A stretch of 64,000 nucleotides of DNA from Deltaproteobacteria bacterium (GTDB taxonomy: Bacteria > Myxococcota_A > UBA9160 > UBA4427). The notes under the pieces were generated by a model that was given only the letters and a program-made list of their open reading frames with translations, searched no databases and was not told the DNA's origin. How positions within the stretch are numbered: the first letter of the stretch is position 1; each line of letters opens with the position of its first letter. The stretch lies in assembly GCA_029261855.1 (NCBI GenBank), contig JAJDAN010000048.1, positions 1-64,000 of the forward strand, written 5' to 3'. Shown in pieces: positions 1-64,000 of this stretch. The position numbers and the translations under genes are program-made.

Positions 1-549
1 CGCGGACCCGATGTCGCCGAACGCGCCGGAGCTTCCGAGCCGGGTGGGGTCGCCGGGCTCGCGCATCAACTCGTACAGGCCCCCCATGGCTTCGGCGACG
101 ATCGCGTAGGCGGGACGGTCGCGGTACGGAGAGCTTCCCAGACTGCCGAAGCCCGACACGCTGACATAGACGAGGGGCGGGTGGATTTCGGACAGAGCCG
201 CGTAGCCCAGACCCAGACGATCCATGTTGCCCGGCTTGAAGTTCTCGCCGAAGACGTCGAAGCGCGGGACCAGGCGGCGGACGAGCTCGACGCCCTCGGG
301 ACGCTTCAGGTCGACGGCGATACTGCGCTTGTTGAGGTTCGTTCGGAGATAGGTGGCGCCGACGTCGCGCCCGTCCACGTCGCGCAGGGAAGGCTTCGAT
401 CCGCGTCCGGAATCGCCGTGCACCGGATGCTCGATCTTCACGATCTCGGCCCCGAGGAAGCCCAGGAGCTGGGTGCTGAAGGGCAGGGCCTGCATCTGCT
501 CGACGGCGAGGATGCGCAGCCCGGTAAGCGGTAGCGCCGAATCGCTCAT
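1..549 (-). CDS. CoA-transferase family III (CaiB/BaiF), N-terminal part
   Basis: This is the first 183 codons of a gene that continues off the left edge. Translating the minus strand from the ATG at 549 gives a protein opening MSDSALPLTGLRILAVEQ, followed by LGAEIVKIEHPVHGD, then NLNKRSIAVDLKRPEG and FGENFKPGNMDRLGLGY. These are the standard N-terminal landmarks of type III CoA-transferases, which move CoA between acyl groups in the cytoplasm. The catalytic aspartate region lies near or beyond the edge and cannot be confirmed. The ATG overlaps the TGA of the upstream dihydropteroate-synthase-like gene (ATGA), so the two are probably translated from one message. The acyl substrate cannot be told from this part. 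Confidence 0.93.
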   Translation of the reverse strand, partial: MSDSALPLTGLRILAVEQMQALPFSTQLLGFLGAEIVKIEHPVHGDSGRGSKPSLRDVDGRDVGATYLRTNLNKRSIAVDLKRPEGVELVRRLVPRFDVFGENFKPGNMDRLGLGYAALSEIHPPLVYVSVSGFGSLGSSPYRDRPAYAIVAEAMGGLYELMREPGDPTRLGSSGAFGDIGSA

Positions 550-1373
550 GAGGAGGCCTCTTTTCCTGCTGCTCTCGCGTCTCTCGGCCCTGTCTCGTCC
601 TCGGCTCGCAGCAGGCGCTGCAGGATGTCGGGCTCGTGGGTGCGGACGTACTCCGGTCGTGCGTGCAGGACGGCGGACGCCATCATGATACGCGCGAGGC
701 GTTCCGGTTTGCGCGCCGCGTAGAGCATCAGCGGGCAACCCAGGGCGCGGAAGCGGTCGAGGTGGAAGACGACGTGGTGCTGCAGGTGGATCTTGTCGTG
801 GTCGTCGGTGTCCGGGTGGAGGATGCCGAGATTCGGGTCGAGCACCACCTCGGCGACGCCGGCCGCGCGGGCGCGCGCGACCCGGGGCGCCATGAAGTCG
901 AAGATGGTCTCGATTCGGTAGGGCACGCGTTCGCGATCGCGCATGCGATAGGCGTCGCCATAGGGCATGTAGGACAGGATCAAGACTGCGTTGGCAGCCG
1001 CGGCCGCGTCGAGCAGGGCGTCGGGCAGGTCTTCGCCGGTGTAGTTCAGGACCGTGGCCCCCCAGGCGAGCGCGCGCGTGGCGGTCCGGGGCGACCAGGT
1101 GTCTACCGAGACCCGGTAGCCCTGCGCGGTCAATGAACGCACGGACGGCTCGAGTCGCGCCTGCTCCTCATCGTCCCCGATCTCGGGCGCGTCCGGGGTG
1201 ATCGAGCGGCCCCCGAGGTCCAGGATCGACACGCCCCTCGAGACCAGGGATTCTGCCCGCGCCCGCATCGCCTCGGGTGTTCGGACGATCGAATCCGTCA
1301 CCATCGACTCCGGGGACAGGTTCACCACCCCGAGCAGGGTGGGCGCGTAGCGCACGCTATCGTCTCTCGTCAT
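546..1373 (-). CDS. dihydropteroate synthase-like (pterin-binding domain) protein
   Basis: The 275-residue product follows the plan of the pterin-binding TIM barrel of dihydropteroate synthase (FolP): GVVNLSPES near residue 15 stands for the family GxxNxTPDS, LDLGGRSITPDA near 55 for DxGGESTRPGA, VSVDTW near 98 for the SxDT strand, and VVLDPNLGI near 180 for the DPGxGF strand. Several catalytic positions deviate (no FSDGG; no clear KSF near the end, where LMLYAARKPERLARI occurs), so it may be a diverged paralogue rather than the folate enzyme itself. The ATG at 1373 is preceded by AGGA. A slightly earlier in-frame ATG is possible. It sits divergently against a pterin synthase paralogue, which supports a role in pterin or folate chemistry. 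Its 3' end overlaps the CoA-transferase start. Confidence 0.8.
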   Translation of the reverse strand: MTRDDSVRYAPTLLGVVNLSPESMVTDSIVRTPEAMRARAESLVSRGVSILDLGGRSITPDAPEIGDDEEQARLEPSVRSLTAQGYRVSVDTWSPRTATRALAWGATVLNYTGEDLPDALLDAAAAANAVLILSYMPYGDAYRMRDRERVPYRIETIFDFMAPRVARARAAGVAEVVLDPNLGILHPDTDDHDKIHLQHHVVFHLDRFRALGCPLMLYAARKPERLARIMMASAVLHARPEYVRTHEPDILQRLLRAEDETGPRDARAAGKEASS

Positions 1374-1863
1374 GGAGTCCTGGCACATCTTCCTGGAAAA
1401 GGAGTACTTCAAGTTCTCCTGCGCGCACTTCCTGATCTTCGCCGATGGCAGCAAGGAACGCCTGCACGGCCACAACTACCACGTCGAGGTGGAGATCGAA
1501 GGCGATCTGAGTGAAGCGGGTCTCGTGATCGACTTTCTCGACGCCAAGCCGGTCGTCCGCGAGCTGTGCGACTTTCTGGACGAACACTGGATCCTGCCCG
1601 GAGAGCATCCGGAGCTGAAGATCGACGAGCAGTCCGACGGGCACACGGCAGTGGTCTATCGCGACGCGCGCTATCTGGTGCCGTCGGACGAGATTCGCGT
1701 CCTTCCGATCAACAACAGCTCGGTGGAGAACCTGTCCACCTGGTTCGGCCGGACGCTGCACGAACGACTCACGTCGCGCTTCGGGCAGAGCCAGGTTCGT
1801 CGTCTGCGGGTCGCGATTTCCGAGACGCCGGGGCAGCGAGGCGTGTTCGAGCTGCGCGCCTGA
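1372..1863 (+). CDS. 6-pyruvoyltetrahydropterin synthase family protein (PTPS-III-like)
   Basis: The 163-residue protein belongs to the COG0720 family (QueD, PTPS). Zinc ligands are visible as H19 (FSCAHF) and H32/H34 (LHGHNY), with VIDFLDAK downstream and a conserved Glu in NNSSVENLS. The canonical QueD cysteine four residues before HGH is Lys28 here, while Glu29 creates ExxHGH (ERLHGH). That signature marks the PTPS-III subgroup, known to bypass dihydroneopterin aldolase (FolB) in folate synthesis. The neighbouring divergent DHPS-like gene fits that idea. QueD-type queuosine synthesis is less likely. The start cannot move far downstream without losing H19, yet no Shine-Dalgarno sequence is visible, and the ATG shares CATG with the opposite gene's ATG. 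Confidence 0.88.
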   Translation: MESWHIFLEKEYFKFSCAHFLIFADGSKERLHGHNYHVEVEIEGDLSEAGLVIDFLDAKPVVRELCDFLDEHWILPGEHPELKIDEQSDGHTAVVYRDARYLVPSDEIRVLPINNSSVENLSTWFGRTLHERLTSRFGQSQVRRLRVAISETPGQRGVFELRA

Positions 1864-1882
1864 GGCGAATCTACCCGTCTCC

Positions 1883-3076
1883 TCAATCGTAGCCCTCGAG
1901 CCCGAGCAGCTCGATCGCGTTGCCCCGGGCGATCTTGTCGACGACGTCCTGCTCGAGGTGGCCGAAGAGCTCCTCGGCCACTTGCTTCGAGCGCGGGAAG
2001 GTGCCGTCCTGGTGCGGGTAGTCGGTCTCGAACATCACGTTGTCGACGCCGATCTTGTCCAGCAGGTCGATGCCGACGCTGTCCTTGAAGAAGCATCCGA
2101 AGCAGTTCCGGCGGTAGTAGAACGACGGCGGGTTCGGGAGCCGCGTTTCGCCCTGGGCCCATTGGTGCGTCTCCCAGGTGTCGTCCGCTCGCTCGATGAA
2201 GTAGGGGATCCAGCCGATCTGACACTCGGCGTACAACAGCTTGAGCTTCGGGAAGCGGTCGAGCTTGCCCGAGAAGATCCAGTCGATCATCGACGAGATG
2301 CTGTTGCATGCGATCAGGTTGGCGGCCACGATCGTGGGAGCGTCTTCGCCGGTGTTCACCGTCTTCGTGCCCGAGCCGATGTGCATGCAGATCGCGGTTT
2401 CGGTCTCCTCGCAGGCGGCCAGGAAGGGGTCCCAGTAGTCGGTGTGGATGGAGGGCAGGCCCAGCCAGGCGGGTATCTCGGAGAACGCGACGGCGCGCAC
2501 GCCACGCGCGGCGTTGCGCCGGATCTCGGCGGCGGCGAGTTCGACGTCCCAGAGCGGAACGACGCACAGCGGGATCAGTCGCCCGTCGCTGTCGCCGCAC
2601 CACTCGTCGACCATCCAGTCGTTGTAGGCCTCGAGGCAGAGCTTCGAGAGGTCCTTGTTCTTGCGTTCGGCGAACAGCTGCCCGCAGAAGCGGGGATAGT
2701 TCGGAAAGCAGAGCGAGGCCTCGATGTGGTTGCGTTCCATGTCCGCCACCCGGGCTTTCGGGTCATAGCAGCCCGGGGCGATGTCCTCGAAGGTGACGCC
2801 TACGGCGGACACCTTGTCCGGCGGTAGGCCGGGGCAGGCGATCATCAGCTTGAGCTGGTAGCGGTGGTCTTCGTAGTGCCACCAGGCGGCCTTCTCGGGC
2901 CCGTCCCCGGGCTCTTCGACCCAGCGCCCGTCGACCAGCTTCATCTCGCCCCGGGGCAGGGTCAGGACCCGCGGTCCTTCGTCGCGGTACTTCGCAGGGA
3001 GACGGGACTGCCACAGGTGCGGCGGCTCGACGACGTGATCGTCGACGCTGATGATCCGGGGCATCACGCTAGGCAT
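1883..3076 (-). CDS. amidohydrolase family 2 metal-dependent hydrolase
   Basis: The 397-residue protein starts MPSVMPRIISVDDHVVEP, with the N-terminal DxH-like metal strand of the amidohydrolase-2 family (ACMSD and related decarboxylases or hydrolases). Later landmarks include CMHIGSGTKT near residue 245, which supplies a metal histidine, and NVMFETDYPHQDGTFPRS near 355, the terminal Asp/His metal strand typical of the family. The start is well supported by AAGGAG eight bases upstream. The substrate is unknown; relatives act on aromatic or lactone ring-cleavage products. It stands between the pterin gene and a minus-strand run (DsbA-fold isomerase, LLM oxidoreductase), and may be co-transcribed with them given the 57-base gap. 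A second protein of this family lies at 34288-35400. Confidence 0.9.
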   Translation of the reverse strand: MPSVMPRIISVDDHVVEPPHLWQSRLPAKYRDEGPRVLTLPRGEMKLVDGRWVEEPGDGPEKAAWWHYEDHRYQLKLMIACPGLPPDKVSAVGVTFEDIAPGCYDPKARVADMERNHIEASLCFPNYPRFCGQLFAERKNKDLSKLCLEAYNDWMVDEWCGDSDGRLIPLCVVPLWDVELAAAEIRRNAARGVRAVAFSEIPAWLGLPSIHTDYWDPFLAACEETETAICMHIGSGTKTVNTGEDAPTIVAANLIACNSISSMIDWIFSGKLDRFPKLKLLYAECQIGWIPYFIERADDTWETHQWAQGETRLPNPPSFYYRRNCFGCFFKDSVGIDLLDKIGVDNVMFETDYPHQDGTFPRSKQVAEELFGHLEQDVVDKIARGNAIELLGLEGYD

Positions 3077-3133
3077 GGGTCGTCTCCTTTTTGCGCGTGC
3101 GCGTGTCAGCGAGGTTGGATCAACGAGGCAGAG

Positions 3134-3784
3134 TCAGCGTCGGGCCAGCCCGTGCTGTTCGAGGCGCCACACGAGGTGGTCGAGGCGGTCCTGCCCGAAG
3201 AAGGGCTCGCCCTCGAAGACGCAGGTGGGGACGCCCCAGTGACCGGCGGCGGCGTGGGCTTCCTGGTTGGCCTGGATCTGCGCCTCGAAGTGGTCGGGGT
3301 CTGCAGCCACTGCCGCGTCCAGCTCGGCGAGATCCAGCCCGGCACGCTCTGCGGCCCGCGCCAGATGATCGCCTTCGTTCCAGCCGTCGACTTCACCGCT
3401 CCAGATCGTGTGGCTGACGTGCTCGAGGAAGGGCAGCCCGCGTCCGCGCTCCACGGCTGCGATGCCGAGGCGGGTCAGCCGGTGAATGTAGGGCTGGTCC
3501 TTCGAGATGGTCCGGGTCGCGATGTCCTGGGCGATGGGGTCGGGGCGCGGCCAGCTGTACGGGATGCCGTTCATCTGCGCGATTCGGACGGTGTCCCGGA
3601 GCAGGTACGGCGGCCACATGGGATTGACCTTCTCGAAGAACTCCGGCGTCCGAATCGCGATCGGGTAGACGGGGCGCACGTCGCAATCGAGGTCGTAGTC
3701 TCGCACCAGCTCGACGATGCGGGACGTCGCCAGGTAGGAGTAGGGCGAACGGAAGGACCAGTAGAGCTCGAATCCCAGCGTCAA
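3134..3784 (-). CDS. DsbA-fold 2-hydroxychromene-2-carboxylate isomerase-like protein
   Basis: The 216-residue product shows a thioredoxin-like DsbA fold: FELYWSFRSPYSYLATSRI at the N-terminus, a helical insertion in the middle, and HWGVPTCVFEGEPFFGQD near the C-terminus with the cis-proline loop (VPT). In place of a CxxC pair it has SPYS, as in 2-hydroxychromene-2-carboxylate isomerase and kappa-class glutathione transferases, so it probably isomerises or conjugates a substrate using glutathione or a similar thiol. The start is a TTG that overlaps the TGA of the upstream LLM oxidoreductase (TTGA), which implies translational coupling. The upstream in-frame sequence is only the antisense-free shadow of the previous gene. 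The substrate is unknown; the neighbours suggest aromatic or polycyclic catabolism. Confidence 0.87.
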   Translation of the reverse strand: MTLGFELYWSFRSPYSYLATSRIVELVRDYDLDCDVRPVYPIAIRTPEFFEKVNPMWPPYLLRDTVRIAQMNGIPYSWPRPDPIAQDIATRTISKDQPYIHRLTRLGIAAVERGRGLPFLEHVSHTIWSGEVDGWNEGDHLARAAERAGLDLAELDAAVAADPDHFEAQIQANQEAHAAAGHWGVPTCVFEGEPFFGQDRLDHLVWRLEQHGLARR

Positions 3785-4800
3785 AGCACCAGCTCCGCCA
3801 TCGTGCGCATGATGGTCGGGTCTCCGGCGCCGAGCAGCAGGCTGGTCACCGGCGTCTCGCGCCACGCCGCGAGGCGCTCCTTGATGCGGTCGAGGGGGCC
3901 GCAGAGCGAGATCTCGTCGGCGAACTGCGACGGCACCATGGCGGTCGCCTCGGCGCGCTTCCCCTGCATGAAGAGATCCTGGATCTTGTGGGCCTCCGCC
4001 TCGAAGCCCATGCGACTCATGAGTTCCATGTGGAAGTTGCGCTTCTTGGCGCCCATGCCGCCGATGTAGAAGCCGAGCATCGCCTTGACCGGCATCAGTG
4101 CCACCTCGAGATCATCGTGGATGTTCACCAGGACGAGCTGCGAGATCTCGAAGCCGGGCTTCAACTGCCCGAGACTCTCGGCGTAGACCTCCTGGCGGAA
4201 GGGCGAGTAGTAGAGGGGCAGCCAGCCGTCGGCGATCTCCGCCGTCATCGCCACGTTCTTCGGTCCCTCTGCACCCAGGAAGATCGGTACGTCCGCTCGC
4301 AGGGGATGCACGATCGAGCGCAACGGCTTGCCGAGGCCCCAGGACCCTTCGCCGCGATAGGGCATCGGGTAGTGGGGGCCATCGTTCGACACGGGCTCCT
4401 TGCGCGCGAGGATCTTGCGGATGATGTCGACGTACTCGCGAGTCCGGGCCAGGGGCTGGGCGAAGGGTTGCCCGTACCAGCCTTCCACGACCTGGGGACC
4501 GGAGACGCCCAGGCCCAGGATCATGCGCCCGTTCGACAGATGATCGAGGGTGAGGGTCGCCATTGCGGTGGCCGCCGGAGTCCTGGCAGAAAGCTGGACG
4601 ACGGAGGTGCCGAGTCGGATCTTCGAGGTGTTCGCCCCGATCCAGGCCAGGGGCGTAAAGGCGTCGGAACCCCAGGCCTCGGCGGTCCAGACCGAGTCGT
4701 AGCCGAGATTCTCGGCCTCCACGGCGAGCTCGACGTGGTTGGTGGGTTTCTGCGCCCCCCAATAGCCGAGCTGCAGTCCGAGCTTGAGATCCTTCGCCAT
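3781..4800 (-). CDS. LLM-class (F420-dependent type) oxidoreductase
   Basis: The 339-residue protein is a luciferase-like TIM barrel. It shows LKLGLQLGYWG at the N-terminus, EAENLGYDSVWTAEAWGSD near residue 30, IRLGTSVVQLSARTPAATA near 65, RMILGLGVSGPQVVEGWYG near 95 and PIFLGAEGPKNVAMTAEIAD near 175. This pattern is that of the subgroup that usually binds cofactor F420 rather than FMN. The start ATG at 4800 follows AAAGGA; longer versions of the frame lack this signal. It is the first gene of a short minus-strand operon with the DsbA-fold isomerase, and is divergent from the Rieske oxygenase across 146 bases. The substrate is not predictable from the sequence. Confidence 0.92.
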   Translation of the reverse strand: MAKDLKLGLQLGYWGAQKPTNHVELAVEAENLGYDSVWTAEAWGSDAFTPLAWIGANTSKIRLGTSVVQLSARTPAATAMATLTLDHLSNGRMILGLGVSGPQVVEGWYGQPFAQPLARTREYVDIIRKILARKEPVSNDGPHYPMPYRGEGSWGLGKPLRSIVHPLRADVPIFLGAEGPKNVAMTAEIADGWLPLYYSPFRQEVYAESLGQLKPGFEISQLVLVNIHDDLEVALMPVKAMLGFYIGGMGAKKRNFHMELMSRMGFEAEAHKIQDLFMQGKRAEATAMVPSQFADEISLCGPLDRIKERLAAWRETPVTSLLLGAGDPTIMRTMAELVL

Positions 4801-4946
4801 CGGGGGTCCTTTCGGTGGGGCTGGGGTGTGGTGGTGGGCGCGGCAGGTGCGGGAAGATAACGCAGCGATTCGCTTCCCGATCTTGCGCGATCGGCCGACT
4901 GAATGCAGTTTTCCGTGTCGCGGGACGAAGACATGGAGGGCTTCCA

Positions 4947-5954
4947 ATGACGGGTCGCTACCCGTTCTCGGGTATCCCGAGCGGCTGGTACGTCATCGCG
5001 GCGAGCGACGAGCTGCGTCCGGGCGATGTAGTGGGTCGTCGCTACTTCGGACGGGACCTCGTGCTCTACCGAACGATGTCCGGTCGAGTCGCGACGGTCG
5101 ACGCCACCTGCCCGCACATGGGAGCCCATCTCGAGGGGGGGCGAGTCGCGGGCGAGACCCTGCGCTGTCCCTTCCACGGTTTCGAGTTCGACCTCGACGG
5201 GGCGTGCGTGCGGACGCCCTATGCCCAGGGCGCGCCCGCCCGCGCCCAGCTGCGGACCTGGCGGGTGCGCGAGCAGGACGGTCTGGTGCTCTGCTGGTGG
5301 GACGTCCACGACAAGCCGCCCGAGTGGTCGGTGCCGGAGTTGGATCTCGCGGGGTGGGGGGGGCTCGGTGTTCACCGCTACCGCATCGCCTCCCATCCCC
5401 AGGAGACGACGGAGAACAGCATCGACTACGGGCACTTCACATCGGTCCACAGCTTCCCGAACGCCGAGATGACGCGGCCCGTCGAAACCGACGGACCGCA
5501 CCTGCAGAGCGGCTACGCGATTACCGCGACCCTCGGCGCGATCGGACTCCCCCGGGCCCGTGTCCGCGTCGCCTTCGAGGTGGATGTCTGGGGGCTCGGC
5601 TATTCCCTCGTGAACCTGCACATGGCCGGTCTCGGCCTGCGCGGGCGCCTCTTCGTGTTGCCGGTCCCCATCGACGAAGAACACATCGAGCTGCGCCTCG
5701 CGAGCCGCGCGCGTCACCCCATCCCGGGGCTCGGTCCCTTGCTGCGGCGCGTCGTACACGGGCAGTTCCGACAGGAGGTCGAGCAGGACATTCCGATCTG
5801 GGAGAAGAAGACCTATCTCGAGCGCCCGGCGCTGGCGCCGGGGGACGGGCCGATCAGCGAGTACCGGCGTTGGGCACGTCAGTTTTATCCGGACCCCTCC
5901 AGTCCGGCGCCCGGGGCTGACAGCTCTCGTCAGCAGAGACTGCATACGCCTTGA
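4947..5954 (+). CDS. Rieske [2Fe-2S] oxygenase, KshA/ring-hydroxylating type
   Basis: The 335-residue protein has a Rieske domain near residues 12-105 with both cluster ligand pairs: CPHMGAH (Cys55, His57) and CPFHGFEFD (Cys74, His77). The catalytic domain has ENSIDYGHFTSVHSF near 155-170, giving the Asp and two His ligands of the mononuclear iron site. Such enzymes hydroxylate or desaturate steroids and aromatics using electrons from a separate reductase, none of which is visible nearby. The ATG at 4947 follows GGAGGG, and upstream in-frame sequence looks non-coding. A single large subunit without a small beta subunit is typical of the KshA/VanA/cholesterol-desaturase branch. It stands alone on the plus strand, divergent from the LLM oxidoreductase. 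Confidence 0.93.
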   Translation: MTGRYPFSGIPSGWYVIAASDELRPGDVVGRRYFGRDLVLYRTMSGRVATVDATCPHMGAHLEGGRVAGETLRCPFHGFEFDLDGACVRTPYAQGAPARAQLRTWRVREQDGLVLCWWDVHDKPPEWSVPELDLAGWGGLGVHRYRIASHPQETTENSIDYGHFTSVHSFPNAEMTRPVETDGPHLQSGYAITATLGAIGLPRARVRVAFEVDVWGLGYSLVNLHMAGLGLRGRLFVLPVPIDEEHIELRLASRARHPIPGLGPLLRRVVHGQFRQEVEQDIPIWEKKTYLERPALAPGDGPISEYRRWARQFYPDPSSPAPGADSSRQQRLHTP

Positions 5955-6048
5955 CGTGTCGACGTCGTCCCGTAGACTGCGGCCTCCTCGTGCCTAACCC
6001 GGCCCTGACTCGTTCACGACGAAACCTGAACGGAGGCGATCGGATCCG

Positions 6049-6192
6049 ATGAAACGGACCAAGATCCAGACGCTGCTCGCGGACGCATTTGCGTTCCCGG
6101 GCGACGTGCGTCTCGACCTCTGCTCGAGCGTCTCTGGCGTGAGCGGAGCGGCGACCGCTTGCTCGCATGAGGGTCCGACGCATAGCCCATAG
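6049..6192 (+). CDS. small ORF, 47 residues, unknown
   Basis: An ATG at 6049 follows GGAGG at a workable distance and opens a 47-codon frame ending in TAG at 6190-6192. The peptide begins MKRTKIQTLLADAFAFPGDV and has two cysteines in its second half; no domain is recognised. The first dozen residues are loosely like the N-terminus of some asparaginyl-tRNA synthetases, which is too little to assign anything. The frame is closed 30 bases later by a perfect hairpin, so the unit could be a real small gene, a leader peptide or a non-coding RNA that happens to have an open frame. Codon use is not decisive at this length. Confidence 0.35.
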   Translation: MKRTKIQTLLADAFAFPGDVRLDLCSSVSGVSGAATACSHEGPTHSP

Positions 6193-6222
6193 GCACCCCG
6201 ACCAACGTCGAAGCGCTGCTTC

Positions 6223-6261
6223 GAAAACGGCCTTCCGGGTGCACCCCGGAAGGCCGTTTTC
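6223..6261. terminator. perfect 17-bp hairpin, likely bidirectional terminator
   Basis: GAAAACGGCCTTCCGGG at 6223-6239 is the exact reverse complement of 6245-6261, with a 5-base loop between. The A-rich foot on the left and T-rich foot on the right (followed by GTTTT) make it look like an intrinsic terminator usable on either strand. It would end transcription from the Rieske gene and small ORF before the ABC exporter. Confidence 0.8.
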
Positions 6262-6347
6262 GTTTTCCGGGGCCCAGCAGACGAACCGAGAACAGAGAAC
6301 CGAAAGCTGCGAACCGAGAGCACAGAGCAGCGCAGGGAGAAGGCGAG

Positions 6348-8681
6348 ATGTCGGCGGCAGCCAGCTTCGACACGGACCGGAAGATCATCGAGCGCTACAC
6401 CGATCAGCCCGCCTGGCTTCCGGCACGGGTTCGGGCGGGCATCGAGGAGGACTTTGCCGGGGATCCGGTCCAGCTGTATGCGCTGGCCGATCTCGACGCG
6501 TCCCTGAACCTCGCCGAAACCTGGGTTGCCCTGGGGCCGAATCGGATCGCACTCGCGCGCGACGAGGACGACGCGCATCCGGTGGTGCGTAGCTTCCCGC
6601 GCACCTCGATCCGGGAAGTGCGTCTCGAACCCGGCCTTTCGTGCAGCACGTTGTGCTTCCTGGGGGACCCCGACGAGCCGGCCCTCGCCCGGGTCCGCTT
6701 CACCCACCGGCAGCGCCGCGCCATGGAGAACATCCAGTTCGTCGTCGAGCAGCAGCTCGATGGCCGCGGGGTCGAGCCGCGGGACGCCGACGACGTCTAC
6801 GCGGACGCCGTGGCCGCACCCGTGCGCGACGCTCAGGCCCTCGTGGCCAGCAACGACATGGCGGTCATCTGGCGCCTGCTGTCGTACCTGCAGCCCTATC
6901 GGGGACAGGTGGCGTTCGGGATGGTCTCGGCGGCGATGCTCACCTTGCTGTCCCTGGTCCCGCCGGTGCTGTCGGGCTGGATCATCGACAACGTCGTGAA
7001 CCCGGTGCAGCAGGGAAGCCTGCCGATCGACGAGGGGTTGCGGCGCGCCTGGTGGGGGGTGGGCGCGATCGCCGGGGCGTACGCGTTGCGGCAGGCCTGC
7101 GCCTGGGCGCGCCTGCGCTGGATGGCGGTGCTCGGAGAGAACGTCGCGCGCGACCTGCGGACCGAGCTCTACGAGCACCTGCAGGGGCTGAGCCTGAGCT
7201 TCTTCTCGCGCAAGAAGACCGGCAGTCTCATCACACGGGTCAGCTCGGACACGGACCGGTTGTGGGAGTTCCTCGCGCTTGGCGTCGTGGACGTCTCGCT
7301 GTCGGTCATCCAGCTGGTCGGGCTGTCGGCGGTGCTCATCACCATCGACTGGAAGATGGGCCTCGTGATGACCCTGCCGGTGCCCGTGCTGTGCTGGGTG
7401 ACCTTCCAGCAGGGCGAGCGCATGAACCGGATCTTCCTGCGGGCCTGGCGCAAGTGGTCGCGGGTGACCGACATCTTGTCGGACACGATCCCGGGCATGC
7501 GCATCGTCAAGGCCTTCAACCAGGAAGAACGCGAGAAGCAGCGCTTCGATGCCCGCAATCGCGATGTGACGGACGAGTTCAACGCGCTGCACCGGGTGTG
7601 GACGACCTTCTGGCCGATCCTGATGCTCTTCGTCCGGGGCATGGTGGTGCTGGTGTGGGTGCTCGCGGTGCCGCGGGTGCTCGGAGATTCGCCGGCGGCA
7701 GTCACCCTTTCCTCGGGCGATTTCGTCACGTTCCTGCTGCTGATGACGATGTTCATCGCGCCCATCGACATCATCGGGCAGATGGCGCGCATCATGAACC
7801 GCGCCACCAGCTCGGCCCACCGCATCTTCGAAGTGCTCGACACGCAGCCCCAGGTCGTTGATCAGGGCGACCCGGTTCGTCTCGAGCCGGTGCAGGGGCG
7901 CGTGGAGTTCCGGGATGTGACCTTCGGCTACGACGGGGTCCGGCAGGTGGTTCGAGGAATCTCGTTCGTGGTTTCGCCGGGCGAGGTCATCGGTCTCGTG
8001 GGACCGAGCGGCGGCGGCAAGACGACGGTCACCAACCTGATCGCCCGCTTCTACGACGTGACGGGGGGCCAGGTGCTGATCGACGGTGTCGACGTTCGCG
8101 ACCTCGATACCGGCCACACCCGTCGGCAGCTCGGCATGGTGCTGCAGGACCCGTACCTGTTTCACGGCAGCGTCGTGGAGAACATCCGCTACGGGAAGAG
8201 CGACGCCAGTCTGGAAGAAGTGATCGAGGCCGCCACCGCGGCCAACGCCCACGACTTCCTGTGCAAGCTGCCGAACGGCTACGACACCATCGTCGGCGAA
8301 CGCGGGCACACCTTGTCGGGAGGAGAACGTCAGCGGATCTCGATCGCGCGGGCCATTCTGCACGATCCGCGCATCCTGATCCTCGACGAGGCCACCAGCA
8401 GTGTCGACACCGAGACCGAGTACAAGATCCAGGAAGCGCTCGACCGGCTGGTGGCGGACCGCACGGTGTTCGCCATCGCGCACCGGCTGTCCACGCTGCG
8501 TCGCGCCGACCGCATCTTCGTGGTCGACGAGGGGCGCCTGGCGGAACACGGAACGCACCAGGAACTGCTGGCGATCGAAGGCGGCACTTACCGCCGACTG
8601 TGCGAGCTGCAACAGGAGCTCACGGGCTCGCGCGACGCCGCGCGTCCGAAGCTCACACCCATCGAAGGAGCAACGACATGA
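6348..8681 (+). CDS. ABC exporter with extra N-terminal domain (DUF1854-associated)
   Basis: The 777-residue protein is a half-size type IV ABC exporter. Residues about 1-165 form an unusual soluble domain (YALADLDASLNLAETW, SFPRTSIREVRLEPG) that looks like a bacterial PH-like domain; six membrane segments follow at about 185-480 and the ATPase at about 510-745. The ATPase is intact: Walker A GPSGGGKTT, signature LSGGERQRI, Walker B ILILDEATSS and the H-loop AIAHRLST. The exporter ends in a 4-base ATGA overlap with a DUF1854 gene. This gene pair is the one that databases call cyanophycin-metabolism-associated, because in other bacteria it lies beside cphA; no cyanophycin gene is visible here, so the cargo remains open. 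Confidence 0.93.
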   Translation: MSAAASFDTDRKIIERYTDQPAWLPARVRAGIEEDFAGDPVQLYALADLDASLNLAETWVALGPNRIALARDEDDAHPVVRSFPRTSIREVRLEPGLSCSTLCFLGDPDEPALARVRFTHRQRRAMENIQFVVEQQLDGRGVEPRDADDVYADAVAAPVRDAQALVASNDMAVIWRLLSYLQPYRGQVAFGMVSAAMLTLLSLVPPVLSGWIIDNVVNPVQQGSLPIDEGLRRAWWGVGAIAGAYALRQACAWARLRWMAVLGENVARDLRTELYEHLQGLSLSFFSRKKTGSLITRVSSDTDRLWEFLALGVVDVSLSVIQLVGLSAVLITIDWKMGLVMTLPVPVLCWVTFQQGERMNRIFLRAWRKWSRVTDILSDTIPGMRIVKAFNQEEREKQRFDARNRDVTDEFNALHRVWTTFWPILMLFVRGMVVLVWVLAVPRVLGDSPAAVTLSSGDFVTFLLLMTMFIAPIDIIGQMARIMNRATSSAHRIFEVLDTQPQVVDQGDPVRLEPVQGRVEFRDVTFGYDGVRQVVRGISFVVSPGEVIGLVGPSGGGKTTVTNLIARFYDVTGGQVLIDGVDVRDLDTGHTRRQLGMVLQDPYLFHGSVVENIRYGKSDASLEEVIEAATAANAHDFLCKLPNGYDTIVGERGHTLSGGERQRISIARAILHDPRILILDEATSSVDTETEYKIQEALDRLVADRTVFAIAHRLSTLRRADRIFVVDEGRLAEHGTHQELLAIEGGTYRRLCELQQELTGSRDAARPKLTPIEGATT

Positions 8682-9196
8682 CGAAAGCGTCCAGCCAGGC
8701 GGTCGCGGAGGGCGAGAAGGGAGCGGAGCCCGGAGGGCTTCGCCTCTGGCGAGGCCACGACGGACGGCTGTGGGGGCGGGCGACCGCGTCCGACGACGCC
8801 CGTTCGGTGCGGGTCTGCCGACTCTTTCCCTGGTCGCAGCCCAGCGAGTACGTCTCTCTGCGTGACGCCGAAGATGAGGAGCTGGCGTTGGTTCATCGGC
8901 CGGAAGATCTGGACGCGACCTCGCGCGAGGCGCTCGAGGTCTCCCTGGCGGAGGCCGGCTTCGTGATGCAGATCGAGTCGATCGACGCCGTCGAAGAGGA
9001 GATCGAGATCCGTACTTTCAGTGTCCAGACGAGCCAGGGGCCGCGCAGCTTCCAGACCGAGCGGGACGAGTGGCCGCAGCCGCTCGCGGGAGGTGGCCTG
9101 CTGATTCGGGACGTGGCGGGGGACCTGTACGCAGTTCCGGATCCGGATACGCTGGATGCCCGCAGCCGGAAGCTTCTCTGGGTGTTCATCGACTAG
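8678..9196 (+). CDS. DUF1854 family protein, ABC exporter partner
   Basis: The 172-residue protein lacks a signal peptide and membrane segments. It matches the DUF1854 pattern: an N-terminal strand region with RLFPWSQPSEYVSLRDAEDEEL split around residues 45-70, DLDATSREALEVSLAEAGF, IEIRTFSVQTSQGPRSF and a C-terminal IRDVAGDLYAVPDPD followed by DARSRKLLWVFID. The ATG at 8678 overlaps the exporter stop (ATGA) and follows GAAGGAG, so the two proteins are made together and probably act together. In the family the function is unknown; a regulatory or coupling subunit of the exporter is an inference. A 33-base gap separates it from the aldo/keto reductase, which may be in the same transcript. Confidence 0.88.
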   Translation: MTKASSQAVAEGEKGAEPGGLRLWRGHDGRLWGRATASDDARSVRVCRLFPWSQPSEYVSLRDAEDEELALVHRPEDLDATSREALEVSLAEAGFVMQIESIDAVEEEIEIRTFSVQTSQGPRSFQTERDEWPQPLAGGGLLIRDVAGDLYAVPDPDTLDARSRKLLWVFID

Positions 9197-9229
9197 AGTC
9201 CCGAAGACGCCCAGCGAGGAGGTACAGCC

Positions 9230-10117
9230 ATGATTCCCCGGATTCCCTTCGGCGAGACGGGTCACGACAGTGCGCGGATCATCTTCGGCGCCGCGGCGCT
9301 CTTCAATGTGGAACAGGGCGAAGCCGACCGCGTGCTCGAGATGCTGCTCGCCGCGGGCGTGAATCACATCGACGTGGCGGCAAAGTACGGACACGCCGAA
9401 GAGCGGGTCGGTCCCTGGATGCGCGAGCATCGCGGAGATTTCTTCCTGGCGACCAAGACGGGCGATCGCAGCTACGCCGAGGCCCGGGATTCGATCCGCC
9501 GTTCCCTCGAGCGCCTGCGCGTCGACCAGCTCGACCTGATCCAGCTCCACAACCTCACGGACGAGGAGGGCTTCGAGCAGGCCCTGTCGGACGACGGCGC
9601 CTTGCGCGCCTGTGTCGAGGCGCGGGACGAGGGCCTCGTGCGCTTCATCGGCGTCACCGGCCACGGGACCCGGGTCGCACGCATGCACCTGCGCAGCCTC
9701 GAGCGATTCGCCTTCGACTCGGTCCTGCTGCCCTACAACTTCTCGATGATGCAGCAGCCCGGCTACGCGGCGGACTTCGACGAGCTGCTCAGCGTCTGTG
9801 AGCAGCGCAACGTCGCCGTCCAGACGATCAAGGCCGTTGCGCGTCGTCGTTGGCAGCAGGACGAGATGCCCACGACGACCACCTGGTATCACGCCTTCGA
9901 GGACCCGGACGATGTGACGCGCGCCATTCACTTCGCGCTCGCCCGTGCGGGCGTCTTCGTGAATACGGCGTCGGACCCCGGGTTGCTGAAGCTCTCGCTC
10001 GATGCCGCCGAATGCTTCGAGCGCGCCCCGGACACGGCCGAGATGAGCGCGCAGCACGAGCGGCTCGCCGTCGAGCCGCTCTTCGTGTCGGGCTACGAGG
10101 CCGTCGGGCGCGCCTGA
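9230..10117 (+). CDS. aldo/keto reductase
   Basis: The 295-residue protein is an NADPH-dependent aldo/keto reductase barrel. The catalytic tetrad can be placed: Asp in NHIDVAAKYGHAEE near residue 45, Tyr in the same segment, Lys in FLATKTGDRSY near 78, and His in DLIQLHNLT near 105. Cofactor-loop segments FIGVTGHG and LLPYNFSMM follow. The ATG at 9230 is preceded by GAGGAGG. It lies directly behind the exporter pair, 33 bases away, and may share its transcript. The substrate is not predictable; this subfamily reduces small aldehydes or ketones. The gene is followed by the repeat-bearing intergenic region at 10118-10285. Confidence 0.92.
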   Translation: MIPRIPFGETGHDSARIIFGAAALFNVEQGEADRVLEMLLAAGVNHIDVAAKYGHAEERVGPWMREHRGDFFLATKTGDRSYAEARDSIRRSLERLRVDQLDLIQLHNLTDEEGFEQALSDDGALRACVEARDEGLVRFIGVTGHGTRVARMHLRSLERFAFDSVLLPYNFSMMQQPGYAADFDELLSVCEQRNVAVQTIKAVARRRWQQDEMPTTTTWYHAFEDPDDVTRAIHFALARAGVFVNTASDPGLLKLSLDAAECFERAPDTAEMSAQHERLAVEPLFVSGYEAVGRA

Positions 10118-10133
10118 CGGCGAAGCCTTCGGC

Positions 10134-10166
10134 TGCTAGGAGGCCGACCCAAGACGCAGTCTTGGG
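10134..10166. repeat. palindromic repeat copy A (CCCAAGAC-N3-GTCTTGGG)
   Basis: The stretch TGCTAGGAGGCCGA is followed by an 8-bp perfect palindrome, CCCAAGAC (10148-10155) and GTCTTGGG (10159-10166) around GCA. It is a partial copy of the elements at 10219-10289 and 24526-24592, lacking their second end. It follows the aldo/keto reductase stop by 17 bases and could terminate that transcript. Confidence 0.75.
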
Positions 10167-10218
10167 ATTTCGGCTTCCGTCGCACGCCGGGATCCCGCGG
10201 CGACGCCGCGGGCCGGCC

Positions 10219-10289
10219 AGCTAGGAGCCTGACCCAAGACGGAGTCTTGGAGACAGGCGCCGACGCAAACGTCGTCAGACCGCAGCTAG
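10219..10289. repeat. palindromic repeat copy B, bounded by AGCTAG
   Basis: This 71-bp element begins and ends with AGCTAG and contains CCAAGAC-N3-GTCTTGG (10234-10250) followed by a CGACGCAAACGTCGTC segment. Its right AGCTAG contains the TAG stop of the minus-strand ferritin-like gene (10286-10288). The same arrangement, stop codon included, recurs in copy C at 24526-24592. A separate GC hairpin (10194-10212) lies just to its left. Confidence 0.8.
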
Positions 10290-10960
10290 TGGTCGAGAGC
10301 CAGCTCGCCGGTCACGCCGCCCGACTTCTCGAGCAGCTCGGTCAGCTCGCGCTGACGGGCGTGACGCCGTTGACGCTTCGCGTCCGTGTCGCAGAGCCGG
10401 TCCAGCACCTCGTGCCCCCAGGCGATGTGGCGCTCGGTCTTGCGCGCGATGTCCTCGAGGATCTCGATGGTGGGGGCGTCGGCAATCTGGTCCGTCTCGC
10501 GCATGTGCCGCTCGTACAGGCCGAGCAGGTGGGGCTTGAGGACGTCGAACACACCCGCGAGCTTCTCGATGCTGAGGTCGGGGGTCTCCGGCGCGGCCAC
10601 CTCCTGGATGAAGTCGGCGAAGGCCTGGTTGCCGGCCTCCGAGCTCTCGGCGGCGCGCTTTCCGCACCGCAGCTCCGGGAGCCGCTTGCCGAACTCGTCG
10701 GCCGCGCGAGCGCCTTCCCAGATGATCTTGCCGAGCCCGGTCTTGACCGGAACCTCGGGCACGGTCGCGAGCCAGCCGCCGAGCATCATCATCATCCACT
10801 CTTCGGCGTAGCGGAAGTTGCGAACCCGGCGCGCCGTCGTCTCGACGTCGTAGCGCCCGTGCAGCTCGCGCAGGTCCTGCGGGATGTCGAAGGCCGAGTA
10901 GGGGGCGAAGGTGGTCCGCTCGTCCTTCCCCGTACCCGGGTACATGCGGGTCTCGGTCAT
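10286..10960 (-). CDS. ferritin-like superfamily protein, small partner
   Basis: The 224-residue protein appears to be a helical ferritin-like protein. Carboxylate/histidine-rich helices are seen in NFRYAEEWMMMMLGGWLATV near residue 48, RAADEFGKRLPELRCGK near 80, LLGLYERHMRETDQIAD near 145 and ARKTERHIAWGHEVLDRL near 175, spaced as in four-helix di-iron proteins, though the ExxH pattern is less regular than in its upstream neighbour. No signal peptide is present. The ATG at 10960 overlaps the stop of that neighbour (ATGA), so the two are likely co-translated and may form a complex. The function is unknown; oxidase or oxygenase chemistry is an inference from the fold. The TAG stop lies inside repeat copy B. 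Confidence 0.8.
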   Translation of the reverse strand: MTETRMYPGTGKDERTTFAPYSAFDIPQDLRELHGRYDVETTARRVRNFRYAEEWMMMMLGGWLATVPEVPVKTGLGKIIWEGARAADEFGKRLPELRCGKRAAESSEAGNQAFADFIQEVAAPETPDLSIEKLAGVFDVLKPHLLGLYERHMRETDQIADAPTIEILEDIARKTERHIAWGHEVLDRLCDTDAKRQRRHARQRELTELLEKSGGVTGELALDH

Positions 10961-11913
10961 GACGCCACCTCTTCGTCGATCGCGCTTCCGGCCTGGAAGC
11001 GCGACACGAGGATCTCGATGGCCTGCTTCATGGTGGCGCGGCTGGGTCCCTCGCCGCCGAGTGCTGCCAGGTCTTCGAGCTCTTCCTCGGTGAAGCCCGC
11101 GAACTTGCGGTCCTCCCAGGCGATGGGGATGGCGGCTCCCTCTTCGTTCGAACGCGCACCGCCGAAGTTGAAGCGGCGATCGGTCTCTCGTCGGAAGTCG
11201 CGTGCCCGCTTCAGCCGCTCCGGGTCGTCCTTGCAGAACTCGGCGACCCACTCGCTGCCGAAGCGCACGTGCGTCAGCTCGTCGGCCAGCACGTAGTCCA
11301 TCGACTGCTCCATCAATTCGTCGTCGCTCTGCTTGGCGAACTCGATGTTGTCCCGGAAGACGTCGCAGGCGAGCCCTTCGAGGGCGCGGTTCACGCCGGC
11401 TACGCGCAGGGCCGGGTCGTCCGCGCAGGCGGCTTCGAACAGGAAGGTGCTCTCGGCATACATGCCGACCTCACCCCCCACGTGCTCGAGCAGCTTCTCG
11501 AAGATCTGGACGTGACGCGCTTCGTCCCAGCACTGCCGCGCCATGTTCATCTTGAATTCCCACGGTGCGTCCGGGAAGTCCCAGAGCGAGCGGCCGGCGC
11601 CTTCGAGGGCCTGGAGTTCGCCGACGTAGATGCCGTGCATGCGCATCTTGAGCCGGTCCTCGGTCCCGGGCTCGCCCGGGCGGATCGGCTCGTTGAGCGT
11701 CATCAAGGTGAATGCCGGCCCGAAGCGGTCGTACAGGGGCTCGGCCGCGGTTCCCCGAGTGCCGGCCTCGATCACGGGCCCGATCTTCTCGAAGAGATCC
11801 ACCACGGCGTTCACATCGTCGGGCATCGTCGCCAGGAGATCGGCGGCGATGTTCGCCTGTCGGATGAAGCGGCGATCGCGTGCCAGTTCCTGGTGCTCGA
11901 TGAATCTCTTCAC
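10957..11913 (-). CDS. ferritin-like di-iron protein (DUF455-like)
   Basis: The 318-residue protein carries clear di-iron carboxylate motifs: a Glu in YVGELQALEGAGR near residue 102, ARQCWDEARHVQIFEKL near 130 (ExxH), and YVLADELTHVRFGSEW near 208 (second ExxH). It resembles the ferritin-like DUF455 group, cytoplasmic proteins of uncertain function. The start ATG at 11913 is preceded by AGGAACC. It is the first gene of a two-gene unit with a smaller ferritin-like protein, and is divergent from a P450 across 230 bases. Whether it oxidises a substrate or handles iron cannot be told from the sequence. Confidence 0.87.
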   Translation of the reverse strand: MKRFIEHQELARDRRFIRQANIAADLLATMPDDVNAVVDLFEKIGPVIEAGTRGTAAEPLYDRFGPAFTLMTLNEPIRPGEPGTEDRLKMRMHGIYVGELQALEGAGRSLWDFPDAPWEFKMNMARQCWDEARHVQIFEKLLEHVGGEVGMYAESTFLFEAACADDPALRVAGVNRALEGLACDVFRDNIEFAKQSDDELMEQSMDYVLADELTHVRFGSEWVAEFCKDDPERLKRARDFRRETDRRFNFGGARSNEEGAAIPIAWEDRKFAGFTEEELEDLAALGGEGPSRATMKQAIEILVSRFQAGSAIDEEVAS

Positions 11914-12016
11914 GGGGTTCCTCCGGACCGCGCGCGGCGGTCGTGCGCGGCAGGGCGCCCGAAGAATCTATGGAGGCCCGGGGTGTGGCGCAAGCACCTC
12001 TGTGGCGGCCCCCTTG

Positions 12017-12034
12017 TGCAGCCCAGAGGCTGCA
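12017..12034. promoter_or_regulatory. inverted repeat TGCAGCC-N4-GGCTGCA in a divergent promoter region
   Basis: A perfect 7-bp inverted repeat with a 4-base spacer lies midway between the divergent ferritin-like operon and the P450 gene. It has the size of an operator, but no regulator gene is adjacent and a chance palindrome in GC-rich DNA is possible. I see no convincing -35/-10 pair in this 230-base gap. Confidence 0.25.
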
Positions 12035-12143
12035 GCCCGCGGTGTCACGCTGCACCCACGTACGAGAGACCGCTTCTGGGGCCCCTCACGCATGGCACGA
12101 AGGTTGCTCCTCGTCAGGGTGCAATCGAACGGGAGGATCCAGC

Positions 12144-13448
12144 ATGGGAATTCGAGCCGCGATCGGCCGCGCCGGCTTTGCCGCCCGGGCGGCCGCCCTG
12201 ATGACACTCGAGCGCTTCGAGACGGGGGTGGTCTTCAACCCGCTCCGCAAGGTCTACCGGGCAGATCCCTATCCCCTGTACCAGGCCCTGCGCGAACGGG
12301 ACCCCTTCCACCGCAGCCGCCTCGCCGACGGTTGGGTGCTGTCCCGCTACGACGACGTGCTGGCGGTGCTCGGCGACCGGAGCTTTTCCGCGGACGAACG
12401 CAACTGGTCCCGCTGGCACGAGATCCGGCGGCGCGCCGCGCGCGAAGGCGTCGGAGACCCGTACGAGACCGATCAGGCGTCGATGCTTCGCATGGACGCC
12501 CCTGATCACACCCGCTTGCGTTCGCTCGTCAGCAAGGCATTCACCCCGGGCGCGGTAGAGGTCATGCGGCCTCGCGTCGAGGAGGTCGTCGACGAGGTCC
12601 TCGACGGCCTGTCGCTGTCTGCCGCAGGTGGCGGTCGTCTCGAGCTGGTGGGCGACTTCGCGGCGCCGCTCCCGATCACGATCATCGCGGAGATGCTCGG
12701 TGTGCCGAGAGAGGACCATGCGCGCTTCCGGTACTGGTCGGACGAGGCCGTGAAAACCCTCGGCGACTCGACCTGGGACGAGATGCGTGCCGCGCAGCGC
12801 GCCATGGAAGAGCTCGGCGAGTACATCGGAGGCGTCGCCGACCAGCGTCGCGCCGAGCCCCGGGACGACCTGATCAGTGGACTGGTCGCGGCGGAAGATG
12901 CCGGAGACCGCTTGAGCCGACAGGAGCTCTTCACCACCTGCGTGCTGCTGCTGGTTGCGGGAAACGAGACCACGACCAAGCTCATTGGAAACGCCATCGT
13001 CGCGTTGCTCCGGAATCCCGACCAGCTGGAGCTGCTGCGGAGCGAGCCCAAGCGGATCCCCGGCGCCGTCGACGAGCTGCTGCGCTACGACTCGCCGGTG
13101 CAGCTGACCTCCCGCTTCGTGACCCGCGAATCGACGATGCACGCGAACCCCCTGAAGGTCGGGCAGCAGGTCGTCCTGTTGCTCGCCGCCGGCAATCGCG
13201 ACCCCGAGCGTTTCGCGGACCCGGACCGTCTGGATGTCACGCGAGAGAACGTGCGGCACCTGTCCTTCGGCCAGGGCCTGCATCACTGTCTCGGGTCGCG
13301 CCTGGCGCGCCTCGAGGGAGCGCTCGCCCTCGAAGCGTTGATTACACGCTTCCCGGACCTGCGCTTCGACGGTCCCGAGGACCGCGCGATCCGCTGGGGC
13401 ACCAACACCGTCCTGCGCGGACCCGGTCGCCTCGAGCTGCGTGTCTAG
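12144..13448 (+). CDS. cytochrome P450
   Basis: The 434-residue soluble P450 has the I-helix oxygen-binding motif AGNETTTK near residue 272, the ExxR pair in DELLRYDSP near 310, and the heme loop FGQGLHHCLGSRLAR with the thiolate Cys near 382. The N-terminus has no membrane anchor, so it is a class I bacterial P450 that needs separate ferredoxin and reductase partners; none is nearby. The ATG at 12144 follows GGGAGGA at good spacing, which excludes the longer open frame upstream. Substrates in this broad family (CYP107/CYP125-like bacterial enzymes) include fatty acids, terpenes and steroids. It converges with the Fpg-type glycosylase gene, sharing the bases CTAG as both stop codons. Confidence 0.95.
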   Translation: MGIRAAIGRAGFAARAAALMTLERFETGVVFNPLRKVYRADPYPLYQALRERDPFHRSRLADGWVLSRYDDVLAVLGDRSFSADERNWSRWHEIRRRAAREGVGDPYETDQASMLRMDAPDHTRLRSLVSKAFTPGAVEVMRPRVEEVVDEVLDGLSLSAAGGGRLELVGDFAAPLPITIIAEMLGVPREDHARFRYWSDEAVKTLGDSTWDEMRAAQRAMEELGEYIGGVADQRRAEPRDDLISGLVAAEDAGDRLSRQELFTTCVLLLVAGNETTTKLIGNAIVALLRNPDQLELLRSEPKRIPGAVDELLRYDSPVQLTSRFVTRESTMHANPLKVGQQVVLLLAAGNRDPERFADPDRLDVTRENVRHLSFGQGLHHCLGSRLARLEGALALEALITRFPDLRFDGPEDRAIRWGTNTVLRGPGRLELRV

Positions 13449-14410
13449 TCGGACTTCCGTCGACGTGGGGATCGCGTGGGGCGGGGCGGCTTGCTGCCGG
13501 TCGCGCGTCGCACTTCCAGCTCTTCCAGGGTGCGCGGCCAATCCTTCTTGAGCAGCTGCGACAGCGCGCGGTCCGCCAGCAGCTTTCCGCCGGTCTGACA
13601 GGTCGGACAGTAGTTGGTTTCGTGGTCTCCCTTGACGATCCGCTGCACGGGCGACGAACACACGGGGCAGGGCTCGCGGTGGCGGCCGTGGACCGCCATC
13701 TCCTTGCGGAAGGCCGTGACCTTTTCCGGGAAGCCGTCGCCGACCTCCGCGCGCAGGCGCTCGGTCCACTCGTCCAGGACCTCCTGGGTGGCGGCGAAGA
13801 GCGTGGCGATCTCGTCGTCCCCGAGTCGCTGGCTGAGCTTGACGGGAGACAGGCGCGCCCGGTGCAGGATCTCGTCCGAGTAGGCGTTGCCGATGCCGGA
13901 CAACAGGTGCGGGTCCGTGAGCGCCCGCTTCAGGGTGTGGTTCTCCCGGGTGAGCGCCTCGCGGAAGTTCTCGAGGCTGGCGCCTTCGATCTCGAGGCCG
14001 CCCGGGTCATGACCCGCGAGGGCGTCCTCGCCCCGGAGGAAGTGGAGCATTGCGCGCTTCTTGCTGCTGGCCTCGGTGAGGAGAAGGCAGCCCGTCGGGA
14101 AGTCGAGCAGGGCGTGGGTTCGCTTCGAACGGTCGCGGGTGCCGGCAGGTCGCCACCGCAGCCGACCCGCGATCATGAGATGCAGCAACAGGAAGAGCTC
14201 TTCGCCGTCCACGTCGCCGGCCAGTCCGATCGCGATCCGCTTGCCCACGCGCCGCAGGGAGCGGACGGTGCGGCCTTCCGCCAGCGCGAGAGGCGGGTCG
14301 ACGGTCCGAAGCAGGGAAACGCTCTGCAGCCGGATGCGTTCGAGTGGCTGGCCGAGGATGCGCGGTTCGAGGCAGTCGAGGTAGACGCGGATGTCCGGAA
14401 GCTCGGGCAT
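13445..14410 (-). CDS. mutM: Fpg/MutM-type formamidopyrimidine-DNA glycosylase
   Basis: The 321-residue protein begins MPELPDIRVYLDCL, so the catalytic proline and glutamate (Pro2, Glu3 counting the initiator Met) are in place. The helix-two-turn-helix motif LLSGIGNAYSDEILHRA is near residue 170, and the zinc finger CPVC...CPTC is near 240-265. It removes oxidised purines and cleaves at the abasic site. The sequence runs about 50 residues past a typical MutM (about 270), ending in an Arg/Lys/Pro-rich tail (TRSPRRRKSD). EIR differs from the usual MutM start PELPEVE, so an endonuclease VIII-like or plant-type Fpg branch is possible. It overlaps the P450 stop by 4 bp and is downstream of no obvious operon partner. 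Confidence 0.9.
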   Translation of the reverse strand: MPELPDIRVYLDCLEPRILGQPLERIRLQSVSLLRTVDPPLALAEGRTVRSLRRVGKRIAIGLAGDVDGEELFLLLHLMIAGRLRWRPAGTRDRSKRTHALLDFPTGCLLLTEASSKKRAMLHFLRGEDALAGHDPGGLEIEGASLENFREALTRENHTLKRALTDPHLLSGIGNAYSDEILHRARLSPVKLSQRLGDDEIATLFAATQEVLDEWTERLRAEVGDGFPEKVTAFRKEMAVHGRHREPCPVCSSPVQRIVKGDHETNYCPTCQTGGKLLADRALSQLLKKDWPRTLEELEVRRATGSKPPRPTRSPRRRKSD

Positions 14411-14454
14411 GTTCCCGAACGTGGCACAGATTGCGGTTTTCGCGCACGCGCTCG

Positions 14455-16281
14455 TCAGGGTCTGCTTCGCGCGCGTTCTAGCACCGTCACACCGAAGCGC
14501 GTCCCCGGCTGCAGAGGCGGGTCGCCCATCTGCAGCACCGGCGTGTAGGTCCGCTGGACCCAATCCATCAGCCCGACACCGTAGTCGCGTCCGAGGAAGC
14601 GCGCGCCGTGCTCGCTGGTGTCGTGGTGGACGATCACGATGGCTGCCGGCGGCGCGTTTGCGAAGGCGCGCAGGATCTCGTCCTCTCCGTGGACGCGGAG
14701 CTCGAAGGGGTTGAAGCTGAAGTGGGGCGTGGGTGTGGGGCGGCGGGTGAGGAAGTTCAGCATCACGCCCTCGGGTAGCACGGCGAGAGTGTCGTTCGGT
14801 TGTGTCGTCGCGTGGACGGCGGCGAGGGCCCGTCCCACCACGCGCGCCACGACGGGCGTGACGCGGATCGCGTCGTGCACGCCGCCGAGCCGTTCGGTCC
14901 TGGCATCGACGTGGGGTGCCATCGTCTGCAGGTGGCCGATGACGGCGACGGCCAGCAGGCCGAGTGCTGCCGCGCGGAAGATCTGCCCAGACCCGCCCCG
15001 TCTCCGAATCTCGCCCGGGATCCACGCCACCAGTGCGGCGACGAACAACAGGCTCGCCGGAAGCGCGAGCACGAAGCCGTACTGGTAGATGCGGGCGAGC
15101 AGGAAGATCTTGGCGAGCAGCGCCGTGGCGAAGGTCACGAGCATCGCCTGGAGGATCCAGCGTGCGCGTCGTGCCGCCGCCTCGGGCCGCGCCAGCCGGA
15201 CCGCGCAATAGACGAGTGCGAACAGCCCGAACAGCGGGAGTGGGCGCGCGGCCTGCAGCCAGCGCAAGTCCCCGACGAACGGCGCCAGTGCCCCGGCCAT
15301 GACGACGAACGCCAGCGCAGGGATCCAGGGGCGGCCGAAGCGTTCGCTTCGTAGGGCGAGAGCGGCGACGGCGGCCGGAGCGAGGACACCGCCCATGCGG
15401 GCGGCCCACAGGAGTGCGATCGCGAAGTTTCCGGCTGGATCGTCCGTCCCCATGCCCCGCTGATAGAACGGAAGGGATGCGAGGTCTTCCGCGAACAGGT
15501 GCACCCATCCGATTCCGACCGCTTCGACGGCCGGTCCGGCGCCGAGCGCGGCCGCGAGCCAGAGCGTCGCGAACACGATCGGTGCGACGGCACCCGCCGC
15601 GAAGATCGCGAGGCCGGGGCCGAGCCGCCCCGGAAGCTCGGACCGGGCGTGCAGCACGGCGACGATGCCGAGTCCGTTCGCCGCCGCGGCGGCCGCGAGG
15701 ACCTCCATCTTGGTGAGTGCAACGAGGCCCAGCGAGAAGCCCGCCCCCAACCAGCCAAACGCATTCCCCGTCCGCAGGATGCGGTGCCAGCAGAGCAGGC
15801 CCAGCGACGCCAGCAGCAGGCCATGGGTGAGCTCGTGCGAGTAGGGTGCGATGTAATTGTAGTTCCCGATGCCCACGTACTGGGCGAACGCGAACAGCGT
15901 GACGAACACGAGGCCGCCGGCCCATGCCGCGGCGCGGTCGGCGACGCTGCGCAGGAGCACGTACCAGCTGCCGACCAACGCGACGAGCACGACGGCGTTG
16001 GCAACGAACAGCGTGTCGAGCCCGACCCCGAAGCCGCGGAAGAGCAAGGCGTTCCAGTACGGGGAGAGCGGCCCGCTGACGTAGACCACGTCCCGGTGCA
16101 GGACGGCCCCTTCGGCCAGGCGCCACGCGACATAGGCCTCGCGTCCGAAGTCGATGAATGGATCGGGCCAGGCGCGCCAGCTCCAGCCAGCCATGGCCGC
16201 GGCCACGGCCGCAATGCTCGCCAGTGCAAGGGCGTCGGCGACCCACGGAGCCCGCTGGCTGCGGCCGCCCGGATCGCTCAG
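14455..16281 (-). CDS. glycosyltransferase family 39-like integral membrane protein
   Basis: The product (about 608 residues) has about ten membrane segments followed by a C-terminal soluble part. Its first periplasmic loop, DFGREAYVAWRLAEG followed by RDVVYVSGPLSPYWNALLF, resembles PMT/ArnT-type (GT39) transferases, which move sugars from polyprenyl-phosphate carriers to lipid or protein acceptors. The C-terminal portion contains GVMLNFLTRRPTPTPHFSF and a receptor-like alpha/beta region. The start is uncertain: a CTG at 16281 overlaps the TGA of the upstream ParB-like gene (CTGA), while GTG and ATG codons further in would cut into the first membrane segment. Coupling to the ParB-like gene is the simplest reading. 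The acceptor is unknown. Confidence 0.83.
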   Translation of the reverse strand: MSDPGGRSQRAPWVADALALASIAAVAAAMAGWSWRAWPDPFIDFGREAYVAWRLAEGAVLHRDVVYVSGPLSPYWNALLFRGFGVGLDTLFVANAVVLVALVGSWYVLLRSVADRAAAWAGGLVFVTLFAFAQYVGIGNYNYIAPYSHELTHGLLLASLGLLCWHRILRTGNAFGWLGAGFSLGLVALTKMEVLAAAAAANGLGIVAVLHARSELPGRLGPGLAIFAAGAVAPIVFATLWLAAALGAGPAVEAVGIGWVHLFAEDLASLPFYQRGMGTDDPAGNFAIALLWAARMGGVLAPAAVAALALRSERFGRPWIPALAFVVMAGALAPFVGDLRWLQAARPLPLFGLFALVYCAVRLARPEAAARRARWILQAMLVTFATALLAKIFLLARIYQYGFVLALPASLLFVAALVAWIPGEIRRRGGSGQIFRAAALGLLAVAVIGHLQTMAPHVDARTERLGGVHDAIRVTPVVARVVGRALAAVHATTQPNDTLAVLPEGVMLNFLTRRPTPTPHFSFNPFELRVHGEDEILRAFANAPPAAIVIVHHDTSEHGARFLGRDYGVGLMDWVQRTYTPVLQMGDPPLQPGTRFGVTVLERARSRP

Positions 16282-17354
16282 TCGGAGTCTCCGCTCGAGA
16301 CGGCTGCGACGAGTGCGAGATCGCCGGGTCGGACCGATCCCGTGTCGAACTTGCGAGCCGACGCGGCCATCCGGGTCAGCGCGGCCGCAAGGGTCATCGG
16401 GGGCTTGGTGTCGCCCTTCTTGGCGCGATGGAAGCGCACCGGGTTGATGCGCGCGACGACGTAGTTCTTCAGGTAGGGCGACTTGAAGCCCTTCTGCTGG
16501 AGCTCGCCGACGATGCGCTTGACTTGAGCGTCGATCTCGACGAGCCGGGACGCGAGGCCTTCGCGTTCCCGCAGGCTGACGGGCAGCGACTTCGGGCTCC
16601 ACTGCTCGACCTTCTTGAGCAGTGGGCTGTAGGCACCCCCGGCGAAGCGCCCGTCCTCCTCGTAGATGATCCCGAGCGTGAGCAGCTCCGGGGCTTCGAA
16701 CTCGACGCCGAAGTCGGATTCCTTCGCGCGCTTGTTGCGGCGCGCCAATTCGCGCGCCATGCGGATGACCTCGAGCGCGCGATCCTTCAGGTTGTGTGCC
16801 TTCTCGGTGTTCAGCGCGAGGATGCGGAAGGCAAGCCCCTCGTCCGGGGAGATCAGAGCCGTGATCTGTCGCAGCCCCAGCACCTTGGCGGCGGCCAGCC
16901 GATGTCGGCCGTTTGGGGTCCAGAAGCGAGCGTCCCGGCCGCGCACGACGATCAGCGGGTCGAGAAAGGACCCGCTCTCCTCGATCTTCTGGGCCAGGCG
17001 CTTGGTGTGGGTGGGAGACAGGTTGCGCTGAAAGGGCGTCGGCTCGACGGCCGCGATGGGAAGCGACGCGAGCAGGATCGCGCGACCGGAGAGGGGCTCA
17101 CGGTAGCCGCCGAGCGGCGCTCCCCCCGCGGCGCGGACTTCATCGCAGAGGCCTTTGAGCTCGGGCGCGTCGAGTGCGAGCGGGACTTCGGAAGGCTCGA
17201 GTCCCCGCTTGCTCGCGCCGGGGGTGAGTCGCTTGCGCGCCGCCCCCGACTTGCTGCGAGCGGCCTTCCGCGCCGCGCGAGCCTTCGACACCTTCTTCTT
17301 GGCAGCTTTCTTGCCAGCCTTCTTCTTTGCGGCGGTCTTCTTCCCGGCAGCCAT
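16278..17354 (-). CDS. ParB/Spo0J N-domain protein with histone H1-like tail
   Basis: The 358-residue protein opens with about 45 residues rich in Lys and Ala (AAKKKAGKKAAKKKVSKA) that resemble the basic tail of histone H1 and would bind DNA without specificity. Residues about 85-200 look like a ParB N-terminal domain: PIAAVEPTPFQRNLSPTH, then FLDPLIVVRGRDA, WTPNGRHRLAAAKVLG (the GRHRL nucleotide-binding box) and ALISPDEGLAFRILALNTE. No parA gene is adjacent and no ParB helix-turn-helix is obvious, so it is probably not the chromosome segregation ParB but a ParB-like CTP-binding or nuclease-like relative. It is coupled to the GT39 gene by a 4-base overlap. Confidence 0.87.
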   Translation of the reverse strand: MAAGKKTAAKKKAGKKAAKKKVSKARAARKAARSKSGAARKRLTPGASKRGLEPSEVPLALDAPELKGLCDEVRAAGGAPLGGYREPLSGRAILLASLPIAAVEPTPFQRNLSPTHTKRLAQKIEESGSFLDPLIVVRGRDARFWTPNGRHRLAAAKVLGLRQITALISPDEGLAFRILALNTEKAHNLKDRALEVIRMARELARRNKRAKESDFGVEFEAPELLTLGIIYEEDGRFAGGAYSPLLKKVEQWSPKSLPVSLREREGLASRLVEIDAQVKRIVGELQQKGFKSPYLKNYVVARINPVRFHRAKKGDTKPPMTLAAALTRMAASARKFDTGSVRPGDLALVAAVSSGDSD

Positions 17355-17409
17355 CTTGCGAGCGTAGCAACGTGCGCCCGGGTAGGACGGGAAGGGATAA
17401 GCTCCCGCG

Positions 17410-18321
17410 ATGTCCTGGATCTCTCGCCAGTCGCCGGCGACCTGGCTCTGGCCCGCGCTGCTGGCAGCGGCGGTCGCCGGGTCGGGCTCTCTCGGGTCGG
17501 ACTCACTCGGGCCGGACTCTCTCGGGGATCGGGCCCGGACAGAACTCCGCGAATCCTGGGTCGAGGCGCGTGTGTCGGGTCGACCGTTGCCGGCGCTGAG
17601 CGCAGGTGATCCGGGGCTCTCCGTCGAGCAGGCCTACGCGCTGCAGGCGGAGGTCGAAGCGCGATTGCTGGCGCAGGGCGACCGTCGGGTCGGCTACAAG
17701 CTCGGCTTCACGAGTGCAGATTCCCAGCGGCGCTTCGGCGTCGCGGGGCCGGTGCGGGGCTTTCTGCTCGCGTCGATGTCCGCGCCGGAGGGAGGCATCG
17801 TTTCGACGTCCGGATTCTCGCGCATCTTCGCCGAGGCCGAGATCGCGTTCCGGATGGGGCGGCGTGTAGACCACGCGGTGGTCGACCCCGAGAGCCTGCG
17901 GCCCTACGTGTCGAGCGTGCATCCGGCGCTCGAGCTGGCCGACTACCGCTTCGCAGCGGATGCAGCGCCGGTCGCCGTCGACTTCGTCGCCGACGGTGTT
18001 GGCGCGCGACGCTTCGTGCTCGGGCCTGGGCGCGACCCGGCCGGGATCGATCTGGCCCGTTCGTCAGCAGTGCTCGAACGGGACGGCGAGGTGGTCGGCC
18101 GAGGCGTGGGCTCGGACGCCCTGGGAGATCCCTGGCGTGCCCTCGCCTGGTTGGCCAACGAGCTCGTGGCCCACGGCCGCTCGCTCGAGCCGGGGGATGT
18201 GGTCCTCACGGGCGCGCTCGGCCCGGTCCAGGTTTTCCATCCGCCGACGACGCCGGCGCGTCTGCGTGTCCGCATCGAAGGTCTGGGCGAAGTCGAGGCC
18301 GGCTTGGCGGCTGGTCCCTGA
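17410..18321 (+). CDS. 2-keto-4-pentenoate hydratase (MhpD/FAH-type) with N-terminal extension
   Basis: Residues about 60-303 match the MhpD branch of the fumarylacetoacetate hydrolase fold: VGYKLGFTSADSQ near 97, FAEAEIAFRMG near 140 (the paired metal glutamates), HPALELADYRF near 175 (third metal Glu) and GDVVLTGALGPV near 265. Such enzymes hydrate 2-hydroxypenta-2,4-dienoates in meta-cleavage pathways. The first 45 residues are unusual: an Arg followed by WLWPALLAAAVAG, like a signal peptide or anchor, and a Ser/Gly/Asp repeat encoded by three 15-bp units. A secreted hydratase would be odd, so a later start is possible, but no good NTG codon precedes the family's first helix. No ring-cleavage dioxygenase is nearby. 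Confidence 0.87.
   Translation: MSWISRQSPATWLWPALLAAAVAGSGSLGSDSLGPDSLGDRARTELRESWVEARVSGRPLPALSAGDPGLSVEQAYALQAEVEARLLAQGDRRVGYKLGFTSADSQRRFGVAGPVRGFLLASMSAPEGGIVSTSGFSRIFAEAEIAFRMGRRVDHAVVDPESLRPYVSSVHPALELADYRFAADAAPVAVDFVADGVGARRFVLGPGRDPAGIDLARSSAVLERDGEVVGRGVGSDALGDPWRALAWLANELVAHGRSLEPGDVVLTGALGPVQVFHPPTTPARLRVRIEGLGEVEAGLAAGP
17479..17523 (+). repeat. three tandem 15-bp coding repeats
   Basis: GGGTCGGGCTCTCTC, GGGTCGGACTCACTC and GGGCCGGACTCTCTC follow each other without gaps inside the N-terminal extension of the hydratase gene. Being a multiple of three, the unit can expand or contract without shifting the frame. It encodes the Gly-Ser-Asp-Ser-Leu pattern between the hydrophobic segment and the enzyme domain. 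Confidence 0.85.
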
Positions 18322-18353
18322 CGCGTCTCGTGGGTCGGACCGCGGTCCGGGAT

Positions 18354-21300
18354 TCAGTCGTTTTGGATGAGGCAGTGCAGTTCCTGCAGCAGCGCCTCGT
18401 CGTCGAAGGGCTTCTGCAGGAAGCGCGCGTGTTGGATCCGGTGCTCGACCCCCGATTCGTCCGGCGCGGCATGGCCCGAAAGGAAGAGAACGCGCAGGTC
18501 GGGTCGCTGAGCCTGGAGCTTGCTCGCGAGCTCGAGTCCGCCCAGGTTCGGCATGACCAGGTCCGTCACGAGCAGGTCGATCGCGTCGCCCTCGGACTCG
18601 GCGACCGCAAGACCCGCAACGCCGTCCTCGGCCTCGAAGACGCGATAGCCGTGCTTGCGGAGTGTTCGCGAGAGCAGGCGTCTCACCGCCGGTTCGTCTT
18701 CGACCAGGAGTAGGGTCTCGGATCCCGGCATGAGGTCCACCGGGATCGATGGGTCCGTGTCGTAGGCGGTCTCCGGGGACAGGGGCAGCAATACGTGGAA
18801 GTTCGTGCCGCGCCCGAGCTCGGTTTCCACCTCGATGGCGCCGCGGCACTGCTGGACGATTCCGTAGGCGGTCGCGAGCCCCAGCCCGGTCCCCTCGCCG
18901 AGTTGCTTGGTGGTGAAGAAGGGTTCGAAGATCCGGGTACGCGTCTCCTCGGACATGCCGTCGCCGTCGTCGCTCACGAGAATCTCGACATAGCTTCCGG
19001 TGCCGGGCAGGCCGAGCGCCCAGGCGTCCCGGGTCGACAACCGGCGCCGCCGGGATTCGAGCCCGAGCCGACCTCCTTCCGGCATGGCGTCGCGCGCATT
19101 CACGACCAGGTTGATGAGGACCTGGCGAAGCTGGGTTGGATCGGCCCGCACGGCGTCGTGGGGCTCGCTGGCCTCCACCCGCAACTGGATCGAGCTGGGC
19201 AGCAGCGGCCGGACCAGGTCCGCGACCGCTGCGAGGACATCTCCGACGGCCATCGGCTGGATGGTGACCGGGCTGCGACGGGAAAAGGCGAGCAGCGATC
19301 GGGTGAGCTGGGCGCAGTGTTCGGCGGATCGCTGGACGTCTCCGAGCGCATCGCGCAGTTCGCCGTCGCTGGCGGGGAGCGCCCCTGCGACGAAGCGTGC
19401 GTTGCCGAGCATGACGGCGAGGTGGTTGTTGAAGTCGTGGGCGATTCCCCCGGCCAGGGTGCCGACGGCCTCCATCTTCTGGGACTGCATGAGCTGGACC
19501 TGACTGCGGTCGAGTTCGGCCTCCGCCTGTTCCCGTCGGAGTGCGCTCACGAAGATCTCGGCAACCAGATGCAGCAACGTGATGGCTTCCGGCGACCAAC
19601 GCTTCTCGCAGCTGGCCACCTCGAAGCCCATCAGGCCGAGCACGCGCCGACCCGAGACCAGCGGAATCCCCAGGAAGGACCGCACGCCGCGGCCGCGCAG
19701 CTCTTCGCACTCGGCTTTCGCCTCTTCGGGGAGGGACTCGACACGGTCGACGTGGAGCTCGCGGCCTTCTCGAAATGCCGCCATCGCCCAATCAAAGGGT
19801 GCGGAGTCGATGAGAGTGGGGACGACCGCAGGGGAGCCGTCCGCGGTCCAGCTGCAACTGCGATGTTCGGCTTCGCCACGTGGGTCGCTGGTGAACATCC
19901 AGCAGCGCTCGGCTCCCGCGAGGGCTCCGGCAACGGCGAGCTTCTCCTCGAGTGCGCGTTCGGTGCGGTTCGGCTCGAGGTCGAGAAAGAACCGCGATAG
20001 CTCGGCGACCTGCTTCTCGGCCTGGATCTGCCGCTCCAGTGCGCGCCGGTCTCGCTCCCGTCCCGTCACGTCGCGTAGCACTGCGACGACCCTGGGCTCT
20101 CCGACTGCCGTCGTGAAGCCGCGGGCCGTCAACTCGATGGCGAGATCCTCGTCGGGGTCCCGCGCGACGCGGAACACCATGGGGGCGCCGACGACTCCGT
20201 GCAGCGCGGAGTCGATCCGTTCGCCGAGGGGGGCGCGGTCCAGAGCGTGGGCGATGCCGAAGAGGTTCTGGCCTTCGACGTCGCCGCGGGCCGACCCGAG
20301 CAGGCCGACGAAGGCCGGGCTCGCGTACAAGATCTCCCCTTCTCGGGACAGCTCACAGATCGAATCCTGGGAGTTCTCGGCCAGTGCGCGAAAGCGGGAC
20401 TCGCTCTCGGATAGCGCGGTCTGGTCGCGCTTTCTCCGCAGCGCGCTCGTGAACAGGTCCGCAACCAGGCGCAGCAGCGTGACTTCCTGTTCGGACCAGT
20501 AGCGCTGTCGGCTGACGCAGTGAATTCCGAGGACGCCGATGAGCCTGCCGCGCGAGACCGCGGGCACCAGCAGATACGACTGGATTCCGGCCGCGAGCAT
20601 GGCCGTCCGCTCGGCGGTGAACTCGTCGGACATGTCCGCGACGACGGGGATGCGTACGATCTCGCCCGCGACGAGCTTCTTGAAGAAGCCCCGGTAGCGG
20701 CTCGCGTCGTCGCCCGTCGGGGTGACCGAGCGTGCGGCGCCCCCTTCCGGACACCACTCGAAGAAGTAGGGGAGGTTGCGTTTCAGCTCGGGCAGTGAAA
20801 GGAGGAACGCGCGGTCGGCGCCGCTGACCATCGCGACCGAACCCAGTCCGGACTGGATCACGGCGTCGATTTCCGGCGTCTCCGTGGACAGCAGTCGCCG
20901 AGACAGCTCGGAGATCAGGGTCTCGAGCTTCAGCCGTATCTCCAGCTCGGAGTTCCGCGTCATCTGCTCGCTGACGTCGCGCAGCAGCGACACGAAGCGC
21001 TGCTCTCCGGAGCGGGTCTGGTAGCTGCGGCCGAGCGCCTCGACGGTCCGCCAGCTTCCGTCCCGATGCTGCAGGCGGAAGCTGGCGCCGTTGCCCAGGA
21101 TCCGACCTTCACAGGTCGCGTTCGGGCGATCGTACGGGTGCACGAGCCGGGACAGGTCGGTCGAGAGCATCTCTTCCGACGAGTAGCCGAGAAGCTCGCT
21201 CGCGCGCGGGCTCGCGTAGACGATGCGACCTTCGGCGTCGGACTCGCATAGCGTCACCTCGAGGTTCTCGGTGACGGCGTCGAAGCGGTCTGCGGCCTCG

Positions 21301-21905
21301 CGACGGGCGGCCTGTGCCTCGCAGCCGCGCAGCACGCTGAGCAGTACCTCGGCGATCAGCTGCAGTCGCTCGATCTCGCGGGTGGACCAGCTTCGGGTCC
21401 CGCGCACGCAGCGGACGTCGAGACATCCGACGAACCGCCCGCGCAACAGGATGGGGATGGCCAGGTAGGACCGGTTGTCCCATTCCAGCAGGCTGTCCCG
21501 TTCCGCTGCGGCTTCGTCGGGCAGGTCTTCCACCCGGGGCACGCTGATGGTCTCGCCCCTGAGCAGGCGCTCACGGATCCAGTGAAAGGAGGCGATGGGC
21601 TCGTCGTCGCGGAGTCGGATGGGCTCGATGCCGGGCGCCGCCCAGACCCTGCGTTCCAGGGAGGGCGAACCCGTCGCGCCGGGGCGCACCCAGCTGAACT
21701 GAGCGCGGTCGGCACCCGCTTCGCGGGCCGCCGCTTCGAGCGCGTCGTCGAGGCCGGCGTCGAAGTCGTCGAGGTCCAGGGCCAGGAAGCGACGCGACAG
21801 CTCGGCGATTCGGCGCTCGGCTCGCAGCTGTTCTTCGAGTGCGGCGGCCGCGTCGGACTCCTCCTGCAGTCGGAGACCGGGCTTCGATTTGGCACCTTTC
21901 TTCAT
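18354..21905 (-). CDS. hybrid sensor histidine kinase, GAF-PAS-GAF-PAS-GAF-HisKA-HATPase-REC
   Basis: The 1183-residue soluble protein has three GAF-like domains (about 35-200, 330-490 and 635-795) separated by two PAS domains (about 215-320 and 505-620). The transmitter follows: H-box GGIAHDFNNHLAV (His near 822), N-box INLVVNARDAMPEGG near 920 and G-boxes with SDDGDGMSEE and GEGTGLGLATAYGIVQ. A C-terminal receiver has its phospho-Asp in LLVTDLVMPNLGG near 1113 and ends KPFDDEALLQEL. No membrane segment is present, so it senses cytoplasmic signals. The GAF domains share LP-E---ER and W(S/T)--E---L-L-(A)E segments and probably arose by duplication. No response regulator with an output domain is next to it; the TetR gene is divergent, 257 bases away. 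Confidence 0.95.
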   Translation of the reverse strand: MKKGAKSKPGLRLQEESDAAAALEEQLRAERRIAELSRRFLALDLDDFDAGLDDALEAAAREAGADRAQFSWVRPGATGSPSLERRVWAAPGIEPIRLRDDEPIASFHWIRERLLRGETISVPRVEDLPDEAAAERDSLLEWDNRSYLAIPILLRGRFVGCLDVRCVRGTRSWSTREIERLQLIAEVLLSVLRGCEAQAARREAADRFDAVTENLEVTLCESDAEGRIVYASPRASELLGYSSEEMLSTDLSRLVHPYDRPNATCEGRILGNGASFRLQHRDGSWRTVEALGRSYQTRSGEQRFVSLLRDVSEQMTRNSELEIRLKLETLISELSRRLLSTETPEIDAVIQSGLGSVAMVSGADRAFLLSLPELKRNLPYFFEWCPEGGAARSVTPTGDDASRYRGFFKKLVAGEIVRIPVVADMSDEFTAERTAMLAAGIQSYLLVPAVSRGRLIGVLGIHCVSRQRYWSEQEVTLLRLVADLFTSALRRKRDQTALSESESRFRALAENSQDSICELSREGEILYASPAFVGLLGSARGDVEGQNLFGIAHALDRAPLGERIDSALHGVVGAPMVFRVARDPDEDLAIELTARGFTTAVGEPRVVAVLRDVTGRERDRRALERQIQAEKQVAELSRFFLDLEPNRTERALEEKLAVAGALAGAERCWMFTSDPRGEAEHRSCSWTADGSPAVVPTLIDSAPFDWAMAAFREGRELHVDRVESLPEEAKAECEELRGRGVRSFLGIPLVSGRRVLGLMGFEVASCEKRWSPEAITLLHLVAEIFVSALRREQAEAELDRSQVQLMQSQKMEAVGTLAGGIAHDFNNHLAVMLGNARFVAGALPASDGELRDALGDVQRSAEHCAQLTRSLLAFSRRSPVTIQPMAVGDVLAAVADLVRPLLPSSIQLRVEASEPHDAVRADPTQLRQVLINLVVNARDAMPEGGRLGLESRRRRLSTRDAWALGLPGTGSYVEILVSDDGDGMSEETRTRIFEPFFTTKQLGEGTGLGLATAYGIVQQCRGAIEVETELGRGTNFHVLLPLSPETAYDTDPSIPVDLMPGSETLLLVEDEPAVRRLLSRTLRKHGYRVFEAEDGVAGLAVAESEGDAIDLLVTDLVMPNLGGLELASKLQAQRPDLRVLFLSGHAAPDESGVEHRIQHARFLQKPFDDEALLQELHCLIQND

Positions 21906-21984
21906 GGTCGCGTCGCAGACTCCTGGGGCTTTCGGCGTCGGGCGAATACCCGATACCGAGGCCTTCTCTCATCGACGCTCCAGC

Positions 21985-22000
21985 GTGTTGGATTGAACAC
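21985..22000. promoter_or_regulatory. possible operator GTGTT-N6-AACAC
   Basis: A short perfect inverted repeat, embedded in the wider imperfect one GCGTGTTG...CACAACGC, lies between the divergent kinase and TetR genes. TetR regulators commonly bind palindromes in their own upstream region, so it is a candidate site. The evidence is position and symmetry only. Confidence 0.3.
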
Positions 22001-22162
22001 AACGCGCTCTTCTCGGCGAGGGGGTGGATTGGATTTCCGCGCCACGCTTTCAGCGCCCTCGTTGCGCGTTCGCTGCACGTGACTGTGCGGATTCTCCCGC
22101 CTCGACCGATCCGCATTCGTGTAAGATGGCCGCGCTCTCGGATGCTGCAGGAGGTCACGTGG

Positions 22163-22825
22163 ATGTTGCCGAGCCCCGATACGAAGCAGAACCTCGACCC
22201 CGGTCTCGACTCGAGGCTCGAACCCGCCTCTCCTCTCCCGCGTGACGGTCGCGTTGCGCGCGGCCTCCGGACCCGCGAGGCCATCCTGGTCGCCTACGAA
22301 GGACTGATCCAGGACGCCCAGGTTCCTCCGACGGGTGCGGAACTCGCGGCGCGCGCCGGCGTGTCGGCGCGTTCCATCTTCACCCACTTCGGAGACATGG
22401 ACGGCGTGCTCGCTGCGGCTGCCCGGCGCGCCTTCGATTGGCTGCGCGAGGGGCACGTGGACATTCGGCAAGACCTGCCCTTCGAGGAGAGACTCGATCG
22501 CTTCGTCGCCCGGCAGGTGGAGATCCTCGAACGGACGGGCCCCCTGCACCGCATGTTCCGAGCCGTGCGCATGGGGACCCGGCGCGAGAAGTGCTCACCT
22601 GAAGTCGTGGGCATCCTGGCGAAGGTGGACGCGCTCCGGCGGCGCTATCTCGCTTGTGTGTTCGACTTCGAGATCGGGTCGACCGGAGACGACGACGAGC
22701 TGATGGCCGCGCTGATGGCGAGCTCGTCCTGGGGGGCCTGGGAGGGGCTGCGAGTCGAGCAGGGCTTCGACGCCCGGAGGGCGCTTCCGGTAATGCGCCG
22801 GCTGATGGCGGGCCTGCTGCGCTAG
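22163..22825 (+). CDS. TetR/AcrR family transcriptional regulator
   Basis: The 220-residue protein has the TetR DNA-binding domain after a roughly 30-residue variable N-terminus: LRTREAILVAYEGLI near residue 35, then GAELAARAGVSARSIFTHFGDMDGVLAAA near 55-85 holding the helix-turn-helix (given in two parts, GAELAARAGVSARS and IFTHFGDMDG). The C-terminal ligand domain is all helical and unassigned. The ATG at 22163 sits seven bases after AGGAGGT, a near-ideal ribosome binding site; the ATG at 22142 lacks one. It converges on the KARI-like gene, 20 bases apart, and is divergent from the hybrid kinase. Its target genes cannot be read from the window, and self-regulation is the usual pattern. Confidence 0.92.
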   Translation: MLPSPDTKQNLDPGLDSRLEPASPLPRDGRVARGLRTREAILVAYEGLIQDAQVPPTGAELAARAGVSARSIFTHFGDMDGVLAAAARRAFDWLREGHVDIRQDLPFEERLDRFVARQVEILERTGPLHRMFRAVRMGTRREKCSPEVVGILAKVDALRRRYLACVFDFEIGSTGDDDELMAALMASSSWGAWEGLRVEQGFDARRALPVMRRLMAGLLR

Positions 22826-22845
22826 ACGGCGCCCCTCGTCGCGCG

Positions 22846-23808
22846 TCAGCGACCGCCCAGCTTGCGCCGGATCTCCTCCTCCATGCTGCGGACCGCCGGC
22901 CCTGCGTGCTGATCCTTGAGCGTCTGAAGTCGGGGGTGACCCGCCTGACTCTCGGCGTCCCATTCATCCGCGAAGCGGCCCGATTCGATGTCGTCCGCCA
23001 GTGCTCGCATGCGGGCAGCGACATCGAGATGATCGAACGAACCGCGTCGCGACAGCTGGCCGTACTGGCTGGTGGGTGAGTGAAGCTCCAGCTGTTCGAC
23101 GAAGCCTACCTCGCGCAACAGTCGGTAGTTCCGCTCGACCTCGCCCGACAGATACAGTTCGGTCATGATCGCCTCCATCGGGATGCCGTGAGACAACATG
23201 GTGATCACGAAGGCCTGATTGACGTGGGTGAGGGCGGGCGACAGCAGCTGCTCCACCGACAGGTCGAGAAGGGCTTCCTGCTTCGGTGTCAGCTCGATGC
23301 CTCCCCGCGCGAGGCCGCCGATGGCCCTCGCGATCGCCAGCAGTCGCGGCCAGGCGGTGTCCGTCGCGTCGTGGTGCACGCCGACGGCCGTGATGTAGCC
23401 GACTCCTTCTTCGTAACAGCGGCGCACCTCCGGGCCGAGCATGCGAGGCGCGATCATGCCGACGTCCCCTTGCGGGGTGAAGCGGTCGAAGGCGAGGGTG
23501 TAGCCGCTGGCGACGATGCTGAGGGTATGTGGGCTCGGCGTCAGGGGCAGTCCCGGGATCGCATCGTCCGGGACCAGCACGCACAAGATGTCGGCATCGC
23601 CGGCGGCCTCGATCTCCTCCACCGCGAAACCGTCTTCCTCGGCGCGTCTTCGCGTGTGGTCCGCGCGCACGCAGACGCGCACCGCGACGCCGGAGTCCCG
23701 CAGGTTCAGCGCCCAGGAGCGGCCCTGGTTGCCGTACCCGACCACGACGACGCGTTGCCCGTCGAGGTTTCCAGGGTCGGCATCGTCGTCGTAGAAGATC
23801 CGCGTCAC
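22846..23808 (-). CDS. ketol-acid reductoisomerase-like protein
   Basis: The 320-residue protein has a Rossmann domain (VVVVGYGNQGRSWALNL near residue 22) and a helical domain recalling ketol-acid reductoisomerase (KARI, IlvC). Family features kept are MIAPRMLGPEVRRCYEEG near 125, DLSVEQLL near 185 (the Asp and Glu metal ligands of KARI DLFGEQ), MEAIMTELYLSGEVERNY near 215, and SPTSQYGQLSRRG near 248 (KARI SNTAEYG). The KARI Lys in APKGPG is Arg here. No ilvB, ilvN, leuA or ilvD gene is nearby, so branched-chain amino acid synthesis is not implied and a diverged reductase is more likely. The GTG start follows GGAG; a TTG six codons earlier is an alternative. Confidence 0.82.
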   Translation of the reverse strand: MTRIFYDDDADPGNLDGQRVVVVGYGNQGRSWALNLRDSGVAVRVCVRADHTRRRAEEDGFAVEEIEAAGDADILCVLVPDDAIPGLPLTPSPHTLSIVASGYTLAFDRFTPQGDVGMIAPRMLGPEVRRCYEEGVGYITAVGVHHDATDTAWPRLLAIARAIGGLARGGIELTPKQEALLDLSVEQLLSPALTHVNQAFVITMLSHGIPMEAIMTELYLSGEVERNYRLLREVGFVEQLELHSPTSQYGQLSRRGSFDHLDVAARMRALADDIESGRFADEWDAESQAGHPRLQTLKDQHAGPAVRSMEEEIRRKLGGR

Positions 23809-23849
23809 GCAAGCTCCGTTGTGCAAGGTCCGTCCTGCAAGGTCTGTCC
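23808..23849 (-). repeat. 14-bp tandem repeats covering the KARI-like ribosome binding site
   Basis: Read on the minus strand, GGACAGACCTTGCA and GGACGGACCTTGCA stand in tandem (23849-23822) and a third, degenerate unit CAACGGAGCTTGCG (23821-23808) contains the Shine-Dalgarno GGAG and the first base of the GTG start. Changes in copy number would alter the leader without touching the coding frame. Confidence 0.7.
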
Positions 23850-24118
23850 TGAAAAGCTTCCGGCGGCACGCCCGGCCGCGTCAACGTCGTCCGAAGTAAC
23901 ACAGTTCCCCTGGGGCTGCCGTGACGCCTCTCGCGCAGGGCCGCGATGGCGCTCGCACCGGGGTGTGTCTAGGCTCTCGGAACCCCCCGTCGCGTCGCCG
24001 CTCCAACAGGATCCATCCGGCTCTGGCCGCTCTTCCGCTCTGTGTTCCAGCTCGTCGTCGACGAGGGTTTCCGTCGTTCCGGCCCAACTGGCCCGGGACG
24101 CGCGCAGGAGCTCTCCCC
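23809..24118. other. 310-bp divergent intergenic region
   Basis: The gap between the KARI-like gene (minus) and the YbaK-like gene (plus) holds the 14-bp tandem repeats at its left end and AGGAG before the YbaK start at its right end. The remainder is GC-rich, contains an open frame continuous with the YbaK gene but without a ribosome binding site, and shows no recognised RNA or convincing promoter pair. Both genes should have promoters here. Confidence 0.5.
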
Positions 24119-24529
24119 ATGGCGATCGCATCCCGTCTCAAGTGGTTCCTCGACGTCAACCAGGCCCGTTACGATGTCGCGCCCGGTGCGGTCCCCGATG
24201 CATCCCAGGTCGTGTCGGACCTCTATCACGACGCCCGCGGCTACCTCATGGTGGTGCACGCGGCGACGCGCAAGGTCGGACTGGCAGACCTCCGCGAGCG
24301 GACCGGACGCTCGCTCCACCCGGCGCGAGAACGCGAGCTGCGGGACATCTTCTTCGATTGCCAGAAGGGGGCGATCCCCGCTCTCGGTCCCGCCTACGGC
24401 GTTCCGACGATCGTGGACGCCGACCTGCACATCGGGTCGGACGTCTACTTCCGGGGCGGCGATGCCCAGGACTGGATCCACATGCGCGGTGCCGACCTGA
24501 TGAACCTGGTGGCGGGCGAGCCCTCCTAG
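24119..24529 (+). CDS. YbaK/ProX-type aminoacyl-tRNA deacylase domain protein
   Basis: The 136-residue protein resembles the YbaK/EbsC editing domain: LKWFLDVNQARYDVAP at the start, YLMVVHAATRKVGLADL near residue 45 (the strand carrying the conserved lysine region), GAIPALGPAYGVPTIVDADL near 83 (the GGxxPxG-like loop) and a terminal WIHMRGADLMNLV. These domains hydrolyse mischarged aminoacyl-tRNA such as Ala- or Cys-tRNA(Pro). The ATG at 24119 follows AGGAG; the frame is open further upstream but without a signal. The protein is slightly short for the family (about 150-160). The TAG stop falls inside the AGCTAG end of repeat copy C. Confidence 0.78.
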   Translation: MAIASRLKWFLDVNQARYDVAPGAVPDASQVVSDLYHDARGYLMVVHAATRKVGLADLRERTGRSLHPARERELRDIFFDCQKGAIPALGPAYGVPTIVDADLHIGSDVYFRGGDAQDWIHMRGADLMNLVAGEPS

Positions 24530-24592
24530 CTGCGGTCAGCGATCTTTGCGTCGTCGCGTCCCAAGACTGCGTCTTGGGTCACGCTCCTAGCT
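24526..24592. repeat. palindromic repeat copy C, bounded by AGCTAG
   Basis: In reverse orientation this 67-bp element matches copy B: AGCTAG, then GAGCGTGA, the palindrome CCCAAGAC-N3-GTCTTGGG (24560-24578), CGACGCAAAGATCGCTGACCGC, and AGCTAG. Its left end contains the TAG stop of the YbaK-like gene (24527-24529). Confidence 0.82.
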
Positions 24593-24635
24593 CTGATCCG
24601 TCATGCACGACGCAAAGGTCGGCGGATCAGGGCTA
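24527..24635. terminator. large imperfect inverted repeat between convergent genes
   Basis: The YbaK-like gene (plus) and the alpha/beta hydrolase (minus) both end with TAGC followed within about 20 bases by TTTGCGTCGT; the two copies face each other across the CCCAAGAC palindrome. The whole 109-base gap could fold into a branched hairpin and act as a bidirectional terminator. It lacks the long T tract of a classical intrinsic terminator. Confidence 0.6.
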
Positions 24636-25565
24636 GGCGGCGAGTGACTCGCTGCTGGTGAGGAAGCGCCCGATCCTCTCGTGCGCGTCGACCAGGATGC
24701 CGAGGTGGTTGCGGCCCGGGACGATCTCCCAGGTGCTGCTCGTCTGGACGCCGGCGGCCAGAGGCCCGTAGGCGACGACGCGATCGGGCGCGAAGAGTTC
24801 GTCGCCGTCGCCGATCCACAGACCGAAGGGCCGATCGAGCGATGCGAACTGGTCGCGCGGAGCTCGCGGCGTGAGTCCGTTGGCGAAGTGGACCGTGTTC
24901 GACGCGACCATGCTCGGGTCGTTCTCGAGCACCTCGGGCGGGTAGCGGAAGCGCACCGCGGGATAGTGCCCCATCGCGAAGCCACCGGTCATGCCGTTGA
25001 GGACGAAGGGCGCGAGTCGTACGTCGACGAAGGCCGGGCGGTCGTCGTCCGCGCTCTCGGTCCTGGAGCGCTCGGTCTTGGACCGAAACCCGAGCTGCGG
25101 AGAAAGGAAGACGTAACCGTCGACCGGCAGGCGCTGCTTCCAGCTGGCGTAGTTGAGGCTCAAGCCGGCGCCCGACGAATGGCCCCCGACGAAGACGGGC
25201 AGGCCGGGGTGGGCCTCGCGGGCTCGGGCGACGAACGCCCGGACGTCGTGCCACAGCTGCTCGGGGGAGGGCGCGTCTCCGCGCGGCCCGCTGGAGTGGC
25301 CGTGGCCGCGCAGGTCCGGGGTCCACGCCGCGATGTCGAAATCGGTCTGCAGACCCCGGCCCACGAGGGGATAGCCCGCGCCCGAATGCGCGCCTCCGCC
25401 GTGATGGAAGATCAGGACCGCGGCAGGCGTCTGGGGTTCGTAGCGCCGGTAGGCCAGGGCGACCCCGTCGCTGGCCGCCAGCGTCTCGATCGGCGCCGCC
25501 TCGGCGGTGTCGGCTGCGGCGAGCTCTGCGAACGAGAAAGGTTCGCGGGCGCGATCCGCCGTCAC
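24633..25565 (-). CDS. alpha/beta hydrolase
   Basis: The 310-residue protein has the alpha/beta hydrolase core: an oxyanion strand VLIFHHGGGAHSGAGYPL near residue 52, TPDLRGHGHSSGPRGD near 82, the nucleophile elbow PVFVGGHSSGAGLSLNYAS near 125 with Ser in GHSSG, an acidic residue in LWIGDGDELFAPDRVV near 250 and the His in VPGRNHLGILVD near 285. It is of the lysophospholipase/monoacylglycerol-lipase style and has no signal peptide. The start is GTG overlapping the stop of the upstream HtrA-type gene (GTGA), so the two are probably one operon. The stop lies at the edge of the repeat-rich terminator. The natural ester or amide substrate is unknown. Confidence 0.92.
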   Translation of the reverse strand: MTADRAREPFSFAELAAADTAEAAPIETLAASDGVALAYRRYEPQTPAAVLIFHHGGGAHSGAGYPLVGRGLQTDFDIAAWTPDLRGHGHSSGPRGDAPSPEQLWHDVRAFVARAREAHPGLPVFVGGHSSGAGLSLNYASWKQRLPVDGYVFLSPQLGFRSKTERSRTESADDDRPAFVDVRLAPFVLNGMTGGFAMGHYPAVRFRYPPEVLENDPSMVASNTVHFANGLTPRAPRDQFASLDRPFGLWIGDGDELFAPDRVVAYGPLAAGVQTSSTWEIVPGRNHLGILVDAHERIGRFLTSSESLAA

Positions 25566-26647
25566 TCGATCTCCTGCAGGCGCATGTTCTTCTCGAACTG
25601 CTTTCCGCCGCGCACGTAGCGGACACGGATGGTCTCGCCCGGTTGGCGACCATCGAGCGCCTGGTACAGATCGTCGAAGGTGCGGATGTTGTCATCGCCG
25701 ATCCCGATGATGACGTCGTACGACGTCACCGTTCCGCGCGGGTCCACGGTCATGGACAGCAGCCCGGCCTGGGCGGCAGGGCTGTCCGGATACACCTCGC
25801 GAACGATCACGCCTTCGATGTTCCAGCGGCGGGCGTACATGTCCGGGAGGATCCGCACCCCGAGGCCGGCTCGGCGCACCTTCCCGAACTCGATGAGTTG
25901 CGGGACGATGCGCTCGATGGTGTCGATCGGGACCGCGAATCCGATGCCGGCGCTTTGACCCGAACGGCTCACGATCTGCGTGTTGACGCCAACCATGCGT
26001 CCCTTCGAATCGAGCAGCGGCCCGCCCGAATTGCCGGGGTTGATCGAGGCGTCGGTCTGGATGACGTCTTCGATGGTCGTTCCCGCGATGGACTGGATCT
26101 CCCGACCGAGAGCGCTGATCACCCCGACGGTCAGCGTGTGGTCGAGACCGAAGGGATTGCCGATGGCGAGCACTTCCTGGCCGACCACCAGGTTGGCCGA
26201 ACGACCACGTGTGACCGGCGCCAGACGTGCGGGGTTCACATCGAGCTTGAGGACCGCCAGGTCTTTGTTGGCGTCCCAGCCCACCACCTGTGCGGGATGG
26301 ACCGAGCCATCCTTCAGCGTGACGGAGAAAGCGTTCCCGGCCTGGATTACGTGGAAGTTGGTCAGGACATGGCCCTGATCGTCCCAGACGACGCCCGACC
26401 CCGTGTTCTGTGGAACCTTCGTGGCGTTGAAGGTGCGCACGCTGCGCTGGACGCGTTCGTTCGTGACGAACACCACCGAGTCGGCCGCCTTGCGGAAGAC
26501 CTCGATGGTGTTGCGTTCGTGGCCCAGCACGTAGTCCGGGATGGGGGGGTAATCGGCGGCTGACGCCGCAGGCGCAGACGCGATCATCGCCCCCTGCATC
26601 GCCATCGCCGCAATCCACACGAGCTTGCCGGTTGTCGTCGGGAACAT
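25562..26647 (-). CDS. HtrA/DegP-type periplasmic serine protease with one PDZ domain
   Basis: The 361-residue precursor has a signal peptide (hydrophobic stretch to about residue 30, ASAPAASAADY). The trypsin-like domain has the full triad: His99 in LTNFHVIQ, Asp129 in DANKDLAVLKL and Ser207 in NPGNSGGPLL. A single PDZ domain follows at about 255-355 (VYPDSPAAQAGLLS, VIIGIGDDNIRTFDDLYQAL). One PDZ domain and this length fit the DegS/HtrA-like class that degrades or senses misfolded envelope proteins. It heads a two-gene operon with the alpha/beta hydrolase and is divergent, across 121 bases, from the sigma-factor fusion gene, a suggestive neighbour for an envelope-stress protease. Confidence 0.95.
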   Translation of the reverse strand: MFPTTTGKLVWIAAMAMQGAMIASAPAASAADYPPIPDYVLGHERNTIEVFRKAADSVVFVTNERVQRSVRTFNATKVPQNTGSGVVWDDQGHVLTNFHVIQAGNAFSVTLKDGSVHPAQVVGWDANKDLAVLKLDVNPARLAPVTRGRSANLVVGQEVLAIGNPFGLDHTLTVGVISALGREIQSIAGTTIEDVIQTDASINPGNSGGPLLDSKGRMVGVNTQIVSRSGQSAGIGFAVPIDTIERIVPQLIEFGKVRRAGLGVRILPDMYARRWNIEGVIVREVYPDSPAAQAGLLSMTVDPRGTVTSYDVIIGIGDDNIRTFDDLYQALDGRQPGETIRVRYVRGGKQFEKNMRLQEIE

Positions 26648-26768
26648 CGGGCGAGGAGTCTAGTCGACCGGCTCCGGGGTGGGAGCCCGGCCCATCAGAT
26701 CGTGTGCGCCGCCTCCGGCCGCCTGCGGCAAGAAAGGCCTCTCGTCGCGGTAACCTTCAGGGCTCGAG

Positions 26769-28931
26769 GTGGGTCTTCTTCGTGTGAGCAGCCGAGACGA
26801 CACAACTGGCCAGTCCTCCGCAGTCGCAGACTGGGTCGAAGCCGCGATCGCCGGCGACGCCGCCGCCTTCGATGCCCTGGTTCGTCGCTTCCAGGACATG
26901 GCCGTGGGGACCGCCTACGGCTGGCTCCGCGACCTGGAACAGGCGGAGGACGCCGCCCAGGAGGCCTTCATCGAGGTTCATCGGAACCTGGATCGCATCG
27001 TCGACACGGCGGCGTTTCCCGGATTCCTGCGTCGGGTCGTTCTCAAACACTGCGATCGGCGAACCCGGGGTGCGGCCCGACGCTTCGTGCCAGCGGAGGC
27101 GGACATTCCCGACGCGCGAAACGATGCTGCGGCGTCGCTCGTCGAACGCGAAGACCAGGTGCGCGTTCGGGCCGCCCTCGAGGGGCTGCCCCGAGACGAA
27201 CGTCTGGCGGTGTCGCTCCACTATCTCGGGGGCCTGACCCAGGTCGAGGTGGCGGACTGGCTCGAGCTGCCGCTCTCGACCGTCAAGAAGCGGCTTCACA
27301 CCGCACGCGGAAGGATCCGCGTTGCCATGGAGACCCTCGTGGACCAGACATTCGAATCGATGCGACCGTCGCGAGACCAGGTGTTCTCGGACACGATCCG
27401 GCTCTTTCTCGCGATTCGCGAAGGCGATCTCGAGAGCGTCACCTCCCTGCTCGAGCGCGATCCCGCGCTCTGTGAGGTGGACGAGCGTTGGTCGGAAGAG
27501 CTGACCCGACTGCACGGTCTGCCCGCGGTGAACGGCGGCACGCCCCTCGTTCGCGCCGCCGAGCGCGACCAGGTGGAGATGATCGACCTGCTGCTCGCGC
27601 ACGGCGCACAGGTCGATCGTTGTTGTCCCTGCGCCGGGGCAGAGAGTCCCCTGTGGGCCGCGGTTGCGAGCGGCAAGCGTCGCGCGGCGGAGCGGCTGCT
27701 CGCCGCGGGAGCCGATCCCGACGCCGCGAGCTTCGGTGGCCACGCGCCGCTCCACGTGGCCGCGTTGCGCGGCTTCGATGACATCGTCGAGCTGCTGTGC
27801 GAAGCGGGGGCGGACGGCGACCGCCGGGATCTCCACGGCCGCACGCCCGGGGACTGGGCGCGGCTCAAGGGGCGGAAGGCGATCGCCGAGCGATTGGACG
27901 AGCGCTTTCCCGGGTCGGCGCCCCAGGGAGACGAGCAACCCGTGCATCCCCGCAATGCACGCCGGACAGGGCTCGGCACCGGGATCAAGGCGCTCGACCT
28001 GTTCGCGCCCTTCGAGCCAGGCTCCCTGGTGTACACACGCTACGACGCTGGTATGGGGGCGATCGTGCTGCTGGCGGAGCTTTCCAGTCGCTGGTCGCAC
28101 GCCCAGCGCGGCGCGGGTGCGGCGGTCGTCTGGGTGGGTTGGGAGCGACAGCCGAGCGACCTCGCCGAGATGCAGCACGCCTTCGCGGAGCTCGATCTCG
28201 ACGGACCGGTGCGGTTGGTCTGGAGCCCTGCTGCAGAAGACGAAGACGCGCGTCGCCAGACGCTGGCGCGCGCGGTGCGCACGGCGAACGGGCTCGCGGC
28301 GGACGACGGCGTCGACCCGTTGCTGGTCGTGTTCGCGCAGCCCGGACGCTGGGGCGAGATCGAGGCGGCACTTCCGCTGCTCGGCAACCGTTCCGGGAGC
28401 GCGACGCTCACCACCCTCGTAGCGGAGCGCTACGGCGACCCCGCTGCCGACGATCGTCCGCTCCCGTCTCCCTTCGACGCGCGGATCTGCTTCGACCCGA
28501 AGCTGGCTGCGCTGGGGCACTTCCCGGCGATCCACCCCTTCCGCACCGCTTCCAGGCCGGGCTGCCTGGCGGAGCCGCTCGCGAGCCGGCACGAGCAGAT
28601 CGCGAAGGGTGCTTGCGCGCTGCTGGCCGAACACCGTCGTCTGGTCCCGGATTGCGGTGACGGGGACCCCGACGAGTTGAGCGACGAAGAGCAGCGAACC
28701 GTCGCCCGGGCGAGGCGTCTCCAGGCCTTCCTCACCCAGCCGTTCCAGGTTGCCGAGAGCTTCACCAGTCGCATCGGTCGCGGGCTGTTCGTCGAGGAGA
28801 CGCTGGCCGACGTCGAGGCGATCCTCGGCGGAGCCCTCGACGACGTCGACCTCGGTCGGGTGCCGTACCGCGGCGGGCTGCGGGACATCCTTGCAGACGC
28901 GTGTCAGGACGCGGTGCAGACCCCGCGGTAG
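26769..28931 (+). CDS. ECF sigma factor - ankyrin - F1-ATPase beta-like pseudo-ATPase fusion
   Basis: The 720-residue protein joins three parts. Residues about 22-100 are an ECF sigma-2 region (AEDAAQEAFIEVHRNLDRI) and about 130-190 a sigma-4 region (LTQVEVADWLELPLSTVKKR). Residues about 206-380 are ankyrin repeats (GGTPLVRAAERDQVEMIDLL, GHAPLHVAALRGFDDIVELL). Residues about 400-712 follow the F1-ATPase beta subunit: TGIKALDLFAPFEPG near 404, LAALGHFPAIHPFRTASR near 579 and DELSDEEQRTVARARRLQAF followed by LTQPFQVAESFT near 635-666. The beta P-loop GGAGVGKT is replaced by RYDAGMGA at 424-431 and the Walker B strand is altered, so ATP hydrolysis is unlikely. The GTG start is weakly supported; a GTG five codons on is possible. 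It presumably reprogrammes RNA polymerase under control of the C-terminal parts. Confidence 0.9.
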   Translation: MGLLRVSSRDDTTGQSSAVADWVEAAIAGDAAAFDALVRRFQDMAVGTAYGWLRDLEQAEDAAQEAFIEVHRNLDRIVDTAAFPGFLRRVVLKHCDRRTRGAARRFVPAEADIPDARNDAAASLVEREDQVRVRAALEGLPRDERLAVSLHYLGGLTQVEVADWLELPLSTVKKRLHTARGRIRVAMETLVDQTFESMRPSRDQVFSDTIRLFLAIREGDLESVTSLLERDPALCEVDERWSEELTRLHGLPAVNGGTPLVRAAERDQVEMIDLLLAHGAQVDRCCPCAGAESPLWAAVASGKRRAAERLLAAGADPDAASFGGHAPLHVAALRGFDDIVELLCEAGADGDRRDLHGRTPGDWARLKGRKAIAERLDERFPGSAPQGDEQPVHPRNARRTGLGTGIKALDLFAPFEPGSLVYTRYDAGMGAIVLLAELSSRWSHAQRGAGAAVVWVGWERQPSDLAEMQHAFAELDLDGPVRLVWSPAAEDEDARRQTLARAVRTANGLAADDGVDPLLVVFAQPGRWGEIEAALPLLGNRSGSATLTTLVAERYGDPAADDRPLPSPFDARICFDPKLAALGHFPAIHPFRTASRPGCLAEPLASRHEQIAKGACALLAEHRRLVPDCGDGDPDELSDEEQRTVARARRLQAFLTQPFQVAESFTSRIGRGLFVEETLADVEAILGGALDDVDLGRVPYRGGLRDILADACQDAVQTPR

Positions 28932-29542
28932 TGGACCCAGGCTTCTCGCAACCAGTCGTCTAGACGATCCCGGCGATCGTCGATCTGGGACACATGGCCG
29001 TGCACGGCTGCCGCGAACAGCGTGATCGGCCAGCTCCCGTTCGCGAGGGCGGACGGCCCGTCGCGCAGCCGTGTCCAGATCGGCGAGGTCGTCGCCTCGC
29101 GCCGATGCGCCATGAAGTAGGCGGTGATGCGCACTTCGCGCCCCCGGCGCTCGTAGGCGTAGTGGACGGGAATGCGCCCTTCGGTGGTGTCGAGAACGCC
29201 GGCTTCCACGTCGTCCGGCTCGTTGCGGCCGGGCAGCGCCATGGCGGGCTGCAGCAGCAGGTTCGGCAGGCCCTGTGTGCGGACGATGGAGACTGCGATT
29301 CCACCGGGTCGCTCGCTCGTACCGGACCAGCTTGCCGTGAGCCGGCCACGGTCGAGGTTCGTCGCTCGCGGGCCCTCGGTGTGAAGCACCAGCGGCGGAT
29401 CGAACGCGTTGGCATCGAGGAACTGCTCGGGCTGCGCGCACTCGTCGCGCGGAGCCCGCGTGCGGGCATAGAAGGTCCCGCCGAGAGCCAGCACCAGCAG
29501 CACGATCAAGGGCATCGCCCAGGCAGACGAGAACCGGGTCAA
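28904..29542 (-). CDS. membrane-anchored exosortase-associated protein (EpsI-like position)
   Basis: The 212-residue protein has one N-terminal membrane segment (MPLIVLLVLALGGTFYA) and a periplasmic domain with VSIVRTQGLPNLLLQPAMAL, RIPVHYAYERRGREVRITAY and ITLFAAAVHGHVSQIDD. It is coupled to the exosortase gene by a TTGA overlap and stands where EpsI (DUF3485) proteins usually stand in exosortase loci; the sequence itself is not a clear EpsI match. An ATG ten codons into the frame is an alternative start. Its 3' end overlaps the end of the convergent sigma-fusion gene by 28 bases. A role in processing or exporting exosortase substrates or polysaccharide is inferred from location only. Confidence 0.75.
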   Translation of the reverse strand: MTRFSSAWAMPLIVLLVLALGGTFYARTRAPRDECAQPEQFLDANAFDPPLVLHTEGPRATNLDRGRLTASWSGTSERPGGIAVSIVRTQGLPNLLLQPAMALPGRNEPDDVEAGVLDTTEGRIPVHYAYERRGREVRITAYFMAHRREATTSPIWTRLRDGPSALANGSWPITLFAAAVHGHVSQIDDRRDRLDDWLREAWVHYRGVCTAS

Positions 29543-30558
29543 AGCAACGCCCGCGCCAGCGGTGGCCGGTCCGCCACGAAGATCATCACGAGCAGCACGC
29601 CGAAGAAGGTCATGACCCCCGAGCCGGCATGCGCGGAGGTGTCGAGCAGGCTCGGATCGAGATACAGCGCGATCAACACGAGCAGGACGACGCGCACGGT
29701 GTTGGCAACGAAGGCCAGCGGAATCGCCGACAGGTAGACGATCCAGCGACGTCGCGGTGACGGACACAGGGTGCCCAGCAGCACGCTCATCGCCACCGCG
29801 GAGTACAGGGTCGCGAATCCGCTGCACGAGTTCGCGACCAGAAAGGTGGCGTCCGGGAGTTCGAGTAGCGAATGCTCGACGAGGGTCGGTACGCCGATTG
29901 CCGTCAGGATCGGGCCGACGGCATCGGCCGTTGCAGTGCGCAGGTACATCTGGCTCGCGAAAGAGTTCGGCAGCGGAACCATGAAGACGCCGAGGCAGAG
30001 CGGGAGTGCCAGGGCCCGTGCGCGGACCGGGCCGAGCAGGAGCAGGGCGAAGCCCGGCAGGCAGGTGACGATGCCGATCGCGGACAGGGTGCGCGTCTGG
30101 AGCACGCCGTCGACGACCATCATCAGCAAGCCGGGGACGACGAATGCGAAGCCCCATGCAGTGGGCTCGTCGGCGCACGGCTTCATGCGGCGCAGGATGT
30201 TGCGTCCGAGCAGGATCATGAGCACGGGAATCAGGAGCCCGTGCGTGTTGTGCCAGACGCTCCCGGTCCACTCGGCGTACATCCACGCGAAGGTGGGGGC
30301 CGCCGTCGCCGCGAAGAGTGCCCCGCAGAGCCAGACCGGGACAGGTACCTGCCATCCCGCCGACCGGGCTTCGGCGCCCGGCTTCCGCGATAGCCGCCAC
30401 CACAAGAACAGCGCGCCCGCGATGAATCCGGCGGCGAGGGAGGGTCCGCGTGCTGCCGGTGTGAGCGGTCCCTCGGAAACGAGGACTGCCACGAGCAGCA
30501 TCAGCGCCCAGTCTCTGGCGGCAGGGCGGCGAAGTTGGGTGCGACGAGGCTGTGACAT
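29539..30558 (-). CDS. exosortase (XrtA-like) transmembrane cysteine peptidase
   Basis: The 339-residue protein has about eight membrane segments and the exosortase active-site set in order: Cys near 245 in VANSCSGFATLYSAV, Arg near 287 in FVANTVRVVLLV and His near 310 in DTSAHAGSGVMTFFG. Exosortases cleave C-terminal PEP-CTERM-type signals of exported proteins, usually together with exopolysaccharide production. The start is uncertain: ATG at 30558 gives a normal N-terminus, while ATG at 30618 or GTG at 30630 would add about 20 residues encoded by GAGATG-type short repeats. It is followed by a coupled partner gene and preceded by DUF4105 and DUF3015 genes on the same strand. No PEP-CTERM protein was found in the window. 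Confidence 0.92.
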   Translation of the reverse strand: MSQPRRTQLRRPAARDWALMLLVAVLVSEGPLTPAARGPSLAAGFIAGALFLWWRLSRKPGAEARSAGWQVPVPVWLCGALFAATAAPTFAWMYAEWTGSVWHNTHGLLIPVLMILLGRNILRRMKPCADEPTAWGFAFVVPGLLMMVVDGVLQTRTLSAIGIVTCLPGFALLLLGPVRARALALPLCLGVFMVPLPNSFASQMYLRTATADAVGPILTAIGVPTLVEHSLLELPDATFLVANSCSGFATLYSAVAMSVLLGTLCPSPRRRWIVYLSAIPLAFVANTVRVVLLVLIALYLDPSLLDTSAHAGSGVMTFFGVLLVMIFVADRPPLARALL

Positions 30559-30718
30559 GAGGTGCGAGATGGAGTGCGAGATGCGAGATGGGACGGCTGG
30601 GGAGGCGCCGCCAAACATCGCACAACCCACCGCCTGCGTAACTCCCTGAAAGGCTCCTCTTTCTCAGGCGGCAGAACGGCGCGTCGGGTTGAGGGGAGGC
30701 GCAGGGGCGACGCGAAGC

Positions 30719-32701
30719 CTAGAAATAGAAGGCGAGGGCGAGCGAGGCCTCGAGCCAGCCGTCTCCGTCGATGCGGTTGACCTGCACCCCGAGCAGCAAC
30801 GAGGCCGGCCCGGTCAGTCGGATGCGTTGCTCGACACCCGCTCGGTACCAGGTCGTGCGATCGCCTGCGAGAAAGCGCGTGATGCCCGCATGCACGTGTG
30901 TCCTCAGCCTGTCGCCGGCGCTATCGAGGCTCGCGCCGACGCTGGCACCGGGTCCGAATGCGACGTCGTCTCGAAGGGCGGAGCCGACGTCCAGGGTGAC
31001 CTTGCCCATGGCGTAGAGCGACAGGACCTGGAAGGGGGACGCGGCCAGGCCGATGCCCCCGTTGGTTCGCCAGACGTACTTCTCGTCGAAGTCGTCGCCG
31101 GGGCTGGGGTCGGCCATCAGTCGCGTGCGCAAGCCCGTGTCGAACTTCCAGGCGACCGGTCGCAAGAAGCGATCGCGCGGACTCAGCGACGCGACGTCGA
31201 GGACGACGAGCTCTTCGAGCCGGACCCGGCTCCGCTCGGGCTCGTAGCGAATCCGCGTGTCGAGGACCGAAACACGGTTGGCCGCGGCGTGCCCTTCGGC
31301 CGGGTCGAGCAGGTCGTGGAGCGCGGGGCGGATCCGCAGCTCGACGTAACCGTCTCCATCGCGAACGCCCCCGCCCAGGCCGATCAGACTCGTGCCGTGT
31401 CCACGGTCTGGACGCGTTTCCTTGCGATCCGGCGAGGGCGTCTCTTCCTCCATGCGTCCGAGCCGGCTGCGCGCGACGAGCAGGTCGCGCGAGCGACCAC
31501 GCGCTGCTGCGGCGTCGACCCGCCCGGTCAGGGCGTCGTACTTGAGCGCCTCGTAGGCGACGCCGAGCACCCGGGCCTGGGCGGCGGCAGGCAGGGCCGC
31601 CAGGCGCGCATCGTCGGGCGACGCGTCCCCCGCCGAGAGGTCGAGGGCGAGGCTGCGCTCGTCCCCGCTGAGACGTCCGCTCGTTTCGCGCAGCAGGGTC
31701 GCCGGCGACGGCCGGAAGGCGACGGCACGCACCCAGCCCGCGCGGTCCACCGCGCGCACCGTGTCCACGGGCAGGACCTGGGCCGGGAAACCGTCCCCCA
31801 GCCGCGAGTTCGGACGCGTGACTTCGAGCAGGCGAAGCAACTGATACGAGCAGTTGTCGTCGAAGAACCAGTAGGGGAAGTCGACGCCTCTCAGCTCCCA
31901 CAAGTGCATGGCGAAGAAGTCGATCTCCTCCGCGTCGAGGTCGAGGGTGTACTCCCAGATGTCGCGGTTCTCCCAGTCCGCATAGCGCTCGAGTCGCTCG
32001 TACCAGGGCCCCACGCCGAAGTAGCCGGGGTAGATGCCGATCGGTCCCTTGGCGAGATAGGTGAGGGCGCCGTCGTCGCCGATGTCGCCCGTGAAGTCGA
32101 CCGCGTAGCCGAGCAGTTGGCTGCCGTCGTCCTGTCCCCGGTCGAGGCGGAGCAGGGTGTGCCCGAACATCGAGGCCGGGTTCTCGAGGAAGGCCTCGGC
32201 AAAGATCAGCGTGAGCCGCTGGTCCGGCAGTCGCTCGCGCCAGACGAGGTAGTTCGCGCAATCGAGGCGCGGCAGTCGTGTGTGATCGAAGTCGAGCTGC
32301 GAGTCCAGCCAGTGGAAGCGAGCCACGAAGACGCACTGCGGCGGATCGTCGCTGCCGACTCGCGGCTCGGTTTCGAAGAAGGAACGGAGGGTCGCGACGA
32401 GTTCGCGCTCCGGGTTCCGCCTCCCCTCCGCGTCCAGGAAGAAGCGCGGGGAGGCCGCCTGGCTCTGCAACCCTCGCAGCGGACGCTGCTCGTAGTGGAG
32501 CAGGGCGCGCCAGGTCTCGCTCTCGTGCAGCCCCTGGGCGACGGCGCGCTGCGCGAGCGCGTCTGCGTAGTCGTTCCCCGAGTCGTCTGCGTCTGCACCG
32601 GCCGGAGCGCCGAAGGCGGCGAGCAGGCTACAGACAGCGACGATCAGGCCGCGCCGGACGCAAGAAGCGCCGCCCCGAGTCGACCCGGAGCGGCGCTTCA
32701 T
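30719..32701 (-). CDS. DUF4105 (Lnb-like) envelope protein with C-terminal beta-barrel-like part
   Basis: The 660-residue precursor has a signal peptide (CVRRGLIVAVCSLLAAFGAP). The N-terminal half contains the DUF4105 hallmarks LIFAEAFLENPASMFGHTLL near residue 165 and FFDDNCSYQLLRLLEVTRP near 280, with His and Cys in positions like those of papain-type folds; related Lnb proteins transacylate lipoproteins. The C-terminal half from about 430 alternates short strands (YVELRIRPALHDLLD, SLYAMGKVTLDVGSAL) and ends in phenylalanine (ALAFYF), as outer-membrane barrels do. It probably sits in the outer membrane. The DUF3015 gene is 42 bases upstream on the same strand and the exosortase gene is 160 bases downstream. 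Confidence 0.88.
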   Translation of the reverse strand: MKRRSGSTRGGASCVRRGLIVAVCSLLAAFGAPAGADADDSGNDYADALAQRAVAQGLHESETWRALLHYEQRPLRGLQSQAASPRFFLDAEGRRNPERELVATLRSFFETEPRVGSDDPPQCVFVARFHWLDSQLDFDHTRLPRLDCANYLVWRERLPDQRLTLIFAEAFLENPASMFGHTLLRLDRGQDDGSQLLGYAVDFTGDIGDDGALTYLAKGPIGIYPGYFGVGPWYERLERYADWENRDIWEYTLDLDAEEIDFFAMHLWELRGVDFPYWFFDDNCSYQLLRLLEVTRPNSRLGDGFPAQVLPVDTVRAVDRAGWVRAVAFRPSPATLLRETSGRLSGDERSLALDLSAGDASPDDARLAALPAAAQARVLGVAYEALKYDALTGRVDAAAARGRSRDLLVARSRLGRMEEETPSPDRKETRPDRGHGTSLIGLGGGVRDGDGYVELRIRPALHDLLDPAEGHAAANRVSVLDTRIRYEPERSRVRLEELVVLDVASLSPRDRFLRPVAWKFDTGLRTRLMADPSPGDDFDEKYVWRTNGGIGLAASPFQVLSLYAMGKVTLDVGSALRDDVAFGPGASVGASLDSAGDRLRTHVHAGITRFLAGDRTTWYRAGVEQRIRLTGPASLLLGVQVNRIDGDGWLEASLALAFYF

Positions 32702-32743
32702 GGATCCTCCCGCAGTTCTCTCGCTGCGAAGTCGGATCGCGAA

Positions 32744-33238
32744 TCAGCCGCGCGCGTAGCCGCGGAGTCTCGCGTCCTCTCGCAGCAGTCGATCGAGGTT
32801 CTCGAGCATCTCCCCGGCCGTCGTACCGCTGGTCGGAAACAGCGTCGCGAAGTGGGCCTGGGTGAAGCTCCCGAACGCCTCCCGGTCCTGGGGCGCGACC
32901 TCGAGCAAGGCCTGGAAGGCGGCCAGGGTCTCGCCTTTCCCGGTCGCCATGTCCGAGGCCAGGCGATCGAAGTTGCTGCCGGTGAAGTGGTCGATCTGGG
33001 CGGTCACCGTGTCCTGGCCGTTGCAGTTGACCAGCCCGAAGGTGATCGAGATCGACTGGAAGGTGATGCCGTTGGTGCTGGAGCCGAGGATCTTGTACCC
33101 GACGCCGCTGTTGCCCTCCATGAGCATGGTGCCGACGCCGCAGCCGATGTCGTTGTCAGCCAGCGCGGGCGCGCCGACCGCGATCGCGGCGATGGCGACG
33201 AACGTCGCGAGGACGCTGTTGCGGATGCTTCGAATCAC
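32744..33238 (-). CDS. DUF3015 family exported protein
   Basis: The 164-residue precursor starts VIRSIRNSVLATFVAIAAIA with a signal peptide cleaved near ALA-DND. The mature part begins NDIGCGVGTMLMEGNSG, then YKILGSSTNGITFQSISITF with a paired cysteine in LVNCNGQD, and a helical C-terminus (ASDMATGKGETLAAFQALLE); this is the DUF3015 pattern, small periplasmic proteins of unknown function. A GTG at 33238 follows GGGGGGT at a good distance and is preferred; a TTG five codons earlier is the alternative. It is the first gene before DUF4105 on the minus strand and is likely co-transcribed with it. Confidence 0.87.
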   Translation of the reverse strand: MIRSIRNSVLATFVAIAAIAVGAPALADNDIGCGVGTMLMEGNSGVGYKILGSSTNGITFQSISITFGLVNCNGQDTVTAQIDHFTGSNFDRLASDMATGKGETLAAFQALLEVAPQDREAFGSFTQAHFATLFPTSGTTAGEMLENLDRLLREDARLRGYARG

Positions 33239-33313
33239 TTGCTTACCCCCCAAGAAGGAAATGGAACGAACGAAGTCGAGTCGAAAGGCCGCAGGACGGC
33301 CTGCGCGCGCATC

Positions 33314-34263
33314 CTAGCGGAGCTGTGCGAAGAAGGCGCGGACGTCGGCGACCAGGAGCTCGGGCGCCTCCATGGCAGCGAAGTGTCCACCGCGCGGCAT
33401 CTCCGTCCAGCGTTGCAGGTCGTACTGGCGAGCGACCCAGGCGCGCGGCGGACGCACCAGCTCGCCCGGGAACAGCGCACATCCGACGGGAACCCGATGC
33501 TCCGTGCGCAAGCTGCCCGCGGCTCGCACCGTTTCGGCGTACAGGCGCATGGAAGAGTTGATGCTGTTCGTCACCCAGTACAGGGTGATGTTCCCGAGCA
33601 GCTGATCCTTCGTATAGACCGCTTCGAGGTCGCCGTCGCAGTCGCTCCAGCTGCGGAACTTCTCGACGATCCAGGACGGTGATCCGGGTCGACCGCGCCG
33701 AGGCCCTGGGAGATCACGGACCCCCAGTCGCCGCCCTGGGCGCCGTAGCGGGTGTAGCCGAGGCGCGACATCAACTGAGCGATCATCTCCGACACCCGCA
33801 ACGGGTGCATGCCCGGCGCTCGCGCGGCTTCGGAGAAGCCGTAGCCGGGGATCGACGGGCGGACCACGTGGAACGCGTCCTGTGCCCGGCCCCCGTGTGC
33901 GGTCGGGTCTCGCAGGGGATCGATGATGTCGAGGAATTCGAGCACCGACCCCGGCCAGCCGTGTGTCACCACCAGCGGCAGTGCTTCCGGGTGTTTCGAA
34001 CGCGCGTGCACGAAGTGCAGCTCGAGGTCGTCGATGCGGGTGCGGAACTGCTCGAAGCCGTTGAGCCGCGCCTCGGTCTTCCGCCAGTCGAACGCGTCCC
34101 GCCAGTAGGCGCACAGCTGCTTCAGGGTGCCGAGGTCGGTTCCGTAGGACCAGTCGGCGTCGTTGACCTCGTCGGGCCAGCGGGTACGCGTGAGACGGTC
34201 ACGCAGATCGACGAGGACGGCCTCGTCGATCTCGCAACGGAACGGGACGATCGCGTCGCTCAT
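33314..34263 (-). pseudogene. epoxide hydrolase, broken by internal deletion and frameshift
   Basis: The frame from the ATG at 34263 reads an epoxide hydrolase N-terminus (IVPFRCEIDEAVLVDLRDRL, LVVTHGWPGSVLEFLDII, SIPGYGFSEAAR) through the nucleophile elbow GAQGGDWGSVISQGLG and then runs out of family sequence near 33680. From there the family continues in another frame: PSWIVEKFRSWSDCDGD, LGNITLYWVTNSINSSMRLY, and GGHFAAMEAPELL with the catalytic His, ending at TAG 33314. About 100 residues that normally lie between these blocks (lid region) are missing, so this is a deletion as well as a frame change. The product cannot be a working enzyme. An assembly error is possible. Upstream is a 24-base gap to the amidohydrolase. 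Confidence 0.87.
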
Positions 34264-34287
34264 GCCTGGGCTCGATTCGGACCAGGC

Positions 34288-35400
34288 TCAGTTCAGACGC
34301 GTCAGGTCGATGTCGTAGAGCTCCGCGACGTTCTCGCACAGGATCGCGCGTCGCTGCTCGTCGCGCAGGTGCTTGCCGTGCTCGGCCAGCATTTCCTGGG
34401 ACCAGGGCCAGGTCGAGTCGCTGTGGGGGAAGTCGTTGGCCCACATCAAGCGCTTCCAGTTCATCATGTCCGCGCTGCGGAACGCCACCCAGTCGTCCTG
34501 GAAGGTGGTGTAGATGCAGTCCGCGAAGTACTCGGAGGGCAGCCGCGACAGCTTCTGTCCGGCCGGCAGCCAGTTGTGATGTCGCTTGTAGGCGTGGTCC
34601 ATCCGGTACATGTAGTGGGGTACCCAGCCGGCATCGGCTTCGACGCAAACGACGCGCAGCTCCGGATGGCGTTCGAACACCCCGCCCAGGATCAGCGTGC
34701 CCATGATGTCCTGGCAGCCACGGATGATGGACAGGAAGCCATTCATCTTCGGGCCGCGCACCGGGCTCGTGTCGCGCGTGGTCAGGATGTGGAAGGAGAG
34801 GGGAATTCCGAGCTCGATGGCCTTTCGCCAGAACGGGTCGTAGACGGGGGAATCGTAGTCTTCGACTGCGGGGTCACCGGGCATCATCACGCCGCGCAGG
34901 CCCAGGGCCCGAATGGCCTCGAGGTCGGTGATCCCTTCCTCGACACTGCGCATCGCGGTCTGCCCGCAACCGAGCAGCCGGTCGGGATGCGCCGAACAGT
35001 ACTCGGCGATCCAGCGATTGTAGGCGTCGAAGCAGGCCTTCTTGTAGTCGAAGTCCTTGTGGTTGCAGAGCACCATGCCGACCGTCGGGTAGATCACCTC
35101 GCAAGACACGCCGTCCCGGTCCTGGTCTGCCATCCGCGCTTCCGGGTCCCAGCCGCCCCGGTGCATCTCTTCGAAGTGAGTGCCGGTGATCCGGATCTCT
35201 TCGGGCTTCTTGCCCGCGGCTGCGACGAGCCCGATGGGGACGGGCTTGCTCATGCCGTCCACGAAGAAGAAGTCTCCGGCCTCGCCGAGGTCCTTCATGA
35301 CCGGGGCCTTGTCCTTCCACTTCGGGTCGATGTAGTCGACGTAGGCGTTCCCGGGCTCGGTGATGTGCGAGTCCGCCGAAATGATCGGATAGTCGGCCAT
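34288..35400 (-). CDS. amidohydrolase family 2 metal-dependent hydrolase
   Basis: The 370-residue protein begins MADYPIISADSHITEPGNAY, with the DxHxxE N-terminal strand of the amidohydrolase-2 family. The metal histidine strand IPLSFHILTTRDT is near residue 200, RVVCVEADAGWVPHYMYRMD near 250, and the last metal strand LMWANDFPHSDSTWPWSQ near 315. It is a paralogue in style of the protein at 1883-3076 but only loosely similar. The ATG at 35400 follows GGATCCCCC. Relatives decarboxylate or hydrolyse aromatic ring-cleavage products; the substrate is not known. It is 39 bases downstream of the degenerate amidohydrolase and directly upstream of the broken epoxide hydrolase, on the same strand. Confidence 0.92.
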   Translation of the reverse strand: MADYPIISADSHITEPGNAYVDYIDPKWKDKAPVMKDLGEAGDFFFVDGMSKPVPIGLVAAAGKKPEEIRITGTHFEEMHRGGWDPEARMADQDRDGVSCEVIYPTVGMVLCNHKDFDYKKACFDAYNRWIAEYCSAHPDRLLGCGQTAMRSVEEGITDLEAIRALGLRGVMMPGDPAVEDYDSPVYDPFWRKAIELGIPLSFHILTTRDTSPVRGPKMNGFLSIIRGCQDIMGTLILGGVFERHPELRVVCVEADAGWVPHYMYRMDHAYKRHHNWLPAGQKLSRLPSEYFADCIYTTFQDDWVAFRSADMMNWKRLMWANDFPHSDSTWPWSQEMLAEHGKHLRDEQRRAILCENVAELYDIDLTRLN

Positions 35401-35439
35401 GGGGGATCCTCCAGTGGTGCGGGACGACGAACCACGAGC

Positions 35440-36666
35440 TTAGCGTTCGTAGACGACCTGCCCGCCCGCGATCACCGCGGTCACGTGACTGGTGTACTCG
35501 AAGGGGTCGCCGTCGAACAGCACCAGGTCGGCCACCTTGCCGGCCTCGATCGAGCCGTAGTCGTCGGCGATCCCGAGGATCTCGGCCGCGCCGAGGGTGA
35601 TGGCGCGCAGGGCCGCGTCCGCGCCGAGGCCGTTGACGGCTGCCACGGCAGCCTCGAAGAGCAGCACCCGGTTCTTGGGCACGTAGGACTCATAGCCCGA
35701 GCGGATTGCCAGCGGGATCCCCGCCTGGGTGACGAATGCCGCGTTCTCGTAGCTGGCGTTCTCGGTTTCGGGGGTCGAGACACGTTCCATCACCGGGCCG
35801 ACCAGCACGGGCACGCCGGCCGCGCGCAGGGCGGGACGCACGCGATAGGCCTCGGTCGCGGACGAAATGATCGTGTCCAACTCGAACTCGCGGGTGATGC
35901 GAAGGGCGGTCTCGATGTCGTCGGCCCGGCTCGCGGTGAAGATCGCCGGCAGCCGCCCCTTCGTGACCTCGCGCAGTGCGTCGAGGCCGAGGTCGGTCGC
36001 GTGCGGTCCGCCGAAGAAGCCGCGTCGATGGCGCTGCGCGGCGGTGAGACGTTCCCGGATCAAGGCCGCCGTGCCCATGCGCGTGGACGTCCCGCGCCCC
36101 TCGGCGTAGGTGGCCTTCGGGATCTCTCCCAGGTTGAAGACCATGGCGGACGGCGACCGGATGGCCATCTCGTCGGCGCTGTCTCCATGGGTGCGGAAGA
36201 TGCCAGCCTGGCCGGCGATGGGGTTGGCGGGGCCGGGGCCGGTCTGGATGGTGGTGACGCCGTGCTCGAGCAGGAAGCGCAGCAGCGGGTCTCGCGGGTC
36301 GAAACCGTCGATCGCGCGCAGGGCGGACTGGTCCGGGTCCGTCAGCTCGTCCTGGTCGAGGACCGCCGACACGTTGCGCAGGCCCGAGAGCCCGGCGCTG
36401 GTGTGCGCGTCGATGAAGCCCGGTGTCGCGAGACGGGCCGCGCGCACCACGGCGCCTGCGGGCACGGGGATCTCCTGCCACGGCCCGACCGCGCGAATAC
36501 GGCCGTCCTGCACGACGACGCGGGCCTTCGTCAGCGTGGTGCCGGTTCCGGTTCGCAGGCTCTCGACATCGAGTACCAGCGTCGAAGCCGCGGTGCTGCC
36601 GGCCGCGAGCAGAACCGTCACGATGACTCCGAGGCCGAGCCCCCCTCCGCGCGAAAGCCCCCTCAT
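35440..36666 (-). CDS. amidohydrolase-fold protein lacking metal-binding histidines
   Basis: The 408-residue protein has a signal peptide (LGLGVIVTVLLAAGSTAAS) and the imidazolonepropionase-like amidohydrolase layout. The expected HxH at the end of strand 1 reads ATPGFIDAHTSAGLSG (His-Thr-Ser), the strand-5 region reads IFTASRADDIETALRI where its neighbour has HHHTHRSDDIQT, the strand-6 region reads IISSATEAY where the neighbour has LQHASEAW, and the strand-8 Asp region reads LAIRSGYES where the neighbour has AIHTDDFI. The metal site is therefore gone while the overall fold and the C-terminal IEAGKVADLVLFDGDPFEY are kept. It is coupled by ATGA to the intact amidohydrolase upstream, so a non-catalytic partner subunit is plausible. 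Confidence 0.9.
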   Translation of the reverse strand: MRGLSRGGGLGLGVIVTVLLAAGSTAASTLVLDVESLRTGTGTTLTKARVVVQDGRIRAVGPWQEIPVPAGAVVRAARLATPGFIDAHTSAGLSGLRNVSAVLDQDELTDPDQSALRAIDGFDPRDPLLRFLLEHGVTTIQTGPGPANPIAGQAGIFRTHGDSADEMAIRSPSAMVFNLGEIPKATYAEGRGTSTRMGTAALIRERLTAAQRHRRGFFGGPHATDLGLDALREVTKGRLPAIFTASRADDIETALRITREFELDTIISSATEAYRVRPALRAAGVPVLVGPVMERVSTPETENASYENAAFVTQAGIPLAIRSGYESYVPKNRVLLFEAAVAAVNGLGADAALRAITLGAAEILGIADDYGSIEAGKVADLVLFDGDPFEYTSHVTAVIAGGQVVYER

Positions 36667-38057
36667 TGGGCGCCTCCTGCCACGGCACCCGCGTCCGCCG
36701 GTGTGGGCGGCGGCGGGTACGCGGCACCGAGCGCGAAGCCACCCGTCGCGTAGCCACGCTGCGCCGGGTCGCTGCGATCGAAGACCTGCACGCCGTCGAT
36801 CCAGGTCTCGAGCACCTGCGTGTAGACGCTGAACGGGTCCCCCGACAGCAGGACGAGGTCGGCGTCCTTGCCGGTCTCGATGGATCCGACGCGGTGCTCG
36901 AGCCGAAGCATCCGCGCCGGCTCGAGGGTGAGCGCCCGAAGCGCCATCTTCGGGCTCATGCCGCCTCGCACGGCCATGGCGCCGCTCCGCAGGAAGAGCC
37001 GGGATGGCGTGATGAAGTCGTCGGTGTGGATCGCCACGCGCACGCCCGCGGCCTCGAGGATCGCGCCATAGTCTGCCCGATACTCGCTCGACTCGAGCTT
37101 GCCGCCCGGGCTGTCGAGGTGGATGATCGAGACGGGTACGCCGGCGTCCGCGATCTCGTCCGCGACCTTCCAGGCCTCACTCGCGTGCTGCAGCACGAGG
37201 TCGAAACCGAACTCCCGCTGAAGACGCAGCACGGTCTGGATGTCGTCGCTGCGATGGGTGTGATGGTGGACGGTGCGCCGACCGTCGAGCACCTCGACCA
37301 TGGGCTCGAGCTCGAGGTCTCGGGCCGGCTCTTCGGATTCCTTGCCGCTCGCGACCAGACGCTTGTGCTTCGCCCACTTGTCCTGATAGGCCTGGGCGCG
37401 CACGAACAGGTCGCGCTGCACGCCGGCGATCCCCATGCGCGTGGCCGGGGCCTGCCCACTGGCGGCACCTCGTCGCTTGGGGTTCTCGCCGTTCGCCATC
37501 TTCAGGCCACCCTGGATGGGTGCCCCGGGGCCGGCGACGAGCATCTCTTCGATGCTGTTGCCCCGCAGCTTCACGTAGGCGGTCTGGCCGCTCACGACCG
37601 TTCCGCTGCCCGGCATGATGTTGGCCGTGGTGATGCCGCCGGCCGTCGCCATGCGCACGCCCGGGTCGTCGGGCCAGATCGCGTCGATGGCCGAGAGCTG
37701 GGGCTGAGCGGGCTTGGCGGGGTCGTTGCCATCGCTGTGGGCGGGCACGCTCGGCCGCGGGTAGACGCCGATGTGGGAATGGGTGTCCACGAGGCCCGGA
37801 ATCAACACGCGCCCCGAGACGTCGCGAATCTCTGCATCGTCCGGGATCTTCACCTGGTCGACGGGCCCGACCTGGGTGATGCGCCCGCGGTCGATCACGA
37901 CGACGCCCTTCTCGAGGGTGTCCCCGGATACGGTCCGGACCTCGGCGCCCACGAAGGCGATCTTGGCCGCCTGTGCGGACGCGCCGGGAACGGCGGACAG
38001 CGCGAGGACGGCGAGCCCCGCCGCCGCCAGCAATCGAATCCTGTGCATCGAAGTCAT
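36663..38057 (-). CDS. exported imidazolonepropionase-like amidohydrolase
   Basis: The 464-residue precursor has a signal peptide (LLAAAGLAVLALSAVPGASA) and an intact subtype of the amidohydrolase barrel: IPGLVDTHSHIGVYPRP near residue 95 with HxH, RRTVHHHTHRSDDIQTVLRL near 265, VLQHASEAWKVADEI near 295 and RVAIHTDDFITPSRL near 345 with the final Asp. The dihydroorotase-like ends (GRVLIPGL; IETGKDADLVLLSGDPFS) flank the barrel. Substrates of exported members include dipeptides and other amides. A Pro/Ala-rich tail ends the protein. The next gene downstream, overlapping by ATGA, is a close relative that has lost the metal ligands. Confidence 0.92.
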   Translation of the reverse strand: MTSMHRIRLLAAAGLAVLALSAVPGASAQAAKIAFVGAEVRTVSGDTLEKGVVVIDRGRITQVGPVDQVKIPDDAEIRDVSGRVLIPGLVDTHSHIGVYPRPSVPAHSDGNDPAKPAQPQLSAIDAIWPDDPGVRMATAGGITTANIMPGSGTVVSGQTAYVKLRGNSIEEMLVAGPGAPIQGGLKMANGENPKRRGAASGQAPATRMGIAGVQRDLFVRAQAYQDKWAKHKRLVASGKESEEPARDLELEPMVEVLDGRRTVHHHTHRSDDIQTVLRLQREFGFDLVLQHASEAWKVADEIADAGVPVSIIHLDSPGGKLESSEYRADYGAILEAAGVRVAIHTDDFITPSRLFLRSGAMAVRGGMSPKMALRALTLEPARMLRLEHRVGSIETGKDADLVLLSGDPFSVYTQVLETWIDGVQVFDRSDPAQRGYATGGFALGAAYPPPPTPADAGAVAGGAQ

Positions 38058-38079
38058 CTCCGGTTCCGGGGGTTCGGGT

Positions 38080-39129
38080 CTAACGGGATGTCGCGAGATC
38101 GCCGATCTCGCGTTCGTTGACGTGTCCGGCGGCGAGCATCCAGCGATAGGTGTCTGCGAGGGTGTCGTCGAGGTCGCGGTAGCGCAGTCCGAGGTCGCGC
38201 TGCGCCGGCGAGCCGTCCGCGGTGGGCCAGCACGTCGCGAATTCCATGGCCTCGCGCGTGATCGGGATGGGGAGCTCGAAGGGCACCCGAGTCCGCACGG
38301 CGTCGACGACCCGACCGATCCCGCGCATCAACGCCCCGGGAACGTGGTAGCGGGGAAGCCGTCGCCCGGTCACGCGTTCGACCGCGGCGTACAGCGAGGG
38401 CCAGGCATGGTAGGGGCCGGCGGCGATGAAGCGGCCCTGGGGAAGGTCGGACTCGAGCAGCGCGACATGGAGGTCCGCCAGGTCTCGGACGTCGATGGGC
38501 TGATAGCCGGTGGAAGTCAGGACTGCGCCGTAGCGGACGAAGAACGAGACCGCGCGATTGGGGTCGGTCAACCCGGGGTCGTCGGGTCCGATTGCCGCCG
38601 TGGGAAAGGTCGTCAGGATGGGTGCACCTGCGGCCTGCAGCTCGCGCACCGTGCGTTCCCCGAATGCTTTCGACTGGCCGTAGGCATTCGCGCCCCGCCT
38701 GGACGTCGTTTCGCGCGTCGCCACCACGGGCGAGTCGCCCGTCAACGCCGGCCCGTTCGGAACGAACAACGCGCCGGCGCTCGAGACGTACACGATGCGC
38801 CGGAGACCGCGTTCGACCGCGCCGCCGATCACCAGACGGACGCTGCCTTCGTTGTTGGTCCGGACTTCGTCGCCTCGGGCGGCCTCGAGGGCGACGAGTG
38901 CGGCGGTGTGCACGAGGCCCTCGCAGCCCGTCAACAGAGCGTCGACGCTTTCCGCGTCGGTGGCGTCGCCAACGACCACGTCGTCGGGCTCGATGCCGAG
39001 AGGCGCGTAGATGCGCTTCATCTTGGCCGGATCGCGCACCAGCAACCGCACGCGATGCCCAGCGGCGAGCAGTGCGCGCACACTATGGGACCCGATGAAG
39101 CCGGTCCCGCCGGTCACGGCTACGAGCAA
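38080..39129 (-). CDS. NAD(P)-dependent epimerase/dehydratase (extended SDR, DFR-like)
   Basis: The 349-residue protein is an extended short-chain dehydrogenase: VAVTGGTGFIGSHSVRALL at the N-terminus (GxxGxxG), DVVVGDATDAES near residue 55, VHTAALVALEAARGDEV near 75, the catalytic Ser in RIVYVSSAGALFVP near 120 and YxxxK in NAYGQSKAFGERT near 155. It is of the dihydroflavonol-4-reductase/cholesterol-dehydrogenase-like group, which act on hydroxylated cyclic substrates. The preferred start is TTG at 39129, eight bases after GGGGGAG; longer frames upstream run into the divergent TPR gene and have no support. It is divergent from that gene across 66 bases. Confidence 0.9.
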   Translation of the reverse strand: MLVAVTGGTGFIGSHSVRALLAAGHRVRLLVRDPAKMKRIYAPLGIEPDDVVVGDATDAESVDALLTGCEGLVHTAALVALEAARGDEVRTNNEGSVRLVIGGAVERGLRRIVYVSSAGALFVPNGPALTGDSPVVATRETTSRRGANAYGQSKAFGERTVRELQAAGAPILTTFPTAAIGPDDPGLTDPNRAVSFFVRYGAVLTSTGYQPIDVRDLADLHVALLESDLPQGRFIAAGPYHAWPSLYAAVERVTGRRLPRYHVPGALMRGIGRVVDAVRTRVPFELPIPITREAMEFATCWPTADGSPAQRDLGLRYRDLDDTLADTYRWMLAAGHVNEREIGDLATSR

Positions 39130-39195
39130 AGCCCTGTCTCCCCCGTTATATTGCTTGGCCGCCGCGAATCCTTCGGCACGAACGCAGGGGAAGAC

Positions 39196-39933
39196 TTGTA
39201 CACGATCCTGGTCGCACTGGGGGTAGGCGTCGTCGTCGGCGCGATCTGGACGCTGCTGGGGCTGTGGAAGACCTGGGCGTTCGGCATCGTCCTGGGCCTC
39301 ACCGTCGCGGTGGTGACTTTCATCCTCGGCTCGCGGCGTACCGCCAAGAAGATCGAGCCGGTCTTCGAGCAGATCCAGCGACAGATCCAGCAGGGCAACA
39401 CCAAGCTCGCCCTGCGCACCCTCGAGGAGCTGCTTCCCCTGGGCAAGTGGCAGGTGCTTCTGACGGGCCAGCTGCACGCCCAGATGGGGTCGCTCTGCTT
39501 CACGATGGGAGACGAGAACCAGGCCCTCGTCCACCTCCAGAAGGCGAGCCCGCGCGTCGCGGACGGGCAGCTCTTCCTGGCGAGCGTCTACTACCGGCGG
39601 AAGAACCTCGACGAAGCCAAGAAGGTTCTCGAGACCGCCATCCGGTACAACAAGAAGCAGATGATGCTCTACAACGTCTACGCCTGGATCCTGAACAAGG
39701 AAGGCGACCGCGACGGCGCCATCGAGCAGCTGCTGCGCTGCCTCAAGGTGGAAGCGGGCAACGATGCGACGAAGGACAACCTCCAGCGCGTCCAGAACGG
39801 CAAGAAGATGAACATGAAGAAGTTCGGGATGGGTTGGTACAGCCTGCAGCTCGAGAAGCTTCCCGCGTCCATGCGTCAGGGACAGGCGATGGCGGGTCGT
39901 CCGGGTTTCCGCCAGAAGCGCGGGCGGCGCTAG
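39196..39933 (+). CDS. membrane-anchored TPR-like protein
   Basis: The 245-residue protein has two close hydrophobic segments at its N-terminus (ILVALGVGVVVGAIWTLLGL and TWAFGIVLGLTVAVVTFILG) forming a hairpin anchor. The cytoplasmic rest is helical and repeats in the manner of TPRs: KIEPVFEQIQRQIQQGNTKL, LLTGQLHAQMGSLCFTMGDE, DGQLFLASVYYRRKNLDEAK and LYNVYAWILNKEGDRDGAIE. The tail is basic (GFRQKRGRR). The TTG start at 39196 follows AGGGG; no better codon fits before the first membrane segment. Its role is unknown; TPR anchors usually organise protein complexes. It is divergent from the SDR gene and converges on the enoyl-CoA hydratase-like gene. Confidence 0.85.
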   Translation: MYTILVALGVGVVVGAIWTLLGLWKTWAFGIVLGLTVAVVTFILGSRRTAKKIEPVFEQIQRQIQQGNTKLALRTLEELLPLGKWQVLLTGQLHAQMGSLCFTMGDENQALVHLQKASPRVADGQLFLASVYYRRKNLDEAKKVLETAIRYNKKQMMLYNVYAWILNKEGDRDGAIEQLLRCLKVEAGNDATKDNLQRVQNGKKMNMKKFGMGWYSLQLEKLPASMRQGQAMAGRPGFRQKRGRR

Positions 39934-39976
39934 CGGAGCCCCGGGTTGCGAGACGGATCCCGCGCTCGCCGCGCCA

Positions 39977-40765
39977 TCAGCGACCGCTGAACTTCGGCTT
40001 TCGCTTCTCGAGGAAGGCCGCGATGCCCTCGCGGCCGTCGGGGGTCCCGGCGGACCCGGCGATGCCGCTGGCTTCGAGCTCCATCTGGGTCTCGAGGCTC
40101 TCCCCGAACGAGCTCGCGAGTAGCGTCTTGACGACGCCGAAGGCTCGCGTGGGCCCCTCGGCCAGCTGCTGCGCCAGGGCTTCGGCCTGGGCGACGACCT
40201 CGTCGGCCGGAGCCAGGCGACTCAGGAGTCCCCATTCCAGCGCCTCTTCCGCGCTGAGCCGGCGATTCAGGAGCATCAGCTCCTGGGTGCGTCGCATGCC
40301 GATGATGCGCGGCAGGAACCAGGTCGAGCTGCCGTCTGGTGACAGGCCCGCTGCCGTGTAGGCCATGGTGAACTTCGCCTCGTCACTCGCGATCGCGAGG
40401 TCGCCCGCCACGGCGAGACTCATGCCGGCGCCCGCCGCGGTTCCGTTGATGGCGGTGATCACCGGAGCATTGCCGCGGACCAGCCGCGAGATGGCCGCAT
40501 GCAGGTAGGCGGTCATCTCCTTGAGGCCCGCACCGATGCCGTCGCCCATTCCCGCAAAACTCGCCAGATCGCCACCGGCGCAGAAGAGCTTGCCCGCGCC
40601 CGTCAGTACGATGGCTCGCACCTCCGGGTCCTCGTCGCAGCGAATCGCGGCCTGCATCAGCTCGCGGCACATGGGAAGGGTCAGGGCGTTCGCGGCGTCC
40701 GGGCGGTTCAGCGTGATGCGCGCGACGGGCCCGGCGATGTCGAGCAGGATCGTTTGGTCGGCCAT
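39977..40765 (-). CDS. enoyl-CoA hydratase/isomerase family protein
   Basis: The 262-residue protein has the crotonase fold: ARITLNRPDAANALTLPM near residue 15, LTGAGKLFCAGGDLASFAG near 52 (oxyanion hole), and ITAINGTAAGAGMSLAVAGD near 98 (second oxyanion hole). The hydratase glutamate positions are replaced, but Asp in GLSPDGSSTWFLPRIIG near 140 matches the single catalytic Asp of PaaG and enoyl-CoA isomerases. Isomerase activity on an unsaturated or epoxy acyl-CoA is therefore more likely than hydration. The ATG at 40765 is clear though no strong ribosome site precedes it. It is alone on its strand, between the TPR gene and glnS. Confidence 0.93.
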   Translation of the reverse strand: MADQTILLDIAGPVARITLNRPDAANALTLPMCRELMQAAIRCDEDPEVRAIVLTGAGKLFCAGGDLASFAGMGDGIGAGLKEMTAYLHAAISRLVRGNAPVITAINGTAAGAGMSLAVAGDLAIASDEAKFTMAYTAAGLSPDGSSTWFLPRIIGMRRTQELMLLNRRLSAEEALEWGLLSRLAPADEVVAQAEALAQQLAEGPTRAFGVVKTLLASSFGESLETQMELEASGIAGSAGTPDGREGIAAFLEKRKPKFSGR

Positions 40766-40840
40766 GGAGGCGGATTCTAGGCGATCGTCCTGCTTCCGGA
40801 TACAATCCGCCGCCCCCCACCGACCTCGTGTGATGCCCGC

Positions 40841-42565
40841 ATGGACCGCGCGGGCGAGAAAGGATCGATCCCCGTGCGCCCTTCACCGGAAGAGCCGGCC
40901 CCTGCCAGCGACTTCATTCGCGACATCGTGCGTGCCGATCTCGACGCAGGCCGCTACGAGCGAACCGTCACGCGTTTCCCCCCGGAACCCAACGGGCACC
41001 TGCACATCGGCCATGCCATGGCGATCTGCCTGAACCACGGCATCGCGCAGGAGTTCGGCGGCGTCTTCCATCTGCGCTTCGACGACACCAATCCCGTCAC
41101 CGAAGAAGCGCAGTTCGTCGAGGGGATCCAGGACATCATCCGCTGGCTGGGATGCGACTGGGGGGACGAGCTCTTCTTTGCATCGGACTACTTCGAACAG
41201 CTGTACGAATGGGCGCTGCACCTGATCGACGAAGGACTCGCCTTCGTGTGTGATCTCAGTCCCGACGAGATTCGCGCGCATGCGGGCTCCCTGACCGAGC
41301 CGGGCCGGCCGAGCCCCTACCGCGATCGCACTCCTGCCGAGAACCGCGCCCTGTTCGAGCGGATGCGGGCGGGCGAGTTCGAGAACGGAACGCGGGTGCT
41401 GCGTGCGAGGATCGACATGACGTCGCCGGTGCTCACGATGCGTGACCCGATCCTCTATCGCATCCACAAGGCGCCCCATCACCGCACCGGCGACGCCTGG
41501 TGCATCTACCCGATGTACGACTTCGCGCACTGCCTGTCGGACGCCATCGAGGGCATCACCCATTCGCTGTGCTCGCTCGAGTTCGTCGACCATCGGCCGC
41601 TCTACGACTGGATCGTCGATCGGGTGCCGACTCCCTCGACGCCCCATCAGTACGAGTTCTCGCGTCTGAACCTCAGCCATACGGTGACCAGCAAGCGCAA
41701 GCTGCGCCGCCTGGTGGAGGAGGGCTTCGTGTCGGACTGGGACGATCCCCGCATGCCGACCCTGGTCGCCCAGCGGCGTCGTGGGGTGCGGCCCGAATCG
41801 ATCCGCAAGTTCGTGATGTCGACCGGTGTGACCAAGCGCGACAAGGTGGTGGAGCTGGCGCGCTACGAGCACCAGATCCGCGAAGACCTCAACGAACTGG
41901 CGCCCCGGGTGATGGGGGTCATCGATCCGTTGCGGGTCGTGATCGAGAATTACCCGGAGGGCGAGGAGGAGAGCTTTCCCCTGCCCGTCAATCCGCGGGA
42001 CGAGAGCGCGGGGATGCGTGAGGTCCCCTTTTCCCGCGAGATCTACATCGAGCGCGACGACTTCCTCGAGGATCCGCCGAAGAAGTTCTTCCGCCTCGGG
42101 CCCGGCCGGGAGGTCCGCCTGCGCGGCGCCTACCTGGTGACCTGCAGCGACGTCGTGAAGAACGAAGCGGGCGAGGTCGTCGAGCTGCGCTGTCGCTACG
42201 ACCCGGAGACCCGGGGCGGGGACGCGCCCGACGGCCGCAAGGTGAAGGGCACCATCCATTGGGTGTCGGCGAAGCACGCCCTCGCCGCCGAGGTGCGGCT
42301 CTACGACACGCTCTTCCGCGAATCGAGCCCCGACGACGTGGCCGAAGGCGAGGACTTCACCGCCGCCTTGAACCCGGACAGCCTCGAGCTTCGGCCCGGC
42401 TGCTTCGTCGAGTCGACCCTCGCGCAGGCGACAGCCGGTGACGTCTTCCAGTTCGAGCGGCTGGGGTACTTCTGCGTCGACCGCGACAGCCGTCCCGACG
42501 CGCTGGTGTTCAATCGCACCGTCACCCTGCGCGACAGCTGGGCCAAGGTCGCCGTCAAGGCCTGA
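40841..42565 (+). CDS. glnS: glutamine--tRNA ligase
   Basis: The 574-residue protein is a class I aminoacyl-tRNA synthetase with PPEPNGHLHIGHA near residue 47-60 (HIGH) and HTVTSKRKLRRL near 280 (KMSKS equivalent). GlnRS-specific segments are DDTNPVTEEAQFVEGI, WCIYPMYDFAHCLSD near 222 and HQYEFSRLNLSHT near 265; the C-terminal beta-barrel anticodon domains follow (REIYIERDDFLEDPPKKFFR). It charges tRNA(Gln) directly, so this organism need not rely on the amidotransferase route for glutamine. An ATG at 40841 has no ribosome site, and a GTG eleven codons later (40874) follows AAAGGA and may be the true start. It converges on the HEAT-repeat gene, 3 bases apart. Confidence 0.97.
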   Translation: MDRAGEKGSIPVRPSPEEPAPASDFIRDIVRADLDAGRYERTVTRFPPEPNGHLHIGHAMAICLNHGIAQEFGGVFHLRFDDTNPVTEEAQFVEGIQDIIRWLGCDWGDELFFASDYFEQLYEWALHLIDEGLAFVCDLSPDEIRAHAGSLTEPGRPSPYRDRTPAENRALFERMRAGEFENGTRVLRARIDMTSPVLTMRDPILYRIHKAPHHRTGDAWCIYPMYDFAHCLSDAIEGITHSLCSLEFVDHRPLYDWIVDRVPTPSTPHQYEFSRLNLSHTVTSKRKLRRLVEEGFVSDWDDPRMPTLVAQRRRGVRPESIRKFVMSTGVTKRDKVVELARYEHQIREDLNELAPRVMGVIDPLRVVIENYPEGEEESFPLPVNPRDESAGMREVPFSREIYIERDDFLEDPPKKFFRLGPGREVRLRGAYLVTCSDVVKNEAGEVVELRCRYDPETRGGDAPDGRKVKGTIHWVSAKHALAAEVRLYDTLFRESSPDDVAEGEDFTAALNPDSLELRPGCFVESTLAQATAGDVFQFERLGYFCVDRDSRPDALVFNRTVTLRDSWAKVAVKA

Positions 42566-42568
42566 GCT

Positions 42569-43477
42569 TCAGTCCGCGTCGTCCGCGATGAACGGGATCG
42601 CCTCCTGGGCGGCTTCGCGGATCTCGGGATCCGGATGTTCCAGGAGCAGCGCGAGGTCCTCGACGACGGTTGCGTCCTCGGTCAGCTCGAGGGCGTCGAT
42701 GGCAGCGAGCACCACGTTCCGGTCCGGATCGCCGAGGGCCAGCACCAGGGCATCGACTGCGGCCAGGTTGTCGGCGAACTCGAGCTGCTCGGCGGCGGCG
42801 GCGCGGACCCGCGGGTCCGGGTCGCGCGCGAGGCGGTCGGTGATGAGCGCGAGCCCCTCGCCCTCGGAATCGATGTCCGCGAGGGCCTCCATGCGCTCCT
42901 CGGCGTCGGAGTCGTCGAGGCGCAACAGCAGTTCCTTCCAGTCGACGCGTGCGGCGTCTTCGTCTCGCGCCGGGCGGGCGTCGGGGCGGACCACGACGAG
43001 GGCGGCGTCGCCCGCGTTGCCCTCGGCCTGGGTTGGGTCGAAGCCTGCGTCGCCTGGCGATCCGACCTCGAGTCGCGCGATCGTGTGGCGTCCGGCGACG
43101 GGGTCGAGCTGGTAGTCGAGCCGGTAGGGCCGGTCGGCGAGCAGCCCCGGCAGGATGGCCGGGAGCCGCTGGGCGTCGGCTCGGACCGTCACCGCCTCGT
43201 TGTCGAGCTGCGTGGCGATCAAGGCGAAGCCGAGCTCGTGGGCGAGCATCTCGAGCAACGCGCGTCGCGGCGCCTCACTCGCATGCAGGGTGATCCGGTC
43301 CCCGTCGACGCGCAAGCGGATCTGTCCCGCCGGCGGCATCGGCTCCGGCATCGCCGCGGGTGTCGGCGCCTCGGCAGTCGCAGCTGCGTCGGGCCGGGTC
43401 GCCGGAGCGGCGTCTTGCGCCGGAGTTGGAGTCGTCCCGGGGCCCGCGTCGCAGCCTGGGATCCCCAAGAGGGTCAC
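42569..43477 (-). CDS. HEAT-repeat protein, probable lipoprotein with upstream non-standard start
   Basis: The 302 residues from the GTG at 43477 contain a Pro/Ala-rich linker (about 15-50), an alpha/beta region (RLRVDGDRITLHASE near 54) and HEAT-like helical repeats at the C-terminus (DPDPRVRAAAAEQLEFADN, DPDRNVVLAAIDALELTED, HPDPEIREAAQEAIPFIAD). The GTG lies inside a lipoprotein signal. Extending the frame to an ACG at 43567, seven bases after GGGAGGA, adds an Arg-rich start (ERRARRTALAGLFAGSR), a hydrophobic stretch and the lipobox-like LLGIPGC. A CTG at 43531 is another choice. The protein is then exported and lipidated. It follows the acyl-CoA dehydrogenase stop by only 15 bases. Function unknown. 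Confidence 0.8.
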   Translation of the reverse strand: MTLLGIPGCDAGPGTTPTPAQDAAPATRPDAAATAEAPTPAAMPEPMPPAGQIRLRVDGDRITLHASEAPRRALLEMLAHELGFALIATQLDNEAVTVRADAQRLPAILPGLLADRPYRLDYQLDPVAGRHTIARLEVGSPGDAGFDPTQAEGNAGDAALVVVRPDARPARDEDAARVDWKELLLRLDDSDAEERMEALADIDSEGEGLALITDRLARDPDPRVRAAAAEQLEFADNLAAVDALVLALGDPDRNVVLAAIDALELTEDATVVEDLALLLEHPDPEIREAAQEAIPFIADDAD

Positions 43478-43582
43478 ACCGGCGATCGCGAAGCCGACCG
43501 CGATCCGGGAGCCAGCAAAGAGCCCCGCCAGGGCGGTTCGCCGCGCGCGTCGTTCAGGGTCGGCCGTGGCGTGTCCTCCCGG

Positions 43583-44803
43583 TCAGCGGGTCGGTCGCTG
43601 GTCCCGGGGAAGACCGTAGCCCCGCTCGCCGATGATGTTGAGCTGGATGTTCGTGGCGCCGCCCGCAATGGCCGGGCCCAGGCTGAACATCCACTGCTCG
43701 ACCCATCCGGTCGGACCTTCGCCCTTGGCGTAACCCGCGAGATCGGCTTCGGACGGGGCCAGCAGCCCGTCCGCCCCCACGAGCTCGTACGCGATCTCCA
43801 TCAGCCGCTGCATGGTGTCCGTCGAGTAGAGCTTGTTCATCATCATGGGGAGCATGCACTTGAGCTCCTCGCCGCGCGCGGCGGCCGAGAGCTGGCGCAG
43901 GTTCGAGGTCTCGTTCGTGCGGACGTAGCACTCGATCTCCGACAGGCGCTGGCGGATTCCCGGGTCGAGGATGGCGGGCCGGCCGTTCCGGAGGGTCGTG
44001 CGCGCGAGGTCGACGACCGCGTCGAAGTGGTCGCGCATCAGGTTGGGATTGGCGATCAGGTTTCGCTCGTGCTTGAGGGTCGCGCGGGAGACTTGCCAGC
44101 CCTGACCGCGCTCGCCGACGATGCAGTCCGCACCCGTGCGGGCGTCGTCGAAGAAGACCTCGTTGAAGTCGAGGCCGCCGGTCATCTGCTTGAGGGGGCG
44201 GACCTCCACCCCGGGCTGGTCGAGGGGCACGAGCAGATAGCTGATGCCCTTGTGCTTCGGAGCGTCTGTCTCCGTCCGGAAGAGACCGAAGAGCCAGTGG
44301 GAGTTCTGGGCATTGCTCGTCCAGATCTTCTGGCCGTTGATCACCCACTCGCCGCTCTCGTCGTCGCCTTCGAGCGCGGCGCTGCACTGCAGAGACGCCA
44401 GGTCACTTCCCGAGCCGGGCTCGCTGTAACCCTGACACCAGCGGATCTCTTCGCGCAGCGTCGGTGGCACGAAGCGACGCCGCTGCGCCTCGCTGCCGAA
44501 CTCCATCAGGGTCGGCGCCAGCATGGCGGGGCCCTGAAGGAACGAGCTGCCCGGCGCGCCGGCGCGACCGAATTCCGCGCGCACGATGTGGTCCTTCAGG
44601 ACGTCGGGCTCCTGACCGCCGCCGCCGTACTCGCGCGGAATGTCGCGATACACGTAGCCGCGCTCGATGGCCTGACTGCGGAACAGCGTTTCCTGCTCGG
44701 CGATCGGCAGAGACGCCTCTTCGCCGCGCAGGGGCCAGCCGGCCAGAAAGGCGCGGACCTCGGCCCGGAACTGCTCTTCCTCTTGGTTGTACTGGAGATC
44801 CAC
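43583..44803 (-). CDS. acyl-CoA dehydrogenase, FadE-type subunit
   Basis: The 406-residue flavoprotein has the acyl-CoA dehydrogenase plan: YNQEEEQFRAEVRAFLAG at the N-terminus, RWCQGYSEPGSGSDLASLQC near residue 125 (FAD and substrate strands), GEWVINGQKIWTSNAQNSHW near 155, and NIQLNIIGERGYGLPRDQ at the end. The terminal block of ordinary members, GGTSEIQRNIIAERxLGLPR, is altered to GGATNIQLNIIGERGYGLPR, and the usual catalytic Glu region is not obvious. It follows a second dehydrogenase gene by 49 bases, as in the alpha2-beta2 FadE pairs of steroid catabolism. The GTG start follows AGGAAAGAG. Confidence 0.93.
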   Translation of the reverse strand: MDLQYNQEEEQFRAEVRAFLAGWPLRGEEASLPIAEQETLFRSQAIERGYVYRDIPREYGGGGQEPDVLKDHIVRAEFGRAGAPGSSFLQGPAMLAPTLMEFGSEAQRRRFVPPTLREEIRWCQGYSEPGSGSDLASLQCSAALEGDDESGEWVINGQKIWTSNAQNSHWLFGLFRTETDAPKHKGISYLLVPLDQPGVEVRPLKQMTGGLDFNEVFFDDARTGADCIVGERGQGWQVSRATLKHERNLIANPNLMRDHFDAVVDLARTTLRNGRPAILDPGIRQRLSEIECYVRTNETSNLRQLSAAARGEELKCMLPMMMNKLYSTDTMQRLMEIAYELVGADGLLAPSEADLAGYAKGEGPTGWVEQWMFSLGPAIAGGATNIQLNIIGERGYGLPRDQRPTR

Positions 44804-44852
44804 GTTCTCTTTCCTCGTGTAGTGGCGTCTGCTGGCGTCCGCGGACTGCGGC

Positions 44853-45962
44853 CTACCAGCCGGCGAGCGTGGCGATGCGCTCGCGGTGGACCTCGGGCGT
44901 GCCGAGAAAGCTACGGTCGAACATCGCGCGCTTGAACCACAGCTGGACGTCGCACTCCCAGGTGAAGCCGAGCCCGCCGTGAAGCTCGACCGCGTCGCGC
45001 GCGACCTCGACGGACTTGGCCGTGACGTGCGCCTTGGTCATGGCGGCGTGCCGTCCCGCGTCTTCGAGGCCCCGGTCGAGGGCGTGCGCGGCGTACCAGA
45101 GCAGGGCGCGGGTGGGTTCGATCTCGGTTCCCATCCGGGCGATCTGGTGCTTCACCGCCTGGAACTGGGCAATGGGCTGACCGAACTGCTTGCGGTCCTT
45201 CGCGTAGTCGGCTGACAGCTGGATCAGGCGGGTCGCGGCGCCAAAGGCGTCTGCGGCGAGACCGACGAGGCCCGCGTCGAGAATCCGGCGCGTGCTCTCG
45301 GCGGTGGCGTTCGGGAGTGGCTGGGCGGCGGCTCCCTGCAACCGGAGCTTGGAGATCGGACGCGTGCGATCGATCCCGTCCTGGGGCTCCACCCGGACGC
45401 TCGCCGCATCGGATTCGGAAGGCTCGACGACCGCGAGGCCGCCGTCCGCGAGTCCGACCACGACGAGTCCGGCGTGGTCGAGGTGCGGTACGTACTGCTT
45501 GAACCCGCTCACGGTCCCGTTGCTGGTGCGTGTCTGCCAGCCGTCGGGATCCCAGGGGTCGGCGGTCTCGCATTCCGCGTCCGGCTCCGCGAGTGCGAGC
45601 GTCCCGATGACGTCTCCCGTGGCGAGCCCCGGGAGCCAGCGCTCTCGCTGGGAAGGGTCGCCGCAAGCATCGATGGCCAGGCAGGCGAGGGAGTGCTCGA
45701 GCAGGGCTCCCGGGATCCCCGTCGCCCCGGCGACCTCGCAGCACAGCGCCAACTCGAGGATCTCGAGGCCGGCACCGCCGTGTGCTTCCGGCACGACGAG
45801 CCCGGTCAGGCCCATCTCCGCCAGCCCCTTCCACAAGCCAGGGTCGTGCCCCTCACCGGCGTCGAAGACTTCGCGCAGACGTTGGGGCGGGAACTCGGCC
45901 TGCGCGAACCCGCGGAAGGTCTCCTGCAGCAGCTCCTGCTCTTCACTCAGGCCGAAGTGCAT
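44853..45962 (-). CDS. acyl-CoA dehydrogenase, partner subunit
   Basis: The 369-residue protein starts MHFGLSEEQELLQETFRGFA and keeps the dehydrogenase layout with shortened middle strands (GTLALAEPDAE; WQTRTSNGTVSGFKQYVPHL). The C-terminal helices hold YAKDRKQFGQPIAQFQAVKH near residue 265, and AVELHGGLGFTWECDVQLWF near 330, where the Glu of TWE is the candidate catalytic base. It is followed by the second dehydrogenase, whose own Glu is not clear, suggesting a heteromeric enzyme with one active site. The ATG at 45962 is the first good start; the frame stays open upstream through the 12-bp tandem repeats but lacks a signal. The acyl-CoA ligase gene is divergent. Confidence 0.92.
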   Translation of the reverse strand: MHFGLSEEQELLQETFRGFAQAEFPPQRLREVFDAGEGHDPGLWKGLAEMGLTGLVVPEAHGGAGLEILELALCCEVAGATGIPGALLEHSLACLAIDACGDPSQRERWLPGLATGDVIGTLALAEPDAECETADPWDPDGWQTRTSNGTVSGFKQYVPHLDHAGLVVVGLADGGLAVVEPSESDAASVRVEPQDGIDRTRPISKLRLQGAAAQPLPNATAESTRRILDAGLVGLAADAFGAATRLIQLSADYAKDRKQFGQPIAQFQAVKHQIARMGTEIEPTRALLWYAAHALDRGLEDAGRHAAMTKAHVTAKSVEVARDAVELHGGLGFTWECDVQLWFKRAMFDRSFLGTPEVHRERIATLAGW

Positions 45963-45985
45963 TTCCGGCGTCCTCCCCCGCTGTT

Positions 45986-46033
45986 GTCTGCCCAGCCGTC
46001 TGCCCGGTCGTCTGTCCGGTCGGCTGGTCGATC
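45986..46033. repeat. degenerate 12-bp tandem repeats upstream of the dehydrogenase operon
   Basis: GTCTGCCCAGCC, GTCTGCCCGGTC and GTCTGTCCGGTC follow each other at 45986-46021, with a more diverged unit to 46033. They lie in the 259-base gap between the divergent dehydrogenase and acyl-CoA ligase genes, 24 bases from the dehydrogenase start. They may be leader or operator sequence; no function is evident. Confidence 0.7.
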
Positions 46034-46169
46034 GCCTGTGTCGTCGAATGAGGTGCTCGCGGCGGCGACAGAAGCACGCGGGCGCTCGCCTGGGGCGCGA
46101 GCGGCGCGGAATGTAGCCGCGTCGGCAACGGCCGGCACGAACGCGAGCGTTCGCGCGACGATGTCGGCG

Positions 46170-46175
46170 TATACT
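46170..46175 (+). promoter_or_regulatory. possible -10 box for the acyl-CoA ligase gene
   Basis: TATACT stands 46 bases before the acyl-CoA ligase ATG in an otherwise GC-rich gap. The bases 17-18 upstream (GCGTTC) match a sigma-70 -35 box poorly, so the assignment rests on the -10 alone. Confidence 0.35.
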
Positions 46176-46221
46176 CGCCGCTGATGCGCATTCAGGCGAG
46201 AGCCTGTCGGGGGGTCCCCGC

Positions 46222-47769
46222 ATGAAGACCGTCGGTGAAATGCTGCGTTGGCGTGCCCGCCTGCACCCCGACCGTGTGGCGCTCCGCTACGAAGACCGGG
46301 AGACCCGGTACCGCGAACTGGACCGCGCGGCGAATCGGGTGGCGAATGCCTTGATCGCCGCAGGACTCTCGCCCGGCGATCGCGTCTGCGTTCTCGACAA
46401 GGGACACGACGCCTTCATCGAGGTCGTGTTCGGGATCGCCAAGGCCGGCGGCGTCTATACGCCGGTGAACTGGCGGCTCGCCGGACCCGAGATCGCGTAC
46501 GTGCTGAACGACTCCGAAGCGCCGATTCTCTTCGTCGGAGAGCCGTTTGCTGGGATCGTCGCTTCCGTGGAGACCGAACTCCGCAGCGTGCGAAGCATCG
46601 TGCGCTGGGGAGACGGGCCGGACGCCTGGCAGGCCTACGAGAGCTTCTGCGGCGACGCGTCCGACGAGGACCCGCGACGAGACGGCGCCGATGAGGACGC
46701 GGCCTGGCAGCTCTACACGAGTGGCACCACGGGCCATCCGAAGGGGACGGAGATCACCCACGCCAACCTGGCGGAGGTCATGGTCCTGGGCGTGACGGGT
46801 TTCGGCGGCGGCTCGGAAGAAGACGTCGCCCTCGTCTGCATGCCGCTCTATCACATCGGGGGTTCGGGCTTCGCGCTCGCGATGTTCTTCGCCGGTGCGC
46901 AGCTGCTCGTCACCCGCGAGGCGAATCCCGCCGAAATCCTCGAGTTGATCCCGAAGCACCGGGTGAGCCACGCGTTCTTCGTGCCGGCCCTGATCAACTT
47001 CGTGCTGCAGCAGCCGACCTGCGCGAGCACGGACTTCTCGTCGCTGCGAACCATCCTGTACGGCGCTTCACCGATCCCGGAAGATCTGCTCCGAAGCGCC
47101 GTCGACACCATCGGTTGCGACTTCGTGCAGGCGTACGGGCTGACGGAGACGACCGGTGCAGTGGTGCTGCTGCCGGCGGCGGATCACGTGCCGGGCAGCC
47201 CGCGACTGCGCGCCTGTGGCTTGCCGGTCTTCGGCGCCGAGGTGCGTACCGTGGACGCGAAGGGCCAGCAGACGGCACCGCGGGAGGTGGGCGAGATCAT
47301 CGTACGCGGCGGGATGGTGATGAAGGGCTACTGGAATCGCCCCGATGCCACCGCCGAAGCGATTCGCGATGGCTGGTTCCATACCGGGGATGCAGGCTAT
47401 TTCGACGAGGACGGGTATCTCTACATCCACGACCGGGTCAAGGACATGATCGTGTCAGGCGGTGAGAACGTGTACCCGGCAGAGGTCGAGAGCGCCTTGT
47501 TCGCCCATGAAGGTGTTGCAGACGTCGCTGTCATCGGGGTCCCGGACGAGAAGTGGGGCGAGGCCGTGAAGGCGGTGGTGGTGCGCACCCGGGGCTCGCA
47601 GGTGGACGCGCAGACCCTGATCGAAGCGTGTCGCGACAAGATCGCCGGCTTCAAGATCCCGCGCTCGGTGGACTTCGTCGACGAGCTACCGCGCAATCCG
47701 ACGGGCAAGGTGCTGAAGCGCGAGCTTCGAGAGCGCTATTGGGAAGGCCACGACCGTGGCGTCAACTGA
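46222..47769 (+). CDS. AMP-dependent acyl-CoA synthetase (long-chain fatty acid type)
   Basis: The 515-residue ANL-superfamily enzyme activates a carboxylic acid to acyl-CoA through an acyl-adenylate. The ATP-binding motif is LYTSGTTGHPKGTEITH near residue 170, the A5 motif VQAYGLTETTGAVV near 305, the A7/A8 region GWFHTGDAGYFDEDGYLYIH then RVKDMIVSGGENVYPAEVE near 385-420, and the catalytic Lys in NPTGKVLKRELRERY at the C-terminus. The ATG follows a GGGGGGT stretch. It is divergent from the acyl-CoA dehydrogenase pair and converges, with an 8-base overlap, on an EamA transporter. The acid substrate is not predictable. Confidence 0.95.
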   Translation: MKTVGEMLRWRARLHPDRVALRYEDRETRYRELDRAANRVANALIAAGLSPGDRVCVLDKGHDAFIEVVFGIAKAGGVYTPVNWRLAGPEIAYVLNDSEAPILFVGEPFAGIVASVETELRSVRSIVRWGDGPDAWQAYESFCGDASDEDPRRDGADEDAAWQLYTSGTTGHPKGTEITHANLAEVMVLGVTGFGGGSEEDVALVCMPLYHIGGSGFALAMFFAGAQLLVTREANPAEILELIPKHRVSHAFFVPALINFVLQQPTCASTDFSSLRTILYGASPIPEDLLRSAVDTIGCDFVQAYGLTETTGAVVLLPAADHVPGSPRLRACGLPVFGAEVRTVDAKGQQTAPREVGEIIVRGGMVMKGYWNRPDATAEAIRDGWFHTGDAGYFDEDGYLYIHDRVKDMIVSGGENVYPAEVESALFAHEGVADVAVIGVPDEKWGEAVKAVVVRTRGSQVDAQTLIEACRDKIAGFKIPRSVDFVDELPRNPTGKVLKRELRERYWEGHDRGVN

Positions 47770-48685
47770 CCGACTTCGTTCGCGGGGCCGCGACGAGCAC
47801 CCGCGTGGCGGCGACCGCGAGGATGACCGCGCAACCGGCGAGGGACGTGCCTCCGGGGCGTTCCCCGTGCACCCCCCAGGCGATGAGCGCACTCGAGACC
47901 GGCTCGAGCAGAAGCAGTAGTGAGGCTTCCAGCGCGGGCACGCCTCCGATGCCGCGGGTCAGCCAGACATAGGCGAGGCCGATCTGAAACAGGCCGAGGT
48001 AGGCGACCGCGGCGAGATCGACGGCGGTCGGCATTCCAATCGGGGCCGCCGCCAGGGAAGGCGCAGCGGGGAGCCACGCGATGCCAGCGACGCACGCGAC
48101 CACGGCCAGGACGTTGCCCGCGACGACGGCACTGCCGGGACTGGCCTCGGGCGCGTCGCCGCCCGCACGAGGCCGCACGATCCAGCGCAGGCCGACGAGG
48201 GTGAGCGCCCAGCTGAGGCCTGCCGCCACGGCGACGAGGTCGCCGAGGCGTGGATCCGGGGCGGTGACCGTCGGGTCCGGACTTCCGACGAAGAACAGCA
48301 CCAGCCCGGCCAGCATGCCGCTGGTGACGACGACATCGGACCCCCGGTTCCTCTCGCCCAGGAGCCACGGCGCAAGGAACAGCACGTAGAGGGGCGCCGT
48401 CGACTGCAGGAAGATCGCGTTCGCCGCCGTGGTGAGCTTGTTCGAGACCACGAACAACACCATGGTCGCCGCGTAGCCCGCGCCCACGAGCAGTGCGCGG
48501 GCGTCCCAGAAGCGACGCCAGGCGGGCATGGCGATCCACAGGACGAGGACCGCCAGTGCCGAGCGTCCCGCCGCCAGCTGCAGGGCCGGAAGCGTGGTGA
48601 GCTTGATGACGGTACCGCCCGTGGAGAAGAGGAACGCGGCGCCGAGCAGCGCGAGTCGATCGAGACGCTCGGTCTGCGCGGCCAT
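47762..48685 (-). CDS. EamA/DMT superfamily transporter
   Basis: The 307-residue protein has ten predicted membrane segments in two repeated EamA halves, the first beginning LALLGAAFLFSTGGTVIKL and the second LGDLVAVAAGLSWALTLVGL. A conserved Pro-rich loop in LEPVSSALIAWGVHGERP near residue 265 is typical of drug/metabolite exporters. No substrate can be assigned. The ATG at 48685 lies six bases after the DUF952 gene stop, so the two genes are probably one minus-strand unit. Its 3' end overlaps the convergent acyl-CoA ligase gene by 8 bases. Confidence 0.92.
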   Translation of the reverse strand: MAAQTERLDRLALLGAAFLFSTGGTVIKLTTLPALQLAAGRSALAVLVLWIAMPAWRRFWDARALLVGAGYAATMVLFVVSNKLTTAANAIFLQSTAPLYVLFLAPWLLGERNRGSDVVVTSGMLAGLVLFFVGSPDPTVTAPDPRLGDLVAVAAGLSWALTLVGLRWIVRPRAGGDAPEASPGSAVVAGNVLAVVACVAGIAWLPAAPSLAAAPIGMPTAVDLAAVAYLGLFQIGLAYVWLTRGIGGVPALEASLLLLLEPVSSALIAWGVHGERPGGTSLAGCAVILAVAATRVLVAAPRTKSVS

Positions 48686-48691
48686 CCAGCC

Positions 48692-49096
48692 TCAGGTCCG
48701 CGCAAGCAAGGCGTCGAGGGACTCGAAACGTTCGGGCCATGCGAAGCCCGTCGCTGCGCGGACGAGCGCCCCCGCCCCGGTGATCGCGACGCGATCGATC
48801 GGGCCGTACACGTGGGGGAAGAGGTCGGCCTCCGCGAGGTGAGCCCGACCGCCGCCCTCGATGGGCGCCGCCGCCTCGAAACGGAGCGTCGCGCGCAGTG
48901 CCTCGGGATCGATCACGAGCAGGTACACGGGCTGGTCGGCCCCACCAAAATAGTCGTCGGCGACGGACAGGGTGACCGCCGGGCTGCCCGTGCAATGGAC
49001 GAAGCCGTCCTCGGGCAGGCGAGCCGGCGCGTAGACTTCCGACGTGCAGCCGCCTCGCAGCTCCGGGCCAGTCGTCAGGTGGTAGATCGGCTCCAT
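48692..49096 (-). CDS. DUF952 domain protein
   Basis: The 134-residue protein matches the DUF952 family along its length: [12 protein letters not shown] near residue 5, [20 protein letters not shown] near 22, [20 protein letters not shown] near 58 and [13 protein letters not shown] near 93. The conserved His/Cys pair in GFVHCT suggests a glutathione- or nucleotide-handling fold; the function in the family is unknown. It overlaps nothing and is followed after six bases by the EamA transporter, which is probably co-transcribed. A 182-base gap separates it from the divergent carboxylase operon. Confidence 0.9.
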
Positions 49097-49278
49097 GGGC
49101 TTGCGCGTCTCCTCGTCGGGCGGGCTCCCGCGGGGCTCCTCACTCGCTCGGATGGGTATTAGCAGTTAGACTGGCGAGCCCGGTACGCGCTTCGCCCCCG
49201 GGGCTGGACACCACCTCCGACATCCCTCTGACGACCTGCCCGCGGCCGATCCCCGTCCGTCGCAGGCTACCCCCGAGC

Positions 49279-50967
49279 ATGACGACACCCGCTTACAGCC
49301 TCGAGAATCCCCTGGCCGCGACCGGGTCGGCAACGACGGCCAAACCGGCCACGTCGAAGACCCCGGCCGTCAAGCCCTCTGCCGGAGCCGCGCTCTACGA
49401 CCGCGCCCTCGCGGAGGCCCACGAGCTGATCGCCCGTCCGGTTCGCGGCGGCGGGCCGGCGCGGGTGCGGGTGCAGCACGCCAAGCACCGCATGACGGTG
49501 TGGGAGCGCATCAAGGTCCTGACTCGCGAGGACCCGAGCCTGCTGTGGCACAACTGGGGGCCGGCTCTCGACGGCGCGTCCATCGTCACGGGCATTCTCA
49601 AGATCGAGGGACGCGACGTAGCCGTCTACGGGCACGACTTCACGGTTCGTGCGGGCTCCATGGACGCGACCAACGGCGACAAGCTCGCGCGCATCATCTA
49701 CATGGCGGCGGAGAAGGGCATCCCGCTGATCGGCATGAACGACTCTGCCGGGGCCTTCGTGCCGGCTGGCGTCGGCGGCCTCGATGGCTACAGCGAGGCC
49801 TTCCGGGCGCTCCGCAAGATCAGTGGCGTCGTGCCGTCGCTCAGCGTGATGTTCGGGTACAACGCCGGCGGCGGTGCCTACCTGCCGCGCCAGGGCTCGT
49901 TCATGATCCAATGCCAGGACACCTTCATCGGACTCACCGGTCCGGGCGTCGTGAAGTCCGCGCTCGGCGAAGAGGTCACCGCCGATGATCTGGGGGGGCC
50001 CGGGGTCCACGGTCAGAACGGTGTCTGCGACCTGGTCACCGACGACGAGCTGGGCTCGCTGCGGACCGCCGTCCGCCTGCTCGGTTACCTGCCGGACAAC
50101 AACCATTCGCACGCGCCCTACACCGAGACCTCCGACCCCATCGACCGCTACACCGTCGAAGAGGATCTGCTGTTCCGGCGCGCCTTTTCGACGCCCGCCG
50201 GGATGAACGCGCCCTGCGACATCACGCTCTATCTGCAGCAGATCGTGGACCACGGCGAGTACTTCGAGCTGCAGCCCCAGCGCGCCCGGAACATGATCAC
50301 CGCCTTCGGCCGCATGGGCGGGTGGGTGGTCGGCTTCGTCGCCAACAACTCGGCGGTTTCCTCGGGACAGATCGACGTGGACGCAGCGGAGAAGGCGACC
50401 CGCTTCATCCGCTTCTGCAACCTCTACAACATCCCGATCATCTTCCTCGAGGACACGACGGGCTTCCTGCCCGGGACCGAGCAGGAGCGACGCGGCATCA
50501 TCCTGGCCGGCCGCAAGCTGCTCGATGCGATCATCGACGTGCGCACGCCCCGTATCACGATGATCATCCGCAACGCCTTCGGTGGGGCCTACGCGGCCTA
50601 CAACTCGCACTATGTGGGAGCCGATCGCGTCTTTGCCATGCCCATGGCCCGGGTTGCGGTGATGGGGCCCGGCGGCGGCGTCGAGTTCGTCTACAAGGAC
50701 GAGCAGCGAAAGGTCGAGCGCGAGTACCGGGAGGCAGAGAAGGCGGGTGACCCGGATGCCCAGCGCAAGCTCGACGAGGGACGCGCGGCGCTGACCGCGG
50801 CCTACGAGGACGAGCTGATGAACCCCAAGGAAGCGCTCTCTTTGGGCTCTGTGTCGAGCCTCGTGGTCCCCGGCGAGAGTCGACGCGTGCTCACCCAGCA
50901 CCTCGAGTTCCTGATGCGGTCCTATACCCCGACCGCCATGTCGGGGCCCCAGCGGGAGCACGAATAG
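49279..50967 (+). CDS. acyl-CoA carboxylase, carboxyltransferase (beta) subunit
   Basis: The 562-residue protein has the two crotonase-fold carboxyltransferase halves of propionyl/acetyl-CoA carboxylase beta chains. Landmarks are [16 protein letters not shown] near residue 72, [20 protein letters not shown] near 120, [14 protein letters not shown] near 155, [20 protein letters not shown] near 193 (first acyl-CoA site) and [18 protein letters not shown] then [20 protein letters not shown] near 392-450 (biotin site). It accepts carboxyl from the biotin of the downstream alpha subunit. The first 30 residues form a Thr/Ala/Pro-rich tail of unclear role. The stop abuts the GTG of the alpha subunit gene. 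Acetyl-, propionyl- or another CoA is possible. Confidence 0.95.
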
Positions 50968-53721
50968 GTGCTGACGCCCAACCTCGAGACCGTTGCGTTC
51001 CACGAGGCCGATTCGCCCTGGCTTCGGTCGTTCACCCTGGCACGCGTCAAGTGCCTGGTCGTGTGCCGCGGTCCCGTGCGCAAGGAAGCCTTCGAAGTCT
51101 TCGACGAGATCGGCGTTGGCGAGTACGGGATGCTGTTGTCCCAGAAGGATTCCGTCGTCTATCCGCGCTGTCTCGCGCCCGAGCTCCGCTCCATGCGCTT
51201 CCCGCGGAACGTCCACCGCGTCGAGGACTACATGGGGACGGGCCAGGAGGAGAAGTTCGCCCGCATCGACGAGATCATCGAGATCGCCAAGACCAACGGC
51301 TACACCCACCTGTTTGCCGGCTACGGCTTCATGGCCGAGGACGTCGATTTCATCCAGGCGGTGGAAGACGCGGGGCTCCGGTTCATGGGGCCTTCGGCAA
51401 AGGTGATTCGCGCCGCGGGCGCCAAGGACGAGGCGAAGAAGCTCGCGCGCAGCCTCGGCAACGCTGTGATCCCGGGCGTCGACAACGTCTCCGCGCTCGC
51501 GCTCACGCGCCGGGCCGGCGACCGCAAGGCGCTCGCGTCCCTCGCCAAGGAGCACGGCCTCGGCTTCCAGTGGAACGATGACGAAGACCTGGCGGACAAC
51601 GCGGAGGCGCTGCTGCAGCTGGGCTACGACGACAGTGTCGAGCTCGTGACGATCGCCGAGCTGCAGCAGGAAGCCGAGTTGCAATCGAAGGAGATCTGGG
51701 ACCAGTATCCGGACTCGCGCATCCGCTTCAAGGCCATCGGCGGCGGCGGCGGCAAGGGCCAGCGCGTGGTCGCAGAGGCGGCCGAGGTCGCGGACGCGGT
51801 GATGGGCGTGATCGCCGAGCAGAAGGTGACGGCGCCCGGCTCGAACCGGAACTTCCTGATCGAGCTGAATCTCGAGAAGACCCGGCACAACGAGATCCAG
51901 CTGCTGGGCAACGGGGATTGGTGCATCTCCCTCGGCGGGCGCGACTGCTCGATCCAGATGCGCGAGCAGAAGCAGCTCGAGTTCTCGCTCAACCAGGAAT
52001 TGCTGGACCGCGCCATCGACGCCTACGAGGGGGAGGGCGCGGAAGTCCTCAAGCGCGACCGCGAGACCCTCGCGCGCATGGAGGCGGACGGCGAGCGCTT
52101 CGGCGACGCCGTGGATCTCGACAGCGTCTCCACCTTCGAGTGCATCGTCGAGGGCTTCAATCATTTCTTCATGGAGATGAACACGCGCATCCAGGTCGAG
52201 CACGGGGTGAGCGAGCTCGTCTATCGCTTGAAGTTCACCAACCCGGACGACCCGGCGGAGTTCTTCTACGTCGACCGTCTGATCGAGGCGATGGCGGTGG
52301 TCGAGCTGCACGGCAGCCGTCTGCCGCGGCCCGAGCGCGTACCGCGCGACATCTCGAGCGGCGAGATCCGCGTCAACGCCACCAACGATGCGCTGCAGCC
52401 CCATGCGGGCGGCCTGATCCGCAGCTGGTCCCGACCGTTGCCGTTCGAGATCCGGGACGACCAGGGCATTGGCACCCGCAACCCCGATACGGGCTCGTTC
52501 GTGTACTACAACCTCGCCGGCGCCTACGACTCGAACATCGCCCTGATCCTGACGGGCGGCACGTCCCGAGAGAACACCCTCGAGCAGATGTCGGAGATCC
52601 TGCGGCAGATGTCGCTCCGCGGGCAGGACCTTCGCACCAACTGCCCGGTGCAGTACGGCCTGATCAACTGGCTGCTGGGTCACGAACCCATGCTCAAGCC
52701 CGACACCGGCTTCCTGCGCAACTGGTTGGCCGCGGTCGGCGCGCTCGAAGAAGTCGCGCGCGACGTCGACCTCGAGATTGCCGTCGAGCAGAAGCTGAAG
52801 TCGATCACGGAGCCCGACGCGCGAAGCGTCTTCGCCGCCAAGGAAACCCTGTTGCTGCGGCCCATGAGTCGCCTGTTCGCCGATCCCCACGCACTCGCGG
52901 GCTTCCTGGGCCGACACGCCGGCCGCCTGTGGCAGGTCGAAGGTGACAACATCCGTTTCGCCAACAACCCGGTCGTGTTCCTGCGCGAGCTGTATCACTA
53001 CATGGATCTCGACTTCGTGGTCAACAAGCCGCCGTCGGAGATGATCTGGGAAGACGATTGGAAGCAGCTGCAGCAGGCACTCGGCTTCTACGCCGAGGTC
53101 GAGAAGCGGACCCACGAGAGTGATTGGGTGGCCACGCAGAAGCTCTTCGAGGCGTCGACGAACCGCGCGGTGGCCGGCCAGGACGACGCCCTGTGGCAGC
53201 GCTGCGTCGCGGCGCATCGTGGGTTCCAGCTCGGGCTCGATCTGCTGCTGCTGATCCCGCGCCTCGGCGTGCGCGTCGGCTTCGACGACGTCGGCGTCGA
53301 CAAGGCGCTCGAGCCGGTCTTTCCCGAGCGCTTCCGTGTGGGTAGCGAGTCGTCGGACGTCGACCGCCTGACGCGTCTGCTGGCACCTCCCCCGAAGGCC
53401 AGCTCCAACGAGATCGTCGCGCCCAGCGGTGGCGCGTTCTACTCCCGCGAAGCACCCCATCTGCCTCCCTTGATCGAGGAGGGCCAGCACTTCGAGGAAG
53501 GGCAGCCGCTCTTCGTCATCGAGGTCATGAAGATGTTCAACAAGGTGCTGGCGCCGTTCTCCGGCACCCTGGTCGAGAACGTGATGAAGGATTCCGACGG
53601 CTCGATCGTGAAGGCGGGTCAGACCATCTTCCGGATCGAGCCCGACGAGGTGATCGAGGAAGAGTCCGAGGGCGTGATCCTCACGCGGCGACGCGAGCTC
53701 ACGCTGTCCCTGCTCGCCTAG
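50968..53721 (+). CDS. acyl-CoA carboxylase alpha subunit, biotin carboxylase plus BCCP, extended
   Basis: The 917-residue protein has an ATP-grasp biotin carboxylase at about 1-560 (KAIGGGGGKGQRVV near 255, ISLGGRDCSIQMREQKQLEF near 318, HFFMEMNTRIQVEHGVSELV near 400) and a C-terminal biotinyl domain with the acceptor Lys in FVIEVMKMFNKV (near 855). Biotin carboxylase-BCCP subunits are usually about 600-680 residues, so the roughly 280 residues between 565 and 845 (for example FLRELYHYMDLDFVVNKPP and LDLLLLIPRLGVRVGFDD) are an unusual middle part, possibly a BT-like domain that contacts the beta subunit. The GTG start directly follows the beta gene stop. It carboxylates biotin with ATP and bicarbonate. 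Confidence 0.94.
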   Translation: MLTPNLETVAFHEADSPWLRSFTLARVKCLVVCRGPVRKEAFEVFDEIGVGEYGMLLSQKDSVVYPRCLAPELRSMRFPRNVHRVEDYMGTGQEEKFARIDEIIEIAKTNGYTHLFAGYGFMAEDVDFIQAVEDAGLRFMGPSAKVIRAAGAKDEAKKLARSLGNAVIPGVDNVSALALTRRAGDRKALASLAKEHGLGFQWNDDEDLADNAEALLQLGYDDSVELVTIAELQQEAELQSKEIWDQYPDSRIRFKAIGGGGGKGQRVVAEAAEVADAVMGVIAEQKVTAPGSNRNFLIELNLEKTRHNEIQLLGNGDWCISLGGRDCSIQMREQKQLEFSLNQELLDRAIDAYEGEGAEVLKRDRETLARMEADGERFGDAVDLDSVSTFECIVEGFNHFFMEMNTRIQVEHGVSELVYRLKFTNPDDPAEFFYVDRLIEAMAVVELHGSRLPRPERVPRDISSGEIRVNATNDALQPHAGGLIRSWSRPLPFEIRDDQGIGTRNPDTGSFVYYNLAGAYDSNIALILTGGTSRENTLEQMSEILRQMSLRGQDLRTNCPVQYGLINWLLGHEPMLKPDTGFLRNWLAAVGALEEVARDVDLEIAVEQKLKSITEPDARSVFAAKETLLLRPMSRLFADPHALAGFLGRHAGRLWQVEGDNIRFANNPVVFLRELYHYMDLDFVVNKPPSEMIWEDDWKQLQQALGFYAEVEKRTHESDWVATQKLFEASTNRAVAGQDDALWQRCVAAHRGFQLGLDLLLLIPRLGVRVGFDDVGVDKALEPVFPERFRVGSESSDVDRLTRLLAPPPKASSNEIVAPSGGAFYSREAPHLPPLIEEGQHFEEGQPLFVIEVMKMFNKVLAPFSGTLVENVMKDSDGSIVKAGQTIFRIEPDEVIEEESEGVILTRRRELTLSLLA

Positions 53722-53744
53722 GGCAGCATTCGGGAGGAGTCGGG

Positions 53745-54461
53745 ATGGCCCTGCCGGTGGATCGCTTCTGGCAGGCTTATCTCGGGACCGCGTTGCGACC
53801 CGGCATCCAGGTCGTTCCGCACGCTTCGCTTGCCGGCTACGACGGCGTCTGGTTCTTCGTGCACGGAGACTGCACCGTCGTGTCCGCACCGTCCGCCTGG
53901 TGTGAGGTGCTGGCCGAGGCCGTTGCCCGGACGCCGATCGATGCACTGATCAGCGAGCCGGGCCTGCGCGACATCTTCGGCGACGCCTACGATCGCAGCA
54001 TCGGTCCTTCGTGGTTGGGATGGCTTCCCGTAGACGATTTCCGCCCCGTGACGAGCGAGCGCGTTCGCCCGGCGACGCCGGCGGAGCTGGAGACCCTGCG
54101 AGCGGCCTCGCAGCCGGAAGCCTGGGAGGTCGCCGATCTGCACGCGGACGGCGCCTTCGGATGGTTCGACGACACGGATGCGGGCGAGACCCGGATCCAG
54201 GCGGCGTCCAGCGTGACGCGCTGGGGAGAGGGAGTCGTCGGACCAGGGGTGCTGTCCCTGCGCCCAGGCTATGGCAAGGCGGTCGTGAGCGCTTCGTGCG
54301 CGGCGGCGCTCCAGGGTGACGCGCTCGTCGTCTACCAGACCCTGCGCGCGAACGAGCGGGCGGTGGGTCTCGCGCGCGCGCTCGGCTTCGCCTTCTACGC
54401 GAGCCACGTCGCCGTGCGGCTGCGAACCCAGCAAGCCGGAACCCGCGGTTCCGGCCGCTAG
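53745..54461 (+). CDS. GNAT-like N-acetyltransferase family protein
   Basis: The 238-residue protein looks like a diverged GNAT fold. The C-terminal half has VTRWGEGVVGPGVLSLRPG followed by GKAVVSASCAAALQGDALVV and RANERAVGLARALGFAFYAS, the last being the typical second half of the acetyl-CoA site (NxxxxxLxxxLGF). The N-terminal half contains VVPHASLAGYDGVWFFVHGD and appears to be a companion domain. The ATG follows GGGAGGAG, and only 23 bases separate it from the carboxylase alpha gene, so it is probably the third gene of that operon; it might modify a carboxylase subunit or act on a CoA product. Its stop shares CTAG with the convergent sirtuin gene. Confidence 0.75.
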   Translation: MALPVDRFWQAYLGTALRPGIQVVPHASLAGYDGVWFFVHGDCTVVSAPSAWCEVLAEAVARTPIDALISEPGLRDIFGDAYDRSIGPSWLGWLPVDDFRPVTSERVRPATPAELETLRAASQPEAWEVADLHADGAFGWFDDTDAGETRIQAASSVTRWGEGVVGPGVLSLRPGYGKAVVSASCAAALQGDALVVYQTLRANERAVGLARALGFAFYASHVAVRLRTQQAGTRGSGR

Positions 54462-55246
54462 CTCGATCCTGGGCCTGGGCTGCCGCCCCCGGTTACGATC
54501 AGCGGCAGGATGTCGGCGATGCCGCCGCGCAGGACCGCGTCGGCGATCCCGTCCATCTCCGTCGGCTCGGCGTTCAAGATGACCACCCGCGCGCCGCATT
54601 GCCGGGCGAGGGGTACGACGGCGGCGATCGGGTACACGCCGAGCGTCGTCCCGATGGCGAGCATCAGGTCGCAGCCTCGCGCCGCGATCTCCGCGCGCTC
54701 GAGGTCCGCTGTGACGAGACCCTGGCCGAAGGAGATCGTGGCCGACTTGAGGATGCCGCCGCACTTCTCGCAGGCGAGGTCCTCTTCGCCGGCGTGGATG
54801 CGGTCGATGGCGACCTGCATGGGGTTGCGGTCGCCGCAGCTGAGGCAACCGATCTCGCGCATGGTGCCGTGGATCTCGACGACGCGCTCGGGGCTGGTGC
54901 CTGCGTCCTGGTGCAGTCCGTCCACGTTCTGGGTGATCAGGGTGTGCAGCTTGCCGCGCCGCTCGAGTTCGACCAGTGAATGATGACCGACGTTCGGCTC
55001 GGCGCGGCGCGGGAACGACTCGATGCGGTGCTTCCAGCCACGCTTGCGCAGCTCCGGGTCGGCGACCCAGTTCTGGATCGTGGCCATCTTCTCGGCTTCG
55101 GGGTTCTTGGTCCAAACGCCCTGGGGTCCGCGGAAGTCCGGGATGCCCGAGTCCGTGGAGATGCCGGCGCCCGTCAGGACCGTGACCCGCTCGGCGGCGT
55201 CGATCCACTGCTGCACCCGGCGGATGTCCTGTTCGAGGTCCTGCAT
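54458..55246 (-). CDS. cobB: NAD-dependent protein deacylase (sirtuin)
   Basis: The 262-residue protein is a class III sirtuin. It shows VTVLTGAGISTDSGIPDFRG near residue 22 (NAD pocket), HTLITQNVDGLHQDAGTS near 103, the catalytic His in VVEIHGTMREIGCLSC near 123, a Cys4 zinc ribbon (CLSCGD near 131 and CEKCGG near 160), and LMLAIGTTLGVYPIA near 190. It removes acetyl or other acyl groups from lysine using NAD. The Tyr/Arg pair that marks desuccinylases (SIRT5-type) is not obvious, so deacetylase activity is the simple reading. The ATG at 55246 is chosen because the longer frame runs into antisense of pheT. It converges on a GNAT-like gene, a possible acetylation/deacetylation pairing. Confidence 0.95.
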   Translation of the reverse strand: MQDLEQDIRRVQQWIDAAERVTVLTGAGISTDSGIPDFRGPQGVWTKNPEAEKMATIQNWVADPELRKRGWKHRIESFPRRAEPNVGHHSLVELERRGKLHTLITQNVDGLHQDAGTSPERVVEIHGTMREIGCLSCGDRNPMQVAIDRIHAGEEDLACEKCGGILKSATISFGQGLVTADLERAEIAARGCDLMLAIGTTLGVYPIAAVVPLARQCGARVVILNAEPTEMDGIADAVLRGGIADILPLIVTGGGSPGPGSS

Positions 55247-55295
55247 CCGGGCAGTGTAACCGGATTCCGAGCGGCGACTGCCGACGACTCGCGAA

Positions 55296-57728
55296 CTACT
55301 TGCGCAGACGTCCGTCGATGCGCGTGAGCCCCTTCTCGAGGCGCGCCAGGTACTTCGTCTGGTCCTTGTCGCTGAGGGTCTTGGCTTCGGACTGCAGCAG
55401 CACGTGGTACGCGAGGGACTTGCGGCCCGGCTCCACGTTCTTGCCGCGGTAGACGTCGAAGAGCTCGGTGTCGGCGACCTGCTTCTTGCCGGCCTCGACG
55501 AGGACGGCCACGAGATCGGCGGCGGGCGTCGCTTCGGGCAGATCGATGGCCACGTCGAGCTTGACGCCGGGGTAGCGCGGGACGGGTCGGAAGGGCCGCA
55601 CGCCGCGCGGGGCTGCCAGCAACGCGTCGATCGAGATCTCGGCGACTGCGACGTCGCTCGCGAGCTCGTCTCGCAGGCCGATCGCCCGGGCAAGGCCCGG
55701 CTCGAGGTTCGCAACGAGTGCCAGGGGCTCGCCGCTTCCGTCGCCGGTCGCGAGCACCTGGGCCGGGTGTGCCCAGCTGGGCGCCTCCGCCGGAACGGCC
55801 CAGACCAGCTCGCCGGGTAGGCCCAGGTAGGAGAACAGGTCCTCGACGACTCCCAGCAGCTGGTGGAAGCGGTCGTCGTCGAAGCGCTCGCCCCCGCGAT
55901 CGGGAGCCGCGGCCCAGAGCATCGCCAGCTGATGGACCTCACGGGGCTCGCCGCGATCATTCGCGTGTTCGGGGAGGTAGCCCTTGCCGACCTCGAAGAA
56001 TCGGATCTCCGAACGCGCGCGCCGGTTGGCCTCGAGGTCTCCGAGCAGGGAAGGCAGCACCGCGCGCCGGACCCGCGACTCCTCCTGGTCCATGGGGTTG
56101 CGGACGCGGACGTGCGGCCGATCGGTCCAGCCCAGGCGGGTGAGGGTGTCGTCGTCGATGAACGAATACGAGAGCAGCTCGTGGAAGCGGGCGGTGCCCG
56201 ACAGCCGGTCCTGGATGCGACGCACCAGCTCGCGACGCTCGTCGGGACGGGGCGGCTCGACCGCGGCTTGCATGAATTGCTCGGGGATGTTGCCGTAGCG
56301 GTAGATGCGACCGACTTCTTCGATCAGGTCCTGTGCGGTCGTCACGTCCTTGATCCCACGCGCCGACGGCACGCCGACCCGCAGCTCGGTGTCGTTCGTG
56401 CGCGACACGTCGAACTGAAGCCGGGTGAGGATGTCGACGATCGCCGGGTCGGGAATGTCCGCGCCCAGGGCCGTCCGCACCCGTTCGGTCTGCAGGTTGA
56501 TCTCGAGGGCCGGGTCGCGCCAGTTGCCGACGTCCGTGAGGACCGCCGGGAAGCGGACCTCTGGCTGCACGGCGGCGAGCAAGCGCGCGAAATGGCCAGC
56601 CGCAGCGATCGGCAGGGTGGGGTCGAGGCACTTCTCGAAGCGCGCCGATGAATCCGTGCGCAGGCCGAGGCGCGCCGAGGTCCGGCGCACGGTGGCTGCG
56701 TCGAAGGTCGCGACCTCGAGCAGCAGTTGGCTGGTGTCCTCGCCGACCTTCGAGGCTTCGCCGCCCATGATGCCGGCGAGGGCCACGGGGTCGTCTCCGG
56801 AACAGATCAGCAGGTCGGACTCCGCAAGCTTGCGGGTCTCGCCGTCGAGGGTGGTCAGGGTCTCGCTGGAGCGCGCATTGCGGACGCGGATGCCTTCGCT
56901 CGACAGGCGGGACGCATCGAAGGTGTGATTCGGCTGCCCCAGGTCGAGCATCACGAAGTTGGACAGATCGACGATCAGGTCGATGGGGCGTTGGCCGACT
57001 GCGAGCAGCAGCCAGCGCAGCCAGTCCGGTGACGGTTCGGCGCGCGCGCCTTCGACGCGGAGTCCCAGGTAGCGGCTGCAGGCGTCGGATTCGACGTGCA
57101 CCGGGAACGCGGGGGCGTTCCCGGTTTCGGGCGGTCGCAGGTCCAGGGGAAGCAGCTCGCGTCCGTGGATCGCGGCGATCTCGCGGGCGATTCCCCGATG
57201 GCCCCACAGGTCGGGCCGGTGGGTCAGCGACTTGTTGTCGATCTCGATCGCCCAGTCGAGGATGTCGAGGGCCTCGGCGACCGTACTGCCTGCAGTCGCG
57301 TCCGTGGGCAGTACCCAGATGCCGTCGTGCTCGTCTCCGATGTCGAGCTCCCGGACCGAGCAGATCATCCCGCGCGACTCGACGTTGCGGATCTTCGACT
57401 TCTTGATCTTGAAGTCGCCCGGCAGCACGGTGCCCACCGTTGCCACCGCGACCTTCTGACCGGCGGCGACGTTCGGTGCGCCGCAAACGATCTGGAGCGG
57501 CTCGCCGTCCCCGCCGCCAACGTCGACCTTGCAGACCGAGAGCTTGTCGGCGTCCGGGTGCGCTTCGCGCGAGACCACGTGGCCGACCACCACGTCCGAC
57601 AGCTGGGGGGCGAAGAGCTCGACCCCTTCGACCTCGGCGGTGGAAAGCGTGAGGTCGTCCGCGAGCTGGTGGGCGTCGATGCCCGAAAGATCCACGTGTC
57701 GCGCAAGCCAACGGTACGAGACGTACAT
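55296..57728 (-). CDS. pheT: phenylalanine--tRNA ligase beta subunit
   Basis: The 810-residue protein is a full-length bacterial PheT. It starts MYVSYRWLARHVDLSGIDA, followed by the OB-fold tRNA-binding domain with VVVGHVVSREAHPDADKLSV near residue 47, the B3/B4 editing domain (LGQPNHTFDASRLSSEG near 262), B5 and the synthetase-like core, and the C-terminal anticodon-binding (FDX-ACB) domain beginning PFRPVPRYPGVKLDVAIDLP near 700. It works as (alpha-beta)2 with PheS to charge tRNA(Phe) and to edit Tyr-tRNA(Phe). The ATG directly follows the stop codon of pheS with no bases between, so translation is coupled. Confidence 0.97.
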   Translation of the reverse strand: MYVSYRWLARHVDLSGIDAHQLADDLTLSTAEVEGVELFAPQLSDVVVGHVVSREAHPDADKLSVCKVDVGGGDGEPLQIVCGAPNVAAGQKVAVATVGTVLPGDFKIKKSKIRNVESRGMICSVRELDIGDEHDGIWVLPTDATAGSTVAEALDILDWAIEIDNKSLTHRPDLWGHRGIAREIAAIHGRELLPLDLRPPETGNAPAFPVHVESDACSRYLGLRVEGARAEPSPDWLRWLLLAVGQRPIDLIVDLSNFVMLDLGQPNHTFDASRLSSEGIRVRNARSSETLTTLDGETRKLAESDLLICSGDDPVALAGIMGGEASKVGEDTSQLLLEVATFDAATVRRTSARLGLRTDSSARFEKCLDPTLPIAAAGHFARLLAAVQPEVRFPAVLTDVGNWRDPALEINLQTERVRTALGADIPDPAIVDILTRLQFDVSRTNDTELRVGVPSARGIKDVTTAQDLIEEVGRIYRYGNIPEQFMQAAVEPPRPDERRELVRRIQDRLSGTARFHELLSYSFIDDDTLTRLGWTDRPHVRVRNPMDQEESRVRRAVLPSLLGDLEANRRARSEIRFFEVGKGYLPEHANDRGEPREVHQLAMLWAAAPDRGGERFDDDRFHQLLGVVEDLFSYLGLPGELVWAVPAEAPSWAHPAQVLATGDGSGEPLALVANLEPGLARAIGLRDELASDVAVAEISIDALLAAPRGVRPFRPVPRYPGVKLDVAIDLPEATPAADLVAVLVEAGKKQVADTELFDVYRGKNVEPGRKSLAYHVLLQSEAKTLSDKDQTKYLARLEKGLTRIDGRLRK

Positions 57729-58799
57729 CTAGAACTGCTCCAGGAAGCGCAGGTCGCCCCCGAACAGATGGCGTACGTCGTCGACGCCGTACCGCAGCAT
57801 CACCAGGCGGGACAAGCCGAGCCCGAACGCAAAGCCGCTCCAGATGTCCGAGTCGATCCCGCCCGCGCGCAGCACGTTGGGATGCACGAGCCCGCAGGGC
57901 AGAAGTTCGATCCACGTGGTGCGCTTGCAGACGCTGCACCCGTCTTCGCAGAACGGGCAACGGGCGTCGAGCTCGAAGCCGGGCTCGACGAACGGGAAGT
58001 AGCCGGGGCGCAGGCGCACGTCGAGGTCCTGCTTGAAGATGCCGCGCAGGAGGGTTCGCATGGCGCCGATCAGGTGACCGACGGAAATGTCGCGCCCCAC
58101 CACCATGCCTTCCATCTGATAGAAGGTGTGATCGTGGCTGGCGTCGGTGGTTTCCTGGCGGAAGCAGCGCCCGGGCGCGATCACGCGGAACGGGGGCTCG
58201 AGCTGCTCCATGGCGCGCACCTGCACCGGGGAGGTGTGGGTGCGCATCACGAGCTGCTCGGCCGCGTCCTTCGATCCTTCCGCCGTGCAGAAGAAGGTGT
58301 CGTGGCTGTCGCGCGCGGGATGATCCGCCGGGATGTTCAGCGCTTCGAAGTTGTAGTGGTCGAGCTCGACCTCGGGCCCGTCGAGCACGCTGTACCCCAT
58401 GGAAAGGAACAGGTCCTCGAGCTCGCGCGTCACCTGGGTCACCGGGTGCAGCGAGCCCGATTCGAGCCGTGCTGCCGGCAAGGTCGGGTCGAAGCCGGCG
58501 CCGCTGCGCTCGGCGGCGAGGGATGTCTCGTCGAGAACCCGCGCGCGCGCGTCGACGAGTTCCTGGATCGCCTGCTTGAGGCGGTTCGCGTTCTGGCCGG
58601 CGTCCTTCCGTTCGTCAGGGGGCAGCTGGCCGATGCCCGCCAGCGCCGACGCGACGATGCCCTTGCGACCCAGGTAGTGGCGTTCCACGTCCTTGAGCGC
58701 CGCCGAGTCCGCGCAGGCGTCGATCTTCTCTCGCGCCTCGTCCTTCTGTCGCGCCAGGTCCATCTCTCGCGCCTCGTCGGAGTTGGCTTCGGGATTCAT
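57729..58799 (-). CDS. pheS: phenylalanine--tRNA ligase alpha subunit
   Basis: The 356-residue protein is the catalytic alpha subunit. The N-terminal coiled-coil arm (ARQKDEAREKIDACADSA) is followed by LHPVTQVTRELEDLFLSMGY near residue 110, DTFFCTAEGSK near 160, MRTHTSPVQVRAMEQLEPPF near 185 (motif 2 region), CFRQETTDASHDHTFYQMEG near 210 and motif 3 in IWSGFAFGLGLSRLVMLRYG near 320. A four-cysteine segment (CPFCEDGCSVCKRT near 270) could hold zinc. The ATG at 58799 is preferred to the longer frame because the extra residues are not family-like. The gene heads the pheST operon. Confidence 0.97.
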   Translation of the reverse strand: MNPEANSDEAREMDLARQKDEAREKIDACADSAALKDVERHYLGRKGIVASALAGIGQLPPDERKDAGQNANRLKQAIQELVDARARVLDETSLAAERSGAGFDPTLPAARLESGSLHPVTQVTRELEDLFLSMGYSVLDGPEVELDHYNFEALNIPADHPARDSHDTFFCTAEGSKDAAEQLVMRTHTSPVQVRAMEQLEPPFRVIAPGRCFRQETTDASHDHTFYQMEGMVVGRDISVGHLIGAMRTLLRGIFKQDLDVRLRPGYFPFVEPGFELDARCPFCEDGCSVCKRTTWIELLPCGLVHPNVLRAGGIDSDIWSGFAFGLGLSRLVMLRYGVDDVRHLFGGDLRFLEQF

Positions 58800-58893
58800 G
58801 GGTGAATGGGCCGATCTGCTGCACGGGGATGGACTCACAGCACGCAACGAAGGTTCGGGGCGGGCGCGGAGCGTAGCTCATTCCGCGCGCCGG

Positions 58894-59487
58894 TCAGGCC
58901 GCTTGCGGCTTCCGCGCGCGCTGGCGCAAGTGCGCCGCGGTGCGCAGCGCGGGGACCGCAAGCACGATCATTCCCGCTGGTAGATAGGCGGGATCCATCG
59001 CCGCGCGCGGCAGATAGCTCTGGGCAAAGATGATCCAGATGTACCAGCCGCCGACGAGATGCAGCCGTCGCCAGTTCGTCGTGCCGAGGGCCCGGACCGC
59101 AGCGTCCGACGAGGTCGCGGCCATGGCAAAGGTGAACACGTAGGCGATGCCGCCCCCGACCAGGGTGACCGCGCCGAGGGACTCCGCAAACTCGGTCGAG
59201 GCGCCGAAGAGTGCAACCAGGGCCGCGGCGTGGAGTGCGTGGGATGCGGCGTAGGACACGCCGAGGTAGCGACGGTTCGCCAGCAGCCACTTCGTCGTCG
59301 GGCCTCGCCAGAAGCTGCGAAGGGCGCTGGCCGAGAAGGCGAGTGCGAAGAGCACGACGGAGCAGCGCGCGGTCGAGCGGACCAGCACGCGGATGCCTTC
59401 CTCGCCCGTGCCCCACACGCCGAGCTGGAACGCTGCCAGCGCGACGAGTCCCAGCGAGACGAGGATCGTGATCCGCCAGCCCTTCAA
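58894..59487 (-). CDS. ferric reductase-like heme-b membrane protein
   Basis: The 197-residue protein has about six membrane segments. Candidate heme histidines lie in YLGVSYAASHALHAAALVAL near residue 75-95 and in NWRRLHLVGGWYIWIIFAQS near 140-155, as in ferric reductase-like transmembrane domains of the MsrQ/YedZ type. Such proteins pass electrons across the membrane to a periplasmic partner; no MsrP-like partner gene is adjacent. The TTG start at 59487 is the first codon of the family sequence (LKGWRITILVSLGLVALA). It is divergent from the GT39 gene, with an apparent operator-like inverted repeat between them. Confidence 0.85.
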   Translation of the reverse strand: MKGWRITILVSLGLVALAAFQLGVWGTGEEGIRVLVRSTARCSVVLFALAFSASALRSFWRGPTTKWLLANRRYLGVSYAASHALHAAALVALFGASTEFAESLGAVTLVGGGIAYVFTFAMAATSSDAAVRALGTTNWRRLHLVGGWYIWIIFAQSYLPRAAMDPAYLPAGMIVLAVPALRTAAHLRQRARKPQAA

Positions 59488-59550
59488 TGGACGCCCCTTT
59501 TTCTCCGCCCGGCCGCTTTCGGCCGTGCTTTGGCCGTGTTCCGGTGCAAG

Positions 59551-59576
59551 AGCATAGCCTGCGAAATGTCTATGCT
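59551..59576. promoter_or_regulatory. inverted repeat AGCATAG-N12-CTATGCT
   Basis: Perfect 7-bp arms separated by 12 bases lie between the divergent ferric-reductase-like and GT39 genes. The sequence is A/T-richer than its surroundings, and TATGCT could double as a -10 box for the plus-strand gene. It has the form of a dimeric repressor site. No regulator gene is near. Confidence 0.4.
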
Positions 59577-59630
59577 ACGCGGGCCCGTCCACCTCGGAGA
59601 ATCCCGATCGACGCGAACCACGAGCTGCGC

Positions 59631-61607
59631 GTGAATCTCGAACGGGGATCCGCCGCGCTGCGCCGGGGGGCTCCGGCCGTCGCCCTGGCGACAGTGGCAG
59701 ACCTCGCCGTGTGCGGGGCGAGCTACGGGTTCGGGCTCGGGGCGCGCGACGCACAGCTCGCGGGCTTCGCGGCGTTCGTCGCGGTGCTGTGGCCGCTGCT
59801 CGACCGGCGGTTGGGCTCGCTGTCCGCCGGCCGTTTCGCCTTGCTGGCGCTGCTGGCGCTTCCCCTGCGCGCGGGGTCGCTGGCTTGGGGGTCCGGCGGG
59901 TCCGGCGTCTCGTGGGGGGCGGGTCTGCTCGTCGGCGATCTGCTCGCGGGTTGCGTCCTGGTCGTCGGACGCGGGGTCCTCCGCGCTCGCGCGGACGGGG
60001 ACGGGACCCCGGCCTGGGACTTCGTCGCTCTCGCCGCACTCGCGTATTGGCTCGCGTTGCGCAGCGTCTATCTCGGGCTGCCCCAGCTCCTGCCGGACGA
60101 GGCCTACCACTGGACCTGGTCCACGCACCTGGATCTCAGCTACCTCGACCACCCGCCGCTCACGGGCTGGGCGATCTGGCTGTCGACGGCGTTGCTCGGC
60201 AAGAACGAGCTCGCGGTGCGCGCATTCGCCTGGATCGCGGGTCTCGCGACGGTCGGATTCCTGTATGGGTTCGGTCGCGATCTCTACGGGCGCAGCGTAG
60301 GACTGCGAACCGCCTTGCTGGCGGCCTGCCTCCCGTTCTACTTCGCGGTGGGCGTCGTGATGATGCCCGACTCGCTGCAGTTCGCGTGTTGGGCCGGTGC
60401 GCTCTACTTCGCGTCCCGGGCAGTGCTCCGGGGGCATGGTTGGGCCTGGCTGGCGCTGGGGGTCTGCCTGGGGCTCGGTGTTCTCGCCAAGTACACGATC
60501 GGGCTGGTGGGAATCGCGGTGGTGCTCTTCGTCGTGCTCGATCCCCGTTCCCGGCGCTGGTTGCGGCGGCCCGAGCCGTACCTGGGGGCGCTGATCGCGT
60601 TGCTGCTGTTGTCGCCGGTGCTGGTCTGGAATGCCGATCACGACTGGGCGTCCTTCAGCTTCCAGACGACCCGGCGCTTCCAGCGAAGCCTTCGCGCGGG
60701 TCTGCTGTTCTTGCCGCTTCACGGCATGTTGCTTCTCACGCCGACGGCGTTTGCCGCCGCGGTCTGGTCGCTGTGGCCCGGGCGCCGCGGGCTGTTTCCG
60801 CCCGGCGACCCGGACGAGCGTCGCACCCGGCGCTTCGTGTGGATCCTGTGCTGGGTGCCGCTCGCGCCCTTCCTGCTCGACGCGATCGTCCTGTACCCAC
60901 GCGCCCACTGGACGGCCCCGGCCTGGCTGTCACTGCTGCCCCTGGTCGCGCGCACGATGACGAGCGACTTCGTCAGCCGTCGCGGAGGCCGCGCCGCCCG
61001 GGTGCTGCAGCGCGCCTGGGCGCCGACCCTCGCGCTGCTGCTGGTCTTCTACGGCCTCGGCTTGCAGTACGTCGTCACGGGCTTTCCGGGCGTGCCGTAT
61101 GGGTCCTTCTTCGATCGCTACTTCTGGAAGGAGGCGGTGCCCGAGATCCAGCGGGGTCTCGCCCAGCTCGCGCGGGAGACCGGCGAGGACCCGGTGCTGG
61201 GCGCCAACTCGAAGTGGTCCGTGGCAGCCAGCCTGAGCTTCTACGGTCCCCCCGAATGGCAGGACGAGATCCTGTCCCGGCATCTCTTCGGCGAGCAAGC
61301 GTCCATGTGGAGCTTCTGGAACCCGGTGGAGCCGGCGGTTGGCCGTCCGCTGTTCTTGTTGGGCCGCAATTCCTGGGACCTGATGGAGGACAACGCCCTT
61401 CAGACCCTCGAGGACCCCGGTCCGATCCAGGAAGTGACCCTGTACCGGGACGGCGTCCCGCTCCGGAACCTGTACTACCGGACGACGCGGCGCTACAAGG
61501 GACCCCCAGCAAGGCGGATCCCGGGGTTTCATTCTGAAGAGACGCACCGGTACGATCCCGGGGCCGCCGAGCCCCGAACCGGGGATCGCCAGAGGAGTCA
61601 GCCCTGA
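59631..61607 (+). CDS. glycosyltransferase family 39 (ArnT/PMT-like) membrane protein
   Basis: The roughly 658-residue protein has about 12 membrane segments. The first periplasmic loop has the GT39 catalytic signature LLPDEAYHWTWSTHLDLSYL then DHPPLTGW near residue 155-180, with the Asp-Glu pair used by ArnT and PMT enzymes to move a sugar from polyprenyl phosphate. The C-terminal soluble region has EDPVLGANSKWSVAASLSFY and ends in a hydrophilic tail. The start is uncertain: GTG at 59631 precedes the first membrane segment and is preferred, while the frame is open back to 59487. Its TGA overlaps the ATG of the acyl-CoA ligase gene by one base. Lipid A, glycan or protein acceptors are possible. 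Confidence 0.9.
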   Translation: MNLERGSAALRRGAPAVALATVADLAVCGASYGFGLGARDAQLAGFAAFVAVLWPLLDRRLGSLSAGRFALLALLALPLRAGSLAWGSGGSGVSWGAGLLVGDLLAGCVLVVGRGVLRARADGDGTPAWDFVALAALAYWLALRSVYLGLPQLLPDEAYHWTWSTHLDLSYLDHPPLTGWAIWLSTALLGKNELAVRAFAWIAGLATVGFLYGFGRDLYGRSVGLRTALLAACLPFYFAVGVVMMPDSLQFACWAGALYFASRAVLRGHGWAWLALGVCLGLGVLAKYTIGLVGIAVVLFVVLDPRSRRWLRRPEPYLGALIALLLLSPVLVWNADHDWASFSFQTTRRFQRSLRAGLLFLPLHGMLLLTPTAFAAAVWSLWPGRRGLFPPGDPDERRTRRFVWILCWVPLAPFLLDAIVLYPRAHWTAPAWLSLLPLVARTMTSDFVSRRGGRAARVLQRAWAPTLALLLVFYGLGLQYVVTGFPGVPYGSFFDRYFWKEAVPEIQRGLAQLARETGEDPVLGANSKWSVAASLSFYGPPEWQDEILSRHLFGEQASMWSFWNPVEPAVGRPLFLLGRNSWDLMEDNALQTLEDPGPIQEVTLYRDGVPLRNLYYRTTRRYKGPPARRIPGFHSEETHRYDPGAAEPRTGDRQRSQP

Positions 61608-63226
61608 TGGAGATGCACTTTGCCACCTTGTGGGAATCGATCGCCGATGCGATCCCGGACCAGACGGCGCTCGTCTGTGGCGACCGGCGCGTGTCGTGGC
61701 GGGACTGGGAGCAGCGAAGCGCGCGGGTCGCAGCGGTCTTCGGCGCCGCCGGGCTCGGGCCGGACTCGAAGGTCGGCCTGTATCTCTACAACGGTTGCGA
61801 GTACCCGGAAGTGCAGTTCGGTGCCTTCAAGGGCCGCCACGTTCCGATCAACATCAACTACCGCTATCTCGACGACGAGCTCCAGTATCTGCTCGACAAC
61901 TCCGACGCAGAGGCGCTCGTCTTCCACACGAGCTTGTCGGATCGCGTCGCGCGCGTGCGGGACCGTTGTCCGAAGGTGAAGTGCTGGATCCAGGTGGACG
62001 ACGGCGGCGAAGCGCTCGACGGGGTGGACGCCTACGAGGACGTGGTCGCAGGGACCGACCCGGCGCCGCGCATCGCGCGTTCCGAGGACGACGTCTACAT
62101 GTTGTACACCGGTGGCACCACGGGCATGCCCAAGGGCGTCATGTACAACATGGGCGGCATGACCCAGAGCTTCGTCTCCACGGTCTTCCCCGTGGTCGGG
62201 CTCCCGGTCCCCGACGACCTGGCGGAGGTGGCGGGCCTGGTTGCCGAAGCCCAGAAGGCCGGGAACACCGTCGTGTCCGTCCCGACTTGTCCGATGATGC
62301 ACGGCACCGGAGGCTGGGTGGGGATGATGATGCCTCATTGCGCCGGTGCCACGGTGGTGTCCCTCGAAGGGCGTCATCTCGACGGACACGAGATCTGGCA
62401 GACCGTGCAGCGCGAGAAGGCCACCCAGCTCGTGATCGTCGGAGACGCGTTCGCGAAGCCGATGTTGCGCGCCCTCGAAGAGGGTCGCGATCGCGGCACT
62501 CCCTATGACACGTCGTCGGTGAGGTTCGTCGTTTCCTCGGGCGTGATGTGGACGTCCGAGGTGAAGCAGCAGCTGCTCGACTGGGGCGAGTTCATCCTGA
62601 TCGACGCCATGGGCTCCACGGAAGGCAGCATGGGGACCCAGATCACCACTCGCGGCAACGTTGGCGAGACGGCGCGTTTCACCATGTCGCCGACCACCAA
62701 GGTCTTCACGGAAGACGGGCGACTGGTGACGCCCGGCTCCGGCGAGACCGGGATGGTGGCCGCCGGGGGCAACGTGCCGTTCGGCTATTACAAGGACGCG
62801 GCGAAGTCCGAGGCGACGTTCCGCACCATCGACGGCGTGCGGTACTCGTTCCCGGGCGACTGGGCCCGAGTCGAGGACGACGGCAGCCTGACCCTGCTGG
62901 GGCGCGGGTCTCAGTGCATCAACTCCGCGGGAGAGAAGATCTACCCCGAGGAAGTGGAAGAGGCCGTCAAGCTGCACGAAGGCATCGTCGACTGCCTGGT
63001 CGTCGGCGTTCCCGATGAGAAGTTCGGCGAGCGGGTGACCGCGGTGGCCTCGCGCGCGGCAGGTGCGTCGGTGACCGAGGACGAGCTGCGCGCCTTCACG
63101 AAGGAGCGACTCGCGCACTTCAAAGTGCCCAAGCGCGTCCACCTCGTGGACCAGGTGCAGCGCGCGCCCAACGGCAAGGCCGACTACAAGTGGGCCAAGC
63201 AGGTCGTGCTGGACGCGGAAGCCTGA
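61607..63226 (+). CDS. AMP-dependent acyl-CoA synthetase
   Basis: The 539-residue ANL enzyme shows MLYTGGTTGMPKGVMYNMGG near residue 165 (ATP-phosphate loop), LIDAMGSTEGSMGTQITT near 332 (A5), YSFPGDWARVEDDGSLTLLG then GSQCINSAGEKIYPEEVEEA near 410-450 (A7/A8), and the catalytic Lys in APNGKADYKWAKQ at the end. It is the acyl-CoA ligase type often found in steroid and long-chain fatty acid clusters. The ATG overlaps the GT39 stop (TGATG) and follows AGAGGAG. It is directly followed, without a gap, by a thioesterase gene; activation and release of an acyl group in one operon is suggestive. Confidence 0.95.
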   Translation: MEMHFATLWESIADAIPDQTALVCGDRRVSWRDWEQRSARVAAVFGAAGLGPDSKVGLYLYNGCEYPEVQFGAFKGRHVPININYRYLDDELQYLLDNSDAEALVFHTSLSDRVARVRDRCPKVKCWIQVDDGGEALDGVDAYEDVVAGTDPAPRIARSEDDVYMLYTGGTTGMPKGVMYNMGGMTQSFVSTVFPVVGLPVPDDLAEVAGLVAEAQKAGNTVVSVPTCPMMHGTGGWVGMMMPHCAGATVVSLEGRHLDGHEIWQTVQREKATQLVIVGDAFAKPMLRALEEGRDRGTPYDTSSVRFVVSSGVMWTSEVKQQLLDWGEFILIDAMGSTEGSMGTQITTRGNVGETARFTMSPTTKVFTEDGRLVTPGSGETGMVAAGGNVPFGYYKDAAKSEATFRTIDGVRYSFPGDWARVEDDGSLTLLGRGSQCINSAGEKIYPEEVEEAVKLHEGIVDCLVVGVPDEKFGERVTAVASRAAGASVTEDELRAFTKERLAHFKVPKRVHLVDQVQRAPNGKADYKWAKQVVLDAEA

Positions 63227-63889
63227 GTGGGTGCGCAGCCGTCCCGAGGTCTCGAGCTGGTCGCCGAGTTGCGTCGCGCCATCGGGTTGTTGGTCGACGA
63301 AGAGGCCTCTCCGGAAGCGCTGGCACGTGCCGAGCAGCTGGCGAAGTCCCTGTGCGACGAGCTGTCGGGCGAGCGCAGACCGCGCTGGTACGAAGGCGAC
63401 TCGCCCGCGACGGATCCCGGCGCGGCGGCACGTCGCGCCTACCTGGAACAGAGCCCCATCCGCGGGAAGCTGAACCCCATCGCTCCACCCCTGTCCGTCG
63501 AAGGCTGGCTCGACCGGGAGGACGGGCGTCGCGTCCTGCGGGCGACCGCCGTCCTCGGGCCCGCCTACGAGGGACCTCCCCACGGAGTGCACGGTGGCTG
63601 GGTGGCCGCGCTGTTCGACGATCTGCTCGGGCAAGCCCAGCAAGCCGTCGCCAAGGCCGGGGTCACCGCCGCGCTCAGTGTGCGTTACCGGCACGTGACG
63701 CCCCTCGACGAGGCGCTCCAGCTGGACGCTTGGATCCACGAGGACCGGGGCCGCAGGGTGACGGTGCGGGCCACCTGCCACGCGGGTGACACCTTGACGG
63801 CGGACGCGGAGGCGATCTTCCTCGGCGTCGACTTCGAGGAAGTACGAGGCCGGATGCTGTCGCGGAAGTCTCCGGATTCGAGCCGCTGA
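63227..63889 (+). CDS. hotdog-fold acyl-CoA thioesterase
   Basis: The 220-residue protein has an N-terminal helical part and a C-terminal hotdog fold of the PaaI/THEM4 type: AYEGPPHGVHGGWVAALFDD near residue 115 holds the His-Gly-Gly catalytic helix, followed by VTAALSVRYRHVTPLDEALQ and RRVTVRATCHAGDTLTADAE. Such enzymes hydrolyse acyl-CoA esters. The GTG start follows the TGA of the acyl-CoA ligase with no bases between, so the two are translationally coupled. The roughly 70-residue leading region is longer than in small PaaI enzymes and close to THEM4-like ones. Confidence 0.92.
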   Translation: MGAQPSRGLELVAELRRAIGLLVDEEASPEALARAEQLAKSLCDELSGERRPRWYEGDSPATDPGAAARRAYLEQSPIRGKLNPIAPPLSVEGWLDREDGRRVLRATAVLGPAYEGPPHGVHGGWVAALFDDLLGQAQQAVAKAGVTAALSVRYRHVTPLDEALQLDAWIHEDRGRRVTVRATCHAGDTLTADAEAIFLGVDFEEVRGRMLSRKSPDSSR

Positions 63890-63969
63890 GCGACTTCCTC
63901 CCCGTGTGATACGTTCTGCGCGAGCCATCCGCTGAAACGGCATTTGGCTCTCGTTCTTGGGGGGGAACG

Positions 63970-64000
63970 ATGACACCTCGCACTGCGTCTCGATCGGCGC
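63970..64000 (+). CDS. start of a further gene, cut by the window edge
   Basis: An ATG at 63970 follows GGGGGGGAACG and opens a frame (MTPRTASRSA) that runs off the right edge. The spacing and run of G residues make a plausible ribosome binding site, but only ten codons are visible, so no product can be named. The 80-base gap upstream holds nothing recognisable. Confidence 0.5.
   Translation, partial: MTPRTASRSA

Follow-up and report, generated by a model that had tools for sequence, protein, structure and literature searches.

A family of ECF sigma factors carrying ankyrin repeats and a catalytically dead F1-ATPase beta derivative, with a predicted self-promoter

We describe here a gene (26769..28931, plus strand) for a sigma-ankyrin-pseudo F1-beta fusion protein, in which an ECF sigma factor is followed by ankyrin repeats and a C-terminal module related to the beta subunit of F1-ATPase. 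It lies in a window of 64 kb, positions 1-64000 of contig C48 in the 6.96 Mb draft genome of the host. Sequence profiles and structural modelling confirm that the module is a worn-down, catalytically dead derivative of F1-ATPase beta, and the homologues recovered elsewhere confirm that this is a real protein family and not a local fusion artefact. We infer sigma activity, in-cis control and ligand binding for this protein, and put at about 0.6 the probability that it is an autoregulated one-component ECF sigma factor that uses its tail as input. The tail is read as the input because a constant sigma domain and self-promoter are combined with variable tails and no anti-sigma factor. Likewise, the fusion protein has the structured C-terminal extension of a one-component sigma factor, and no anti-sigma-like gene was seen beside its gene.

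The first-pass annotation had described one uninterrupted frame of 720 codons, and this holds. The coding signature is uniform: GC content by codon position changes little from the sigma part through the ankyrins and the nucleotide-binding domain (NBD) to the C-terminal part. In sliding windows along the whole ORF the gene's own frame always comes out best, with no frame switch; hence no frameshift is hidden in the gene. Translation probably starts at GTG 26784 (715 aa) rather than at the annotated GTG 26769, since the latter overlaps the predicted -10 element; with this start the mRNA would be almost leaderless. Residue numbers given here count from the called start (720 aa). Residues 20-190 form an intact ECF sigma factor, composed of sigma-70 region 2 (26877..27080, plus strand, residues 37-104; PF04542, 1.8e-8) and region 4 (27162..27320, plus strand, residues 132-184; PF08281, 4.9e-11; PF04545, 1.9e-9), all above the Pfam cut-offs, and lacking sigma3, the domain content of an ECF. 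The superfamily profile TIGR02937 scores 73 bits against a cut-off of 42.9. These regions had been proposed at about 22-190, together with four ankyrin-like repeats at about 206-380, for which Pfam finds 4-5 units (27384..27908, plus strand; Ank_2 PF12796, 2.8e-18; PF00023, 1.1e-16). A C-x-C motif in an ankyrin finger loop (C286 and C288; 27624..27632, plus strand) is kept in 6/7 ankyrin-type members, namely the window protein, L024, L025, L026, L027 and L047, and is missing from L028.

Several independent comparisons indicate that residues 404-712 derive from F1-ATPase beta. The atpD profile TIGR01039 matches the protein at 1e-23, phmmer against PDB sequences matches F1 beta (1.4e-24), and a Foldseek search with the AlphaFold2 model returns F1-type beta subunits for all of the best 50 PDB matches (top E 2.9e-16). 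The model was built on the eight-member family alignment and reaches a mean pLDDT of 77.5, with NBD and C-terminal domain ordered. Since PF00006 by itself stays under its cut-off (18.5 vs 29.5 bits), the assignment rests on the full-length beta models and on structure; the curated atpD cut-off is missed as well (83.9 vs 462.85 bits), and the profiles NF045858 and NF045934, of repurposed F1-like subunits, match weakly. The host's genuine atpA, atpD and rho are found on another contig, C32. Within the module we distinguish a degenerate NBD (27978..28568, plus strand, residues 404-600), RecA-like in the model and matching atpD columns 124-256 and 316 onward, and a C-terminal helical domain (28569..28904, plus strand, residues 601-712; i-E 7.5e-27), where the atpD profile runs to column 469. 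The helical domain includes the segments DELSDEEQ and LTQPFQVAESFT and is modelled mostly at pLDDT 77-95. The fold of both domains is that of F1 beta, and the original proposal of more than 300 residues collinear with ATP synthase beta was right about the origin, but the module is not a whole beta subunit. The atpD columns 257-315, about 60 positions with Walker B and the next loops, are missing and about 30 residues stand in their stead, and the N-terminal beta-barrel is absent, its place being occupied by the ankyrins.

Active-site columns were read from a MAFFT L-INS-i alignment of the family members with 32 real atpD sequences. At the site of GGAGVGKT the window protein has a dead P-loop, YDAGMGAI (28041..28064, plus strand, residues 425-432), and at the Walker A Lys/Thr, the catalytic Glu and the Walker B Asp it has A/I, R and a gap. 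The earlier description of the P-loop as RYDAGMGA, with a changed Walker B strand, was therefore correct in that the site is dead, but the equivalent segment is YDAGMGAI and the Walker B segment is deleted. The deletion of the Walker B/catch-loop segment is shared by nearly all members. Family-wide, the P-loop Lys is lost in 7/8 members, the catalytic Glu in 8/8 and the Walker B Asp in 7/8, and only L028 keeps the Lys, in a P-loop (GGPWVGKT) that fits GxxxxGKT, and a Walker-B-like Asp. From these residues, classical nucleotide binding by the window protein, whose beta-like part had been suggested to bind nucleotide weakly, is unlikely. As judged from the same alignment, the old nucleotide pocket has lost its phosphate side but still has its adenine-side aromatics. 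F585 (28521..28523, plus strand), at the adenine-stacking Tyr position that we take to be Tyr345 of bovine beta, is aromatic in 8/8 members, and F659 and F665 of the QPF..A..F motif (28743..28763, plus strand) are Phe in 8/8 and 6/8, respectively; the motif presumably corresponds to Phe418/Ala421/Phe424 of bovine beta, with F659 and F665 at Phe418 and Phe424. Of the 18 columns that are both aromatic and conserved in atpD, five remain so in six or more members, and the adenine pocket accounts for three of these five. The pocket columns are better preserved than the other columns conserved in atpD (P=0.007 in random draws of four conserved columns), in a test that is post hoc and whose three C-terminal columns belong to one motif. 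These columns could also be structural core.

The family is rare and patchy in its occurrence. The protein was not found in 24 other genomes of the same taxonomic family, while among 379 genomes surveyed across the phylum it turned up in other families; within the order it occurs in 4/80 genomes, one copy being cut by a contig end. Eight members were found besides the window protein. The sigma-ankyrin-beta order recurs in six of them, L024 (G204), L025 (G272, cut by the contig end), L026 (G142), L027 (G306), L028 (G324) and L047 (bacterium isolate 3_bin.68). A fusion made only in this genome, with separate sigma and beta-like genes in its relatives, is contradicted by these six genes. Two members have sigma and beta parts without ankyrins, L029 (G260), in which the blocks of the NBD and the C-terminal domain are retained, and L044, on an IMG/VR contig, the one member found in scans of viral contigs. 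Plasmid sequences searched with tblastn gave ordinary atpD matches and no full-length fusion homologue. The L044 contig (3300015264_000406) looks chimeric or like a prophage edge, in that phage-like genes of lower GC3 adjoin bacterial genes of high GC3 (the sigma-beta fusion and an ABC transporter ATPase). L044 matches the atpD profile in three pieces that include the N-terminal barrel (columns 4-99, i-E 5.6e-10), and tblastn covers nearly all of E. coli atpD; the barrel is detected by sequence in this member only, and the claim rests on the profile match, since the AlphaFold model leaves the barrel unresolved (pLDDT <50). L026 and L028 retain a last bit of the barrel in front of the NBD, their atpD matches beginning at columns 91/93; from this it appears most likely that an F1 beta was captured and that ankyrins took the place of its barrel.

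Phylogenetic analysis places all nine sigma domains inside one ECF clade of 27 sequences (support 99/87). Within this clade the beta-bearing sigma domains are not monophyletic; a single clade of them is rejected (AU p=0.009), as is one of the ankyrin type alone (p=0.016), and gain, loss or shuffling of tails on a constant sigma domain is consequently part of the history. The beta modules of the six complete ankyrin-type members group in a single clade (99/97), to be read with long-branch caution, as their branches measure 3-6 changes per site, whereas the median for all end branches is 0.09. The sister sigmas L048 and L062 have ankyrins alone as tail; L048 (5373-7925), from an Armatimonadetes, carries a long ankyrin array without a beta module and is nested among the beta-bearing sigmas. 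In the same clade, L052 (5719-7185), from an Actinomycetes MAG, has an ECF sigma whose tail is the cold-shock-like RNA-binding domain of Rho (PF07497, 4.5e-11), and L049, L050, L051, L053, L054, L056 and L096, mostly gammaproteobacterial, have C-terminal regions of about 420-490 aa. In L049, L051 and L056 Pfam finds the sigma domains only, and a PDB search with the L049 tail gave no clear relative. A further combination, an ECF sigma with an SsuA/NMT1-like substrate-binding domain (PF13379, 1.2e-28), was seen at L045 (4932-6398) on a contig classed as viral.

A candidate autogenous ECF promoter is located at 26749..26775 (plus strand), with a -35 element GGTAACC (26749-26755), a 15-bp spacer and a -10 element GGGTC (26771-26775). 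The pattern GGTAWCC-N15-GGGWC lies just upstream of 7/7 ankyrin-type genes with a spacing of exactly 15 bp, one mismatch in the -35 block occurring at L025, so that the ankyrin-type genes have the conserved blocks at fixed spacing that are expected of ECF promoters. A consensus derived from the window gene and L047 only is matched within one mismatch by the five other genes (shuffle control: mean 0.0045, max 1). In a PWM scan of the 64 kb window the predicted self-promoter scores highest (26.5, the next hit reaching 13.1), and GTAWCC-N15-GGGTCY has one exact match in the whole genome, at the fusion gene itself, one-mismatch matches being no commoner than those of a reversed-pattern control. 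At L029 and L044, the members without ankyrins, the promoter was not seen. The same promoter type is found upstream of sister sigmas with other tails, namely L050, L051, L053, L054, L056 and L096, with about 430 aa of no known domain, L052, with the Rho RNA-binding domain, and L055, and diverged versions occur at L049, L057, L060, L061, L063 and L066. This distribution, with the strict form occurring once in this 7 Mb genome, points to an autoregulated one-component sigma factor. Strict scans for a regulon gave no convincing target besides the fusion gene. Most matches elsewhere fall within coding ORFs and the reversed pattern, as control, is matched at least as often, and a regulon defined by this motif was therefore rejected. 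In G306, a GTATCC-N16-GGTCC sequence 2 bp before the start of a lipoprotein gene (C1289:5163-5189, L162) is a possible second target or due to chance.

The gene neighbourhood is not conserved. The divergent HtrA-type protease pointed out in the first-pass annotation is present (25562-26647, minus strand) as an ordinary protein with Trypsin_2 and PDZ domains, transcribed divergently from the fusion gene, but neither it nor the exosortase on the downstream side (29539-30630, minus strand; PF09721, 1.2e-42) recurs beside homologues. The exosortase is followed, at 30719-33253 (minus strand), by an Lnb_N/DUF7840-7843 protein and then by a DUF3015 protein. At 22846-23826 (minus strand) a ketol-acid reductoisomerase (KARI_N, KARI_C) is encoded, and no other branched-chain amino acid gene was noticed beside it. 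A matrixin-like gene lies downstream in G204 and L047 but not in the window, and no conserved operon partner could be identified. Secreted matrixin (M10)-like proteases directly follow the sigma gene at L127 (5159-6067, a weak match) and L047 (2383-3288, 10 bp away).

We propose that the sigma2/sigma4 part binds RNA polymerase and reads GGTAWCC-N15-GGGTCT, mainly at its own gene, while the ankyrin array and pseudo-F1-beta would stand in for an anti-sigma factor. The tail may keep the sigma factor inactive in cis, or position it; binding of a cytoplasmic ligand or partner would then let the sigma factor transcribe its own gene and create a positive feedback switch. The beta-derived module would no longer hydrolyse ATP; with its fold and adenine-side aromatic cluster kept and its phosphate side lost, it most likely offers a surface for sensing or docking, and what binds there may be a small molecule that carries adenine. 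A more elaborate history is doubtful but worth stating, namely that an ancestral ECF sigma captured a whole F1 beta, whose barrel gave way to ankyrins and whose phosphate side was stripped while the adenine pocket was kept, leaving a non-hydrolysing adenine-ligand sensor of a self-amplifying sigma. The probabilities attached to these and the following readings overlap, some being rivals and some more specific versions, and they do not sum to one.

It is possible that the tail is purely a protein-interaction scaffold with a vestigial pocket, a partner protein being bound by the ankyrins together with the helical domain derived from beta. Ankyrins are interaction modules, L048 and L062 do with ankyrins as their only tail, and the TPR tail of ECF42 sigma factors, proposed to bind a protein partner, is a precedent (PMC8999054). 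However, a scaffold leaves unexplained why the pocket aromatics outlast 13 other conserved aromatics. These aromatics, kept family-wide, and the P-loop and Walker-B-like Asp of L028 would suit a module that binds ATP or ADP without hydrolysis and reports adenylate levels to the sigma factor, but with the catalytic residues lost as described above, all three of them in the window protein, such a nucleotide sensor is unlikely. Even less is to be said for a coupling to energy state, in which the pseudo-beta docks on F1 (alpha, gamma or epsilon) or replaces beta in assembly intermediates, so that the ATP synthase releases or sequesters the sigma factor. The retained F1-beta fold is in line with it, as is the DELSEED segment, recognisable in the window protein (DELSDEEQ) and weakly in L029. 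In L024, L026, L027, L028, L044 and L047 this segment is deleted or unrecognisable, though, the Walker B/catch-loop deletion is nearly universal, the barrel that forms the hexamer crown is lost in the ankyrin type, the beta-like branches are exceptionally long, and ATP synthase genes occur near no family member. The earlier idea that the protein binds F1 alpha/gamma and couples energy state to transcription thus finds no support, and we consider it quite improbable. Patchy occurrence and very long branches might also suggest an artefactual fusion or misassembly, or a pseudogene in decay; six independent genomes or contigs with the same domain order, the uniform coding signature and the conserved promoter speak against this and refute the artefact, and we give either reading hardly any credence. 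The one-component sigma factor with its tail as input remains our preferred reading.

Pseudo-enzymes derived from ATP synthase subunits appear unreported in transcription factors in the literature and libraries searched, and the family suggests that a core energy enzyme has been recycled into a transcription control module. Fusion, barrel-bearing intermediate (L044), member with intact P-loop (L028) and a precise predicted promoter make it testable. The ECF clade occurs in several phyla and combines a common self-promoter with tails that can be exchanged, be it ankyrins, F1-beta, the Rho RNA-binding domain or the domain of about 430 aa. It offers a natural experiment in sensor exchange on one sigma core. 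As had been surmised, the sigma-ankyrin-F1-beta architecture was not found described in the family libraries and literature searched, whose coverage is partial, and its novelty is likely, not certain. ECF sigma factors with a C-terminal extension and no cognate anti-sigma gene are known, and the extension is thought to regulate in cis (PMC8999054). The fusion protein shares this layout of sigma2-sigma4 followed by a C-terminal module, but none of the tails in that review is ankyrin- or ATP-synthase-derived (PMC8999054). MzaA of the MZA anti-phage system (NF041931) is also annotated as sigma-70 and contains ankyrin repeats; here, in contrast, the domain order differs, a beta module is present and no MZA partner gene was noticed nearby. 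Matches to MzaA are limited to the ankyrins (L028 residues 273-345 to MzaA 18-90, and weakly, in PADLOC, L024), and the window protein has none in PADLOC. The Rho termination factor is a relative of F1 beta among RecA-like hexameric ATPases, and its RNA-binding domain sits on the sister sigma L052, but the window module matches F1 beta and not Rho in sequence and fold. Compared to AtpD (TIGR01039), the RecA-like NBD and the C-terminal helical domain are shared by profile and fold, while the fusion protein has ankyrins for the barrel, a shortened NBD without Walker A/B and catalytic Glu, and an added N-terminal sigma factor. Re-use of F1 beta outside the ATP synthase has a parallel in the Mycoplasma mobile gliding protein MMOB1670 of the G1-ATPase and in the F1-like beta MSC_0618; those proteins form F1-like assemblies in solved complexes, whereas here a catalytically dead beta is fused to a transcription factor.
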